Of a DNA stretch of 56,355 nucleotides, positions 1-56,355 are shown piece after piece. The DNA lies in the NCBI GenBank assembly GCA_028693285.1, contig JAQUVQ010000010.1:1-56355 (forward strand). The letters are read 5' to 3'. Every line of letters begins with the position of its first letter. Positions within the stretch are counted from its first letter, which is position 1. This DNA comes from Smithellaceae bacterium (GTDB taxonomy: Bacteria > Desulfobacterota > Syntrophia > Syntrophales > Smithellaceae). The position numbers and the translations under genes are program-made. Under the pieces are notes generated by a model. The model was not told where the DNA came from. It ran no database searches and saw nothing but the letters and a program-made list of their open reading frames with translations.

Positions 1-2
1 TC

Positions 3-416
3 GCCCTGCACCGCGATCTGGAATCCAGAATCAATGAAATGATTCTTAAAGAATATCCGGCCGAAGAATCCATTCGGGAAAAATTTCTTTACATGAACAG
101 AAAACTCCTGAAATATTTCATGGAACATCCCCTTCATTTTCGCTACATGGAGCAGTTTTTCAACTCCCCCTACGGAATGTCCCACCGCAAGGAACGGCTT
201 TTGGAGAAATCGGACAGAAACAGGATGATGATCGACATATTCGAGCAGGGCACGCGGCAAGAGATTCTCAAAGCCCTGCCGATGCCCGCGCTGTTTGCCC
301 TGGCTTTCGGTCCGCTGCCCTCGCTGCTGCGCGATCATATTTTTGGTTTTATTCATTTGGATGAAGAAATGATTGAAGAGGTTACCCAGGCTTGCTGGGA
401 TGCCATCAAAAAATAA
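3..416 (+). CDS. TetR/AcrR-family regulator, C-terminal part (5' end outside window)
   Basis: An open frame enters from the window edge and ends at 416; about 137 residues are visible. The helical, hydrophobic C-terminal segment (EKFLYMNRKLLKYFMEHP; FGPLPSLLRDHIFGF; EEMIEEVTQACWDAIKK) is typical of the ligand-binding and dimerisation domain of TetR regulators. The N-terminal helix-turn-helix lies outside the window. An internal ATG at 39 is unlikely to be the true start because the frame is open upstream of it. Only 15 bases separate it from the efflux adaptor gene on the same strand, so it is most likely the local repressor of the RND pump operon. The family call rests on position plus helical character, so it is moderate. 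Confidence 0.7.
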   Translation, partial: ALHRDLESRINEMILKEYPAEESIREKFLYMNRKLLKYFMEHPLHFRYMEQFFNSPYGMSHRKERLLEKSDRNRMMIDIFEQGTRQEILKALPMPALFALAFGPLPSLLRDHIFGFIHLDEEMIEEVTQACWDAIKK

Positions 417-431
417 AAACAGAGGTGCCGA

Positions 432-1628
432 ATGCAGATTTACGCCATCGCCTTACGAATGATCTTCATCAGTCTTCTCGCCGCGGGATTTCTCCTGAAC
501 GGCTGTTCGGACAAGGGCAAGGGAGGGCCCCCTCCCCCGACGGAAGTTTCCGTGGTGACCATTCAGGCAAAGTCCGTTGCCACCACGACCGAACTGCCGG
601 GAAGGACTTCGGCCCATCTGGTCGCGGAAGTGCGCCCCCAGGTGGCCGGCATCATCCAGAAGCGCCTCTTCTCGGAAGGCGCCAATGTCCGGGCCGGACA
701 GGTGCTTTTTCAGATCGATTCCTCCCTGTACCAGGCGGCGCTCGACAACGCGAAAGCCTCGCTTGCGCGCTCGGAAGCGCAGTTGTCCACCATTCAGCTC
801 AAAGCCGCCCGCCTGAAGGAATTGCTGGCCGAAAAAGCCGTGAGCCAGCAGGACTATGATGACGCAGCCGCCGCGCTGAAGCAGACCCAGGCGGATATTC
901 AGTTCGGAAAGGCCACCGTGGAAGCGGCCCGCATCAACTTGCAGCACACCGCCATTGGGGCGCCCATTTCCGGGCGCATCGGCCGGTCCAGCGTCACGGA
1001 GGGCGCGCTGGTGACCACGCACCAGCCGCAGCCCATGGCCACGATTCAAGAGCTTGATCCCATGTATGTGGATGTCACTCAGTCCACGGCTGAAATTCTT
1101 CGCCTGCGCCGCCAGCTTCAGGAAGGCCGCATCGAACACAGCATGAAGCACCTCGATGGCGTCCGGCTTCTGCTGGAAGACGGCTCGGAGTATCCCTGGA
1201 AAGGCGTCCTTCAGTTTCAGGACGTCACCGTCGATCCGACCACCGGATCGGTTGTCCTGCGCATGGTATTTCCCAATCCGAAAGGCATTCTGCTGCCGGG
1301 CATGTTCGTCCGCACGGTCATTCAGGAGGGAATCCGCAAAAACGCGATCCTCGTCCCCCAGCAGGCGGTTTCCCGCGATCTCAAGGGAAATCCTTTTGCC
1401 TTTGTCGTGGATTCGAAAGGAATCGTGCAGCAGCGGCCCCTCACGCTGGACCGGACGGTCGGCGACGCATGGCTGGCAACCTCGGGCCTGGAATCCGGAG
1501 AGCGCGTCATTGTCGAAGGTATTTTGAAAGTAAAGCCCGGCGCCCCCGTCAGAGCCGTTTCTTTTAAACCTTCCGCGAAAACGAACGGGAAAGGCCAAAA
1601 CCCGGCCCCGCCCGATCAGACCCGGTAA
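432..1628 (+). CDS. RND efflux periplasmic adaptor lipoprotein (AcrA/MexA type)
   Basis: This 398-residue membrane fusion protein links an inner-membrane RND pump to an outer-membrane channel. It starts with a lipoprotein signal peptide ending in LLNGC (Cys25). The usual order follows: a lipoyl-like half (VRPQVAGIIQKRLFSEGANV, with FQIDSSLYQAALDNA), an alpha-helical hairpin (about residues 95-165, LARSEAQLSTIQLKAARLKELL), the second lipoyl half (APISGRIGRSSVTEGALV) and beta-barrel/membrane-proximal domains (LLPGMFVRTVIQEG; VPQQAVSRDLKGNPFAFVV). The length is normal for the family. It sits 15 bases after the regulator gene and 11 bases before the pump gene, whose GGAGG follows this stop. The substrate cannot be told from sequence; hydrophobic drugs or solvents are usual. 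Confidence 0.95.
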   Translation: MQIYAIALRMIFISLLAAGFLLNGCSDKGKGGPPPPTEVSVVTIQAKSVATTTELPGRTSAHLVAEVRPQVAGIIQKRLFSEGANVRAGQVLFQIDSSLYQAALDNAKASLARSEAQLSTIQLKAARLKELLAEKAVSQQDYDDAAAALKQTQADIQFGKATVEAARINLQHTAIGAPISGRIGRSSVTEGALVTTHQPQPMATIQELDPMYVDVTQSTAEILRLRRQLQEGRIEHSMKHLDGVRLLLEDGSEYPWKGVLQFQDVTVDPTTGSVVLRMVFPNPKGILLPGMFVRTVIQEGIRKNAILVPQQAVSRDLKGNPFAFVVDSKGIVQQRPLTLDRTVGDAWLATSGLESGERVIVEGILKVKPGAPVRAVSFKPSAKTNGKGQNPAPPDQTR

Positions 1629-1639
1629 CGGAGGCGTAA

Positions 1640-4600
1640 ATGCTATCCAAATTCTTTCTGGACCGTCCCGTTTTCGCCTGGGTCATCGCCATCGTCGTCA
1701 TGGCGCTGGGCGTTATCGCGATCTATATTTTGCCCGTCTCCCAGTATCCGCAGCTGGCGCCTCCCTCCATCGCGATTTCATCCTCCTACCCGGGAGCCTC
1801 GTCCGAAACGGTTGAAAACAGCGTGACGCAGGTCATCGAGCAGAAGATGACCGGTCTGGACAATCTGATCTACATGTCCGCCTCCAGCGATTCGGCGGGC
1901 GGCTCCCGTCTGGAGCTGACGTTCGCTCCGGGAACGGACCCGGACATTGCCTGGTCCAAAGTGCAAAACAAGGTCCAGTCCGCTCTGCCCAGCCTTCCCG
2001 ACGTCGTCGAAAATCAGGGAGTGCAGGTCAGCAAATCCACACGGAACTATCTGATGATCGTCGGGCTGATTTCAGAAGACGGCTCGATGGACGGAACAGA
2101 CCTGAGGGATTACGCCAAGTCCAACCTGGAAAAAATTATGGCCCGCGTCCCCGGCGTCGGCGAGGTGGAGGTTTTCGGCGGCGGCTATGCCATGCGCGTC
2201 TGGCTCAATCCTAATGAAATGACGGAGTATCATCTGACGGTTGACGATGTTCTGGCCGCGCTCAAGGCCTACAATGTGGAGGTATCCGCCGGCCAGTTCG
2301 GCGGGGCGCCCGCCGTTCCCGGCCAGCGCTTGAACGCGTCCATCGTCGTCCAGAACATGCTTTCCACTCCGGAAGAATTTGCCGCCATCCCGATTCGGAC
2401 CAATCCCGACGGCTCCGTGGTTCGCATCCGCGACGTGGGACGAACGGAATTGGGAACGGAGATTTACGACATTCAGGTTTCATACAGCGGCAAGCCTTCA
2501 GCGGGCATCGCCATCCGCCAGTCGCCGGGCGCGAACGCGCTCGACACGGCCGACGCGGTCAAGGCGAAAATGGCCGAGATGAGCCGCTTTTTCCCTCCCG
2601 GAATGAAAGTCGTTTATCCGAACGACTCCACGGTCTTCATCAAGGTGTCCATCAATGAAGTGATCAAGACGCTCGTGATCGCCATTGTGCTGGTGTTTCT
2701 GGTCATGCTGCTTTTTCTGGGCAGCATCCGCGCCACGCTGATCCCCACCATCGCCGTGCCGGTGGTTCTTCTCGGAACCTTCGCCGTGCTGGCGCTTTTC
2801 GGCTTTACCGTCAACATGCTGACGATGTTCGCCATGGTGCTGGCGATCGGCCTGCTGGTCGATGACGCGATTGTCGTCGTCGAAAATGTGGAGCGCATCA
2901 TGACGGAGGAAGGGCTTTCCCCCAAGGAAGCCACGGCCAAATCCATGGAGCAAATCACCAGCGCGCTGGTCGGCATCGGTCTGGTGCTCTCCGCCGTCTT
3001 CGGCCCGATGGCGTTTTTTCCCGGCTCCACCGGCATCATCTACCGCCAGTTCTCCATCACGATCATGTCGGCCATGCTGCTTTCGGTGGCCGTCGCCCTG
3101 ATTCTGACGCCCGTACTGTGCGCCGGGCTCCTCAAGCCCGTCCAGGCCGGACATCAGCCGGCGGAAAACGCCGCCTCTTTCGCCCGGCCGTTTTTCCTGT
3201 GGTTTGACCGCGTTTTTTTCAGACTGCGCGACCGTTACGTCGGACTGGTCGGCCATTCGCTTTCCCGGAAAAAACGCTACCTGGTCGTCTTTCTGGTCAT
3301 CGTCGCGGTCATGGGCGTTTTGTTTCTGCGCATGCCCAGGGCCTACCTGCCGGATGAAGATCAGGGAATCCTGCTGGCACAGGTCATCATGCCCACCGGC
3401 GCCACGCTGGAACAAACCGGAGAAATCACGACGCAGATCCAAAAATACTTTGAGGAAAATGAAAAAGAAGCCGTGGAATCGCTGATGACGATCACCGGCA
3501 TCGGATTTTCCGGACGCTCGCAGAACAACGGCATGGTATTTATCCGGCTGAAGGACTGGCATCTGCGCGACCGGGCGGATCTGAAAGCGAAGGCGATTGC
3601 CGGCCGGGCGATGTTCGCCCTTTCCGGTATCCGCAACGCCATGGTGTTTACCTTCCAGCCTCCGTCCGTCATTGAACTGGGCACGTCCATCGGGTTCGAT
3701 TTTCAGCTCCTTGACCGCGGAGGGGTGGGGCATTCGGCACTGACGAACGCCCAGTACCAGCTTCTCGGCCTCGCGGCAAAGGATCCGCGGGTTGCCAAAG
3801 TCCGGCCCAACAGCATGGAAGACGTCCCGGAATACCGCATCGACGTGGACTGGGAAAGAGCCGGCGCACTGGGGGTTCCCATCTCATCCATCCACAGGAC
3901 GCTGTCCGCCGCCTTCGGCAGCGCCTACGCCAACGACTTCATTCAGGGCGGGCGCATCAAACGAGTGTATATTCAGGCCGACGCCCCGTACCGCATGCTG
4001 CCCAAAGATCTGGAAAATCTCTATGTCCGCAATACGCAGGGCCGAATGGTGCCTTTTGCATCCTTTGCCACGGGCCGCTGGACGTCGGGGCCGCCCCGGC
4101 TCACGCGCTACAACGGCTTTCCTTCCATCAACATCTGGGGAGAACCGGCCCCGGGACGCAGTTCGGGAGAAGCCATGCAGGCGATGGAGGAGGCCATGGA
4201 AAAACTTCCTTCCGGCTTCGGCTTTGACTGGAGCGGCCTTTCCTACCAGGAGCGGATGGCCGGCACCCAGGCGCCGCTGCTGTACGCCTTTTCCATTTTT
4301 GTGATTTTTCTGTGTCTGGCCGCTCTGTACGAAAGCTGGACAATCCCCATTTCGATTCTGCTCGTGCTTCCGCTGGGCGTCATCGGCGGCATTATCGCGT
4401 CCAGCGCGCGCGGGCTCGCCAATGACGTGTATTTTCAGATCGGACTCCTCACCACACTGGGGCTGACCACCAAAAACGCCATCCTGATCGTCCAGTTCGC
4501 CAAGAGCGGTCTGGAGCGCGGCATGGGGCTTCTGGAGGCGACCCTGGAAGGGGCGAAGCTGCGCTTTCGTCCGATCGTGATGACGTCGCTGGCCTTTGGA

Positions 4601-4897
4601 TTCGGCGTCCTGCCGCTCGCCATGACTACCGGGGCGGGCGCGGGCGCGCAAAACGCCATCGGCACCAGCGTGCTGGGCGGCATGATCACGGCAACCCTGC
4701 TGGTGGTGATTTTTTCGCCGCTGTTTTACGTTCTGATTGAAACGTTGTTCGGCAGAAAGCTGAAAACGGACGCGGGTAAAACCGGCGCGCCTTCTCTTTT
4801 TGAACATTTACGGCAAACCATTTTGACCGGACGCCGGAAGAAAAAATCAAGCCGTACGGATAAAGCGGATGCTTCAGAGGTTGAGCAACATGAATAA
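1640..4897 (+). CDS. RND multidrug efflux pump, inner-membrane subunit (AcrB/MexB type, HAE-1)
   Basis: This 1085-residue proton-driven pump has the AcrB layout: an N-terminal membrane helix (FLDRPVFAWVIAIVVMALG), a periplasmic pore loop (NSVTQVIEQKMTGLDNL), and two six-helix bundles separated by porter and docking domains. Proton-relay residues are present: the paired aspartates of TM4 (LLVDDAIVVVENVERI, D408 and D409) and the TM10 lysine (LTTKNAILIVQFAKS, K945). The start at 1640 follows a good GGAGG ribosome site. The C-terminus is about 40 residues longer than AcrB and ends in a charged tail. The gene overlaps the start of the outer-membrane channel gene by 8 bases, implying coupled translation. 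The HAE-1 class is secure; the substrate is unknown. Confidence 0.97.
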   Translation: MLSKFFLDRPVFAWVIAIVVMALGVIAIYILPVSQYPQLAPPSIAISSSYPGASSETVENSVTQVIEQKMTGLDNLIYMSASSDSAGGSRLELTFAPGTDPDIAWSKVQNKVQSALPSLPDVVENQGVQVSKSTRNYLMIVGLISEDGSMDGTDLRDYAKSNLEKIMARVPGVGEVEVFGGGYAMRVWLNPNEMTEYHLTVDDVLAALKAYNVEVSAGQFGGAPAVPGQRLNASIVVQNMLSTPEEFAAIPIRTNPDGSVVRIRDVGRTELGTEIYDIQVSYSGKPSAGIAIRQSPGANALDTADAVKAKMAEMSRFFPPGMKVVYPNDSTVFIKVSINEVIKTLVIAIVLVFLVMLLFLGSIRATLIPTIAVPVVLLGTFAVLALFGFTVNMLTMFAMVLAIGLLVDDAIVVVENVERIMTEEGLSPKEATAKSMEQITSALVGIGLVLSAVFGPMAFFPGSTGIIYRQFSITIMSAMLLSVAVALILTPVLCAGLLKPVQAGHQPAENAASFARPFFLWFDRVFFRLRDRYVGLVGHSLSRKKRYLVVFLVIVAVMGVLFLRMPRAYLPDEDQGILLAQVIMPTGATLEQTGEITTQIQKYFEENEKEAVESLMTITGIGFSGRSQNNGMVFIRLKDWHLRDRADLKAKAIAGRAMFALSGIRNAMVFTFQPPSVIELGTSIGFDFQLLDRGGVGHSALTNAQYQLLGLAAKDPRVAKVRPNSMEDVPEYRIDVDWERAGALGVPISSIHRTLSAAFGSAYANDFIQGGRIKRVYIQADAPYRMLPKDLENLYVRNTQGRMVPFASFATGRWTSGPPRLTRYNGFPSINIWGEPAPGRSSGEAMQAMEEAMEKLPSGFGFDWSGLSYQERMAGTQAPLLYAFSIFVIFLCLAALYESWTIPISILLVLPLGVIGGIIASSARGLANDVYFQIGLLTTLGLTTKNAILIVQFAKSGLERGMGLLEATLEGAKLRFRPIVMTSLAFGFGVLPLAMTTGAGAGAQNAIGTSVLGGMITATLLVVIFSPLFYVLIETLFGRKLKTDAGKTGAPSLFEHLRQTILTGRRKKKSSRTDKADASEVEQHE

Positions 4898-6284
4898 AAA
4901 ATGGCTTTTGATCCTGATGGTTCTTTTGGCGGGCTGCACGATGGCGCCGAAATACGAGCGTCCGGAAGCCCCGGTGCCGAACGAGTGGCCGGCAGGCCAA
5001 TCTTATGGGGAAGAGAAACAGGCATTGGAGACGACTCAACCGGGGTGGCGCGAATTTATCACCGATCAGCGCCTGCGGGAAATCATCGCCGACTCTTTGA
5101 AAAACAACCGTGATCTGCGGGTCGCGGCGCTGAACGTGGACAAGGCCAGAGCCATGTACGGCATCGGACGGGCCTCGCTGCTGCCTTCGATCAACGCCTC
5201 GGGCGTCTGGTATCGGGAAAGAATCCCGGCCGATCTTTCCTCTTCCGGCAACTCCGTCACCGCCGAACAGTTCGGCGTCAACCTGGGAATGGCCGCCTGG
5301 GAAATCGACTTCTTCGGACGCATCCGCAGCCTGAAAGACCAGGCCCTGGAACAATACCTGGCCACGGATCAGGCAAGCCGCAGCGCGCAGATTCTGCTGG
5401 TGGCCGCGGTGGCGCAGGTTTATTGGACGCTGGCGGCGGACCGGGAGGCCCTGAGCCTCGTTTCCTCCACTCTTTCGGCGCAGGAAGCGGCCTACAAAAT
5501 GATCCGCAAGCGTCATGAAGTCGGACTGGCCTCAGAGCTGGATCTGCGCCGGGCTCAGACCCAGGTGGATACGGCCAGAGGGGATGTCGCCCGCTACACG
5601 CAAATGGTCGCGCAGGATGAAAACTACCTGAATCTTCTGGTCGGCTCGCCGGTCCAAAAGGAATTATTGCCGCCGAATCTGGCCGGCGTCAGCCCGCCCC
5701 GGGATATTTCAGCCGGCCTCTCTTCCGAACCGCTTTTGCGGCGGCCGGACGTTCTGGCGGCGGAGCACCGGCTCAAAGCGGCCAACGCCAATATCGGCGC
5801 GGCCCGCGCGGCTCTCTTTCCCCGGATTTCGCTGACGACGTCCATTGGAACCGCCAGCGCCGAACTGTCCGGGCTTTTCAAAGCCGGCTCGGACGTGTGG
5901 ACCTTTGCGCCGCAGATCGTGATGCCGATTTTCGATCCCCGCGTCTGGTATGCCTACGACGTCACCAAAATCGAAAAGGAAATTTCCATCGCCCAGTATG
6001 AGAAGTCCATTCAGACGGCCTTTCGGGAAGTGGCCGACGCGCTGGCGGAAAAAGGCATGGTCAATGAGCGCATCGCGGCGCAGCAATCCCTTGTTGATGC
6101 TCTGGCCGTCGCCTACCGCCTCTCCGAGCTGCGCTACGAAAAGGGCATCGACAGCTACCTCTCCGTTCTCGACGCGCAGCGCTCGCTGTACGGCGCGCAA
6201 CAGGGCCTGATCCTGCTGCGTCTGGCTTCCATCAACAATCGCGTGGCCCTCTACAAAGCACTGGGCGGAGGCGCGTCTCCATGA
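4890..6284 (+). CDS. RND efflux outer-membrane lipoprotein (NodT/OprM type)
   Basis: This 464-residue outer-membrane factor forms the trimeric exit duct for the pump encoded upstream. I place the start at 4890 because this gives a textbook lipoprotein signal peptide (MNKKWLLILMVLLAGC, lipid-modified Cys16); an in-frame TTG 21 bases upstream would add a charged extension with no purpose. Two long repeats typical of the OEP family follow, with the helical-barrel motif AAWEIDFFGRIRSLKDQALEQ and the second-half counterpart EKEISIAQYEKSIQTAFREVADAL. Characteristic phrases such as RRPDVLAAEHRLKAANANIGAARAALFP are nearly consensus. The gene overlaps the pump gene by 8 bases and ends in an ATGA overlap with the next gene. 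Confidence 0.95.
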   Translation: MNKKWLLILMVLLAGCTMAPKYERPEAPVPNEWPAGQSYGEEKQALETTQPGWREFITDQRLREIIADSLKNNRDLRVAALNVDKARAMYGIGRASLLPSINASGVWYRERIPADLSSSGNSVTAEQFGVNLGMAAWEIDFFGRIRSLKDQALEQYLATDQASRSAQILLVAAVAQVYWTLAADREALSLVSSTLSAQEAAYKMIRKRHEVGLASELDLRRAQTQVDTARGDVARYTQMVAQDENYLNLLVGSPVQKELLPPNLAGVSPPRDISAGLSSEPLLRRPDVLAAEHRLKAANANIGAARAALFPRISLTTSIGTASAELSGLFKAGSDVWTFAPQIVMPIFDPRVWYAYDVTKIEKEISIAQYEKSIQTAFREVADALAEKGMVNERIAAQQSLVDALAVAYRLSELRYEKGIDSYLSVLDAQRSLYGAQQGLILLRLASINNRVALYKALGGGASP

Positions 6285-6718
6285 CGAAAAAGCGGCGCCC
6301 CTGTTCGGCAAAGGAAATCAAATATTTTCTGTTGAATCGGGTTCTGACGTCCGCCATTGTTTTCGTTTTGCGGATTTACGCAAAAACGCTCCGCGTGCGG
6401 ATCGAGGGCAAGGAAGAAATTCTGAAGCATCTGGCCGGCGGGGGCCGGGTCATCTTTGCCAGTTGGCACCAGCGCCTTTTCGGAGGTTTTTTTGTTCCGC
6501 GGTTTTTTCAATGGACGCCCTGCATCATGATCAGCCAGAGCCGCGACGGAGACTTCATTTCCAAAATCGTCTCCCGCCTCGGCTGGATTCCGGTTCGGGG
6601 CTCCAGCACCCGGGGCGGCGCGAAAGCATTGAAAGCCATGCCGCGGACGGCGGCTGGGGAAAATGACGAAAAAACGCAAACCCGCAAACCTAATTTGACA
6701 AATTCAACCTGGATCTGA
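6281..6718 (+). pseudogene. DUF374 lysophospholipid-acyltransferase-like gene, 3' truncated
   Basis: The first 115 or so residues match the DUF374 family, acyltransferase-like proteins linked to lipid A or phospholipid metabolism: SWHQRLFGG, ISQSRDGDFISKIVSRLGW and PVRGSSTRGGAKALKAM are family landmarks. Just after ALKAM, where the family continues with a DGPRGP-type block, the sequence turns into an unrelated, low-quality tail (PRTAAGENDEKTQ onward) and stops at 145 residues; family members are usually 200 or more. The start codon overlaps the outer-membrane channel stop as ATGA, so translation should be coupled to the efflux operon. The loss of the conserved second half suggests a broken gene. 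No continuation was found in the other frames up to 6868. Confidence 0.75.
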
Positions 6719-6868
6719 CACTCAACTGCGACGGGGAGCCGCTCTCTCTCACCAACTACCGGTTTATTGGGTTGCTAAAACAAAATGTGCGAAAGATTGT
6801 TGACACTACTCGAAAACAGACAACCGATGCTGAAATGTCAAGATTAAAGATTTGACCCCTTACCCCCC
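6719..6868. other. Junction segment with unrecognised coding-like relic
   Basis: This 150-base segment lies between the broken DUF374 gene and the J-domain gene. One plus-strand frame starting near 6707 and ending with TGA at 6852-6854 reads about 48 residues (including CDGEPLSLTNYRFIGLLKQN) that I do not recognise. It ends in a GTCAA...TTGAC imperfect palindrome followed by C-rich repeats (CCCCTTA, CCCCCCTTA). The texture resembles the edge of a repeat or a lost mobile element rather than a gene, but no transposase is present. Confidence 0.35.
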
Positions 6869-7594
6869 TTACCCTTTTCTCACCGGCACCGGCTGAATCC
6901 ATTTTTTGTTGTCGCCGTCGTAGTACCATTTGTCGGGAAAGCCGCGTCGGCGGATGAAGGTGGGATGATCGGCCCAGCGCAGGAGGTCCTGGTAGGCGGC
7001 GTGAAGCCGGCGAAAGGCGGCGGCCGTCCCGCCGGCATCGGGATGATGAATTTTCGCCTGGCGGCGGTAGGCGTTGCGGATGATCTTATCCAGATCGCGG
7101 GATGCGAGATCCGCTTTGGACATCTCCAGAAGCAGTATGCTTTCCGGTTTGACGCAAGGCGCCTTCATCCACCGGGGGCGCTTGAGTCCGTCGGCCATGG
7201 CCAGTCTTTCGGCCATCTCCAGAACGCGCCTTGAAGCCAGGTAGTTTCGTGTGGTCCTCTTTTCCTCGGCCCACCAGGCGTCCCCCAGCAGATTGCTCAT
7301 CCTGCCGAAATCATCGGCCGGCTTTGTCCCCGCCGTGCGCTTCGTCTGGAAGCGAAACACCTCCCGAATGCCGTGCGGAACCACGTCGAGAACAATCAAC
7401 GTATCCGTAAAATAAAATGTTGCGTAGCGCGTGTTCAGGGCCTGCAGCAGTCCGCTTCGCGTATTGAGCCTCTGCCGCAGATGCTGGCGGCATCGGACGG
7501 AGCAGTAGCGGCGCTTCCCGATGTTGCCTTCGCCGCAGGAAAGGCAAACGCCCTGGGGAAAATGATGGGCGGATATTTTGCTTTTGACCAGCAT
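6869..7594 (-). CDS. Zinc-finger and J-domain protein, function unknown
   Basis: This 241-residue protein has a clear C-terminal J domain (about residues 155-212): LDKIIRNAYRRQAKIHHPD with the HPD tripeptide at 184-186, then AAFRRLHAAYQDLLRWADHP. J domains stimulate the ATPase of a DnaK/Hsp70 partner. Near the N-terminus four cysteines (C17, C20, C31, C35; CLSCG then YCSVRC) look like a small treble-clef zinc finger. The middle has no motif I know. It lacks the Gly/Phe region and CXXCXGXG repeats of DnaJ, so it is a specialised co-chaperone-like protein, not DnaJ. It is the last gene of the minus-strand block, 60 bases after the carbonic anhydrase gene. Its final residues include an aromatic stretch (DKWYYDGDNKKW). 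Confidence 0.75.
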   Translation of the reverse strand: MLVKSKISAHHFPQGVCLSCGEGNIGKRRYCSVRCRQHLRQRLNTRSGLLQALNTRYATFYFTDTLIVLDVVPHGIREVFRFQTKRTAGTKPADDFGRMSNLLGDAWWAEEKRTTRNYLASRRVLEMAERLAMADGLKRPRWMKAPCVKPESILLLEMSKADLASRDLDKIIRNAYRRQAKIHHPDAGGTAAAFRRLHAAYQDLLRWADHPTFIRRRGFPDKWYYDGDNKKWIQPVPVRKG

Positions 7595-7654
7595 GCGTGA
7601 ATCAGCCGGCGGGTTGAAAAACCTTTCCTCCGGCCTTGACTTTCCTTCAATGAT

Positions 7655-8266
7655 TTACCGGGCCGCCAGGTATCCCCTGGCCAGCGCCTTGTTGACATGC
7701 AGAACGCCTTTGTTCATCTCCTTCATCGGATAATCGGCGGTGATCACGGGCAGCGCGTCGGCGTCGGCCTGGGTTTTGACCACCGATCCACCCGGCACAT
7801 ATCGTCCGTCGGCCACCCGGACGCCTATTAAAATAGCGCCCGGCTCAATGACGCAGTTTTTTCCGACAAAGGATTTAAAAACCAGCGCCCTCATGCCCAC
7901 AAACGTGTCGTCCATCACGACGGCCGGTCCGTGAATATGCACCTGGTGCGCCAGCGACACGCGGTTTCCCACATACACCGCGTATTTCCTGCCGTTCACT
8001 TCCATTTTATTTTTTTCCACGGGCTTTCCGTCCAGTTCCGTTTCCAGCGCGTGAATAATCACGCCGTCCTGGATATTGGAATCATCTCCCACGTGGAGCG
8101 GCTGGCCTTCGTCGCCGCGCACGGACGCCATCGGCGAGACCATGATGTTTTTTCCCAGTTCCACATTGCCGATGACCGCCGCCAGGGGATGAATATACGT
8201 GCCCTCCCCGATCACCGGCTCGGACACGGTCGCGCTGAAATCGGTTTTTACGTTTTTCTCAATCAT
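7655..8266 (-). CDS. cam: Gamma-class carbonic anhydrase, Cam type
   Basis: This 203-residue left-handed beta-helix protein closely follows the archaeal carbonic anhydrase Cam. The three zinc-ligand histidines are present with Cam spacing (H72 in IIHALE, H107 in SLAHQ, H112 in IHGPA). So are the two glutamates of the acidic loop that act in proton transfer in Cam (E53 in DEGQP, E75 in HALETE). Most bacterial gamma-class relatives (CamH, YrdA, CaiE) lack this loop, so real CO2 hydration activity is likely. No signal peptide is visible, so it should be cytoplasmic. The gene follows coaE after 82 bases. Supplying bicarbonate or CO2 to carboxylases is a reasonable inference, with a biotin ligase gene nearby. 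Confidence 0.88.
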   Translation of the reverse strand: MIEKNVKTDFSATVSEPVIGEGTYIHPLAAVIGNVELGKNIMVSPMASVRGDEGQPLHVGDDSNIQDGVIIHALETELDGKPVEKNKMEVNGRKYAVYVGNRVSLAHQVHIHGPAVVMDDTFVGMRALVFKSFVGKNCVIEPGAILIGVRVADGRYVPGGSVVKTQADADALPVITADYPMKEMNKGVLHVNKALARGYLAAR

Positions 8267-8348
8267 GCTTGCCCTCCGCTTCTCTGTAATAGGTCCGCGC
8301 CGGCTTGTCCGGAATCATGCGGCGCGTGCTGATGTTTCTCTTTTTTCT

Positions 8349-8963
8349 TCAAGGCTTCGCCCTTTCCCTGGCCACCAGATCTTCCCAGGCGGCCGCCACC
8401 TTTTTTTCCGTCTCCTTCGGATCGCATTGGTTGTCGATCACGATCGTCGCCAGCCGGATCTTTTCGCCTATCGGCATCTGGCTGGCCAGCCGCAGTTGAG
8501 CTTCTTCCCGGCAGACGGAATTGCGCGTCATCAGGCGTTCAATCTGGCATTCGGGCTCGACCACGACCAGAATCGTCAGCTCAAACAGGTGCTGCATGCC
8601 GCCTTCAAACAGGAGAGGCACGTCGGAAAAAACGACGGCGTGAGGGGTCTGCGCCTTGATCTTTTCGAGGCGGGACCACCATTCCTCAAACACGCGGGGA
8701 TGAACGATGGAGTTGAGACGCCTGAGCTTTTCCGGAGAGCAAAAAACAATGGACGCCAGTTTGCCGCGGTCAATGGTCCGGTCGGGCAATAGGATTTCCG
8801 TTCCGAAGCACTGCACGACATCCCGCCACGCGGGTTTTTCCGGCTCCTGCACTTCGTGGGCCAGCTTGTCGAAATCAATCAGATGACCGCCCAGGCGCAC
8901 AAACATTTCCGCAACGGTTGATTTTCCGCAGGCAATCCCGCCCGTTAATCCGACATTCAGCAT
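8349..8963 (-). CDS. coaE: Dephospho-CoA kinase
   Basis: This 204-residue enzyme catalyses the last step of coenzyme A synthesis, phosphorylating the 3'-hydroxyl of dephospho-CoA. The N-terminus MLNVGLTGGIACGKSTVAEM carries the P-loop; LIDFDKLAHEVQEP is the conserved substrate region and VVFSDVPLLFEGGM the family DVPLLFE motif. LVVVEPECQIERLMTRN matches the LID region. The length is typical. The start lies only 3 bases after the coaX stop, so the first committed and the last steps of CoA synthesis are encoded side by side. The residues after 185 include the usual C-terminal stretch VVAAWEDL-like (KVAAAWEDLVARERAKP). Confidence 0.97.
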   Translation of the reverse strand: MLNVGLTGGIACGKSTVAEMFVRLGGHLIDFDKLAHEVQEPEKPAWRDVVQCFGTEILLPDRTIDRGKLASIVFCSPEKLRRLNSIVHPRVFEEWWSRLEKIKAQTPHAVVFSDVPLLFEGGMQHLFELTILVVVEPECQIERLMTRNSVCREEAQLRLASQMPIGEKIRLATIVIDNQCDPKETEKKVAAAWEDLVARERAKP

Positions 8964-8966
8964 GCG

Positions 8967-9743
8967 TTACTTCTTATTGCGTTCGTAGATGATCCGCAAA
9001 CCATCCAGCGTCAGCATCTCCTCAATCTTATCGATCGTCCTGGCTTCCTGCGCCACTACCCGCGCCAGCCCCCCCGTGGCGATGACCAGAGGGTTGCTTT
9101 TGACTTCCGCCTTCATCCGGTTGACAATGCCGTCCACCAGGCCCGCGTAGCCGAACATGATGCCCGCCTGAATGGCGCTGACGGTGTCCTTGGTAATGAT
9201 GGTCCTGGGTTTGCCGAATTCGACGCGGGGCAGCTTGGAAGCCCTCTCAAAAAGCGCCTCGCTGGAGATCACGATCCCCGGCGAAATGCAGCCGCCCATG
9301 TATTCGCCCCGGGGCGACACATAGTCAAACGTCGTCGCCGTCCCGAAATCGACAATGATCGTTTCCTGGCGGTACTTTTCAAAAGCGGCCACGGCATTCA
9401 CGATCCGGTCCGCGCCGACTTCCTTGGGATTATCATAAAAGATCGGCATGCCCGTCTTAATGCCGGGGCCGACGATCATCGGCTTGATATTGAAATACTT
9501 GATGCACAGGGGTTCCAGAATATTCAGCATCGGCGGGACGACGCAGGAAATGATAATCGACCGAACGGATTTAATCTCTTTCGCCTTCATGCGGATAGAC
9601 TGGTACAGATTGTAAATCAGCACGCCGTACTCATCGATGGTATGATCGATTTCCGTCCGAATCCGCCAGTCATGCAGCAGTTGATCCTGGTCAAAAAGCC
9701 CCAGGACGGTATTGGTATTGCCGACATCAATCACCAGCAGCAT
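8967..9743 (-). CDS. coaX: Type III pantothenate kinase
   Basis: This 258-residue enzyme phosphorylates pantothenate, the first committed step of CoA synthesis. It has the ASKHA-fold landmarks of CoaX: the phosphate-binding [14 protein letters not shown] at the N-terminus, [15 protein letters not shown], the catalytic-region [13 protein letters not shown] and [29 protein letters not shown] near residue 228 is the adenosine-side motif. The enzyme class is typically insensitive to CoA feedback. The gene is 6 bases after birA and 3 bases before coaE on the same strand. The birA-coaX pairing is common in bacteria and supports both calls. Confidence 0.97.
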
Positions 9744-9749
9744 GCATCC

Positions 9750-10541
9750 TTACTCCTTCCCGACAGTTGCGTCTCCCGCCGCAACCTTCACCATTTTTTG
9801 TCCCTCCGCCAGAAGCACCAGGGAACCGTCTTCGTCCAGGTCAACCGCTTCTCCGCGGATCGTTTCCTTCCCGAATTGGACCGAAACCGGCTTGCCTAGC
9901 ATCGCGGTCCGCTCCAGCCACTGCTTTCGAACCGGAGCAAAACCTTTTTGAGCGAGTTCCCTATAACATTTTGCCAAATTTTCATACAGGAGAATGATCA
10001 GCTCCAGTCGGGAAATTTCCCGGCCGGCCTCCATCGACAGGGATGTGGCGATTCCCCGAATATCCTCCGGAAATTCTTTCCGTTTCCAGTTGACGTTCAC
10101 GCCGATGCCCGCCACGACGAAATCGACGGCGTCCCCCGCCGTTCTCATCTGCGTCAGAATGCCGCACACCTTCTTTCCGCCGATCTGCACATCATTTGGC
10201 CATTTCAGGAAAACGCGGCCCGGACAATAGGGTTCAAGCGTTTTTGCAACGGCCACGCCCGCCGCGAGCGAAATCTGCGGCGCAAGGCCGGGTGAAAAGC
10301 GCGGGCGCAAAAGGATGGACGTGTAAATGTTCGCGCCGGGAGGCGAATGCCAGGTCCGCTGCATCCTTCCCTTTCCCGCGCTCTGGCGCTCGGCGATCAC
10401 CGCGGTCCCTTCCGGCGCCCCCTGCATGCCCAGCCGGAACACTTCGTCGTTGGTCGAGCCGATTTCTTCGTAATAGTACAGCGTGTGGCCGATGAATCGA
10501 CCGGCAAGGCTTTGCTTCAGGGATGACTGGTTCAAAGGCAT
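9750..10541 (-). CDS. birA: Biotin--[acetyl-CoA-carboxylase] ligase, no DNA-binding domain
   Basis: This 263-residue enzyme makes biotinyl-AMP and transfers biotin to the carrier lysine of carboxylases. The catalytic domain starts at once: YEEIGSTNDEVFRLG, then the biotin/ATP loop AGKGRMQRTWHSPPG, FLKWPNDVQIGGKKVCGIL and VVAGIGVNVNW, followed by the SH3-like C-terminal domain (MLGKPVSVQFG...GEAVDLDEDGSLVL). There is no N-terminal winged helix, so it is a monofunctional (group I) ligase that cannot repress biotin genes as E. coli BirA does. It lies between nadC and coaX. Confidence 0.96.
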   Translation of the reverse strand: MPLNQSSLKQSLAGRFIGHTLYYYEEIGSTNDEVFRLGMQGAPEGTAVIAERQSAGKGRMQRTWHSPPGANIYTSILLRPRFSPGLAPQISLAAGVAVAKTLEPYCPGRVFLKWPNDVQIGGKKVCGILTQMRTAGDAVDFVVAGIGVNVNWKRKEFPEDIRGIATSLSMEAGREISRLELIILLYENLAKCYRELAQKGFAPVRKQWLERTAMLGKPVSVQFGKETIRGEAVDLDEDGSLVLLAEGQKMVKVAAGDATVGKE

Positions 10542-10543
10542 AA

Positions 10544-10578
10544 AGTTAAGAGTTTTAAGTTTTAAGTTAAGGGTTGTT
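10544..10578. repeat. Heptad-periodic tract between nadC and birA (first)
   Basis: Five consecutive 7-base units read AGTTAAG, AGTTTTA, AGTTTTA, AGTTAAG, GGTTGTT. The tract begins two bases outside the birA start codon. The unit sequence differs from the other tracts in the window, but the 7-base period is the same. Confidence 0.7.
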
Positions 10579-10609
10579 CGCTGTCGGAACGGTTGTGACT
10601 CAATTCCTG

Positions 10610-10658
10610 CTTCAGCCTTCAGCCTATCGCCTATCGCCCCTCGCCTCTTACCTTCAAC
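10610..10658. repeat. Heptad-periodic tract running through the nadC stop codon
   Basis: Seven consecutive 7-base units read CTTCAGC, CTTCAGC, CTATCGC, CTATCGC, CCCTCGC, CTCTTAC, CTTCAAC on the plus strand. The nadC stop codon (10631-10633) falls inside the fourth unit, so the last NadC residues (VRGEGR) are encoded by the repeat. Confidence 0.75.
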
Positions 10659-11473
10659 GATATATCGGCCGCGCGGACGGAATGGGTGAGTTCTCCAACG
10701 GAAATGATGTCGACGCCCGTTGCGGCGATGTCGGCGACGCGCCGCAGGGTAACGTTTCCGGAAGCCTCGGTGAGCGCGCGGCCCGCGATAAGCGCCACGG
10801 CCTTTTTCATGGCGCCGATCGTCATGTTGTCCAGCATGATGATGTCCGCGCCGCAGGCCAGGGCTTCCCGGACTTCCCGCAGGTTTTTGGTTTCCACCTC
10901 GATGGTGAGTGACCGCTTCAAATGCTTTCTCTGGGCGGCAACCGCCGCGGTGATGCCGCCCGCGGCTTCGATATGGTTGTCCTTGATCAGAACGGCGTCA
11001 TACAGGCCCATGCGGTGATTGGTTCCGCCCCCCACCCGAACGGCCATCTTGTCCAGCACCCGAAGACCCGGCACAGTCTTTCGCGTGTCATAAATCTTCG
11101 CCTTCGCTTTGCCGACGGCATTCACGTAAGCGGCCGTCAGCGTCGCAATGCCGCACATGCGCTGGAAATAATTCAGGGCAACGCGTTCCGCCTGCAGAAT
11201 ATTGGACAGACTACCCGTGACTTCGGCGATGACATCGCCTTTCTTGGCCCGTCTCCCGTCTCCGATCAATTTTGCAACTTTGATATTTTTGTCCAGGCAT
11301 TGAAACGCCGCCTCGAAAACCTCCAGGCCCGCGACGACAAAATTCTCCTTGGCCACCGCGACCGCCCTGCCCTTCTTTTTCGGGCTGACGGTGGCCTGCG
11401 TTGTGATGTCCCCCGTGCCGATATCTTCGGCCAGCGCAGATTCAATGATTATTTTAATTTGAGGAGAAACCAT
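10631..11473 (-). CDS. nadC: Nicotinate-nucleotide pyrophosphorylase (quinolinate phosphoribosyltransferase)
   Basis: This 280-residue enzyme converts quinolinate and PRPP to nicotinate mononucleotide and CO2 in de novo NAD synthesis. Family landmarks are all present: IIIESALAEDIGTGDITTQAT at the N-terminus, ERVALNYFQRMCGIAT, the active-site block DTRKTVPGLRVLDKMAVRVG followed by NHRMGLYDAVLIKDNHIEAAG, then IEVETKNLREVREAL and DIIMLDNM. The length is typical. It heads a run of cofactor genes on the minus strand (nadC, birA, coaX, coaE). Its extreme C-terminus is encoded within a heptad-repeat tract, which suggests the end is not functionally constrained. Confidence 0.97.
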   Translation of the reverse strand: MVSPQIKIIIESALAEDIGTGDITTQATVSPKKKGRAVAVAKENFVVAGLEVFEAAFQCLDKNIKVAKLIGDGRRAKKGDVIAEVTGSLSNILQAERVALNYFQRMCGIATLTAAYVNAVGKAKAKIYDTRKTVPGLRVLDKMAVRVGGGTNHRMGLYDAVLIKDNHIEAAGGITAAVAAQRKHLKRSLTIEVETKNLREVREALACGADIIMLDNMTIGAMKKAVALIAGRALTEASGNVTLRRVADIAATGVDIISVGELTHSVRAADISLKVRGEGR

Positions 11474-11715
11474 TTCTTATACCAAAACAATCTGTGTGAT
11501 TTGTAATTGACGGGAGGTGCAATCGCTTTTCACCCTCCCTCAATCCCTCCCCTCAAGGGAGGGAAGAAAGGCAACCGCAGGGAGCGGCTTGTAACCTCGT
11601 GTGCCCTTCAGGGCATCAGGCTATCACGACCGTTCCCTGCAAAACCCGCAATCGGGCAGAAATCCAACCACAGGAAACGGTTTTAAACCACCTTCGCGGG
11701 TGGAGCGACCGTTCC
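11474..11715. repeat. Intergenic repeat-rich spacer between valS and nadC
   Basis: This 242-base spacer contains a hairpin CCCTCCC-CTCAA-GGGAGGG at 11545-11563 and a second TGCCC-TTCA-GGGCA near 11602-11615. A direct repeat CGACCGTTCCCT occurs near 11628 and 11706, with a partly complementary GCAGGGAGCGG near 11578. No gene or promoter is convincing. It looks like dispersed intergenic palindromic DNA. Confidence 0.5.
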
Positions 11716-14373
11716 CTACACCGTCACCTCCTTCAATTTCTTCAACGCCCCTTCCAGGGCGGAAAATTTTTCCTGGAAGCTTTTCAGTTTGCCTTCTTCC
11801 TTCACAATGATCTCGGGCGCGGCCTTGTCGCGGAAATCCCGGTTGGCCAGCTTCCGGGAGCTTTGCTCCAGATCTTTGGCCACTTTGGCCAGCTCTTTTT
11901 CCAGACGCGCCTTTTCTCCGGCAATGTCCACAATGCCGGCCAGCGGAACAAAAACCTTCGTCGAACCGATCACGCCGGTGGCAACCCCTTTGGGTTCAAC
12001 CAGATTCACGTCCACCGTCAGGGATTCCAGAGCAGCCAGATTGACGATGTAGGCCGCTCCGTTTTCCACGGAGGTTTTGATTGCCTCATCCACGGCGGAA
12101 ATCAGGACTTTCAGCTTCACGGAAGGCGGAATCCGCATTTCCCCCCGAATGTTCCGGACGGAGGTGATGATTTCCATCAGCAGCTCCATTTCCTGCCTGG
12201 CATCTTTTTCCTGCCAGGCGTCGTTGACCACGGGAAACCGGCTGACCATGATCGAGTTTTCGTCGCTCCCTAAGAGCGTCTGCCAGAGTTCTTCGGTGAC
12301 AAACGGCATGAAGGGGTGCAAAAGTTGCAGCATGACGGCGAAAACCTCTTTCAGTGTCCTCTGGGTCGCCTGCTTGCGCTCAGGGCTGAGTTTGCCGTAC
12401 AGAGCGGGTTTGCTCACCTCAAGATACCAGTCGCAGTATTCATGCCAGATGAAATTGTAGATGGAAGCCGCCGCGTCGTTGAAACGGTATTCATCGAGGC
12501 TTCGGGTCACCTCGTCGATGGCCTCGTTGAGTTTTGCCTTGATCCATTTTTCCGGCAGCGCGTCGGGCGCATTCAGTGAGCCGTTTTCATCGTAATCCGC
12601 CAGATTGGAAAGCGTCAGTTTGGCGGCGTTCCAGATTTTATTGACGAAGAATTTATAGCCTTCGATGCGCTCCGGCGACATGCGGACATCGCGTCCCTGG
12701 GCGGTATAGGCGGCCAGCGTGAAGCGGAAAGCGTCCGTGCCATACCGGTCGATCATTACAAGCGGGTCGATGCTGTTTCCCGAGGACTTGCTCATCTTGT
12801 CGCCTTTTTCATCGCGCACCAGCGCGTGAAGGTAGACGTCCCGAAAAGGCACATCCTTCATCACGTAAAGACCCATCATCATCATGCGGGCCACCCAGAA
12901 AAAGAGAATGTCGAACCCGGTGATGAGCAGAGAGGTCGGATAAAATGTTTTGAGCGCCTGCGTTCGCTTGGGCCAGCCCAGCGTCGTGAATGGCCACAGG
13001 GCCGAACTGAACCAGGTATCGAGCACATCCTCATCCTGTTTCAGGGACGTACCGTCACAGACGGGGCATTTTTCCGGGTCCACCGTGGAAACGATCACCT
13101 TGCCGCAGCCGCCGCAATACCAGACCGGGATGCGGTGACCCCACCACAGTTGCCGCGAGATGCACCAGTCGCGGATGTTGTTCATCCATTCAAAATACGT
13201 GGCCTCCCAGGAGGCGGGCACGATGCGCGTTTTCTTTTTCGTGACGGCGGCGATGGCCTTGGCGGCCAGCGGCCTGATTTTGACGAACCACTGTTTGGAC
13301 ACCATCGGCTCGATGTCCGTTTTGCAGCGGTAGCACTTCCCGACGTTGTGCGCGTAAGGTTCGATGCCGACCAGATAGCCGCCCTTTTCCAGGTCGGCGA
13401 TGACATTGTCGCGCGCCTCGTAGCGGTCCTGTCCCTTGTAGGATCCGCCGTATTCGTTGATGATCCCCTCTCCGTCGATGACGGAGATGATCTCCAGGTT
13501 GTGGCGCTGCGCCATGGCGAAGTCGTTGGGGTCGGAACCGGGAGTGATCTTCACCGCTCCGGAGCCGAAATCCATCGTCACGTAGTCGTCGGCGATAATC
13601 GGAATGGGCTTGTTCATCAGAGGCAAAATGACCATTTTGCCGATCTTGTCCCTGTAGCGCGGATCATCGGGGTGCACGGCCACCGCCGTGTCGCCCAGCA
13701 TGGTTTCCGGCCGCGTCGTGGCGACGACGATTTCGCCTGAGCCGTCGGCAAACGGGTAGCGGATATTCCACAGATTGCTCTGGTCGGCCTTGAATTCCAC
13801 TTCCAGATCGGAAATGGCGGTATGGCAGCGCGGACACCAGTTGACGATGTAGTCGCCCTGATAGATCATGTCTTCGTTGTAGAGGCGGACAAAAACCTCG
13901 CGGACCGCCTGGGAAAGACCCTCGTCCATGGTGAAGCGCTCGCGGTCCCAGTCGCAGGAACAGCCCAGGCGCTTGAGCTGGTTGATGATGACGCCGCCGT
14001 ATTTTTCCTTCCATTCCCAGACGCGGGCGATGAATTTTTCGCGGCCCAGATCGTGACGGGAGAGCCCCTCCTTGCGGAGCTGCTGCTCCACGACGTTTTG
14101 CGTCGCGATGCCCGCATGGTCCATGCCCGGCATCCAAAGCGTGTTGTAGCCCTGCATTCTTTTGAAGCGGATGATGATGTCCTGAAGGGTATTGTTGAGC
14201 GCGTGGCCCATGTGCAGCATTCCGGTCACGTTGGGAGGCGGAATGACGATGGAAAAAGGCGGCGCTTCGCTGGTGTCCTGCGCGTGGAAAAACTTATTCT
14301 CGAGCCAGTAATCGTACAGTCTTTTTTCGGCCTCGGCCGGTTCAAATGCCTTGTCCAACTCTTTGATTGTCAT
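11716..14373 (-). CDS. valS: Valyl-tRNA synthetase
   Basis: This 885-residue class I synthetase charges tRNA-Val and edits mischarged threonine. The HIGH-type motif is IPPPNVTGMLHMGHALN; KMSKSSGNSIDPL is the KMSKS loop. The editing domain carries VVATTRPETMLGDTAVAV and YVTMDFGSGAVKITPGSDP. The zinc-finger-like CPVCDGTSLKQDEDVLDTWFSS region is present and the C-terminus is a charged coiled coil (about residues 810-880), typical of ValS. The frame is open 24 codons further upstream, but I chose 14373 (MTIKELDKAFEP) because an AGGAG lies about 12 bases before it and family alignments begin here. It follows the TPR lipoprotein gene after a hairpin-rich spacer. Confidence 0.96.
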   Translation of the reverse strand: MTIKELDKAFEPAEAEKRLYDYWLENKFFHAQDTSEAPPFSIVIPPPNVTGMLHMGHALNNTLQDIIIRFKRMQGYNTLWMPGMDHAGIATQNVVEQQLRKEGLSRHDLGREKFIARVWEWKEKYGGVIINQLKRLGCSCDWDRERFTMDEGLSQAVREVFVRLYNEDMIYQGDYIVNWCPRCHTAISDLEVEFKADQSNLWNIRYPFADGSGEIVVATTRPETMLGDTAVAVHPDDPRYRDKIGKMVILPLMNKPIPIIADDYVTMDFGSGAVKITPGSDPNDFAMAQRHNLEIISVIDGEGIINEYGGSYKGQDRYEARDNVIADLEKGGYLVGIEPYAHNVGKCYRCKTDIEPMVSKQWFVKIRPLAAKAIAAVTKKKTRIVPASWEATYFEWMNNIRDWCISRQLWWGHRIPVWYCGGCGKVIVSTVDPEKCPVCDGTSLKQDEDVLDTWFSSALWPFTTLGWPKRTQALKTFYPTSLLITGFDILFFWVARMMMMGLYVMKDVPFRDVYLHALVRDEKGDKMSKSSGNSIDPLVMIDRYGTDAFRFTLAAYTAQGRDVRMSPERIEGYKFFVNKIWNAAKLTLSNLADYDENGSLNAPDALPEKWIKAKLNEAIDEVTRSLDEYRFNDAAASIYNFIWHEYCDWYLEVSKPALYGKLSPERKQATQRTLKEVFAVMLQLLHPFMPFVTEELWQTLLGSDENSIMVSRFPVVNDAWQEKDARQEMELLMEIITSVRNIRGEMRIPPSVKLKVLISAVDEAIKTSVENGAAYIVNLAALESLTVDVNLVEPKGVATGVIGSTKVFVPLAGIVDIAGEKARLEKELAKVAKDLEQSSRKLANRDFRDKAAPEIIVKEEGKLKSFQEKFSALEGALKKLKEVTV

Positions 14374-14403
14374 GTAAGTCTTACTCTCCTGTCTGCGCGC
14401 AAT

Positions 14404-14453
14404 CGCAAAGGGCCTGCGCCCTTTGCGGACGGACTTTTTCGCCACGTCCGTCC
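14404..14453. repeat. Two adjacent perfect hairpins upstream of valS
   Basis: CGCAAAGGG (14404-14412) pairs with CCCTTTGCG (14419-14427) over a 6-base loop. GGACGGAC (14427-14434) pairs with GTCCGTCC (14446-14453) over an 11-base loop. Neither is followed by a T-run in the minus direction. They may be leader structure for valS or mobile palindromes. Confidence 0.5.
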
Positions 14454-14466
14454 TCGCGTAAAATTT

Positions 14467-14493
14467 GAGGCGGGAAAAAACCCTTCCCGCCTC
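14467..14493 (-). terminator. Hairpin terminator after the TPR lipoprotein gene
   Basis: A perfect 9-bp stem (GAGGCGGGA with TCCCGCCTC, 9-base loop) begins 25 bases beyond the stop of the minus-strand lipoprotein gene. On the minus strand it is followed by AAATTTTA, a weak T-run. It probably separates that gene from valS. Confidence 0.6.
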
Positions 14494-14518
14494 GTGGATG
14501 TGTCAACATCATTTTCTT

Positions 14519-15721
14519 TTAATCGAATTTCAGCTCTTCCTTGATCTTGCGGATGATCAGAAGAGCGTCCGCTCCGGGAACGGGCGCAAGCGGGGCGAAC
14601 TCCCCGGTCGTGATGTCCATCGCCTCCATGATGCCCCGGGAGGTCACCACCATGACCGCGTTGAAATACGGCAGGTCAGACCGGAGATCAGGAAAGGGCG
14701 AGGTCGATCCGATAAACTTGGTGGCCAGCACGTTGTCACCCGTCACTTTAATTAAAATGTCTTCGATCATCAGGGCGTACTCGGCGCGGTTCAGGGCGCC
14801 GGCCGGCTCGAAATTGCCCTGCGGATTGATTTCCAGGCCGCGAACGCCGATCGCCAGGATCCCATCGATATCCGCCTTCAGGGGATGGCCGGCAATGTCT
14901 TTGGCGGCAGGCTGTACCGTCTGGGCGCTCCGGGCTTTTTCGGGATCCTTGAAGGACGTGTCAAATGTTCTGGGCGTTCTCTTTTTATACAGAACGTCGA
15001 TTTTTAACTCCTCCATGAACAGAGCCGCGGCATCGGCGCGGGAAATGCTCTCCAGAAGGGCAATCTTTTTGCCCGTCACTGTTCCGGGCATGGCCCGCTG
15101 GATTTTCTGAACCAGGTTCCACTGGGCATTGGCCTGGCTGACATATTCTTTGCGGATTTCAAGAACTTTTGCAAACATGGCGCCTGCCTTGCCGTAGTCG
15201 AGGGCCGTCTTGTACGCCAGCCCCATGAAAAACGGAGCGGCGGCGGAAGAAGCGTCCAGCTTCACCGCGTCCTGATACGAGCTTTCGCACTTTTTCAGCC
15301 AGCTTGTGTCCTGCTCGCAGTCCACGCCGATTTTCGTGCAGGCAAGCTTGCTCTGCGTATTCACGCGGATATAACCGATGTGAACGGCAAGCTGTTCTTC
15401 GCCGGTCTTTGCCGTATCCCACGCCTTCTCCAGTTGTTCAAAGGCGGCGGTATAATTCTGCTGACCGGCTTTCGCCAGGCTCATTCCGGCATAGGCTTTG
15501 GAATATTGATTGTTCAGTTCCAGCGCCAGTGCAAATTCCCGTTCTGCGTCCTGATATTTTTCCTGATCAATCAGTTTCATGCCGGTAAAGACATGATGCT
15601 CCGGAGTGTCGAGCGCGCTTTCCGGCTGACGGGCCTTCGTCCCGCATGCGGCAATCAGCAAAACAGCCGAAAACAAAACGATCGCAAAGAGAACCTTTTT
15701 CATGTTCGCGCGGCAAAACAT
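14519..15721 (-). CDS. TPR-repeat lipoprotein with SLH-like C-terminal region
   Basis: The 400-residue product is an exported lipoprotein of unknown role. The start at 15721 (MFCRANMKK) is chosen because AAAGGAG sits 7 bases before it. A lipobox LLIAAC follows, so the mature protein should be membrane-anchored. Residues about 40-210 hold tetratricopeptide-like repeats (GMKLIDQEKYQDAEREFALAL; YSKAYAGMSLAKAGQQNYTAAFEQLEKA; AGAMFAKVLEIRKEYV). The last 130 residues hold two degenerate S-layer-homology-like units (GVRGLEINPQGNFEPAGALNR then AEYALMIEDI; FPDLRSDLPYFNAVMVV then GIMEAMD). SLH units bind cell-wall polymers in other bacteria; whether these do is unknown. It has its own promoter candidate and terminator, so it may be a single-gene transcript. 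Confidence 0.75.
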   Translation of the reverse strand: MFCRANMKKVLFAIVLFSAVLLIAACGTKARQPESALDTPEHHVFTGMKLIDQEKYQDAEREFALALELNNQYSKAYAGMSLAKAGQQNYTAAFEQLEKAWDTAKTGEEQLAVHIGYIRVNTQSKLACTKIGVDCEQDTSWLKKCESSYQDAVKLDASSAAAPFFMGLAYKTALDYGKAGAMFAKVLEIRKEYVSQANAQWNLVQKIQRAMPGTVTGKKIALLESISRADAAALFMEELKIDVLYKKRTPRTFDTSFKDPEKARSAQTVQPAAKDIAGHPLKADIDGILAIGVRGLEINPQGNFEPAGALNRAEYALMIEDILIKVTGDNVLATKFIGSTSPFPDLRSDLPYFNAVMVVTSRGIMEAMDITTGEFAPLAPVPGADALLIIRKIKEELKFD

Positions 15722-15792
15722 ACATTCGCTCCTTTCTGCAAAAGGGTTATTCCCTGAAAATTCCTTCTGTTTCCTTCCCAAAAAGCTTTGTA

Positions 15793-15826
15793 TCATTAGC
15801 TTCAGTGCCTTGTGAAGTCAAGTCAA
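15793..15826 (-). promoter_or_regulatory. Candidate promoter of the TPR lipoprotein gene
   Basis: On the minus strand a TTGACT (plus 15816-15821; a second overlapping TTGACT at 15821-15826) is followed 17 bases later by TAATGA (15793-15798). The -35 is strong and the -10 weak. It lies just behind the miaA stop. Confidence 0.35.
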
Positions 15827-16779
15827 TATTGCGCCAGAAATTCCCGCGCTTTTTCTTCTATTTTTCGCGTCTCGCCGGGTCCGAACCACGTGACGGCCCT
15901 GTCCGCGCCGAACCATGTCATCTGCCGTTTGGCATATTGCCAGGTCTCGCGGCTGATAGAGTCTTTTGCCTCATCCAGACCGCATCGTTTCCGAATAAAA
16001 GAAATCATCTGCTTGTATCCGAGGGACTGAAGGGGTTTGAGCGTTTCTGAATAGCCCCGGTCCAGAAGCCCCCGCACCTCATCGAGCAGCCCCGCTTCCA
16101 TCATTTGTTCGGTTCTTTGGCGGATTCTCTTTTTCAATTCGTTTCGTTCCACGCGAAGGCCGATCTTGAAGACGGCATACGGACAATCGGCAAACCGGTG
16201 CTTTTGCTGCAGTTCCAGTATGGATTGGCCGCTCTGGTCCAGCACTTCCAGCGCCCGAATCACCCGTACGGCATCGTTGGGATTGATGCGGCCGGCCGCC
16301 TGCGGGTCCCGTTTTTCAAGAAGGCCGTAAAGATGATGCTTTCCAAGTCTGTCACGAATATCCCGGTAATAATTGCGAATTTGCTCATCGACCGGCGGCG
16401 TTTCGATAATGCCCTGCAAAAGCGCGCGGATATAGAGGCCCGTTCCCCCGACCACCAGCACCCGCCTGCCCTCACCCGCCAGTTCCCCGATCATTGTTCT
16501 GGCCTGTTCGCAATACAGAGCCGCATTGTATTCCTCGTCCGGGTCCACCACGTCCAGCAGGTGGTGCCTGACCCTTTCCCTTTCCGCCCGTGTCGGTTTG
16601 GCCGTGCCGATATCCAGATAACGATAGACCTGCAGCGAATCCGCGTTGACAACCTCGGCTTCCAGGGACTGGGCCAGCTCCAGCGCGAGGCTGGTTTTCC
16701 CTGTTGCCGTAGGCGAACCCAGGACCAGCAGGGGAATCCCGTGCGAATTATTTGCGCTTGAACATTCGTTCGATTTCAT
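15823..16779 (-). CDS. miaA: tRNA dimethylallyltransferase
   Basis: This 318-residue enzyme adds a dimethylallyl group to A37 of tRNAs that read UNN codons. The P-loop LVLGSPTATGKTSLALELA, the substrate motif VVNADSLQVYRYLDIGTAKPT, HHLLDVVDPDEEYNAALYCEQA, VVGGTGLYIRALLQG and DPQAAGRINPNDAVRVIRALEV are near consensus. The frame is open far upstream into mutL, but that extension is mutL read in another frame. The start at 16779 is the last ATG before the P-loop, and it overlaps the 3' end of mutL by 32 bases. The mutL-miaA order is widespread in Gram-negative bacteria (in E. coli followed by hfq, absent here). Confidence 0.95.
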   Translation of the reverse strand: MKSNECSSANNSHGIPLLVLGSPTATGKTSLALELAQSLEAEVVNADSLQVYRYLDIGTAKPTRAERERVRHHLLDVVDPDEEYNAALYCEQARTMIGELAGEGRRVLVVGGTGLYIRALLQGIIETPPVDEQIRNYYRDIRDRLGKHHLYGLLEKRDPQAAGRINPNDAVRVIRALEVLDQSGQSILELQQKHRFADCPYAVFKIGLRVERNELKKRIRQRTEQMMEAGLLDEVRGLLDRGYSETLKPLQSLGYKQMISFIRKRCGLDEAKDSISRETWQYAKRQMTWFGADRAVTWFGPGETRKIEEKAREFLAQY

Positions 16780-18541
16780 AAAGCGTAAACCGGACACGAA
16801 TCGGGCGTCCGTGCGGACAGGTGGCGTTAAAGGGTGTTTCTTCCAGGTCGCGGCACAAAGCGGCAACCTCCGCGGGAGAAAGTTCCGCGTGGGCCTTGAT
16901 CGCTGCATGGCAGGCCAGGGACGCCAGGATTTTCTCCTTTTTCTCCGCAAGCGAAGGGGCTGCCTGTCCTTCGCCCAGCCCGTCAACCAGATCGGATACC
17001 AGCAGGCGCGCATCAACATTCGGCAGGGCGGCGGGCATGGCCTTCACCACGACCGCGTCGCGGCCGAAGACCTCCAGCTCCAAACCGATGCCGGCAAGCA
17101 GCGGCAGCGCTTCCGTGAGAAGGCTGATCTGCGCGGGAGTCAGCGTTACCACTTCCGGCATCAACAGGGGCTGGCTTGCAACTGGTCCTTTCCCGGTTGC
17201 CTTCAGGCGCTCCAGAAGAATTCTTTCATGCGCCGCGTGCTGATCCAGCAGCATCAGGCCGCCCGGGCCTCCAAACACGAGATAGGCGCCGGCAAACTGC
17301 CCCAGATAGGTTCGATGGTCAAACGTGATTCGTTCTTCGCAGGAAGCATCCTCCACGCGGGCGGGAACATCCGTTTCCCCGGCACGCGCGAACAAATCCT
17401 CATCAAGAGCCCTCTGAAGGTTTGCCCGCGAAAACACGTCCCTCTGCCTTCCCCATGAGGCCTGATAAGGCCTGGATTTTTGAAATTCCGAAGAGTCGGC
17501 AGCCATCTCACGCGGCGCCAGACGATAGGCCACGGCATCCCTGGAAGCCTGCGCTCCGGCCAGGGCTCTCGAAACCGCCCCGGACACCAAATCATAAATG
17601 ATGCGGGAATTTTTGAAGCGAACTTCCATTTTGGCCGGGTGCACGTTGATGTCCACCTCCTCTCCCGGAAGACGCAGAAACAGGACCGCCGCGGGAAAGC
17701 GCCTGGGCTCCATCACCTGGCGGTAGGCCGCGAGCAGCGCGTGCATCATGGAATTGTCGCGGATAAAACGGGAATTGACAAACAGATAAACGCTTTTGGA
17801 ATTGGATTTCGTCCATGTCGGCGTGGAAACCATGCCGCCAAGTTCGACGTTTTCCTTTCGCTGGGCGATCGTCAGGCAGTGATCCGTAAAGTCCCTGCCC
17901 AGAACCATGGCGACGCGATCCGCGACGCTCGCCGCCGCCGGCGCCGCGAACATGTTTCGTCCGTCCGCGCGGACGGAAAAGCGGATCTCCGGGTGTGAAA
18001 GCGCCAGCCGCATGACCGCATCCAGGCAGGCGCTCTGCTCGGTGGCTTCTGTCTTGAGAAACTTCCGGCGCGCCGGCACATTGGCAAAGAGCTCCGTCAC
18101 GGTTATTTGCGTTCCGGAGGGCACGCCCGCCGGAGATATTTCGGAAATCGAGCCTGCCTGCGCTGTCGCTTTCGTTCCGGCCAGATCGTCGGGACGGCGG
18201 GTCAGAAGCTCCACGCGGGCGACGGAGGCGATGCTGGCCATCGCCTCGCCCCGAAAGCCGAAGGAGCCGGCATCATGGATATCGTCGATCCGGACGATTT
18301 TGCTGGTGGCGTGGCGTTCAAAAACCAGCGCGACGTCTTCCTGTTCAATGCCGGATCCGTTGTCAACGACCCGAATAGAGCGGCATCCGCCTATTTCCAG
18401 CTCGACGCGAATGTCATCAGCCCCCGCATCGACGGCGTTTTCCACCAGTTCCTTGACGATTGACGCCGGCCTTTCCACCACTTCTCCTGCGGCAATCTGG
18501 TTGGCGACTTCTTCGGATAAAACGGCAATTCGACGGGACAA
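16748..18541 (-). CDS. mutL: DNA mismatch repair protein MutL, TTG start
   Basis: This 597-residue ATPase links mismatch recognition by MutS to strand incision. The GHKL ATPase motifs are intact (ELVENAVDAGADDI, VVDNGSGIEQEDV, DAGSFGFRGEAMASI, NVPARRKFLKTEATE). The C-terminal half carries the metal-binding endonuclease signature of MutH-less MutL proteins: DQHAAHERILLE, with SLACHAAIKAHAEL and CPHGRP. The protein should therefore nick DNA itself. The first plausible start is TTG at 18541 (LSRRIAVLSEEVANQ), with GGAG 7 bases upstream; a longer frame to 18601 adds residues no MutL has. A Gln/Arg-rich linker lies between the two halves (about residues 340-400). Confidence 0.96.
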   Translation of the reverse strand: MSRRIAVLSEEVANQIAAGEVVERPASIVKELVENAVDAGADDIRVELEIGGCRSIRVVDNGSGIEQEDVALVFERHATSKIVRIDDIHDAGSFGFRGEAMASIASVARVELLTRRPDDLAGTKATAQAGSISEISPAGVPSGTQITVTELFANVPARRKFLKTEATEQSACLDAVMRLALSHPEIRFSVRADGRNMFAAPAAASVADRVAMVLGRDFTDHCLTIAQRKENVELGGMVSTPTWTKSNSKSVYLFVNSRFIRDNSMMHALLAAYRQVMEPRRFPAAVLFLRLPGEEVDINVHPAKMEVRFKNSRIIYDLVSGAVSRALAGAQASRDAVAYRLAPREMAADSSEFQKSRPYQASWGRQRDVFSRANLQRALDEDLFARAGETDVPARVEDASCEERITFDHRTYLGQFAGAYLVFGGPGGLMLLDQHAAHERILLERLKATGKGPVASQPLLMPEVVTLTPAQISLLTEALPLLAGIGLELEVFGRDAVVVKAMPAALPNVDARLLVSDLVDGLGEGQAAPSLAEKKEKILASLACHAAIKAHAELSPAEVAALCRDLEETPFNATCPHGRPIRVRFTLYEIERMFKRK

Positions 18542-18654
18542 GATCCATCTCCTGCAAATTATTTTGCCGCGGCCACATGATGATTGGACGCGGTTCATCA
18601 AATCCGCGGTTTGCGGTCCATCGCGGCGGCTGAGCCTTCAGGATGGTTTCCAAG

Positions 18655-18691
18655 AAAAAAGCCGCAGCCACCAAAACCCCGTGACTGCGGC
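18655..18691 (-). terminator. Intrinsic terminator after the LPP20-like gene
   Basis: GCCGCAG (18661-18667) pairs with CTGCGGC (18685-18691). On the minus strand the stem runs straight into six T (18655-18660). It lies 28 bases after the stop of the LPP20-like gene, so mutL-miaA probably start from their own signal. Confidence 0.7.
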
Positions 18692-18718
18692 CCTGTTGCG
18701 CAATTTTACGCAAGTCCT

Positions 18719-19630
18719 CTAATCCAGAACGATCATGACGCGGCATTTTTTCATGAAAGACGCGTTTTCCGACGAAGCGCGAATGAGCTGGGCGTCGGCA
18801 TTGCTGATCACGACATCGGACCGGCCCGCGCCGCCGGTCTTTAATCCTTTAACCGTAATCGGGCTGGCCGTGACGCGCTGATTGCTTTGCGCGGCGGTGA
18901 GGTCGCGGGCATACCCGCTCATCCCCTGCTGAACGGCGTATTCGCGGTCCACATTGGCCGAACCGTACACTTCCTTGCCGTCCTCGTCGTAAATGCGCGG
19001 CGACATGGCCGGACGCGCCTGAATGCCGCGTGCGTCAACCACCAGTCCGGTATAGGAAACAGCGGCCGGAGGCGCTGGAGCCGCGGGCGGCGGCGCAACG
19101 GGAGGCGCGGGCGGTGCGGGAGCCGGCGTTTCGACGACGGGAGCCGGAGGCGGAATTTCTTTGCGTTTCTGAATGGAAATGGGAACCATGATTTTGGACA
19201 ATTCCCCGTACAGCGGCATTCTCAGTGTCACTTCGACGGTGCCGTCAGACAAATACTGCTGGTCAACGATCTGCGCCCCTTTGACCAACCCTTCGACCTG
19301 CGTGTTGATGACGTCGCTCTCAACGGTAAAGTCCCTCACCGTCGTGTGCGAATCCACTTGAACGCCCTTGGTGATTTCCAGGAGATTCCGGTAGGCGTCC
19401 ACTTTCGCGGCGCGCAGCGCCAGGGGACGGGCATTGATTTTTCCCTGGTATCTTTCCGGCGGCGCGCCGATGCCTTTTGCTTCAATAAAGCCCGCCGACC
19501 AGTTTACCGAACCCTGGCCGACTTTTTCCACCCACTCGGACATGCTGATCGCATTCTGACAAAAAGCGGCGGATGCCCATATTAACAGGATACCCGTCAA
19601 AACGGTGATGGAAACGAATCTCAACTTCAT
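18719..19630 (-). CDS. Exported LPP20-like protein with proline/alanine-rich linker
   Basis: The 303-residue product has a Sec-type signal peptide (MKLRFVSITVLTGILLIWAS, then AAFCQNA; the cysteine makes a lipoprotein conceivable). A domain resembling the LPP20/FlgP group follows: RPLALRAAKVDAYRNLLEIT, KGVQVDSHTTVRDFTVESD, INTQVEGLVKGAQIV and DGTVEVTLRMPLYGELSKI. Residues about 160-190 are a Pro/Ala linker, and a second domain (YTGLVVDARGIQARPAMSP onward) resembles a duplicated companion found in the same protein group. A canonical AAGGAGG lies just ahead of the ATG. Members are surface-associated in other bacteria and some serve flagella, but no flagellar genes are nearby, so I assign no function. 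Confidence 0.7.
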   Translation of the reverse strand: MKLRFVSITVLTGILLIWASAAFCQNAISMSEWVEKVGQGSVNWSAGFIEAKGIGAPPERYQGKINARPLALRAAKVDAYRNLLEITKGVQVDSHTTVRDFTVESDVINTQVEGLVKGAQIVDQQYLSDGTVEVTLRMPLYGELSKIMVPISIQKRKEIPPPAPVVETPAPAPPAPPVAPPPAAPAPPAAVSYTGLVVDARGIQARPAMSPRIYDEDGKEVYGSANVDREYAVQQGMSGYARDLTAAQSNQRVTASPITVKGLKTGGAGRSDVVISNADAQLIRASSENASFMKKCRVMIVLD

Positions 19631-19891
19631 ATTGTCCTCCTTGCATGGTTGGCGTCCTGAAAAATTTTCCTCTTCGAAACCGGCACAAAACTAACAAAAT
19701 ATTCTTTCGCTTGCAATAAGAATTCACAGCCTGTCCGGCAAATGAAAACACCGCTTCCTTCGGCAAGAGTTGTGCTTGAAACTCCACGGTTTATGTGATA
19801 CTTGAGCGTGCGGATAAAGGCTGCATACAAGCAGATGAAATCATTCGCGGTTTAACCGCTATTTTTTTGATTGGACAGGAGCGACGACAAT
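19631..19891. other. Divergent spacer between the LPP20-like gene and ileS
   Basis: This 261-base AT-richer region must hold promoters for both directions; no element is near consensus. Just before ileS a small hairpin GCGGT-TTA-ACCGC (19847-19859) is followed by TATTTTTTT, terminator-like in the ileS direction. I looked for a T-box (AGGGTGGNACCGCG-like core) and found none. Confidence 0.4.
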
Positions 19892-22681
19892 ATGGATTAC
19901 AAAACGACCCTTAATCTTCCCCAAACCGATTTCCCCATGAAGGCTAACCTGGCCGTGCGCGAGCCGGAAATGCTGAAAAAATGGGAACATATGGACATTT
20001 ACCACAAGATCCGGAAGGAAGCGAAAGGCAGAAAACCCTATATTCTGCATGACGGCCCTCCCTACGCCAACGGCAATATTCACCTGGGAACGGCGCTGAA
20101 CAAAATCATCAAGGATATCGTGATCAAAGCCAAAAACATGACCGGCTTTGACGGCGTGTACGTCCCGGGCTGGGACTGCCACGGCCTGCCGATCGAACAC
20201 CAGGTGGACAAGGAACTGGGCGGCAAAAATTCCGGCCTGTCCCAGGTGGAAAAACGACGTGCCTGCCGCGTGTACGCGGAAAAATATGTCGGCATTCAGC
20301 GTGAGCAATTCAAGCGCCTCGGCGTTTTCGGCGAATGGGAGAATCCCTACCTGACCATGGCTTATCCGTATGAAGCCGCCACGGTTCATGAGTTCGGCAA
20401 AATGTATCTGAACGGCAGTGTGTACAAGGGCAAGAAGCCCGTGTACTGGTGCGCCACCTGCAAGACGGCGCTGGCGGAGGCGGAAGTGGAATACGCCGAT
20501 CACCATACCCCGTCCATTTATGTCCGGTTCGCCTTCACCTCGGACATCGGAGCTATTCGACCCAAACTGGCCGGACAAAAAGTTTTCATGGTCATCTGGA
20601 CGACCACCCCGTGGACGATTCCCGCCAACCTGGCCATCGCCGTTAAGAATGATTTCATTTACGCCGCCGTGAAAATCGGCGACGACGTCCTGATCGTCGC
20701 CAAAGACATGCTGGATTATTGTTTGGACGCTTTCGGGTATCGCGGAAAAGCTTATGAGATTCTTGATGAATTCAAGGGCGAAGTCCTCGAAGGACAGAAG
20801 TGCGTCCATCCCCTGATTCAGAGAAACAGCCTGCTCATTCTGGCCCCCTTTGTCACGCTGGAAGCCGGAACAGGCGCCGTGCACATCGCTCCCGGCCATG
20901 GACAGGAAGACTATGAGATCGGCCTGGAATATGGCCTGGACAACTACGCGCCGGTGGATGACGCCGGTAAGTTCACGGAGGACGTCGAGCATTTCGCCGG
21001 ACAGTTTGTGTTTGACGCCAACGACAGCGTCATTCAGAAACTGAAAGAAGCGGGCGCTCTTTTGGGACACGTTCCCATGCAGCATTCCTACCCGCACTGC
21101 TGGCGCTGCAAAAAGCCCATCATTTTCCGTTCGACCGAGCAGTGGTTTATCTCCATGGAGAAAAACGACCTGCGCAAAAAGGCGCTGGCGGCCATCAACC
21201 AAGTGCAGTGGATCCCCTCCTGGGGGCGCGACCGCATTTACGGCATGATGGAAAACCGCCCCGACTGGTGCATCTCCCGCCAGAGGCTGTGGGGCGTTCC
21301 GATCACGATTTTCTACTGCGCCAAATGCAAAAACGAACTGCTGACGCAGGATATGCTCAACCACCTGGCGGCGATGGTGGAAAAAAACGGCGCGGATGTC
21401 TGGTTCGAAAAGGATCCGAAAGACCTGATGCCCAAGCACACCACCTGCCCCCACTGCCGGTCAACGGAGTTCACCAAGGAGGTCAATATCTTGGACGTCT
21501 GGTTTGACTCGGGCGTCAGCCACGCGGCGGTCCTGGAAAAGAGGCCGGAGCTGGGCTCTCCCTGCGACCTGTATCTGGAAGGCTCCGATCAGCACCGGGG
21601 CTGGTTCCACTCCTCCCTTCTGGAATCCGTGGGAACCCGCGGACGGGCGCCCTACAAAAGCGTCCTGACTCACGGTTTTGTCGTGGACGGCGAAGGGAAA
21701 AAGATGTCCAAATCCGGCGGCAACGCCATCGGCGCGGAAGAAGCCGTTTCCAAATACGGCGCGGAGATCCTGCGGCTCTGGGTGGCGGCGGAGGACTACA
21801 CCGACGACATTCGCATCTCCGAGGAAATTCTCAAGCGCCTGATGGAAGCCTACCGGCGCATCCGCAACACCAGCCGGTTTATCCTGGGCAATCTGTATGA
21901 CTTTGCCCCGGACGCGGACAGCCTGCCTTCCGGCAAAATGCTCGAAATGGACCGCTGGGCCCTGCACCGCCTGCAGGAAGTGATCCGGCGCGTGACGGAG
22001 GCCTATGAACGCCATCAGTTCCACATGGTGTTCTACACCCTTTACAATTACTGCACGGTGGATTTGAGCGCTCTGTACCTGGATGTTTTAAAGGACCGCC
22101 TCTACACCAGCCGTACCGCCTCTGACGCCCGCCGTTCGGGCCAGACGGCGATGTTCATCATTTTAAACGCGATGACCCGCCTGCTCGCTCCGATTCTGAC
22201 GTTCACCTCGGAAGAGGTCTGGTCGGCCCTGCCCGCCTGGAGCGGCAAGGAAGAAAGCGTCCATCTGACGCAGTTTCCAAAGGTGGAAGAAAAGTATTTC
22301 AACGCTTCTCTGGGCGAACGCTGGAGGGCCATGATTGACGCCAAAAGCGAAATCGCCAAAGCCGTCGAACAGGCGCGCAAGGAAAAAGTGATCGGCCATT
22401 CGCTGGATGCACGAATCAGCATCGCCGCGCCGGACAAAATGAAAGATCTGTTTGCCGCGCATCTGGAAGACCTGCGCGCGCTTCTGATTGTTTCGCAACT
22501 GCAGCTGGTGGATGAATCCGCCATTGCCAATCCTTACAAAAGCGAGGAAATCAAGGGAATGGCGGTCGGCGTGGAAAAGGCCCGCGGCGCCAAATGCGAA
22601 CGCTGCTGGATTTATGAAGAATCGGTCGGAACCCATGCGGATCATCCCACGGTTTGCGCCCGCTGCCTGTCGAATCTGTAG
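19892..22681 (+). CDS. ileS: Isoleucyl-tRNA synthetase
   Basis: This 929-residue class I synthetase charges tRNA-Ile and edits valine. Landmarks: [19 protein letters not shown] (HIGH region), [16 protein letters not shown] (editing domain), [48 protein letters not shown] (KMSKS loop), and a C-terminal zinc knuckle (CERCWIYEE...CARCLSNL). This is the ordinary bacterial, mupirocin-sensitive architecture. The ATG at 19892 is preferred over an in-frame TTG at 19871 because AGGAG lies between the two and family members begin MDYKxTLNLPxTxFPMKANL. It is followed by lspA, a very common pair in Gram-negative bacteria. Confidence 0.97.
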
Positions 22682-22686
22682 AGAAC

Positions 22687-22714
22687 GGGTCCTGGGTGAT
22701 GGGAAAAGTGAACG
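22687..22714. repeat. Heptad-periodic tract after ileS (first part)
   Basis: Four 7-base units GGGTCCT, GGGTGAT, GGGAAAA, GTGAACG begin five bases after the ileS stop and run into the first hairpin of the palindromic cluster. Confidence 0.55.
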
Positions 22715-22823
22715 TAGGGCGGACCTTCAGGTCCGCCTAATGCGGGTCTAAAGACCCGCGCTGCATTCCTGTAAAAAACTGAAGAGTGACGAGTGAAGCG
22801 TAGGGCGGGCCTTTAGACCCGCC
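22714..22823. repeat. Cluster of three GTAGGGCGG-type palindromic repeats
   Basis: Hairpins occur at 22718-22737 (GGCGGACC-TTCA-GGTCCGCC), 22742-22759 (GCGGGTC-TAAA-GACCCGC) and 22804-22823 (GGCGGG ... CCCGCC). The first and third begin with the same CGTAGGGCGG. They resemble short dispersed palindromic elements of the REP kind. A heptad tract (CTGAAGA, GTGACGA, GTGAAGC, GTAGGGC; 22779-22806) is embedded before the third. Confidence 0.7.
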
Positions 22824-22857
22824 ATCACTATAGCCATACAGGCAACAAGGAGTTTTT

Positions 22858-23355
22858 TTGAAGAAAAATCTTTTAATGTTCATTCTGGGCGCGGCGGTCA
22901 TCATCGCGCTGGATCAAATTACAAAATCAGCCGTCCTGGCGCGTTTTTCTCTTCATGAAACGCTGGAAGTCATTCCCGGTTTTTTCAACCTGGTCTATGT
23001 CATGAATCCCGGCGCGGCCTTCGGATTTCTGGCCGATGCCTCCGCGACCTTCCGTTATGTATTCTTCATCGGCATCACGATTGCGGCCGCCGGTTTGATT
23101 GTTTATTATCTCGTGAAAAGCAATCTGCGAAACATGCTGCTGGCCGTTTCCCTGACCTTGATTTTCGGCGGCGCCGTCGGAAATCTGATCGACCGGCTGC
23201 GATTCGGAGCAGTTGTTGATTTTCTGGATGTCTATGTCGGGACGGCCCACTGGCCCGCTTTCAACGTGGCGGACTCCGCCATTACCTGCGGCGCCATCCT
23301 GATGATCTGGGAAATGCTCCGCAACCGGAAAAGCAAACAAACATCATCAACCTGA
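22858..23355 (+). CDS. lspA: Lipoprotein signal peptidase (signal peptidase II), TTG start
   Basis: This 165-residue inner-membrane aspartyl protease cleaves the signal peptides of lipidated prolipoproteins; several lipoproteins are encoded in this window. Four membrane helices are visible. Family blocks are ALDQITKSAVLARF, NLVYVMNPGAAFGFL, and the two catalytic-aspartate regions GGAVGNLIDRLRFGAVVDFL and FNVADSAITCGAILM. The start is read as TTG at 22858 because AAGGAG lies 5 bases before it; the next ATG (22876) would remove the charged cap before helix 1. It follows ileS after 176 bases of repeat DNA, so cotranscription is likely but interrupted by hairpins. Confidence 0.95.
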   Translation: MKKNLLMFILGAAVIIALDQITKSAVLARFSLHETLEVIPGFFNLVYVMNPGAAFGFLADASATFRYVFFIGITIAAAGLIVYYLVKSNLRNMLLAVSLTLIFGGAVGNLIDRLRFGAVVDFLDVYVGTAHWPAFNVADSAITCGAILMIWEMLRNRKSKQTSST

Positions 23356-23383
23356 TCAGTTATGATCCAGTAATATTTCATTG

Positions 23384-23415
23384 TTGACTTTTACGGGTAT
23401 ATCTACAAGAATACC
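23384..23415 (+). promoter_or_regulatory. Promoter/operator candidate of the toxin-antitoxin pair
   Basis: A TTGACT (-35, 23384-23389) stands before an inverted repeat GGTAT-N10-ATACC (23396-23415) that occupies the spacer and -10 zone, 33 bases ahead of the antitoxin start. Such placement fits autorepression by an antitoxin or antitoxin-toxin complex. The -10 itself is weak (AAGAAT, 17 bases on). Confidence 0.45.
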
Positions 23416-23447
23416 TATAAAGAGTTATAGAAATGGAGGCAAAGCTC

Positions 23448-23723
23448 ATGAACACTGCATTGAAGCAGGCCAATTTTCAAATTCCTGAAGACCTGCTGAA
23501 CGAACTGCGGGCGACTGTCGGAAAAGGAGAATTAAGCAAGTTCGTCAGCCATGCGCTGAAGCGCGAACTCCAGCGTCTGCGACAGCAGACAGCTATAAAC
23601 GAGACCTTCGGCATATGGAAAAGCGAGGAACACCCTGAATTGGCAAAGGGAATAAATGATTTTGTGCGCACTTTGAGAAAATCGGCGCGGGGAAAAAGGA
23701 CCAATGCGACAAATCATCGTTGA
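23448..23723 (+). CDS. Type II antitoxin, VapB-like ribbon-helix-helix candidate
   Basis: The 91-residue product is the likely antitoxin of the VapC-type toxin encoded next. I prefer 23448 (MNTALKQANFQIPEDLL) over 23433 because GGAGG lies 9 bases before 23448 and overlaps the earlier ATG. The N-terminal pattern (NFQIPEDLLNELRATVGKGELSKFVSHALKREL) looks like a short beta strand followed by two helices, as in ribbon-helix-helix DNA-binding proteins. The C-terminal part (EEHPELAKGINDFVRTLRK) would be the toxin-binding tail. It overlaps the toxin gene by 20 bases, a usual arrangement for tight stoichiometry. Confidence 0.75.
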   Translation: MNTALKQANFQIPEDLLNELRATVGKGELSKFVSHALKRELQRLRQQTAINETFGIWKSEEHPELAKGINDFVRTLRKSARGKRTNATNHR

Positions 23724-24087
23724 CACGGACATCCTGATCCTTCATCTGCAAGGCTACGAAGATGCCCGCAAGGCCCTCAGCGAGGCCGCCCGGAATTCAC
23801 TATTGTGTTGCTCCGCCATTACCGTCGGTGAGATACATGCGGGCATGAAGGAAACAGAGCAAGAGGCAACTGAAAAATTACTGGATAGCCTTCTGGTGAT
23901 TGATGTTGACAGAAATATTGCAGCCCTGGCGGGAGATTACCGACGCACCATTAAAAGTCATCAATTGGAGCTGGACGACTGCCTGATTGCCGCCACGTGC
24001 TCAATCCACAAGGCCACTCTCATAACGGGCAATGTCAAACATTATCCGATGAAGGATTTTGAAAAAAAATCCGTCAGAATGACATAA
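23704..24087 (+). CDS. PIN-domain ribonuclease toxin, VapC type
   Basis: The 127-residue protein has the acidic residues of PIN-domain RNases: D7 in IIVDTDILI, E43 in AITVGEIHAG, and D91/D92 in QLELDDCLIAATC. A TGNVKHYPMKDFE tail matches the family TRNxxHF-like end. VapC toxins cleave specific tRNAs or rRNA when the antitoxin is degraded. The pair sits alone between lspA and an unrelated opposite-strand gene, with its own promoter candidate. All catalytic positions are present, so it is probably functional. Confidence 0.9.
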   Translation: MRQIIVDTDILILHLQGYEDARKALSEAARNSLLCCSAITVGEIHAGMKETEQEATEKLLDSLLVIDVDRNIAALAGDYRRTIKSHQLELDDCLIAATCSIHKATLITGNVKHYPMKDFEKKSVRMT

Positions 24088-24103
24088 CTCTGCCGTCTCT
24101 TTT

Positions 24104-26563
<2,460 letters not shown>

Positions 26564-26566
26564 AAA

Positions 26567-26594
26567 AGGCTGAAGGCTGAAGGTTAAAAGGAAG
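26567..26594. repeat. Heptad-periodic tract between glpK and glpA
   Basis: Four 7-base units AGGCTGA, AGGCTGA, AGGTTAA, AAGGAAG follow the glpK stop after three bases and end in the weak ribosome site (AAGGAAG) of glpA. Confidence 0.7.
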
Positions 26595-26606
26595 ATTTTA
26601 TTTTAG

Positions 26607-28118
26607 ATGATTAAGACGGATGTCATTATTATCGGCGGGGGAGCTACGGGCTGCGGCATTGCCCGGGATCTGGCCCTTCGAGGCATCCCTCACTGCCTGA
26701 TTGAAAAAGGCGATTTCGCGGCGGGGGCCACCGGCGCCTGCCACGGACTGCTGCACAGCGGCGGCCGCTACGCCGTGTCCGATCCCGTTGCGGCCAAAGA
26801 ATGTTTCGATGAAAATATGATTCTGCGGCGCATCGGCGAAAAATGCGTGGAGCGCACCGGCGGATTATTCGTGAGGCTGCCCGGCGATTCCAAGCTCTTT
26901 CGGGAAAGGTTTTTGCGAAGCTGCGACGACATCGGCATCCCGACGGATATTCTCTCTTCCACCAAAGCACTGGAACTCGTGCCCAGTCTGAATCCGGACA
27001 TCGAGGAAGCGATCCGGGTTCCCGACTGTTCAATCGATCCTTTCCGCCTGTGCCTGCTCAACATGAAAACCTCGCAGATGAAGGGAGGCCTGAGTTTCAT
27101 CCGCCACCGGGTGACGGAAATCGTCCAGTCCCACGGCCGCTGCATCGGCGTCAAAGCCACCGACGCGGCCACGGGCGAAGTGAAGGAAATCCACGGCAAC
27201 ATCCTGGTCAATGCCTCGGGCGCCTGGGCCGACCTCGTGGCCAGGCTGGCCGGCTGCGAAGTGCCCCTTACGCTCTCTAAAGGCAGCCTGGTTATCACCA
27301 ATCACCGCCTGACCGATATGGTCATCAACCGACTGCGGCCTTCATCGGACGGGGACATCATCGTTCCCAACGAAGCGGTCTGCCTGGCCGGCACCACGTC
27401 GCTGGCAGTGGATGACCCGGACGCTCTCTCGACCCAGTCCGCGGAGGTGGACACCATCATCGGCGAAGCCGGCCGGATGATTCCGCATTTCAATCAGGCC
27501 CGCATTATCCGGGCATTTTCGGGGGTCCGTCCCCTGCTCAAGTCGCAAAAATTGGACAGCCGGGAAATCTCGCGCGGCTTTCAGATCATCGACCACCAGA
27601 ACGGCCTGTACAGCATCGTCGGCGGCAAGCTCACCACCTTCCGGCTGATGGCGGAAAAAATGGTCGATGCGATTATGAACGCCTTCAATCTGAAGCGCGA
27701 CTGCGAAACGGCCGATCAACCGCTGGACGGCCAGGAGGAGCTTAGCGGATATCCGCTCTCCAAGCGCCTCGCGGACATGAAAAACATTCTGTGCGAATGC
27801 GAGCTCGTGAGCCGCGGCAGCGTGGAAAAAATTATCCAGGAAACCGGCACCCGCCATGTGGGCGACATTTCCCACCGCACCCGCCTGGGCATGGGCCCCT
27901 GCCAGGGAGGCTTCTGCACCTTTCGCGCGCTGGGCGTAATGCATGACATGGAGATTCTGACGGCCCGGCAGTCCGTGCAGTCGCTCCGGGAATTTCTGCA
28001 AAGACGTTTTCGCGGAATCCGCTACGCTCTGTGGGGAGACCAGCTGCGGGAGGAGCAGCTGGTCGAATATATTTATCTGGGCATTCTGGCCATGGAGAAA
28101 ACCCGTGAGCGTCATTGA
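26607..28118 (+). CDS. glpA: Anaerobic glycerol-3-phosphate dehydrogenase, FAD subunit A
   Basis: This 503-residue flavoprotein oxidises glycerol-3-phosphate to dihydroxyacetone phosphate. The N-terminus is a dinucleotide-binding fold (DVIIIGGGATGCGIARDLAL), followed by the DAO-family FAAGATGACHGLLHSGGRYA. IVGGKLTTFRLMAEKM is the conserved late FAD motif. The C-terminal cysteine pattern (CECELVSRGSV ... MGPCQGGFC) matches the BFD-like [2Fe-2S] domain of E. coli GlpA and marks the anaerobic three-subunit enzyme rather than GlpD. It overlaps glpB by 14 bases. Confidence 0.94.
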   Translation: MIKTDVIIIGGGATGCGIARDLALRGIPHCLIEKGDFAAGATGACHGLLHSGGRYAVSDPVAAKECFDENMILRRIGEKCVERTGGLFVRLPGDSKLFRERFLRSCDDIGIPTDILSSTKALELVPSLNPDIEEAIRVPDCSIDPFRLCLLNMKTSQMKGGLSFIRHRVTEIVQSHGRCIGVKATDAATGEVKEIHGNILVNASGAWADLVARLAGCEVPLTLSKGSLVITNHRLTDMVINRLRPSSDGDIIVPNEAVCLAGTTSLAVDDPDALSTQSAEVDTIIGEAGRMIPHFNQARIIRAFSGVRPLLKSQKLDSREISRGFQIIDHQNGLYSIVGGKLTTFRLMAEKMVDAIMNAFNLKRDCETADQPLDGQEELSGYPLSKRLADMKNILCECELVSRGSVEKIIQETGTRHVGDISHRTRLGMGPCQGGFCTFRALGVMHDMEILTARQSVQSLREFLQRRFRGIRYALWGDQLREEQLVEYIYLGILAMEKTRERH

Positions 28119-29301
28119 GTACGATGTCATTGTCATCGGCGCGGGCACGGCGGGTCTGACCGCAACCGCCTGGCTCGCCGAACAGAAATTGCGCGTTGCG
28201 CTGGTCACCGCCGGCGAACCGACCGCCTGCCTGTCCACCGGCTGCATAGATGTCTGCTCCCGAGACGACCAACCGCTTGCGGGAATCGCCGGTCTGCCCG
28301 ATGGTCATCCCTTCCATAGGGTCTCACCGGAGATGCTGGGTCAGTCCCTCGATGATTTCCGGCAAATGATGGCAGATATGGACATGCCCTACAAGGGAGC
28401 GTTGGAAAAAAACCGCCGCGTTCTTTCAGCCATCGGCACGTTTAAGAATACCTGCCTGGTCCCCGCGACGATGGAGGCCTCCCCGCAAAGCGACGACGAA
28501 AGGATTCATCTCATCACCTTCACGGGCCTCAAGGATTTCTATCCCGGCTACATTTTGTCCCGTTTCCCCAACGCCTCCTTTTCCTCCTACGACGCCGGGG
28601 TTTCCACGACCATGGGCATTGCCGCCAATTTTGAGGACAGCGCCTTTCTGGAAACCTTTCTGCTGTGGCTGGAGCGGCAGAAAATCCGCGAAGACAAAAT
28701 TGCCTTTCCGGCCGTGCTGGGTCTGGAATCGGCATTTTCCGTATTGAAGCAAATCGAATCCCGGCTGGAGCGCCCCGTTTTTGAGATCCCCACGCTTCCA
28801 CCCTCCATGCCCGGAAGAAGGCTGTTTAACGCCATGAAGGACCATTTGCGGCGGCGGGGCGGCGTGATCTACTGGAACTGGCCGGTCGTCGGCGTCGAAA
28901 GATCGGGCCGTCAGATTGAAGCGGTCACAACCGAGGCACAGGGCAGACCCAACAGCCTCAACGCACGGGCCTTCATTCTTTCCACCGGCTCCTTTGTCGG
29001 CGGGGGGCTTTACGCAAAGCGGGACCGGATCGTGGAAAAGGTTTTTGATCTGCCCGTCTTCGCGCCGGAAAACCGGGACGACTGGTTTGACCAGGATTAT
29101 TTTTCCATGAACCACGGCATCGGCCAAGCGGGCATTGCCGTGGATGACGCGTTTTGCCCGACCGACAGCCCCTGGAACAATATTTTTGTCTGCGGTTCGA
29201 TTCTCGCCCGCACGGAAACGCTGAAAAACGGCTGCGGGCACGGCTTTGCGATCGCCACGGGACGGGCCGCGGCACGGTCCTGCCTGGAGAGGCTGAAATG
29301 A
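28105..29301 (+). CDS. glpB: Anaerobic glycerol-3-phosphate dehydrogenase, subunit B (GTG start)
   Basis: This 398-residue flavin-binding subunit passes electrons from GlpA towards the membrane. The N-terminus VIEYDVIVIGAGTAGLTATAW is a dinucleotide-binding fold; LVTAGEPTACLSTGCIDV, LPPSMPGRRLFNAMKDHLRR and FILSTGSFVGGGL match GlpB proteins. The start codon is GTG at 28105, with GGAG 7 bases upstream inside glpA. The stop overlaps the glpC start as ATGA, so the three subunits are translationally coupled. The C-terminal part (FVCGSILARTETLKNGCGHG) is also typical. Confidence 0.92.
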   Translation: MSVIEYDVIVIGAGTAGLTATAWLAEQKLRVALVTAGEPTACLSTGCIDVCSRDDQPLAGIAGLPDGHPFHRVSPEMLGQSLDDFRQMMADMDMPYKGALEKNRRVLSAIGTFKNTCLVPATMEASPQSDDERIHLITFTGLKDFYPGYILSRFPNASFSSYDAGVSTTMGIAANFEDSAFLETFLLWLERQKIREDKIAFPAVLGLESAFSVLKQIESRLERPVFEIPTLPPSMPGRRLFNAMKDHLRRRGGVIYWNWPVVGVERSGRQIEAVTTEAQGRPNSLNARAFILSTGSFVGGGLYAKRDRIVEKVFDLPVFAPENRDDWFDQDYFSMNHGIGQAGIAVDDAFCPTDSPWNNIFVCGSILARTETLKNGCGHGFAIATGRAAARSCLERLK

Positions 29302-30482
29302 CGTTCGAGCATTGCATCCGCTGCACGATTTGCGTGGAAAACTGTCCCGTCTTCCGGGTCCAGCCGGATTTTCCCGGCCCCAAGCAGGCGGGACCCGACG
29401 CCCAGCGCTTCCGCATCGGCCGCGAAAAATCCATCGACGACTGGGTGCTTTTGTGCAGCCAGTGCAAACGCTGCGAAATGGCCTGTCCCTGCGGCGTGGA
29501 GCCGGCGCAAATCATTCTCCGCGTGCAGCAGCGCTACGGTCTGGAGCATCCCCACACGCCCGCGCATTTGCTCTTTGCCAACAACTACTACCTCTCGGCG
29601 CTCGGGTCGATGACGGCGCCGCTGGCCAACCGGATGGCCGCCTCCAATATTGGAAAAAAAATCCTCGGGCAAATGGGCATCGCGACGTATATCCCTTTCC
29701 CCAAATTCAGTTTTCAAACGCTCAGCCGGGAAAAGAAAAACCGCAACCGCGGAGAGCGGAAGGTCGCTTTCTTTTACGGCTGCTTCATCAACTTCTACCG
29801 CCCCGACATCGGACGAAAAATCATTCGAATGCTGCAGTCCTTTCACATCAATGTCGTCCTTCCCCCCCAGGTGTGCTGCGGACTGCCCGCGCTGGGCAAC
29901 GGCAATCTGGCGCTGGCGCGAACCTTTGCCCGAAAGAACGTCGCCTCCCTTTCCAACTATATCGACGCGGGGTATGACATCGTCTACACCTGCACGTCCT
30001 GCGGCTTGTGCCTGCTGCAGGACTACCAGGGGATTCTGGAAATTCCCGAAGCGAAAAAGATCGCGGAAAATTGCTACGACCTGCATGAATACCTGCTCAA
30101 GCTCATCGCGGAGCGGGAGATTCATCCCGTCTTTCGGGAAGTCAACCGCACGCTGGCCTACCATATTCCCTGCCATCTGCGAGCGCTGAAAATCGGCTAC
30201 CCGGCCGCCGACCTGATGAAGCGGATTCCGGATCTGGACTTCACGATCCTCGACGATGCCTGCTGCGGACTTTCCGGCAGCTACGGATTCAAGAAGACCA
30301 ACGAAGCCGCGGCTCTCCAACTGGGCGAGCGGGCCGTATCATTGGTTCGCAAAACCGGCGCCGCGGCAATCATCTCCGATTGCGGATCGTGCCGCATGCA
30401 GATGGGCGGCCTTTCCGGAATGGACGCGTTTGATCCGGCGGAAATTCTGTGCGAATCGCTTGGCATCCGGGATAAAAAATAA
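29298..30482 (+). CDS. glpC: Anaerobic glycerol-3-phosphate dehydrogenase, iron-sulfur subunit C
   Basis: This 394-residue subunit anchors GlpAB and relays electrons, probably to menaquinone. The start at 29298 overlaps the glpB stop (ATGA); an open frame further upstream is only glpB out of phase. Two [4Fe-4S] motifs lie at the N-terminus (CIRCTICVENCP; CSQCKRCEMACPCG). Two CCG-type domains follow (PPQVCCGLPALGNG with CTSCGLCL; YHIPCHLRALKIG, DDACCGLSGSYGFKK and SDCGSCRMQMGG), which in related proteins bind noncubane clusters or haem. The length matches E. coli GlpC. It ends the operon; a fresh promoter follows within 10 bases. Confidence 0.94.
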   Translation: MTFEHCIRCTICVENCPVFRVQPDFPGPKQAGPDAQRFRIGREKSIDDWVLLCSQCKRCEMACPCGVEPAQIILRVQQRYGLEHPHTPAHLLFANNYYLSALGSMTAPLANRMAASNIGKKILGQMGIATYIPFPKFSFQTLSREKKNRNRGERKVAFFYGCFINFYRPDIGRKIIRMLQSFHINVVLPPQVCCGLPALGNGNLALARTFARKNVASLSNYIDAGYDIVYTCTSCGLCLLQDYQGILEIPEAKKIAENCYDLHEYLLKLIAEREIHPVFREVNRTLAYHIPCHLRALKIGYPAADLMKRIPDLDFTILDDACCGLSGSYGFKKTNEAAALQLGERAVSLVRKTGAAAIISDCGSCRMQMGGLSGMDAFDPAEILCESLGIRDKK

Positions 30483-30489
30483 ATTTATC

Positions 30490-30518
30490 TTGACTTGCCG
30501 TCTGTTTTTCCTTTATAG
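30490..30518 (+). promoter_or_regulatory. Strong sigma70-type promoter ahead of the acyl-CoA synthetase gene
   Basis: TTGACT (30490-30495) and TTATAG (30513-30518) are separated by 17 bases. The leader to the start codon at 30737 would be about 210 bases. Early in it CCGTC-GGAAA-GACGG forms a small hairpin (about 30524-30538). I see no other recognisable element in the leader. Confidence 0.6.
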
Positions 30519-30736
30519 AGAAGCCGTCGGAAAGACGGTCATTCAGCCGCTTCTACGCTCCTTCAGAGCTCTTTCCGGATTTCAATTCTTTGAATGCGAC
30601 AAGATGTGGCCCTGTGTTGTTGGAAAAAGAAGCGTCCGGCTCGATTCACTGACGAACAAAGCATAACCGTACAATCATTTTCACAGATTCTTTTACACGA
30701 ACGCGTAATCAAATTTCGAAAGGAGCGGGTAAGTGC

Positions 30737-32563
30737 ATGGCGATTTTTGAATATGGTGAGTATAAGAACACGTATGAGGCCCCGGATAATCTGGTGGACA
30801 TTTTTGAAAACAGCGCCGCCAACTTCGCCAATAATCTGTTTATTGGAGAAAAAGATTCTTCCGGAGCGTACCAGTGGGCAACCTACGCGCAAATCGCAAC
30901 CCGCGTCAATCACCTGCGGGCCGGTCTTGCGTCGCTGGGAGTCCAGGCCGGGGACACGGTCGGAATCATCGCGAATAACCGCAAGGAATGGGTGATCGGA
31001 GAATTCGCCACGCAGGGATTGCGAGCTGCCTTCGTGCCGATGTATGAAAAAGAACTGGTGACGATGTGGAAATATATCATCAAGGACGCCGCCGTCAAGG
31101 TCCTGCTCGTCTCCAAACCGGAGATTCTGGAAAAAGTGAAAAACTTCCCGGCTGAAATTCCAACGCTCCAGCATATCTATCTGATCGAAGGCACGGGGGA
31201 CAAGACGATGGCCGCCCTGGAAAAGAAAGGCGCCGAAAAGCCGGTTCCGTCCCAGAAGCCCAAATACTCCGACGTCGCCGTTCTGATCTACACATCGGGA
31301 ACCACCGGAGAGCCCAAGGGGGTTTTGCTTTCCCACGGCAACCTGGCGGAAAACGTCAAGGCGGGACTGGCCTGGTTTTTGAACCTGACCGAGCAAAGCC
31401 GCTGCATTTCCATGCTTCCCTGGGCTCACTCCTTCGGCATTACGGCGGACCTGCACGCGTTCATGCTGCGGGGAGGCTCCATCGGCATCATGGGATCGGT
31501 CGAAACATTGATCGACGATCTGCCCAAGATTCAACCGACGTTCATGATCACAGTGCCCAGGGTGTTCAACAAAGTCTATAACGGCGTCTGGGCCAAAATG
31601 AGGGAGGAAGGCGGGCTGAAGCTGAAGCTCTTTGAAATGGCGCTGGCGGCGGCAAAGCAAAAACGGGAAACGGGCAAGGTCGGTCTGAAATACAAGCTTC
31701 TGGACAAAATCGTTTTGGCCAAGATTCGTGATCGCTTTGGCGGACGCCTCGACAACGCGGTGACCGGCAGCGCCCCGATGAACGTGGAAATCGCCAAATT
31801 CTTCATCGATGTGGGCATCCCGACCTATGACGCCTATGGGCTGAGCGAAACGTCTCCAGCCATTACCATCAACTCGCCGCTGATGGGCAACCGCCTGGGG
31901 TCTGTCGGAAAACCGATCAACAAAACCAAGGTGGTGATCGACCGGTCGCGGACGGGTGACAGCGGCGACGACGGCGAAATCATCTGCTTCGGCCCCCAGT
32001 GCATGATCGGCTACCACAACAAACCGGAAAAAACAAAAGAAGTGATCGTGGAAATGAATGGAATGCGCGGCGTGCGCACCGGAGACCGGGGACGCCTCGA
32101 CAACGACGGGTTTCTGTTCATTACGGGCCGCTTCAAGGAAGAATACAAGCTGGCCAACGGAAAATACATCCACCCGGACGCCGTCGAACTGGAAATGAAG
32201 GTTCTGCCCTGGATCCTGAACGCCATGATTTACGGGGCGGGCCAGGAATACAACGTGGGCCTGATTGTTCCCGACATGAAACTGCTCAAGCAGATGGCCG
32301 AGAAGCTGAATCTGTCCGTGGAACCGGAGAGCCTGTTCGATCCCGGCAATTCCGCCGGCCGCAATTTCAAGGCATTGCTGACCACCGAGGTGCAGAATCA
32401 TCTGAGAAAAACGATCGGCTCTTATGAAATTCCCCAGAAATTCGCTTTTATCCGGGAGGATTTCACGCTGGAAAGCGGTATGCTCACGCAGACCATGAAG
32501 CTCAAGCGTCAGGCGGTCCTGGACAAATACGGGGATATGCTGAACAGCCTGTACAAAGAGTAA
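30737..32563 (+). CDS. Long-chain fatty-acid--CoA ligase (AMP-forming)
   Basis: This 608-residue adenylate-forming enzyme activates long-chain fatty acids to acyl-CoA. Motifs in order: the P-loop-like AVLIYTSGTTGEPKGVLLSH, SMLPWAHSFGITADLHAFML, YGLSETSPAITINSPLMGNR (A5-like), VRTGDRGRLDNDGFLFITGR (A7/A8) and MKLKRQAVLDKYG at the end. The N-terminal part resembles the AMP-dependent synthetases of the FACL group used by bacteria that degrade fatty acids. AAAGGAG lies 11 bases before the ATG. A strong terminator follows, so it is a single-gene transcript; its place behind glp suggests joint use of lipid breakdown products (glycerol and fatty acids), which is inference. Confidence 0.92.
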   Translation: MAIFEYGEYKNTYEAPDNLVDIFENSAANFANNLFIGEKDSSGAYQWATYAQIATRVNHLRAGLASLGVQAGDTVGIIANNRKEWVIGEFATQGLRAAFVPMYEKELVTMWKYIIKDAAVKVLLVSKPEILEKVKNFPAEIPTLQHIYLIEGTGDKTMAALEKKGAEKPVPSQKPKYSDVAVLIYTSGTTGEPKGVLLSHGNLAENVKAGLAWFLNLTEQSRCISMLPWAHSFGITADLHAFMLRGGSIGIMGSVETLIDDLPKIQPTFMITVPRVFNKVYNGVWAKMREEGGLKLKLFEMALAAAKQKRETGKVGLKYKLLDKIVLAKIRDRFGGRLDNAVTGSAPMNVEIAKFFIDVGIPTYDAYGLSETSPAITINSPLMGNRLGSVGKPINKTKVVIDRSRTGDSGDDGEIICFGPQCMIGYHNKPEKTKEVIVEMNGMRGVRTGDRGRLDNDGFLFITGRFKEEYKLANGKYIHPDAVELEMKVLPWILNAMIYGAGQEYNVGLIVPDMKLLKQMAEKLNLSVEPESLFDPGNSAGRNFKALLTTEVQNHLRKTIGSYEIPQKFAFIREDFTLESGMLTQTMKLKRQAVLDKYGDMLNSLYKE

Positions 32564-32611
32564 AACGGAGCTTCCCGCACCGGATGGAAACGCGGGAGGG
32601 ATCACGAAAAA

Positions 32612-32647
32612 ACGGAGACGGGCCGTCCGCCTGTCTCCGTTTTTTTT
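32612..32647. terminator. Strong intrinsic terminator, probably bidirectional
   Basis: ACGGAGACGGGC (32612-32623) pairs with GCCTGTCTCCGT (32629-32640), 12 bp with one G-U, over a 5-base loop, followed by seven T. On the other strand it is followed by an A/T run too (AAAAAA on the plus side). It separates the convergent acyl-CoA synthetase and ATPase genes. Confidence 0.85.
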
Positions 32648-33407
32648 ATGCTTTGATGAGCATGGTCGCGGGATCCAGAAGCAGCGCATCCTTTTTGGCG
32701 CCGGGCGACTGGCCCTTGAGGGCTTTGATATAGACTTCGGGCCCCTCGGAAGACAGCTGCACCAGCACATCAAAAAGGTCAGCCACATGCAGAAAAGAAA
32801 ACGGCAGACCGTCTTCCCTGGGCGGCTCATGACGGTGCGTATGAACGGTAAACCAGATGCGCATGGCATATTTTTTGGCCAATTCTTTCAGCTCGAGAAG
32901 AAGACCGCGTCCGGATTCATCAAATTTCAGCCCGTCCAGAATGACGGCATACGGCTTGAAAATATTCTGCTGCATCAGGTCGGTCAGACGTTCTTCCAGC
33001 TTAGGAACGCTGAATCCTTCCACACGAAAGGTCATGATAAAGCGATAGTTGAGGATATTCTCCCAATACTCCGTTATTTCAGCAGAATCATTCTTTGACG
33101 CCATGTCGTGAAATAACTCGCGATACCAGATGTCCACCTTGCTGACGGCGTCGTTTAAGCTGACATGCAAAACAGGCTGTTCGTTCATCATGGCGTGAAG
33201 AGCCATCTGCACCAAGAGGGCTGTTTTGCCGACGCCGGCATGAGCCAAAACCGCGCCCAAACCGCCGCTTTGTAAAATATATTCGTTTTCGAACCCCAGG
33301 TTTAAAAGCGGATTCCGTGAAATAATTTCTTTTTTGATCATCATCATGTCCTCATATGTTAAATGGATGACATTGTCTTCCCGTCCGATCGCTCCTGAAA
33401 CTGCCAT
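32646..33407 (-). CDS. Uncharacterised RecA-like P-loop ATPase encoded behind fusA
   Basis: This 253-residue protein is a single P-loop ATPase domain of the RecA/DnaB/KaiC kind: Walker A GLGAVLAHAGVGKTALLVQM, strand-end acidic residue after a hydrophobic run (PYAVILDGLKFDE, Walker B), and RIWFTVHTHRHEPP as a possible sensor strand. It is soluble and has no added domain. I do not recognise a named family. The frame opens at 33407, but the best ribosome site (GAGGAC) sits before a triple ATG at 33341-33347, so the true N-terminus may be about 20 residues shorter. It lies 35 bases after fusA on the same strand, separated by a heptad tract, and ends at a strong terminator, so it is probably cotranscribed with fusA. 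Confidence 0.7.
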   Translation of the reverse strand: MAVSGAIGREDNVIHLTYEDMMMIKKEIISRNPLLNLGFENEYILQSGGLGAVLAHAGVGKTALLVQMALHAMMNEQPVLHVSLNDAVSKVDIWYRELFHDMASKNDSAEITEYWENILNYRFIMTFRVEGFSVPKLEERLTDLMQQNIFKPYAVILDGLKFDESGRGLLLELKELAKKYAMRIWFTVHTHRHEPPREDGLPFSFLHVADLFDVLVQLSSEGPEVYIKALKGQSPGAKKDALLLDPATMLIKA

Positions 33408-33416
33408 CTTTTTTTA

Positions 33417-33444
33417 CTTCATCCTTCAGTCTTCAGCCTGTCTT
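33417..33444. repeat. Heptad-periodic tract at the fusA stop codon
   Basis: Four 7-base units CTTCATC, CTTCAGT, CTTCAGC, CTGTCTT fill the gap between fusA and the ATPase gene and reach into the fusA stop (33443-33445). Confidence 0.7.
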
Positions 33445-35530
33445 ACGCCGCCGTCTTCTTGTTTTGAGCGACTTCGAGGGCTATTTTTTCCGCGATCGAC
33501 TGCGGCACCTGGCGATAAAGAGCAAACTCCATCGTGAATTGCGCCTTGCCCTGCGTGGAGGAACGAAGGATGGTCGAAAAACCGAACATTTCCCCAAGCG
33601 GCACCTGTGCTTCAATCACGCACATGACGCCTTCGTCCTGTGATCCGATAATCATCCCGCGCCGCTGATTGAGCAGCCCCATTACCGATCCCTGAAACTC
33701 CGTGGGTGTCTCCACAACAACTTTCATGATCGGTTCATGAACAACCGGCTTGGCGCGCAGGTAGGCTTCTTTGAAAGCGCCGCGGGCCGCCGCCTGAAAC
33801 GCCATGTCCGAAGAATCCACCGCGTGGAATGCGCCGTCATTGATGACGACTTTCACGCCGGTGATCGGAAACTCCAGCTTCGGCCCTTTGGCCATGCTCT
33901 GTTTAAATCCTTTTTCGCAGGCGGGAATGTACTGCGTGGGAATGGCGCCGCCGAATATTTTGTTTTCAAAGACAAATTCGGCGTCGCTTATCGGTTCGAT
34001 GTAGCCGGCAATGCGGCCGAACTGCCCGGAGCCGCCAGTTTGCTTTTTATGCGTGTAGTTGAAGTCCGCCCGCTGGGTAATGGTTTCCCGGTAAGCCACA
34101 CGCGGATTGCCGGTGGTCACTTCCGCATTGTATTCACGCTTCATGCGCTCGACGTAAATATCCAGATGCAGTTCCCCCATGCCCTCGATGATGGTTTCAT
34201 TGGTTTCATGATCAACATGGGATTTGAATGTCGGATCTTCTTTGGAAAAACGGTTCAACGCCTTGGACATGGCCATCTGAGCCTTGTTGTCTTTGGGCAC
34301 GATGGCGAGCGAGATGACCGGTTTGGGCACATACATGGACGTCATGGTCATGTTCAGTCCGGGCGAAACGAACGTGTCGCCGGAAGAGCATTCGATCCCG
34401 AACAAGGCGCCGATGTATCCGGCCTTGAGCGAATCCACATCCTCCATCTGATCGGCGTGCATGCGCACGACGCGGCCGACTTTGACTTTTTTTCCGTTTC
34501 GCACATTGACGATCGTGGATCCTTTTTCCACCGTCCCTTCGTAAACGCGAATATAGGTCAACTGCCCGTACTGGCCGTCTTCCAGTTTGAACGCCAGCGC
34601 GATAATCGGTTTTTCCGGATCGCTCGTCAGGACAACCGGCTCTTCGTTATGATTCATGTCCAGGGCGACATTTTCCACCTCCGACGGCGCGGGCAGCAGA
34701 TACGTCACGCCGTCCAGCAGCGGCTGAACGCCTTTGTTCTTATACGCTGATCCCATATAAACGGGTGTGATTTCTCTTTTTAACGTTCCCTTGCGGACGG
34801 CCGCGTAAAGCAGTTCCGGCGTGATTTCCTTTTCCTCCAGAATCGCTTCCGTCAGCTCATCGGAAAAAAGGGACGCCCTGTCAATCAGCTCTTCTCTTTT
34901 GGCCGCGGCTTCCGCCAGAAGCTCCGGAGGGATGTCTTCCACGCGAATATCCTCGCCGCTGTCCCCGTCGAAATACAAGGCTTTCATGGCCGCCAGATCG
35001 ACCACACCTTCCAGGCTGGTTTCCAATCCGATGGGAATCTGCATGGCTACGGCGTTATGCCCCAGCTTGGTCCGAAGCTGTTCAATGACCCGGAAGGGAT
35101 TGGCGCCGCTGCGGTCGCATTTGTTGATAAACGCAATGCAGGGGACTTTGTAGCGCTTCATCTGCTGATCGACCGTGATGGACTGCGACTGAACGCCGCC
35201 GACGGAGCACAAAACAAGGATCGCGCCGTCCAGAACACGCAGGGATCGCTCTACTTCTATCGTGAAATCCACGTGGCCTGGAGTATCAATGATATTGATT
35301 TCATGGTTTTTCCATTCGCAATAGGTCGCCGCGGAAGCGATGGTGATGCCTCTTTCCTTTTCCAGGTCCATGGAATCCATGGTCGCGCCCACGCCGTCTT
35401 TGCCCTTCACGTCGTGGATGGCGTGAATTCTTTTGGTATAATAAAGAATGCGCTCGCTGAGCGTGGTTTTACCGGAATCAATGTGCGCGCTGATCCCGAT
35501 GTTGCGTATTTTCTGATCGTCGAACTTCAT
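33443..35530 (-). CDS. fusA: Elongation factor G, spirochaete/planctomycete/delta type (spdEFG1-like)
   Basis: This 695-residue GTPase drives ribosomal translocation. The G motifs are [20 protein letters not shown] (G1), [10 protein letters not shown] (G2), [19 protein letters not shown] (G3), [12 protein letters not shown] (G4) and [14 protein letters not shown] (G5). Ser instead of Ala in AHIDSGKT, together with [20 protein letters not shown], marks the subgroup shared by spirochaetes, planctomycetes, delta-proteobacteria and mitochondrial EF-G1; family studies assign this subgroup to translocation rather than recycling. GAGGAAAG precedes the ATG. The gene has its own promoter candidate and a terminator-like hairpin in the leader. 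It is not in a str operon here (no rpsL, rpsG or tuf). Confidence 0.93.
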
Positions 35531-35557
35531 GATGCTTTCCTCTCACTGACTGAATAT

Positions 35558-35598
35558 AAAAAACCCCCGCATTTGGAAGAGTCTCTGCCAGATGGGGG
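35558..35598 (-). promoter_or_regulatory. Terminator-like hairpin in the fusA leader
   Basis: On the minus strand CCCCC (35594-35598) pairs with GGGGG (35564-35568), extended by an imperfect upper stem ending TGG/CCA, and runs into six T (35558-35563). It lies only 28 bases before the fusA start. It either ends an upstream transcript or acts as an attenuator. Confidence 0.5.
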
Positions 35599-35636
35599 AT
35601 CCACCGTAATCGAGCCTTAGAAATAAGGGTTGGACG

Positions 35637-35663
35637 TTTATATCCTTAATCCGGATTTGTCAA
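35637..35663 (-). promoter_or_regulatory. Candidate fusA promoter inside the dehydrogenase remnant
   Basis: On the minus strand a perfect TTGACA (plus 35658-35663) is followed after 15 bases by TATAAA (35637-35642). The spacing is short but both hexamers are strong. The start point would fall near 35630, placing the hairpin at 35564-35598 in a leader of about 100 bases. Confidence 0.5.
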
Positions 35664-35880
35664 GCTAATGTTTTCATTAATTTCCAGGAGAACTTTCAGC
35701 GCATCGCTTTGCGTGGCCCGGTTAAACGCCTCCTGCACTTGTTTCAGCGGATACCTTGCGGTGACGATTCTGTCGAGGGGCTTGCCGGGATACTTCCGCA
35801 TGATGTTCAGGCCGTCGGCAAACCGGCCGCCGCCACGCTTTCCATATACCTTCTTTTCAATGGTTTCTGAAATTTTCGAT
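35646..35880 (-). pseudogene. 3' remnant of a zinc-type (MDR) alcohol dehydrogenase gene
   Basis: Read on the minus strand, the frame ending with TAA at 35646-35648 gives a typical C-terminus of medium-chain dehydrogenases: GRFADGLNIMRKYPGKPLDR, IVTARYPLKQVQEAFNRATQ and ALKVLLEIN. Only about 75 residues remain; the catalytic and NAD-binding domains are absent and no start codon with a ribosome site is seen. A promoter-like TTGACT-17-TATATG stands just upstream (35903-35931, minus). The plus-strand open frame over the same bases (35668-35979) is a shadow. Confidence 0.75.
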
Positions 35881-35983
35881 CCTTTTCTTATAAACGGGAG
35901 AACATATAGAAAACGGGATATTGTAAGTCAAGGAGTTCTTGCCTGGCGTTCTTGCCTGGTGATTTTTATTTGTCAATAATTGG

Positions 35984-36010
35984 ACAGTCTAATAAATTGT
36001 CTTAGACTGT
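35984..36010. promoter_or_regulatory. 9-bp inverted repeat upstream of the MerR-cyclase gene
   Basis: ACAGTCTAA (35984-35992) and TTAGACTGT (36002-36010) are perfect complements separated by 9 bases. The half-site ACTGTATAA at the right arm is repeated as ACTGTATAAG over the -10 element (36041). This is a good candidate operator for the MerR-type domain encoded downstream. Confidence 0.55.
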
Positions 36011-36020
36011 ATAATTATAC

Positions 36021-36049
36021 TTGACAACTGTGTTTTTGAACTGTATAAG
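36021..36049 (+). promoter_or_regulatory. Near-consensus promoter of the MerR-cyclase gene
   Basis: TTGACA (36021-36026) and TATAAG (36044-36049) are separated by 17 bases, 70 bases before the start codon. A GGGGG just before the ATG may serve as a weak ribosome site. Confidence 0.75.
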
Positions 36050-36118
36050 TTAGCCGCAACAGGCACAAATGTCCTTTTTAGGAAGAATGTCATAACCATG
36101 CCACTCTAGGGGGTCAAA

Positions 36119-37699
36119 ATGAATGATGACGCACCGATAAGGAATCAATGGATTAGCAGCCTGGAGGTCATCAATAAAACAGGAATTTCCAGGGCAACGC
36201 TTAACAACTACATTAAGATGAACCTTCTGCCCCGTCCTGCCGTCAAAAGGCCGGAAACAACAGATGCCCGCGCCCGAATGCTCGGCTATTTTCCTGACTC
36301 CGTGATTGATACAATTATACAGATCAAAGAATTAAAAAAGCAGGGTTTCTCCATGGACGCCATCACGGAGAGGTTGAAACAATCTCGCTTAACCCCGGCT
36401 ATTGATTCAGGAGTCATGAATATGCAGGAAGAAACCCAAAGCAAAGGGGCCCGGGATGAATCAGAAGCCCCTCTCCGGGGACACTTTCTTTCTCAAGCGA
36501 TCTCCGGGGACGCCGGCCAGCCATTCAAGGTGACCATCAACGATATCACCTTCCCTGCTTACCTGCTGAATAATAATTACGAGATTGACTGGATTAACAA
36601 GGATGCGGAGAGTTCCATTTTTCAGGAAGAAATTCACACCATCAAAGAGCCGACGTCAAGAAACATCTTTCAGCTCCTCTTGCGCAGCCGACATGAAAAC
36701 CAACAGGCCCGAAGCGCGCTCATCGACTTTCATCTCAGTTTTGTAAAGGGCAAAGCCGTCAAACCCGAACTGCAGCATTTGTATGACGGCATGTCGCCCA
36801 GGGAAAGAGAAAATCTTGAAAAAAGATATAATTGCATCGAGTCCCCGCCCCGGCAGGCCGTCAACAAAATCCCCCTGAAGCTATCCGGGCAAAAAGGAAC
36901 GCCGATTGCCAATGATGTCTATTATATGGTTTTTCGCGAAGGAACACTCTTTATTCACGCGCCGAAAGCCTGTCAGAATCAGGGAATCGCTGATTTGTTT
37001 GCCTCCCGATCCAGTGTGATTAATGACCTCCTCAAACAGCGAATGCCCACGCTGGTTTCCTTTTGCGTGCTCGTGGCCGACCTGCAGAACTCGGTGCGCA
37101 TTTGCGCCGAATTGCCTCCGGAGGAATATTTTGAACTCATCAACCAGGTATGGGCCTGCGTGGAAGGCACATTCAAGCGGTACTACGGCACCTACGGCAA
37201 GCATACGGGCGATGGGCTGCTTTATTATTTTCTCAAGGAGCGGGACAATCAATACATGATGAACGCAATTGCCTGTGCGCTGGAAATACGCGAAAACATG
37301 AAAAAATTAAGCATGGACTGGAAAATGCGCAAAGGCTGGTTCAATGAATTGTGCCTCAATATCGGCATTAATGAGGGTCAGGAATACTTCGGCACTATTC
37401 CTTCATCCCCCAATATTGAATTTACCGCTCTGGGAGACACCGTCAATTTTGCCGGACGGTTATCCGATTTTGCCCGGTTCGGCGCGATCTGGGCAACAAA
37501 AAATTTGATCAACAAGCTTTCCGTGGAAGATCGTTCCGGCATTCGCTTTGGAATTCGGCACAGGGAAAACGACAGGGAGATACTGATTGAAAACTCATTC
37601 GGCCGCGTCATGGACATGATCGTGCCTGATAGTCAAAATTTCAACAAATTCATGGATATTGCCACACTGGCGATCACCGAAGTTGTGGAAAAGCGCTAG
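36119..37699 (+). CDS. MerR-type HTH / class III nucleotidyl cyclase fusion protein
   Basis: The 526-residue protein has three parts. Residues about 10-90 form a MerR-like helix-turn-helix (SSLEVINKTGISRATLNNYI ... IIQIKELKKQGFSMDAITER). Residues about 135-260 may be a PAS-like sensor (FPAYLLNNNYEIDWINKDAE). Residues about 305-500 are a class III cyclase domain: metal aspartates D321 (FCVLVADLQNS) and D365 (YGKHTGDGLLYYF), base-selecting K361, and FTALGDTVNFAGRL with N443 and R447 of the transition-state pair. The Thr in FTALGD (T436) is usual in class IIIb enzymes. The cyclase looks catalytically complete; K361 favours ATP (cAMP). No membrane helix is visible. Combining a DNA-binding domain with a cyclase is unusual. 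A strong promoter and inverted repeat lie upstream. Confidence 0.82.
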   Translation: MNDDAPIRNQWISSLEVINKTGISRATLNNYIKMNLLPRPAVKRPETTDARARMLGYFPDSVIDTIIQIKELKKQGFSMDAITERLKQSRLTPAIDSGVMNMQEETQSKGARDESEAPLRGHFLSQAISGDAGQPFKVTINDITFPAYLLNNNYEIDWINKDAESSIFQEEIHTIKEPTSRNIFQLLLRSRHENQQARSALIDFHLSFVKGKAVKPELQHLYDGMSPRERENLEKRYNCIESPPRQAVNKIPLKLSGQKGTPIANDVYYMVFREGTLFIHAPKACQNQGIADLFASRSSVINDLLKQRMPTLVSFCVLVADLQNSVRICAELPPEEYFELINQVWACVEGTFKRYYGTYGKHTGDGLLYYFLKERDNQYMMNAIACALEIRENMKKLSMDWKMRKGWFNELCLNIGINEGQEYFGTIPSSPNIEFTALGDTVNFAGRLSDFARFGAIWATKNLINKLSVEDRSGIRFGIRHRENDREILIENSFGRVMDMIVPDSQNFNKFMDIATLAITEVVEKR

Positions 37700-38042
37700 A
37701 ATCCTGACATCTGCTCATTCCGAATCCGGCAGATCGTAAATTTTACGCCGAAGGCTTAGCAAAAAGCATAAAACGTCAAAAATATTTCGCAAAATAGCTG
37801 AAGAATCATCGGCATTTTCTGTTGAAAACATTAACAGCGCCTCAAGTATTTCCACAGACTTATCAACAACTGCTCAACAGGGTTGCAAACAAGCAATTCC
37901 ACAAGGGGCAAGTTGGTGGATCGTGATTTTTCTCGACAAGAAAGTTTTTTTGACTGAAAAGTTATCTTGACGATTGTTTTGTTATTTCAAATTATTAAGA
38001 TTAATCAATCAGTTTTTACTTTAATGATGGGCATTCCCTGAT
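37700..38042. other. AT-rich spacer between the cyclase and HD-GYP genes
   Basis: These 343 bases hold no gene. They contain DnaA-box-like words (TTATCAACA near 37861-37869, one mismatch to TTATCCACA; ATTTCCACA and AATTCCACA nearby), several A/T runs and a CTGACATCTG stretch after the cyclase stop. No good terminator is visible. The replication-origin idea is weak because no dnaA, dnaN or rnpA is near. Confidence 0.4.
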
Positions 38043-39806
38043 TCATGCTTTGATGACAAAATTCTTATCCTGGAAAAGCCTCTGGCAGACAGATACCACT
38101 TGCGGATCGTAGAGAATCCCCTTCTTTGAGTTGATTTCCTCCAGCGCGGCTTCCAGCCCCAGGGCGGGCCGGTAGGGACGGTGCGTCGCCATGGCTTCCA
38201 CCACATCGGCCACGGCCAGAACTCTCGACTCCAGAAGAATGTCGTTCCCGGTCAAACCATTCGGATATCCGGACCCGTCCATCCGCTCATGGTGTTCCAG
38301 AACCATTCTGGCGATGGGCCAGGGAAAATCCACGTCCTTCAGGATGTCAAAGCCGGACTGGGCATGCATCTTGATTAGGCTGAATTCAATGGCGGTCAGA
38401 CGCCGGGGCGTACTCAGAATCTCGGCCGGGACGGAAATCTTGCCGATGTCGTGGATGATGCCGGCCATTCTCAGTCCCTCGATCTGATCCGAACTCAGGT
38501 GCATTTCCGTGCCCATGGCCCGGGCCAGGTCGGCCACCCTTCTCTGGTGTCCGGCGGTATACGGATCTTTGGTTTCGACGACGGAGGCAATGGCCTGAAC
38601 GGTTCCGCCCAGGGCTTTGCGCAGACGGTCCACGCTTTCCTTTTTTTCAGTGATGTCTTCTACGATGCCTTCCAGGTAGGGCTCATTGTTTTGATCATCG
38701 CGGACGATTCTCATGGTGCGGGATATCCAGATTTTCCGTCCGTCCCTTCGGTAAAACTGAATTTCCTGCCCCCGGACGACCCCTTCCCTCTGGACCTGTT
38801 CAATGACTTTTGTCCGATCTTCGGGATTGACGTAAATCCGCCGGGCAAGGTCGGACTGTGCATCAAGCAGTTCTTCCGGCGCGTCGTATCCCAGGATCCT
38901 CGCCATGGCCTGATTGGCCATGATGAATTTCCCTTCACATGTAGTCTGGTAGATCCCCTCCTGGGCGTTTTCAAAGATGGTGCGGTATTTTTCTTCGCTT
39001 GCGCGAAGCTCTTCCTGAGCCTGTCTTCGGTCGGTGATGTCCGTGATGAAGCTCAGGGAGGCAGGCACGCCGTCCCAGGTAATGATCCTGGCGTTGATTT
39101 GCAGCCACTTGACCGTCCCATTCGAGGTAACGGCCCGAAACTGATAATCGTTTTCCGGGATTTCCCCCTTCAATCTCATTTTGTGCCGGTTCAGAACGAT
39201 CTTACGATCATCGGGATGGATAAAAGATATAAACGGGCGGGTGGTGATGACTTTTTTAGGGTATCCGACAATATCGGCGAGGGCGGCATTGGCAAACTGA
39301 ATGGTCTCGTCTTTGGCAATCAGGATTCCCTGCCCCGCACTTTCAAAAAGCAGACGGTAATTTTCTTCGCTTTTCTGAAGCGCCGTTTCCACCTTCTTGC
39401 GGTGGGAGATGTCCATGAAGCTCCCCAGCGTCGCCCTTTGCCCTTCGTACGAGATGGGCGTGATGGTCTCCAGAGCCCACATGATCTCCTGGTGCTTCTT
39501 GACGAACCGGTACTCATAGGGTTTAAGGCTTTTCGTTTTGAGGCTTCGGATCGCTTTTTCCCTGACGGCCGCCCGATCCTCCGGGTGAATGTAACCCAGA
39601 GAACGGGTGCCGATCAGTTCCTTTTCGGAATAACCGGTCAACTTTTGGTACAGTGGGCTGACGTAGACAAACGTGCCGTTTTGAACGATGTAAATTCCGA
39701 CGCCGGCGCTGGATAAAATGGCCTCGGCCAGAGATGAAAATTCGCCCTCGCCAAAAAGCTTTTTTTGGGTCGCCTTTGATGTTGGATTGCTGGACTCAGT
39801 ATTCAA
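38043..39806 (-). CDS. Triple-PAS sensor with HD-GYP phosphodiesterase domain
   Basis: This 587-residue soluble protein has three PAS/PAC units (about residues 25-140, 145-265 and 270-395; e.g. SSAGVGIYIVQNGTFVYVSP, SAGQGILIAKDETIQFANAA, NAQEGIYQTTCEGKFIMANQ), then an HD-GYP domain (about 405-580). The metal site is HDIGK (H452, D453) with AGHQRRVADLARAMG before it and HHERMDGSGYPNGL after it, so the HHExxDGxGYP signature is complete. Such domains hydrolyse cyclic di-GMP or related dinucleotides. PAS input suggests control by redox state or a small ligand. The start is the first ATG; no membrane segment is seen. Its neighbour across 343 bases, on the opposite strand, is a nucleotidyl cyclase. 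Confidence 0.9.
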   Translation of the reverse strand: MNTESSNPTSKATQKKLFGEGEFSSLAEAILSSAGVGIYIVQNGTFVYVSPLYQKLTGYSEKELIGTRSLGYIHPEDRAAVREKAIRSLKTKSLKPYEYRFVKKHQEIMWALETITPISYEGQRATLGSFMDISHRKKVETALQKSEENYRLLFESAGQGILIAKDETIQFANAALADIVGYPKKVITTRPFISFIHPDDRKIVLNRHKMRLKGEIPENDYQFRAVTSNGTVKWLQINARIITWDGVPASLSFITDITDRRQAQEELRASEEKYRTIFENAQEGIYQTTCEGKFIMANQAMARILGYDAPEELLDAQSDLARRIYVNPEDRTKVIEQVQREGVVRGQEIQFYRRDGRKIWISRTMRIVRDDQNNEPYLEGIVEDITEKKESVDRLRKALGGTVQAIASVVETKDPYTAGHQRRVADLARAMGTEMHLSSDQIEGLRMAGIIHDIGKISVPAEILSTPRRLTAIEFSLIKMHAQSGFDILKDVDFPWPIARMVLEHHERMDGSGYPNGLTGNDILLESRVLAVADVVEAMATHRPYRPALGLEAALEEINSKKGILYDPQVVSVCQRLFQDKNFVIKA

Positions 39807-39972
39807 GAATTTCCCGCCTTATCGTGAGTGATTTCGAAAACATCATTTGTTCATCAATGGGGCTTTCATACACAGAATAATGCTTCATTTCAAGTAAAAT
39901 ACAGGCATTGACGGCCGGCCGGCAAAAGTGCTATTGAAACAGCGTCTGAAAACATCAACCGAGGAGGCGATC

Positions 39973-40191
39973 ATGACGGTCAAAAAAGAAACCACCAAAA
40001 AACGCGCGGTCAAAAAAGCATCGCCTGCGGCAAAAAGGGCGGCAAAGCCTGACCTGAAAGAATTTCTGGAAGAGGTCCAGCAAAAAGCTTACGAGCTTTA
40101 CCAGGACAGGCTCCGCTCCGGCGTTGCCGGCGACGAAATATCCGACTGGTTTGAAGCCGAAAAAGCGATCAAAGAAAAATATCATCTGTAG
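39973..40191 (+). CDS. Small DUF2934-type protein
   Basis: The 72-residue product begins at 39973, where GAGGAGG lies 5 bases upstream; an earlier in-frame ATG at 39928 lacks a ribosome site. The N-terminal 30 residues are Lys/Ala-rich (TKKRAVKKASPAAKRAAK), reminiscent of nucleic-acid-binding tails. The C-terminal part (KAYELYQDRLRSGVAGDEIS then DWFEAEKAI) fits DUF2934, a short domain found in many proteobacteria with no known function. It precedes glgC by 50 bases on the same strand and may be cotranscribed with it. Confidence 0.75.
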   Translation: MTVKKETTKKRAVKKASPAAKRAAKPDLKEFLEEVQQKAYELYQDRLRSGVAGDEISDWFEAEKAIKEKYHL

Positions 40192-40241
40192 CGTTGTACT
40201 GATCCTGATGGAAACCACTTAATAACCGGGGTTGAAACGTC

Positions 40242-41555
40242 ATGGACGCAAATCAAGAACAAGCGGACGGGCAGAATTACTACGGCTATGTGAAAACCAA
40301 GATTGCCACTGAGGTCACCCGGCAAACGCTGGTGCTGATCCTGGCGGGCGGCGAGGGATCCCGCCTGGGCGAACTGACCAAATGGCGCGCCAAACCGGCG
40401 GTTCCTTTCGGCGGCAAATACCGCATGATCGATTTTCCCCTGTCGAACTGCGTCAACTCCGGCTTGCGCCGCATCGGCGTTCTGACCCAGTATAAGGCGC
40501 ACTCGCTGATCCGCCATTTGCAGCAGGCCTGGAGCTTCATGCGCGCCGAGATCGGCGAGTTCGTGGAGATCATTCCCGCCCAGCAGCGCATGAGCAAGGA
40601 ATGGTATCGCGGAACGGCCGACGCGCTTTACCAGAATATCGACATCATTCACCGCCATGCGCCCGAATACGTGCTGGTGCTGGGCGGCGATCATATCTAC
40701 ACGATGGATTACTCCAAGATGCTGATGCAGCACGTCAATTCAAAAGCCGATATGACGGTGGCCTGCATCGAGGTGCCGCGCATGGAGGCGTGCGATTTCG
40801 GCGTCATGTCGGTCGATGAAAGCATGCGCATCTCCCGCTTCACCGAGAAACCGGCCGATCCGGAGGCCATGCCCGGCAAACCGGATCTCGCCCTGGCCTC
40901 CATGGGGATTTACGTCTTCTCCACACGCTTTTTGTACGATTCCCTGATCGAAGACGCCAGGGATGAAAACTCCGCCCATGATTTCGGAAGAAGCATAATT
41001 CCCCGCGCCATCCACAACAGCGTGGCCATGGCGTATCCCTACCGCGACGAGCAGGGCAAGATGGCCTACTGGCGTGACGTGGGGACCGTAGATGCCTACT
41101 GGAAGGCCAATATGGAGCTTTGCGCCGTCGAGCCTGAGCTGAACCTGTATAATCAGAAGTGGCCGATCTGGACCTACCAGACGCAGCATCCGCCCGCGAA
41201 GTTCATCTTTGACGACGAAGGACGGCGCGGCGAAGCCATCAACTCGCTGGTCAGCGGCGGCTGCATCATCGCCGGCGCCCGCGTCAAGCGCTCGGTCATC
41301 TTTTACGCGACCCGCATCGAAACGGGGAGCCTCGTGAAGGACAGCGTTGTTCTTCCCATGGTCGATATCGGGAAAAACTGCCGCATCACCCGCGCCATCA
41401 TCGACAAGGGAACCCGCATTCCCGACGACACCGTCATCGGTGAAGATCCGGCCGAAGATGCCCGGCGCTTCCATATCAGTGATGATGGGATCGTGCTGGT
41501 GACGCCGGAAATGATGGGGCAGAACCTCATGTTCGGTGTCATCGCCATTTACTGA
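40242..41555 (+). CDS. glgC: Glucose-1-phosphate adenylyltransferase (ADP-glucose pyrophosphorylase)
   Basis: This 437-residue enzyme makes ADP-glucose from glucose-1-phosphate and ATP, the committed step of glycogen synthesis. Motifs: [20 protein letters not shown] (nucleotide-binding), [63 protein letters not shown] and [18 protein letters not shown]. The C-terminal part forms the left-handed beta-helix ([34 protein letters not shown]). It is the only plus-strand gene of the glycogen island and faces the phosphoglucomutase gene, with 42 bases between stops. Confidence 0.97.
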
Positions 41556-41597
41556 TTTGCGGCGGGTGCGTCCACATGCTCCGCCCGAATTCGAATT

Positions 41598-43292
41598 TTA
41601 CAAAAGCTGTTCAAAGTCTTCGGCAATGTCCTGAAGCTGATTTTCCGCCGTCTGGCGCGATGCAGCCGAAACCGCGTAGTAGATCTTGATCTTCGGCTCC
41701 GTCCCGGACGGTCGGATACAGAGCCACGCATCGGAATCCAGCAAGAGCCGGAGCGCGTCCGTTGACGGCGACTCCAGCGCAGACACGATGCCGTCCGGAC
41801 CGGTTCGGGTAAGGGAAAGGTAGTCCTCCGTGCACCGGACGGGCAGGCCGCCGATCGCGGCAATGGGTTTGGCCCTCAGCCGCTCCATGATGCCTTTCAT
41901 TTTCTCCATGCCGTCCAGTCCTTCAAAAGCGATGTTCTTCACGCTTTCCAGGTAATAGCCGTGCTCCCGGTAAAGCGCTTCCAGCGCGTCCGGCAGACTC
42001 CGGCCTCGGGCCCGGAAGAACTGGGCCGCCTTGCACAAGAGCAGCGCGGCGAGCGCCCCGTCCTTGTCCAGTGCAAAGGTGCCGGCGAGAAATCCGAAGC
42101 TCTCTTCAAACCCGAAAATAAACTCCGCACCCGTCGGTTCCTTTTGCACGATGAGTTCGGAGATGAAGCGAAATCCCGTCAGCACGGTGTGGCAGCGAAT
42201 TCCATAATGAGCGGCGATCGCGTCCGCCATGCCGGTCGAGACAAACGACTTGACGATGTAGTCGGAGGCACGAAGCTCTTCCGACAGTCGGCGCTTTTCC
42301 AGAAGATAATGAATCAGCAGGCAGCCGATCTGGTTGCCCGTCAGCATCGTGTACGTGCCGTCCGGCCGTCGGACGGCGGCGCCCATCCGGTCCGCGTCCG
42401 GATCCGTTCCGATGGCCAGATCCGCCTCTATCTTTCCGGCCAGGGCGATGGCCATCTGCATCGCTTTCGGATCTTCGGGATTAGGAGACGCGACCGTCGG
42501 GAACGAACCGTCCGGCATTCGCTGCTCGGGGACGACAAACAGGTTGCGAATCCCCGCCATCGGAAACACATTTTCAACCGTGCGCAGACCCGATCCGTGC
42601 AGCGGCGTATACACCACTTTCAGCTCTTCGGCGTTTTCCGCTCCGCACAACCGGACCATCTGTTCATAATAGATCCGATCGATTTCCCCGCCTGTTTCGA
42701 GAATCCGCTTTTTTTCCACCCCTTCAGCATAGGGGATCCTTTTCACATCCGTGAAGGGATCCAGCTTTTGAATGCGGTCCATCACCGCGAGGCTCGCCTC
42801 CGGACCCAGCTGGCCGCCGTAGGCGGCATAAACCTTGTAGCCGTTGTACTGTCCGGGATTATGGCTTGCCGTGATCACGACGCCGCCGCTTGCTTTCAGG
42901 TGGCGCACGGCAAAGGACAGCTCCGGAACGCTCGTCAACTGCTTGAACAGATAAACCGTAATGCCGTTGGCCGCGAGCACGCAGGCGGTTTCCCGGGCAA
43001 ATTCAAAAGAAAATTTTCGGGAATCATACGCGATAACCGCGGACGCCCCGGCACCGGTGGTGCTCAATAGATAATCCGCCAGTCCCTGCGTCGCCCGGCC
43101 GACGACATAGCGGTTCATTCGGGCAATGCCCGCGCCGATAACGCCGCGCAGTCCCGCCGTTCCAAACGGCAGGTCCCTCAGGAAACGGTCCTGAATCTGT
43201 GCGTCATCGTTCTGAATGGCCTCCAGTTCGGCCAGCAGGTCCGGTTCCGCAACGCATTCTTTCCAGCGCAAATAGGTTTCCCGGTACGTCAT
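41598..43292 (-). CDS. Phosphoglucomutase/phosphomannomutase, PgcA type
   Basis: This 564-residue alpha-D-phosphohexomutase probably interconverts glucose-6-phosphate and glucose-1-phosphate, feeding GlgC and receiving the product of GlgP. The N-terminus LPFGTAGLRGVIGAGIARMN is the family signature; the phosphoserine loop is GGVVITASHNPGQYNGYK; the metal site is AIGTDPDADRMGAAV; the sugar-binding loop is FGFEESFGFLAG; the phosphate-binding end is WLCIRPSGTEPKIKIYY. The length (about 560-580) is typical of the Firmicute PgcA-like group rather than E. coli Pgm. It is the last gene of the minus-strand glycogen run, 49 bases after the amylase gene. Confidence 0.92.
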   Translation of the reverse strand: MTYRETYLRWKECVAEPDLLAELEAIQNDDAQIQDRFLRDLPFGTAGLRGVIGAGIARMNRYVVGRATQGLADYLLSTTGAGASAVIAYDSRKFSFEFARETACVLAANGITVYLFKQLTSVPELSFAVRHLKASGGVVITASHNPGQYNGYKVYAAYGGQLGPEASLAVMDRIQKLDPFTDVKRIPYAEGVEKKRILETGGEIDRIYYEQMVRLCGAENAEELKVVYTPLHGSGLRTVENVFPMAGIRNLFVVPEQRMPDGSFPTVASPNPEDPKAMQMAIALAGKIEADLAIGTDPDADRMGAAVRRPDGTYTMLTGNQIGCLLIHYLLEKRRLSEELRASDYIVKSFVSTGMADAIAAHYGIRCHTVLTGFRFISELIVQKEPTGAEFIFGFEESFGFLAGTFALDKDGALAALLLCKAAQFFRARGRSLPDALEALYREHGYYLESVKNIAFEGLDGMEKMKGIMERLRAKPIAAIGGLPVRCTEDYLSLTRTGPDGIVSALESPSTDALRLLLDSDAWLCIRPSGTEPKIKIYYAVSAASRQTAENQLQDIAEDFEQLL

Positions 43293-43341
43293 AATACCTC
43301 TCCCTTTTTGATTGGTTCCATCTCCAGGCTCTGTGCACCCT

Positions 43342-45342
43342 TCAGGCGATCTTCAGCCACAAGGCCCCGAGGGGATCCAGCGAAATTTCCAAAAGCGCGT
43401 CGATGAAAGTGAAGGACTTTTGCGTCAACCGGCAGGTGAACGTGCCGTTGAACAGAGGGCGAAGGCTTCGCTGATCCGCTTCGCAAAGAAGCGAATGCTT
43501 TCCCGAAAAATCAAAGACCACCAGCCGCCTCGCGTCCGAACGGTTGACCGCCATGAAATAGACGCCATCCTCGGCCGGCCGGCCCAGAGCGTCTTTTCCG
43601 CCGGTAATGTAGCGCAAAACGCCGAGGCAGTCGGCGTCGGGGGCGAAGTACACCACGCGGCCCGTTCGCAGCGCGTCTGCCGAAGCGCGGAGCCCGGCCA
43701 GCCGCCGGTATTCTTCCGTCAGGTCGTACGGCGCTTTCCGGGTAAAAGGCGCGCGGTTGAAAGGATCGAGAAATCCTGTCATTCCTTTTTCGTCTCCGTA
43801 ATAGACGCAGGGAACGCCGGGGAGGCAGAACTGCAGCACCGCGGCCAGCCGCTGGCGCCTCGCGCCTTTTTTGTTCTGGCTGTCGCTGACGACAAAGGAA
43901 GCCTGCTGCTCCCGGGTCAGCTGATGAGGATCGATGCGCGCGCTGAGCGCTGTGCGCACGCGCTCCACGTCGTGGGAGGAAAGCAGATTGGTCAGGGCGT
44001 AGTAAAGGGGAGCGGGATAATTGGCCGCCTGACCCACCAGAAAATGCTTCAGGTCAAAAGCGTCGGACTGTCCCTTCAGAAAAGCGATCAGGGCGCTGCG
44101 CAGCGGATAATTCGTGACGGAGTCCAGAATGCCTCCCAAGGCGTAGCGCCTTTTTACGCCATAGCTGTGCTTCGTGGTCGCATCTTCCCAAACCTCTCCG
44201 ATCACGACCGTCTCCGGCCGGGTCTGTTTTGCGGCGGCGTAAATCTTCGCCAGGACGTCGTCGGGCAGCTCATCGGCCACATCGAGACGGTAGCCTGCCG
44301 CGCCCGCCTGAAGCCAGTGCTTCACGACGCTGTCGGAGCCGGTGATGACGTATCGCCGCCAGCCTGAATCCTGCTTGTTGATTTCGGGCAACGACGTAAA
44401 CCCCCACCAGCAGCGGTATTGATCGGGATAATGCTCAAACGTGTACCACGTGTAATAGGGAGAATCCTTGCTGTTGGCGGCGCCCGGACTGTCATACGCT
44501 TTTTCCCGGTTAAAATAGATGCTGTCGGAGCCGGTATGGGAAAACACGCCGTCCAGAAGAATGCGCATTCCGCGTTCTTCGGCCGCACGGCACAGGGAGC
44601 GGAAATCCTCCTCGGTGCCCAGCACCGGATCGATGCGGAAATAGTCGGCGGTATTGTACCGGTGGTTGGAGGCCGCCTCAAAGATCGGATTCAAATACAA
44701 CACCGTCACGCCCAGGCTTTGCAGATAGTCCAACGACGCCTCGATGCCGCTCAGCGTACCGCCAAAGTAATCACAGGGGTTATAGGCCGTCTCCCCCGGC
44801 AGCGGAGCATAGAGCGGCGGTTCGTCCCACGTGTCGTGTAAATAGACGCTGCGGCCCTTGGAACGATGATGCGCAATGCCCTTTTTTACCGTCGAGTCTC
44901 CTCCGAAGTGAAAACGATCTGGAAAAATCTGATACATTACGCTTTTCTGAAACCAACCGGGAACCTCAAAAGCGGCATCGTAAACGGTCAGCTGGTATGC
45001 GGGCGGCGGCGCGCTGTAAACGGCGCCGATGCCGCAGGTTCGTCCCGATGCAGCGCCGTAATAGCTGAGTCTTCCCCCCACGCGCACCATGAAATAATAC
45101 CAGTACACATCGGGAATCGAAGGCGCTGTGATTTCCGTCTGCCAGGCATCGCCCGCAAGCCGCATCTGATGATCTTCGTGAAAGCCGTCTCCGATCAGGC
45201 ACAGATAGACGCTTTCCACATTTTCCAGCTTTGTCCGAAAGCGCAGAACCACCGGCGTGCCCGTGACGACGGCCCCTGCAGGATCGCGGTATTCCGGCAT
45301 CGTCGAATCATGCATCATTTCTTTTTTGTAGTTGATCAGCAT
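43342..45342 (-). CDS. GH13 alpha-amylase-family glycosidase (neopullulanase-like)
   Basis: This 666-residue protein has an N-terminal carbohydrate-binding-like beta domain (residues about 1-120) and a GH13 barrel (YQIFPDRFHFGG; VTVLYLNPIFEAASNHRYNT; RILLDGVFSHTG). The catalytic triad is visible: nucleophile Asp in GYRLDVADEL, acid Glu in VVIGEVWEDA and Asp in NLLSSHDVERV. No signal peptide is present, so it should act on cytoplasmic glycogen or maltodextrin. AGGAC lies 8 bases before the ATG. It lies between glgP and the mutase gene and could trim limit dextrins or debranch; the exact specificity cannot be read from sequence. Confidence 0.88.
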   Translation of the reverse strand: MLINYKKEMMHDSTMPEYRDPAGAVVTGTPVVLRFRTKLENVESVYLCLIGDGFHEDHQMRLAGDAWQTEITAPSIPDVYWYYFMVRVGGRLSYYGAASGRTCGIGAVYSAPPPAYQLTVYDAAFEVPGWFQKSVMYQIFPDRFHFGGDSTVKKGIAHHRSKGRSVYLHDTWDEPPLYAPLPGETAYNPCDYFGGTLSGIEASLDYLQSLGVTVLYLNPIFEAASNHRYNTADYFRIDPVLGTEEDFRSLCRAAEERGMRILLDGVFSHTGSDSIYFNREKAYDSPGAANSKDSPYYTWYTFEHYPDQYRCWWGFTSLPEINKQDSGWRRYVITGSDSVVKHWLQAGAAGYRLDVADELPDDVLAKIYAAAKQTRPETVVIGEVWEDATTKHSYGVKRRYALGGILDSVTNYPLRSALIAFLKGQSDAFDLKHFLVGQAANYPAPLYYALTNLLSSHDVERVRTALSARIDPHQLTREQQASFVVSDSQNKKGARRQRLAAVLQFCLPGVPCVYYGDEKGMTGFLDPFNRAPFTRKAPYDLTEEYRRLAGLRASADALRTGRVVYFAPDADCLGVLRYITGGKDALGRPAEDGVYFMAVNRSDARRLVVFDFSGKHSLLCEADQRSLRPLFNGTFTCRLTQKSFTFIDALLEISLDPLGALWLKIA

Positions 45343-45378
45343 CGCTGCCGTCCTTTTGCGCGCTTCAGATTGCGCACA

Positions 45379-47832
45379 TCAGATGGGCCGAAGCCCCCAG
45401 ATCTGACGGTTGTATTCGTCGATGGTCCGGTCCGCGCTGAAAAATCCCGCGCCGGCTGTGTTGAGCACGGCCCTTTTCGTCCAGGCCGGCTCATCCGTGT
45501 AAGCGGCAAGCACATTTTCAAACGCGGCGCGGTAAGGGTCAAAATCGTAGAGCAGAAAGTAACGGTCGGCGCGGTCGTAATCGCCGGTGAGCAGGGACTG
45601 GTAAATATCCTGAAACTGGTCGGGCGCGACGCCCGGCAGCGTTCCGTCCACCAAACGGGAAACGGCCGCCCGAATGTCCTCGTTGTGGTCAAAGAGATCC
45701 TTCGGGCGATAGCTGTTGTCGATTTCCATTCGGTCAATCTCGCCTGCGCTTGCGCCAAAAATGAAGATGTTGTCCCGCCCCACCCTTTCAAAGATTTCCA
45801 CATTCGCGCCGTCCATGGTTCCGAGCGTCACCGCGCCGTTGAGCATGAATTTCATATTGCCCGTGCCGGAGGCTTCATACCCCGCCGTGGATATCTGTTC
45901 ACTGATGTCCGCCGCGGGAATCAGGCGTTCGGCCAGCGAGACGTTGTAATTTTCCAGGAAAGCGACACGAATGTTGTCCCGCGTGCGCGGATGCGACTCC
46001 ACCAGAGCAGCCGCGGCATTGATGAGCCGGATGATGCTCTTGGCCCGCCAGTAGGCCGGCGAAGCCTTGGCGGCAAACAGAAACGTCACCGGCCGGGGCA
46101 GCGCATACCCCGCGTCGGAGGTAAAGCAATTGTACAGATGAAGAATGTGCAGCACTTTCAACAGCTGGCGCTTGTATTCATGCAGCCTTTTGGCCTGCAC
46201 GTCAAAGACCGAGTCGGGATCAAGGACAATGCCCTGCTGTTTGGCCACCTGTTCGGCCAGACGCCGCTTGTTGCCGCGCTTGACTTCCGCGAAATCGGCC
46301 AGAAACCGCGGCTTGTCGGCCAGCGGCCTGAGCCGCTCCAGCTCGTTGTAGTCCCGTAGAAATTTATCGCCGATATGGTCGGCAATCAACGCGCAAAGGG
46401 CGGGGTTCGCCGCGGCCAGCCAGCGCCGCTGGGTGATGCCGTTGGTGACGGCGGTGAATTTCCCCGGAAACATCACATAGAAATCCCGAAAGGTCCGCGT
46501 CTTCAGAATCCGGCCGTGAAGCTGCGAGACGCCGTTAACCTTGCGGCAGACCGCCAAGCAGAGATTGGCCATGCGGACTTCGTCATACGCGATAATGGCC
46601 AGACGGCTGATTTTATCGCGGTCCTGTGAAAAGACTTTCCAGAGCTGCCGGCTGAAGCGTTCGGATATTTCGGCGACAATCGCGTAAACGCGCGGCAGCA
46701 TCGACTGAAAAACATGCTCGGGCCAGGCGGCCAGAGCCTCCTGCATGACGGTGTGATTGGTGTAGTTGAACACGCGGCCGGCAATGACGTTGGCGTCGTC
46801 CCATCCCAACCCCTCTTCGTCGATCAGAATGCGAATCAGCTCGGGAATGGCCAGCGCCGGATGCAAATCATTGATCTGAATGACGATTTTGTCGGGCAGC
46901 GTGTGCACGTCGCCAAAGCGCTTTTTGTGTTCGCGGACGATGCACTGCATCGTGGCGGAAGCCAGAAAATAATACTGCCGCAGGCGCAGCATGCGCCCGG
47001 TCATGTGGTTGTCCTGGGGATACAGCACCTTGGAAATCGACTCGGCCAGCTCTTTCTGGCGCACCATGCAGACAAAATCGCCCTTGTTGAAGGAGTGAAG
47101 ATCAAATCCGGACGGACATTCCGCCCGCCAGAGCCGGAGCGTCGCAGGCGTGTGGCTTTCATAGCCGATGACCGGCATGTCATGGGGCACGGCGAGTACG
47201 GTCTGAAAATCCCTGTGCTCGCAGGTCATTCCGCTGTCAGTCCACACCTCTTCCACCGTGCCGTCAAAGTGGACCTCCACCTGTTCCTCGCGGCGTTCGA
47301 TTTCCCAGATGTCGCCCTTTGCCGTCCAGTCGTCCGGAACTTCCGTCTGCCGCCCCTCCACGATGCGCTGGCGGAACATGCCGTATTCGTAGCGGATGCC
47401 GTAGCCGGTCACCGGAAGATTCAGCGTGGAAAGAGAATCCAGAAAGCAGGCCGCGAGCCTCCCCAAGCCCCCGTTGCCCAGCGCCGCTTCCATTTCCTGC
47501 TCTTCGAGCTTTTCAAAGGGGTAGCCGATTTCAGCCATAACGGCCCGGTACTCCGTAAGCAGGCCGAGATTGATGAGATTGTTCACCAGGGCTCTACCCA
47601 TTAAAAACTCCGCCGAAAGATAGCAGAGCGTTTTCTGCCCTTTCTTTTCAACCGTTTCGTTGGCCAGGACCCCCCGCTCCAGCATGATGTCGCGGACGCT
47701 CATCGCCGTGACCTGAAACATGTCCTCGTCCGAGGCGTTCTCCAGCGTGCGGCCGTAGTGCCGTTTCAGTTTCCCCTCAATAATTCCTTTTATTTTCGCA
47801 ATCCTGTTTTTCACCTGTTCGCCTTTAATCAT
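45379..47832 (-). CDS. glgP: Glycogen/maltodextrin phosphorylase
   Basis: This 817-residue PLP enzyme releases glucose-1-phosphate from glycogen ends. Landmarks: TLCYLSAEFLMGRALVNNLI, ALGNGGLGRLAACFLDSLST, YGIRYEYGMFRQ, QINDLHPALAIPELIRIL, FTAVTNGITQRRWL, VQAKRLHEYKRQLLKVLHI and the PLP-lysine block EASGTGNMKFMLNGAVTLGT. The length is typical. It has a promoter candidate upstream and possibly a five-codon leader peptide overlapping its ATG. It follows glgA after 85 bases. Confidence 0.97.
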   Translation of the reverse strand: MIKGEQVKNRIAKIKGIIEGKLKRHYGRTLENASDEDMFQVTAMSVRDIMLERGVLANETVEKKGQKTLCYLSAEFLMGRALVNNLINLGLLTEYRAVMAEIGYPFEKLEEQEMEAALGNGGLGRLAACFLDSLSTLNLPVTGYGIRYEYGMFRQRIVEGRQTEVPDDWTAKGDIWEIERREEQVEVHFDGTVEEVWTDSGMTCEHRDFQTVLAVPHDMPVIGYESHTPATLRLWRAECPSGFDLHSFNKGDFVCMVRQKELAESISKVLYPQDNHMTGRMLRLRQYYFLASATMQCIVREHKKRFGDVHTLPDKIVIQINDLHPALAIPELIRILIDEEGLGWDDANVIAGRVFNYTNHTVMQEALAAWPEHVFQSMLPRVYAIVAEISERFSRQLWKVFSQDRDKISRLAIIAYDEVRMANLCLAVCRKVNGVSQLHGRILKTRTFRDFYVMFPGKFTAVTNGITQRRWLAAANPALCALIADHIGDKFLRDYNELERLRPLADKPRFLADFAEVKRGNKRRLAEQVAKQQGIVLDPDSVFDVQAKRLHEYKRQLLKVLHILHLYNCFTSDAGYALPRPVTFLFAAKASPAYWRAKSIIRLINAAAALVESHPRTRDNIRVAFLENYNVSLAERLIPAADISEQISTAGYEASGTGNMKFMLNGAVTLGTMDGANVEIFERVGRDNIFIFGASAGEIDRMEIDNSYRPKDLFDHNEDIRAAVSRLVDGTLPGVAPDQFQDIYQSLLTGDYDRADRYFLLYDFDPYRAAFENVLAAYTDEPAWTKRAVLNTAGAGFFSADRTIDEYNRQIWGLRPI

Positions 47833-47846
47833 TGAATCGGAAGCAT
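47829..47846 (-). promoter_or_regulatory. Possible five-codon leader ORF coupled to glgP
   Basis: On the minus strand GGAGG is followed after 9 bases by ATG CTT CCG ATT CAA TGA (MLPIQ), whose stop overlaps the glgP start as ATGA. glgP itself has no good ribosome site, so it may depend on this coupling. A GGAAGC/GCTTCC hairpin covers the leader start. Confidence 0.4.
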
Positions 47847-47873
47847 GGCCCGCTTCCTCCGGAATGGGGAATT

Positions 47874-47902
47874 CTTTTATTTTACGCCCCGGCGCCTGTC
47901 AA
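47874..47902 (-). promoter_or_regulatory. Candidate internal promoter for glgP
   Basis: On the minus strand TTGACA (plus 47897-47902) is followed after 17 bases by TAAAAG (47874-47879), about 40 bases before glgP. It overlaps the region just after the glgA stop. Confidence 0.5.
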
Positions 47903-47917
47903 TGGAAAATCCGCGGC

Positions 47918-49399
47918 TCATTTTCCGGCCGCATCCGCATATAACTTCGCGTAAGCAAGCGCGCTTTTTTGAAAACTCAAGTCCTGGCCCATCGCCCGCA
48001 GGCGAAGCGAGTCCAGACGCTCCTTGTTCTCATAGACCCCAAGTGCGTAGCGAATCGTATGAAGCATGTCGTGCGCATTGTAGTTTTCAAAAGTGAAGCC
48101 GTTGCCTTCGTCCGTGTATTCATTGTAGGGAAAAACCGTGTCCCGAAGCCCGCCCGTCGCCCGGACAATCGGCAGCGTCCCGTAGCGCAGCGCGATCATC
48201 TGCGAAAGGCCGCAGGGTTCAAACTGCGAGGGCATCAGGAAAAAATCGCATCCCGCGTAGATGCGGCGCGCCAGCGGATCATTGAACTGCGTCACGCCGA
48301 CGGCCCTGCCGCCCGTCCGGTGCGCGGCCCCGCGGAAAAAGTGCTCATAGGCGTGATCGCCCGTCCCGATCAGCGCGAAACCTGCCCCCGCCGCGATGAT
48401 TTCGTCGAAGACCCGCTGGACCAGGTCAATTCCCTTCTGCTTCGTCAGCCTTGTTACCATGCCGATGATGGGGGCGTCGAAAGGAAGGTTGAGGCCGAGC
48501 TCGGCTATGAGGGCCTCCTTGTTTTTCTGCTTTGCGGAAAGAGACGAGGCGTCATACGGATAGGGGATGAACGGGTCCGCCGCCGGATTGAAGGCGTTGG
48601 TGTCAATCCCGTTGAGAATGCCGGTCAGGTCCTCCGCCCGAGTGGCCAGAATGCCCTCCAGCCCCTCGCCGTAATAGGCCGTCAGGATCTCCCGGGCGTA
48701 AGTCGGACTGACCGTAACCAGCTTGTCCGCGTAAACGATGCCGCCCTTTAAAAAATTCGCGTCTCCGTGATATTCGATATTGTCCGGATGATAATAGCGG
48801 CTCTCGATGCCCAGCAGATGGGAAACGAAGCCGAAATGGAAGCGCCCCTGATAGCCGAGGTTGTGAATGGAGAGAACGGTACGGCATCGTCCCTGTTGCA
48901 GGCGGTCGTACTGGGTTTTCAGCAGCATGGGAATCATGGCCGTGTGCCAGTCGTTGACGTGCAGAATCCGGGGCGAAAAGCCGATCAGCGGGAGCGCCTC
49001 GATCGCCGCCCGCGAAACATATGCGTACTGTTCGCCCTCGAAATCGCCGCCGCAGTAAATGGCGTGTCCGAAGTAATGCTCGTTGTCGATGAAGTAAACG
49101 GGGATGCCCTCCCAGTCGAACTGCTCGACTCCCACATACTGGGCTCGCCCGCCGATGTCCACGCTGAAGCTGACCAGGTGGCGCACGCGGTCCCGGTACC
49201 GGTCCTTGATGATGCGATGAAACGGCAGCATCAGCCGAACATCGAATTCCAGCGTTTTCAGCTCCCTCGTCAGCGTCCCGATGACATCCGCCAGCCCCCC
49301 CGTTTTGGCAAACGGCGCGCATTCCGCCCCGATCATCAGAACCGAAGGCTGGGTCTTCATCTTTTTTTCAGCCGGAATTTCCTGCAATGCTCTGTTCAT
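47918..49399 (-). CDS. glgA: Glycogen synthase (ADP-glucose dependent)
   Basis: This 493-residue GT5 glycosyltransferase extends alpha-1,4-glucan from ADP-glucose. The N-terminal VLMIGAECAPFAKTGGLADV holds the KTGGL motif for ADP-glucose binding. Further blocks are ILHVNDWHTAMIPMLL, VLSIHNLGYQGRF, LVTVSPTYAREIL, GIDTNAFNPAAD, GMVTRLTKQKGIDLV and the nucleotide-binding MPSQFEPCGLSQMIALRYGT with RATGGLRDTV. The start at 49399 overlaps the glgB stop by ATGA; an internal ATG at 49360 (MKTQPSVLMIG) is an alternative start. Confidence 0.97.
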   Translation of the reverse strand: MNRALQEIPAEKKMKTQPSVLMIGAECAPFAKTGGLADVIGTLTRELKTLEFDVRLMLPFHRIIKDRYRDRVRHLVSFSVDIGGRAQYVGVEQFDWEGIPVYFIDNEHYFGHAIYCGGDFEGEQYAYVSRAAIEALPLIGFSPRILHVNDWHTAMIPMLLKTQYDRLQQGRCRTVLSIHNLGYQGRFHFGFVSHLLGIESRYYHPDNIEYHGDANFLKGGIVYADKLVTVSPTYAREILTAYYGEGLEGILATRAEDLTGILNGIDTNAFNPAADPFIPYPYDASSLSAKQKNKEALIAELGLNLPFDAPIIGMVTRLTKQKGIDLVQRVFDEIIAAGAGFALIGTGDHAYEHFFRGAAHRTGGRAVGVTQFNDPLARRIYAGCDFFLMPSQFEPCGLSQMIALRYGTLPIVRATGGLRDTVFPYNEYTDEGNGFTFENYNAHDMLHTIRYALGVYENKERLDSLRLRAMGQDLSFQKSALAYAKLYADAAGK

Positions 49400-51297
49400 T
49401 CCAAACCCTTTTTATTTGAATCCAATTCAAAATAGACGGCCGCAAGCGGCGGCAGATCAACGGCCGCACGATACGGATGTCCTTCAAATTCTTTATGGAC
49501 GGCTTGAATGACCCTTGCCGCGCCGTGCCCGCTTCCTCCAAACCTCGCCTCGTTGCTGCTGAAGACTTCCCGCAGCGCTCCTTTGGACGGCAACCCGATT
49601 ACAAACCGCTCCACCGGCACCGGCGTAAAGTTGAAAGCGCACACGCAGACCTCTTCGGGGCGCGCGCCACGCCTCAGAAAACTCACGGCGCTCTGCTTTG
49701 CATTGTTCACATTGAGCCAGGCAAATCCGTCCCACCCGTCCTCGATTTCGTATAACGCCGGGGTGCGGGTGTAAAACTCGTTCAGCGCCTGTACGTAGCG
49801 GCGCATCCGGTCATGGCTTTCATAACCCAGCAGAAACCAGTCGAGTTCCTTCCGGTAATCCCACTCGATAAATTGCCCGAACTCGCCGCCCATGAAGAGC
49901 AGTTTTTTTCCGGGGTGCGCGTACATGAATCCCAGCAGCAGGCGCAGCGATGCGAATTTCTCGTCGTAGGCGCCGTACATTTTGCCCAGCAGGGATTTTT
50001 TGCCGTGAACCACCTCGTCGTGGGAATACGGCAGAATGAAGTTCTCCGTAAACGCGTAATGCATGGAAAAGGTCAGCTTGTTGTGATGGTGCCGGCGGAA
50101 GAACGGATCCATGGACATGTAGTCAAGGGTATCGTGCATGAAGCCCATGTTCCACTTGAACAAAAAGCCCAACCCTCCGTCGTAGGGCGGCTTGGTGATC
50201 ATCGGGTAGGCCGTCGATTCCTCCGCGACAGTCATGACGCCGGGGTACCGCGTCAGAATCACGGAATTGAGCTTTTGCAGAAAAGCCGCCGCGGAGCGGT
50301 CGATATTGCCCCCGTCCTCGTTGGGAACAAATTCGCCCGGATTGCGGGCGTAGTCCAGATAGAGCATCGACGTGACCGCGTCCACCCGAATCCCGTCGAT
50401 GTGGTACACGTCAAAGAACAACATCGCGCTCGAAACCAGAAAGCTTGCCACCTCGGGACGGGCGTAGTTGAAAATCAGCGTGCCCCACTGCGGGTGATCG
50501 GATTGCATCGGATTCTGATGCTCGTAGAGGCAGGTGCCGTCAAAGCGCGCCAGCCCGTGTTCGTCGCGGGGAAAATGAGCGGGCACCCAGTCCATGATCA
50601 CGCCGATGCCTTTGGCGTGCATAACATCGACGAAATACATAAAGTCCTGCGGCGTCCCGTAACGGCCGGTGATCGCGTAAAATCCCGTTACTTGGTACCC
50701 CCAGGAATCGTCCAGTGGATATTCGGTGACGGGCATAATCTCTACGTGTGTGAAACCCATCTCGACCAGATAATCGGAAAGTTCATCGGCCACGCGACGG
50801 AAATCCGCGAATCGCCAATCCTCCGGCTTTCGCCATGAACCGATGTGCATTTCGTAAATGGAAACGGGCCTGTTCAGAAGGTTCTGTCCCTGTCGACGCT
50901 TCAAATATTCCGCGTCGTGCCAGTCGTATTTGCCGAGGCTCCAGACCTTTGAGGCGGTCGCGGGACGCACCTCGGCATGAAAGGCAAAGGGATCCGCCTT
51001 GAGCACCGTTTTTCCGTCGCAGCCGTGGATTGCATACTTGTAGCAGTCCCCATCGCGAAGGCCCGGCACGAACGCCGCAAACACACCCGAATCAAGGCGC
51101 TCCATCCGGTTGCGGGAAGCGTCCCAGCCGTTGAAGTCCCCGACCACACTGACCTCCCGCGCATTGGGCGCCCAGACCAGAAAGCGGTGCAGACCGGATT
51201 CATTCACGCGGTGGCAGCCGAAAGTGGCGTAGGCCTGCTGCGCCTCCCCGATATTGAAAAGGTAAATCTCGTCCTGTGGAATATCGTTTTTGATCAT
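49396..51297 (-). CDS. glgB: 1,4-alpha-glucan branching enzyme
   Basis: This 633-residue GH13 enzyme introduces alpha-1,6 branches. It has a CBM48 domain (RFLVWAPNAREVSVVGDFNG) and a barrel with the family blocks YEMHIGSWRKP, GFTHVEIMPVTEYPLDDSWG, GVIMDWVPAHFPRDEHG and the catalytic residues in HIDGIRVDAVTSMLYLDY (Asp), MTVAEESTAYPMIT (Glu) and LPYSHDEVVHGKKSL (His-Asp). It lacks the extra N-terminal domain of longer E. coli-type enzymes. It is 4 bases after malQ and overlaps glgA by 4, a tight three-gene unit. Confidence 0.97.
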   Translation of the reverse strand: MIKNDIPQDEIYLFNIGEAQQAYATFGCHRVNESGLHRFLVWAPNAREVSVVGDFNGWDASRNRMERLDSGVFAAFVPGLRDGDCYKYAIHGCDGKTVLKADPFAFHAEVRPATASKVWSLGKYDWHDAEYLKRRQGQNLLNRPVSIYEMHIGSWRKPEDWRFADFRRVADELSDYLVEMGFTHVEIMPVTEYPLDDSWGYQVTGFYAITGRYGTPQDFMYFVDVMHAKGIGVIMDWVPAHFPRDEHGLARFDGTCLYEHQNPMQSDHPQWGTLIFNYARPEVASFLVSSAMLFFDVYHIDGIRVDAVTSMLYLDYARNPGEFVPNEDGGNIDRSAAAFLQKLNSVILTRYPGVMTVAEESTAYPMITKPPYDGGLGFLFKWNMGFMHDTLDYMSMDPFFRRHHHNKLTFSMHYAFTENFILPYSHDEVVHGKKSLLGKMYGAYDEKFASLRLLLGFMYAHPGKKLLFMGGEFGQFIEWDYRKELDWFLLGYESHDRMRRYVQALNEFYTRTPALYEIEDGWDGFAWLNVNNAKQSAVSFLRRGARPEEVCVCAFNFTPVPVERFVIGLPSKGALREVFSSNEARFGGSGHGAARVIQAVHKEFEGHPYRAAVDLPPLAAVYFELDSNKKGLE

Positions 51298-51301
51298 GAC
51301 T

Positions 51302-52786
51302 TCACCGTCGCCTGCCGAACAGTTTTGTCAGACCGGCCAGTTTTTGCGCAAGCTCACCGTCCAGACTGTCCTCCGTCACACGCCACCGCCAGTTCCCCTG
51401 TGACGTCTGCGGCCGGTTCATGCGCGCCGAGGAAGGAAGTCCCAGCACATCCTGCATCGGAAAAATGCACACATCAGCCACGGAACTCATGGCCAGGCGA
51501 ATCAACTTCCAGTGAATGCGCTCTTCGTTGACGCCGCCCAAGTAAGCATCCAGAAAATTTCGTTCGTCTTCGCCAAGGCTTTGATACCAGCCGAGTGTCG
51601 TGTCGTTGTCATGCGTGCCCGTGTAAACCACGCAGTTTTTCTCATACCGGTGCGGCAGGTAAATGCTTTCACCGTCCGGCGGAAAGGCGAAATGAAGCAC
51701 TTTCAAACCGGGAAAGCCGGTTGCATGAAGCAGCTCGAAAACCTCGGGCGTCAGATACCCGAGATCCTCGGCAATCAGGGGCGGATTGCCGATCACTTTT
51801 TTCAGGCGGCGGAAAAAGTCGAAGCCCGGACCGGGAAGCCACTGACCCGATTCGGCGGTCTTCGCGCCGGCGGGAATCGCCCAGTAGGCTTCAAAGCCGC
51901 GGAAATGATCGATGCGCAGATCATCATACAAAGACAGTTGATGGGTGATCCTTCGCATCCACCATTCGTAACCCGTTTCCTTCAGCTTCTCCCAGTCGTA
52001 GAGCGGATTTCCCCAGAGCTGCCCCGTTGCCGAAAAGTAGTCCGGCGGGCAGCCCGCGACGCGCCCCTCGCGATCCAGAATGTCGCGGCCGACCCAGGCA
52101 TCCGCGCTGTCCGGCGCCATGTAGATCGGCATATCCCCGATAATGCGGATCCCCTTGTTCCCGGCGTATTTCCGCAGCGCGTCCCACTGGCGGTAGAAAA
52201 TGTATTGAACAAAGATGTGATAATCGATCTGCTCTTTGAGGCGGGCCGCGGCGTCCTTCAGGGCGGCTGGGTCCCGCAGGGAAAGCGCGTCGGGCCATTG
52301 ATCGAAAGGCTTCATTTCATATTCGCCCTTAAGCGCCATATACAGCGCGTAATCGCGAAGCCAGCTTTGGTGGCGCTTTCGAAAAGCTTCCAGCCCGGCG
52401 GCCAACCGTCCGGCGCCGTGGCGAAAAGCCAGTTGGAGCGCCTGCGGCCTGCCTAAGTATTGCGCGTAATAATCCACGGAATCCGGAGCGCCCGCAAAAA
52501 GACTTTCACAAAGGTCCAGCGCCTCGGGGGGCAGCAGGCCTTCTCGATGCAGATCCTCCAAATCGATAAAATACTGATTGCCCGCAAAGGCGCTGAACGC
52601 CTGATACGGAGAATCGCCGAAACCCGTCGGTGAGATAGGCAGAATCTGCCAGTAGGCCTGTCCGCTTTGCTCGAGCCAATCCACAAATTTGCGTGCGCCT
52701 TCTCCCAGCGTTCCGATGCCGAACCGTCCGGGCAGCGAAGAAATCGCCAGCAGTATGCCGCTTCCTCTTTTCATGCGCGGCATCAT
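51302..52786 (-). CDS. malQ: 4-alpha-glucanotransferase (amylomaltase)
   Basis: This 494-residue GH77 enzyme disproportionates maltodextrins, moving glucan segments between chains. Landmarks: SGILLAISSLPGRFGIGTLG, YWQILPISPTGFGDSPYQAF, IRIIGDMPIYMAPDSADAW, LRIDHFRGFEAYWAIPAGAK (nucleophile Asp), LIAEDLGYLTPEVFELL (acid Glu) and TGTHDNDTTLGWY (Asp). The length is typical of bacterial short amylomaltases. An internal ATG at 52774 is an alternative start. It heads malQ-glgB-glgA, with an inverted repeat about 35 bases upstream. Confidence 0.96.
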   Translation of the reverse strand: MMPRMKRGSGILLAISSLPGRFGIGTLGEGARKFVDWLEQSGQAYWQILPISPTGFGDSPYQAFSAFAGNQYFIDLEDLHREGLLPPEALDLCESLFAGAPDSVDYYAQYLGRPQALQLAFRHGAGRLAAGLEAFRKRHQSWLRDYALYMALKGEYEMKPFDQWPDALSLRDPAALKDAAARLKEQIDYHIFVQYIFYRQWDALRKYAGNKGIRIIGDMPIYMAPDSADAWVGRDILDREGRVAGCPPDYFSATGQLWGNPLYDWEKLKETGYEWWMRRITHQLSLYDDLRIDHFRGFEAYWAIPAGAKTAESGQWLPGPGFDFFRRLKKVIGNPPLIAEDLGYLTPEVFELLHATGFPGLKVLHFAFPPDGESIYLPHRYEKNCVVYTGTHDNDTTLGWYQSLGEDERNFLDAYLGGVNEERIHWKLIRLAMSSVADVCIFPMQDVLGLPSSARMNRPQTSQGNWRWRVTEDSLDGELAQKLAGLTKLFGRRR

Positions 52787-52819
52787 ACACGACTTTGGCC
52801 TTTGTGACTACCGGATAGA

Positions 52820-52844
52820 TTGAGACACGTCAAGCCGTTCTCAA
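52820..52844. promoter_or_regulatory. Operator-like inverted repeat upstream of malQ
   Basis: TTGAGACACG and CGTTCTCAA form an imperfect palindrome (arms TTGAGA and TCTCAA perfect, 13-base centre). A TTGACG read on the minus strand lies in the centre, followed after 17 bases by TAGTCA, a weak promoter towards malQ. This may be the control point of malQ-glgB-glgA. Confidence 0.4.
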
Positions 52845-52896
52845 GGGTAGAAATTAGAAAAACTGGAGCTGAAATCCTGCGCTTTATCAGATGACA

Positions 52897-53244
52897 TTAG
52901 TCCAGGTTATTATATTTTGTAGATATACCTTTTACCTTTTCAACAGGATACTTCTCTCGGTTTATTTCAAGCTTCCTTTTCACTGCATTTTCTAAAGAGA
53001 TGTTCAGGTCATGACACAGATACATTAATAGTATCGCAACATCAGCAACTTCACTTTCAATATCACGACGTCGTTGCTCAGCAATAGATTCTATTTCTGC
53101 ATCATTTGTCCATCTAAATATATCCAAAAGTTCAGCAGATTCGACACACAATGCCGATGCAAGATTACGAGTTGTATGAAATTGTTCCCAGTCTCTTTCA
53201 TGCCTGAACGCGACCAATTCATTCAATAAATTGTCTGAAATCAT
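52897..53244 (-). CDS. MazG-like nucleotide pyrophosphohydrolase
   Basis: The 115-residue helical protein fits the MazG/dCTPase-like all-alpha NTP pyrophosphatase group. The metal-binding pattern is E35xxE38 (CVESAELLDIFRW) and E65xxD68 (ESEVADVAILLMYL), with a basic C-terminal KRKLEINREKYPVEKVKG typical of the RS21-C6-like subgroup. Such enzymes clean non-canonical dNTPs; some relatives work in phage defence. AGAGGAA stands before the ATG. It follows an HNH endonuclease gene after 12 bases, and both are AT-richer than the glycogen genes, suggesting acquired DNA. Confidence 0.82.
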   Translation of the reverse strand: MISDNLLNELVAFRHERDWEQFHTTRNLASALCVESAELLDIFRWTNDAEIESIAEQRRRDIESEVADVAILLMYLCHDLNISLENAVKRKLEINREKYPVEKVKGISTKYNNLD

Positions 53245-53256
53245 AAATTCCTCTGA

Positions 53257-54189
53257 CTACGCTTGAAATTTATTCCGATAGTGCCAATCTAAACAATCAG
53301 GATCTGGCCGCATCGAAGGATGTGCAGGTAAAACAGATAATGGATGATTATCCAGTCGATAATACACTTGTCCGTTAAACCATTCTTCTTTGATTCTTCT
53401 ACTAATTTTTATCCGAAGGTCAGGTGAAACACTAACCAAACCGGCATCAAAAAGTCTATGGAAATCTGCCCTAAGCAAAAGCCCGTTTCGCACATCATGT
53501 AACCCTTCTTCGGAATAGGGAATAATGTGTGCCGCTTCTAAGGCCAATAAAGTACGCTCACCTGTTATAGCACAGCGTCGTTGATATGCATCTGTGACTA
53601 AAACCCTAAAAGACGATTGCCCCAGCCTTGGACGCACCATAACAGGTGAACCGTATTTCTCAACTTGGTCAGCAACAATAGGCGATCGATCTGTTTGAAT
53701 ATTTTCAGGTTGGTGCAATCGTAAACGAGCTTGCACATCGTTCCATATTGACATTCCTTCGCTGCCTTTTGTGTCATACATTTTTCCACGAACAATACTT
53801 GAAGCCCAGCCAGGTAGATCAGGAATCCACATCGGTTCATCAAAGAAAAAAGGATTTGCAAGGACAGTGCAGCCGATTTGACCGTCACTGCGCTTATCCG
53901 AGGTAAGTTTACTGATCATATTCCTAAGTTCATCAAGCGAAGCACAACCATTCTTAGGCCCGAATACCTCCCAAGCCAAATTCAGTGGCAGCGAGCTATA
54001 AGTAACAAAAAAACCGCCGCCAGCAATGTGATTATATGGTCGCTTGAGTTTGAAAAGAAAAGGAAGCCCCATCAGTGCATTAGTGAATGGTGGCATTGCG
54101 CTCGGCTGCCAAAAATTAACTTCATCAGGCCTTAAATCTGCAAGAAATTTATACCAATTATTATCCGTAACACCGATCCAAAATCTCAT
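53257..54189 (-). CDS. HNH endonuclease, putative restriction enzyme
   Basis: The 310-residue protein has a C-terminal HNH nuclease domain: AYQRRCAITGERTLLALEAA, HIIPYSEEGLHDVRNGLLLR and ADFHRLFDAGLVSVS, with the conserved His pair, Asn and His in order. The N-terminal half (WIGVTDNNWYKFL, DEVNFWQPS, PFLFKLKRPYNHIAGGGFF, AWEVFGPKNGCAS) is the usual partner of this HNH group and may recognise modified or specific DNA; I cannot name the site. A GGAG ribosome site precedes the ATG. It lies 12 bases after the truncated mod gene and before the MazG-like gene, in an AT-rich defence-like cluster. Methylation-dependent restriction is possible but unproven. Confidence 0.82.
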   Translation of the reverse strand: MRFWIGVTDNNWYKFLADLRPDEVNFWQPSAMPPFTNALMGLPFLFKLKRPYNHIAGGGFFVTYSSLPLNLAWEVFGPKNGCASLDELRNMISKLTSDKRSDGQIGCTVLANPFFFDEPMWIPDLPGWASSIVRGKMYDTKGSEGMSIWNDVQARLRLHQPENIQTDRSPIVADQVEKYGSPVMVRPRLGQSSFRVLVTDAYQRRCAITGERTLLALEAAHIIPYSEEGLHDVRNGLLLRADFHRLFDAGLVSVSPDLRIKISRRIKEEWFNGQVYYRLDNHPLSVLPAHPSMRPDPDCLDWHYRNKFQA

Positions 54190-54201
54190 AATATTCTCCG
54201 C

Positions 54202-54498
54202 TTAAACACACATATCATTACGTAACACAACATTATCAGCTATTAGCGCGCTCACCATCAGATCAGACCAGTCCTGTTCGTCTTTGCCGCGCCAGCCGAG
54301 TTGCGGGTCCAGGTCGCGGTTACGATTTTTCTTTTCATCGTCCAGACCTGTCACATTGCGCGGATATTTTATTTTCAACGGGTCCTGCGCTTCTTTTTGC
54401 AAAACAGATTGAAACTCGGCAGTAGGAATATTCTTCCGCTTCGCTTCATCATGCGTCAGCGTTTCTACTTTTTTGCCGTTTGTTTTCTTTGCTGCCAT
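54202..54498 (-). pseudogene. 5' fragment of a type III DNA-methyltransferase (mod) gene
   Basis: The first 80 or so residues match the N-terminus of adenine-specific methyltransferases of type III R-M loci: TLTHDEAKRKNIPTAEFQSV, RNRDLDPQLGWRGKDEQDWS. In intact genes this leads into APPLYIQEKVHP and the catalytic DPPY domain; here it ends after DLMVSALIADNVVLRNDMCV. The product (98 residues) lacks any methyltransferase domain. It is bounded by the HNH gene (12 bases) and the AlbA_2 gene (33 bases), so the missing part was deleted, not displaced within the window. Confidence 0.8.
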
Positions 54499-54507
54499 CT
54501 TCTCTAC

Positions 54508-54542
54508 CTTTCACTCTTCACTTTTCACGCTTCACTCTTTTA
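54508..54542. repeat. Heptad-periodic tract through the AlbA_2 gene stop
   Basis: Five 7-base units CTTTCAC, TCTTCAC, TTTTCAC, GCTTCAC, TCTTTTA cover the gap to the mod fragment and include the stop codon of the AlbA_2 gene (54532-54534). Confidence 0.75.
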
Positions 54543-55902
54543 TTACTTCCCAATGCCCGCCCCTAGCCGGACCAATACGGCGGAGGCGTCCATGCCGGCG
54601 CAGTTTGGCAATCTGCTTCTCTACGCCGCGTGAAGTCATTCCCAAAGCTTCTGCAAGCTCAGGTATCGTCATTGCCGGTTTCCCCGAAAGGAATCCGAGG
54701 ATTTTATCTATTGTTTTCCCCGAACTTTTCCCCGAACTTTTCCCCGAACTTTTCCCCGGCGTTTCTTCTGAAGTCACCCCGGCTTTATAAGAAAGACCTT
54801 TTGGCAATTCCTTCCTCCAGAATCGCGCTACAAACAGCATTGTGCCTACTTCTTCGAATTCCGTCGCCGGTTCCTTCGCTAAAATCAGCTTGATGCCGCG
54901 GCCCCATTTCTCAATCAGATGGCTACGCTGGAAGAGTTCCGCCAGAAGTTCATTGCGCCGCATCGAAACCATCTTTTCCCGTATATCGGAAATGGTTAGT
55001 CCGCCATAAAGCAGGCCGGGATTGCGAATTTCCAGACGATCCTTAAAGACAGCAATGTTAACCGAATCGTATTCACGGTAATCCCGATGACAAAAAGCAT
55101 TGATGATGGCTTCGCGAAAGGCTTCCCGGTCAATCTCGGGAACATCCACACGCAACAGACCTTCCACACGCATACCGATATTGATATGCTCCAGAATATA
55201 CTCTTCGGCCTTCTCGATGAGCGTAAAGATATCTCCGGTCATGTCTTTCATGTCCAGCGTAACGGTCGTGTCTGCTGTTCCAAACGTGGCGCAGCGCAAT
55301 TTGGCATTGGGAAAAAATTTCTCTGGTTTTTTGGCAAAACACAAAACGGCGGCATTGAGCAATTTGTGCTTCTTGATCAGATTGAGTTTGGTGAGTGCAT
55401 TTTGAACCGTATCGTATTTAAGCCCGCAGGATTTAAGAAAACGTTTCAGTTTAGCGCTGCTGATATCATCCGGTGTTGCCTGGGGACAGATTTCCGTGTC
55501 CCAGCGCAGGCGGTCACGGTTTTTTTCCAGAATAAAATTTTCCAGTTCTCTGGCGCTTAACTGCCGGTCTTCATCACCTACCCGGCTGTAAGCCCGTCCA
55601 TAAGCGTAATAAGGCGTTTCTTTGCCTTCCACCTGCACCCGAATGCAAGGCTTGCCATCCATTGTCACTTTTTCAACGGAAGGATAAATCTTGGGTTCGA
55701 TATGATCGCCGATTGTCCGGGAGACTTCCCTCAAACTGGCCTCGGAGATATTCTGACCTACGACGGCCCCATCATTCTTAATCCCAAACCACAATACGCC
55801 GCGCTGATGCTTGTTCAGCATGGCTGCAAGAGAAACAATTCCCGCCTTCAATTCACTGGTAGATTTCTTCAGTTCTAAAGTTTCCGACTCAATTAATCGC
55901 AT
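54532..55902 (-). CDS. AlbA_2/Schlafen-type ATP-binding regulator with winged helix
   Basis: This 456-residue protein has an N-terminal AlbA_2 (Schlafen-like) domain (ESETLELKKSTSELKAGIVS, LNKHQRGVLWFGIKNDGAVV), a central GHKL-like ATP-binding region of the kind annotated as RecG-like (DREAFREAIINAFCHRDYRE, DRLEIRNPGLLYGGLT, IEKWGRGIKLILA) and a C-terminal winged helix (MTIPELAEALGMTSRGVEKQ). A hinge made of GKSS repeated about four times (GKSSGKSSGKSSGK) joins the last two. I start at 55902 (MRLIESETLELKK); the open frame extends 13 codons further without family sequence. Intact copies of such genes commonly sit between mod and res of type III systems, as here. Confidence 0.82.
   Translation of the reverse strand: MRLIESETLELKKSTSELKAGIVSLAAMLNKHQRGVLWFGIKNDGAVVGQNISEASLREVSRTIGDHIEPKIYPSVEKVTMDGKPCIRVQVEGKETPYYAYGRAYSRVGDEDRQLSARELENFILEKNRDRLRWDTEICPQATPDDISSAKLKRFLKSCGLKYDTVQNALTKLNLIKKHKLLNAAVLCFAKKPEKFFPNAKLRCATFGTADTTVTLDMKDMTGDIFTLIEKAEEYILEHINIGMRVEGLLRVDVPEIDREAFREAIINAFCHRDYREYDSVNIAVFKDRLEIRNPGLLYGGLTISDIREKMVSMRRNELLAELFQRSHLIEKWGRGIKLILAKEPATEFEEVGTMLFVARFWRKELPKGLSYKAGVTSEETPGKSSGKSSGKSSGKTIDKILGFLSGKPAMTIPELAEALGMTSRGVEKQIAKLRRHGRLRRIGPARGGHWEVIKE
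54713..54758. repeat. In-frame 12-bp tandem repeat inside the AlbA_2 gene
   Basis: The unit CGAACTTTTCCC occurs three full times from 54721 with partial copies at both ends. It encodes the GKSS hinge. Since the unit is four codons, copy-number changes would alter hinge length without a frameshift. Confidence 0.85.
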
Positions 55903-55962
55903 TTCTTGCCTTTTGTGGATTCCCGCCAAAAACCTTCTCAAAAGCTTACGATTTTCCTGTCG

Positions 55963-56149
55963 TTATTGGGTATATTTCCCAACCATGTTGTCAAATTCTT
56001 TTTCGACTTTCGCCTTAAAGTCCGCTTCGATCTGATAGACTTCCGTAAACTCGGCAAAAGCCCAGCGGCCATACTGACCATTGTTGCTGATGACGGGGAT
56101 ATTCATATGGAGAATTGAGGATCGGCTTTTCAAAAAAGATGTTTTCCAT
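55963..56149 (-). pseudogene. Type III restriction gene (res) with nearly all of its interior deleted
   Basis: On the minus strand an ATG at 56149, with AGGAAA upstream, begins MENIFFEKPILNSPYEYP, the typical first residues of Res/DEAD-helicase subunits. The match then stops abruptly. Within the same 60 bases another frame starts the known C-terminus (NNGQYGRWAFAEFTEVYQIE, ADFKAKVEKEFDNMVG) ending at 55963. Intact Res proteins are near 1000 residues, so roughly 900 codons have been lost by one deletion that also shifted the frame. No helicase or nuclease motif remains. Confidence 0.82.
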
Positions 56150-56355
56150 GTTCATTTCCTCATACCGGCATGGCAGGCAGCAGTTAGGGCAGTTGAATAA
56201 TCGGTTCAGATTTTACTAATGGCGGAAAGGAGTATAGGAAGAACATCACGAGATGTCAATGAAATAATAGCTGAAATGCCTTCCGACCTGTGGTAAATGA
56301 AACGCAATCGACAAGCGGATTTTGATCATAAGTTTATCAGTGATGATCGCGATCA
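56150..56355. other. Window-end segment without recognisable gene
   Basis: The last 206 bases hold no convincing frame on either strand. They include an AT-rich stretch with GATCATAAGTTTATCAGTGA and the ribosome-site region for the res remnant. A promoter for the AlbA_2 transcript is expected here, but I see no clear one. Confidence 0.35.

Follow-up and report, generated by a model that had tools for sequence, protein, structure and literature searches.

A single open frame in a Smithellaceae genome encodes a MerR-type helix–turn–helix (HTH), a PAS-like domain and a complete class III nucleotidyl cyclase, and the gene lies behind a promoter with three copies of a palindrome that accompanies the gene family. 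We consider it reasonably probable (about 0.6) that the product is a soluble class III adenylyl cyclase, regulated by a ligand, and acts as a repressor of its own gene; cAMP synthesis, the ligand and the direction of regulation are the parts of this reading that we infer. The gene is located in the 56,355-nt stretch of DNA that was analysed (the window), where a sequence-only reading had placed an HTH, a PAS-like part and a cyclase in one frame. This was confirmed by Pfam, by the frame itself, which starts with ATG and is open throughout, and by the folded middle part. The coordinates proposed for the gene were right, and the promoter and operator region at 35980–36049 belongs to the same unit.

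Features of the cyclase gene and its promoter in the window
Feature	Position	Strand	Basis or description
Putative operator O1, TTGGACAGTCTAA	35980..35992	.	match to family palindrome
Putative operator O2, TTAGACTGTATAA	36002..36014	.	perfect consensus, sole perfect match in genome
Sigma-70-like promoter, TTGACA (36021-36026), 17-bp spacer, TATAAG (36044-36049)	36021..36049	+	direct reading of sequence
Putative operator O3, TTGAACTGTATAA	36036..36048	.	overlaps spacer and −10 box
Whole gene: MerR-type HTH, PAS-like domain, predicted class III adenylyl cyclase	36119..37699	+	526 aa
MerR-type winged HTH, aa 11-89	36149..36385	+	Pfam, PDB profile search, AF2, Foldseek
Variable linker, probably disordered, aa 90-137	36386..36529	+	many indels among relatives; pLDDT <50, aa 91-136
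PAS-like (probably MltR/MmyB-type) domain, aa 138-283	36530..36967	+	AF2 model, Foldseek
Helical connector to cyclase, aa 284-312	36968..37054	+	modelled helices 284-295 and 297-307; conserved RxxVIxDLLKQRMPTL
Class III cyclase domain, aa 313-498 (end ~500)	37055..37612	+	Pfam, solved-structure alignment, catalytic residues
C-terminal tail, aa 499-526	37613..37696	+	conserved KFMDIATLxITE motif

The N-terminal part was recognised by Pfam as MerR_1 (residues 16–88; E = 4.9e-5; score 23.8 bits, cut-off 21.6). All eight full-length orthologues, scanned singly, matched both MerR_1 and Guanylate_cyc, as did the window protein. An HTH profile also found MerR regulators in the PDB by sequence, weakly. 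The full-length AF2 model was built from a four-sequence alignment and is usable for residues 11–90 and 138–283 only; across most HTH blocks its pLDDT was ~70–83. In Foldseek, MerR-type regulators made up most of the top matches to the HTH part (CvkR, DNA-bound MtaN, DNA-bound GlnR and NmlR) with probabilities of 0.99–1.00; no E-value was below 0.001, owing to the length and mostly low confidence of the query model. The usable model, the Foldseek matches and the MerR_1 score above cut-off agree with the earlier proposal that residues 10–90 form a winged HTH. We also looked for the long antiparallel coiled-coil dimerisation helix that follows the HTH in MerR proteins, and found in the model only a helix at residues 79–90 followed by the low-confidence linker.

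The middle part had been described as a PAS-like linker. Its PAS likeness held, whereas its role as a mere linker did not, since AF2 and Foldseek indicate a folded PAS-like domain. Modelled alone, it reached moderate confidence (pLDDT 73.9, pTM 0.74), and its best Foldseek match was a weak one to MltR (3pxp; probability 0.96, E = 0.03, TM 0.47), followed in the list by ordinary canonical PAS domains. MltR is an HTH and PAS-like regulator that was crystallised with a fatty acid and has reported conserved residues Pro110-Ala111, Asn124 and Asn149 (PMC3406030), which P146-A147, N160 and N182, conserved in the PAS-like domain here, resemble. MltR/MmyB-type proteins share the order of HTH then PAS-like domain and, to judge from the model, probably a similar fold, whereas MltR has an Xre-type HTH and lacks a cyclase. 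Pfam gave no match for the PAS-like domain of the window protein (weak PAS_GdpP matches occurred in two relatives only), and a PDB profile search with this part returned nothing meaningful. Because Pfam does not recognise the domain, its assignment to the MltR type is probable rather than shown.

The C-terminal part matched Guanylate_cyc in Pfam (residues 315–472; E = 2.5e-8; score 34.1 bits, cut-off 21.9), and among solved structures it is closest to class III adenylyl cyclases, namely CyaB (3r5g), other bacterial enzymes and photoactivated cyclases. Six catalytic positions (D321, K361, D365, T436, N443 and R447) align with the solved class III cyclases and have canonical spacing: 44 residues from D321 to D365, K361 four before D365, seven from T436 to N443 and four from N443 to R447. 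The two metal-binding Asp, the transition-state Asn and Arg and the substrate Lys and Thr are all present in the window protein, as the sequence-only reading had listed them. CyaB, CyaC and the photoactivated cyclases share these residues and spacing but lack a DNA-binding domain. Lys and Thr at the two substrate positions are the usual bacterial adenylyl-cyclase pairing and, because they occupy these positions here, the predicted product is cAMP. The cyclase part did not fold in the full-length AF2 model (pLDDT ~30, four-sequence alignment). The same genome encodes several cNMP-binding domains, several of them with the GE...R[ST]A cassette that is typical of cyclic-nucleotide binding, and at least one further class III cyclase (a 762-aa frame on contig C68).

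Full-length relatives with 30–75% identity and an identical domain order were found in ~20 other genomes and, on this comparison, the architecture is far beyond chance. Relatives of the same domain order occur in three of the 20 genomes of the window's genus (its own included), in 16 of 53 genera within its class and, beyond the class, in scattered Desulfobacterota families; 16 of 395 phylum genomes matched. The gene is single-copy in all listed genomes but one, and at the thresholds used the HTH and PAS-like domain were confined to family members (~300 phylum genomes). Many loci come from MAGs and could hide assembly errors; nevertheless, the architecture recurs in many independent genomes. 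Judged by this distribution, the protein belongs to a conserved family, present as a single copy in part of the Desulfobacterota, and is not a one-off fusion. NCBIfam has no model for the family (NmlR, of MerR type, was matched in 2 of 18), and the plasmids searched contained no homologue.

Footprinting of the upstream regions of relatives yielded an operator pattern with the loose form TTNNACWGTNNAA and the refined consensus TTAKACWGTMTAA. One to five copies of the palindrome TTAKACWGTMTAA lie upstream of nearly every family member. The loose form was present in 29 of the 32 upstream regions of relatives, with 51 matches in the 32 regions (one pair of which is the same gene) against 0.18 expected from dinucleotide shuffles. 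In the window it has only three matches, all at the promoter of the cyclase gene (35980–36048); the full 2.68-Mb genome (99% complete) has six, including these three. These three sites lie 77–133 bp upstream of the cyclase gene and, when up to two mismatches to TTAKACWGTMTAA were allowed, only they retained the ACWGT core and intact outer T/A arms in the genome. Across 28 genomes there were 28 perfect sites, of which 26 were at the family gene (24 upstream and two within its first 215 bases), and site density in the collected neighbourhoods was 5.0 per kb upstream of the family gene versus 0.06 per kb elsewhere. In three members of one clade (L081:6183, L083:6388 and L095:5858), a perfect or near-perfect copy is found at the same place inside the coding sequence, ~205–211 bases in, and may be an intragenic operator. 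As a regulon marker the motif was rejected, with genome-wide counts of the loose pattern generally not above the reversed-pattern control.

Since the palindrome is co-conserved with the gene, we infer that it is bound by the family protein, and with the palindrome following the gene across many families and gene orders, no alternative binder suggests itself. The recognition region of the HTH (SRATLNNYI) is almost invariant and is the best-conserved stretch family-wide, as would be expected if the HTH reads the invariant ACWGT core. From the placement of the sites, the DNA-binding domain seems to act on hardly any promoter but that of its own gene. The proposal that the protein joins transcription control and second-messenger synthesis is therefore upheld in that both domains are in one chain, and narrowed in breadth to control essentially of its own promoter. 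The arrangement of TTGACA with an operator and −10 box, separated by a spacer of 15–17 bp, recurs upstream of most relatives, and in many members an operator overlaps the −10 box. The −10 sequence of the window gene, TATAAG, was absent from the output of the consensus scanner, which demands T at the last −10 position.

In the preferred reading, the protein would dimerise, since two subunits together make up a class III active site and the operator is palindromic. An HTH dimer on O1–O3, over and beside the −35 and −10 boxes, would limit transcription of its own gene; the operator over the −10 box behind a 15–17-bp spacer in many members fits repression. The PAS-like domain would bind a small molecule, perhaps a fatty acid or another metabolite, whose effect would pass through the helical connector to alter the activity of the cyclase and perhaps the affinity of the protein for DNA. 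As outgoing signal, cAMP would be read by the cyclic-nucleotide-binding proteins that the genome encodes, and DNA binding would act as a dosage control on the enzyme and not as a route to a regulon. A link to fatty-acid or acyl-CoA metabolism is a lead only, drawn from the resemblance to MltR and from acyl-CoA dehydrogenase/ETF/FixCX neighbours in some families.

The protein could instead be an auto-activator that uses classical MerR-style distortion of a poor promoter to turn on its own gene once a ligand occupies the PAS-like domain or the cyclase. The HTH is indeed of MerR type, and O3 lies in the spacer and −10 region, in agreement with MerR operators normally being found between the −35 and −10 boxes. 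However, classical MerR activators act on promoters with 19–20-bp spacers, whereas the window promoter has a 17-bp spacer and those of relatives 15–17 bp, the boxes are near consensus and additional operators lie upstream of the −35 box, so the classical layout was not found here. Near-consensus boxes and a 17-bp spacer, in place of 19–20 bp, lead us to prefer autorepression and to regard auto-activation as unlikely. For the same reasons of spacer length and upstream operators, the protein is assigned to the MerR family by its HTH only and not as a classical MerR activator.

Comparison of the relatives revealed decay of the cyclase. Both Asp, Lys, Asn and Arg are retained in 17 of 29 complete HTH-plus-cyclase proteins and not in the other 12. 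Those 12 include all eight complete members that lack the PAS-like domain, each of which has lost a metal-binding Asp or the Lys. We count intactness in 17 of 21 PAS-containing members, versus none of the eight PAS-less members, in favour of sensor–enzyme coupling. PAS loss and catalytic loss were associated when ancestry was ignored (Fisher, 1e-4), and the tree gave eight changes for catalysis and five for PAS, with several separate losses; its deep branches are weakly supported, and only one independent pair lies on well-supported branches. A phylogenetically corrected test had too few independent pairs for significance, and the link between PAS and catalysis cannot be called independent of ancestry. 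In dead-cyclase forms the HTH recognition region persists, being 67–79% identical where the dead cyclase drops to 29–38%, and operators persist in most. One member (L092:6037-6876) consists of the HTH and PAS-like domain only, without a cyclase, and another (L058, a 166-aa frame) of the HTH and a short unknown part only. Based on these sequences, the cyclase is dispensable within the family. The fixed core is the HTH and operator, because both persist in dead-cyclase forms and the cyclase-less L092 exists, with the cyclase retained mainly where the PAS-like domain is retained.

These forms bear on another explanation, in which the protein is a transcription factor whose cyclase domain mainly binds nucleotide or mediates dimerisation. 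Catalysis would be secondary or lost, and the protein would pass information on ATP or a similar molecule to its own promoter and perhaps to a neighbour gene. This explanation would accommodate the 12 of 29 complete relatives that lack catalytic residues yet keep the HTH and mostly the operator, as well as the form with HTH and PAS-like domain only. We think it quite unlikely: the window protein, with 16 others from distant families, retains both metal-binding Asp, Lys, Asn and Arg, a sign that catalysis has been under selection in these lineages. A separate, improbable reading treats operator DNA as a regulatory ligand of the enzyme: a promoter-docked dimer would differ in cyclase activity from a free dimer, so that the protein would measure operator occupancy and make cAMP only once the promoter is saturated or released. 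If so, the recurrent dead-cyclase lineages would be what is left of such a switch, with a transcriptional role only. A larger regulon, reached through weaker or different sites with the own-promoter array merely the strongest target, could claim a few imperfect sites elsewhere (C25, C77 and C83) and one perfect site away from the family gene in each of G180 and G303, but is very improbable given that in most genomes the loose pattern is no commoner genome-wide than its reversed control and that no further clusters of sites were listed for the window's own genome.

Besides the dependence of the PAS–catalysis link on ancestry, further points count against autorepression by a ligand-regulated adenylyl cyclase. 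Several dead-cyclase members have a function other than making cAMP, because they keep the HTH and operators with a dead cyclase, and this could be the basic function in the whole family. In addition, another target is possible in about six neighbourhoods where the array faces a divergent B12-radical-SAM gene.

A constant operon partner was sought in the collected neighbourhoods and none was found, as gene order varies. Recurring but not constant neighbours are guaB–dnaE, the divergent B12-radical-SAM gene and, in some families, acyl-CoA dehydrogenase/ETF/FixCX genes. The B12-binding radical-SAM gene lies divergently across the operator-bearing intergenic region in L077, L078, L079, L081, L094 and L095, where it may be a second target. 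In three members of one family (L085, L086 and L089), a FixX-like ferredoxin gene is directly upstream on the same strand; two of these loci also have ETF-QO-like flavoprotein and Etf genes, and L089 has an acyl-CoA dehydrogenase. Within the window, 35676–35858 (−) is the remnant of an alcohol dehydrogenase gene of which only the C-terminal end is left (61 aa, which match the C-terminus of an intact copy at 2943–3908, beside the orthologue in L032, with 74% identity). A gene for a PAS-repeat, HD-GYP-like protein (38043–39806, −) is convergent with the cyclase gene and has a relative in the same place in L032 and L076; therefore, two second-messenger genes adjoin in this genus.

The sequence-only reading knew of no well-described example with this domain order. 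No paper on a MerR–cyclase fusion was found, in a search that left subscription journals mostly outside and hence is not proof of absence, whereas a cyclase with a DNA-binding domain has precedent. Mycobacterial Rv0386 combines a cyclase, an AAA-ATPase and an HTH in one protein (PMC3938503), and a CHD+LuxR subfamily exists among mycobacterial class III cyclases (PMC3466318); like the window protein, these join a class III cyclase and an HTH DNA-binding domain in one soluble protein (PMC3938503, PMC3466318). In Rv0386, however, the cyclase comes first, then the AAA-ATPase and then a LuxR-type HTH, without a MerR domain or PAS-like sensor, whereas here a MerR-type HTH is followed by the PAS-like domain and cyclase, with no AAA domain. 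We know of no dedicated self-operator for Rv0386-type proteins. MerR regulators (CvkR, MtaN, GlnR, NmlR and BmrR) share the N-terminal MerR-type winged HTH and the palindromic operator at the promoter, and differ in their 19–20-bp spacers (here 15–17 bp) and in their usual effector, a short metal-, drug- or cobalamin-binding part in place of the PAS-like domain and cyclase. The HTH class, domain order, PAS-like sensor and dedicated self-operator set the family apart from the mycobacterial cyclases; the idea of joining a cyclase to an HTH is already known.

The protein lends itself to a clean test of how a second-messenger enzyme may be governed by direct feedback through DNA that it binds itself, with one protein, one operator array and one target in the genome. 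The operator sequence is directly usable in a gel-shift or reporter test. The many dead-cyclase relatives form a natural series for asking what a transcription factor gains from an enzyme domain, and what the enzyme gains from the PAS-like sensor.
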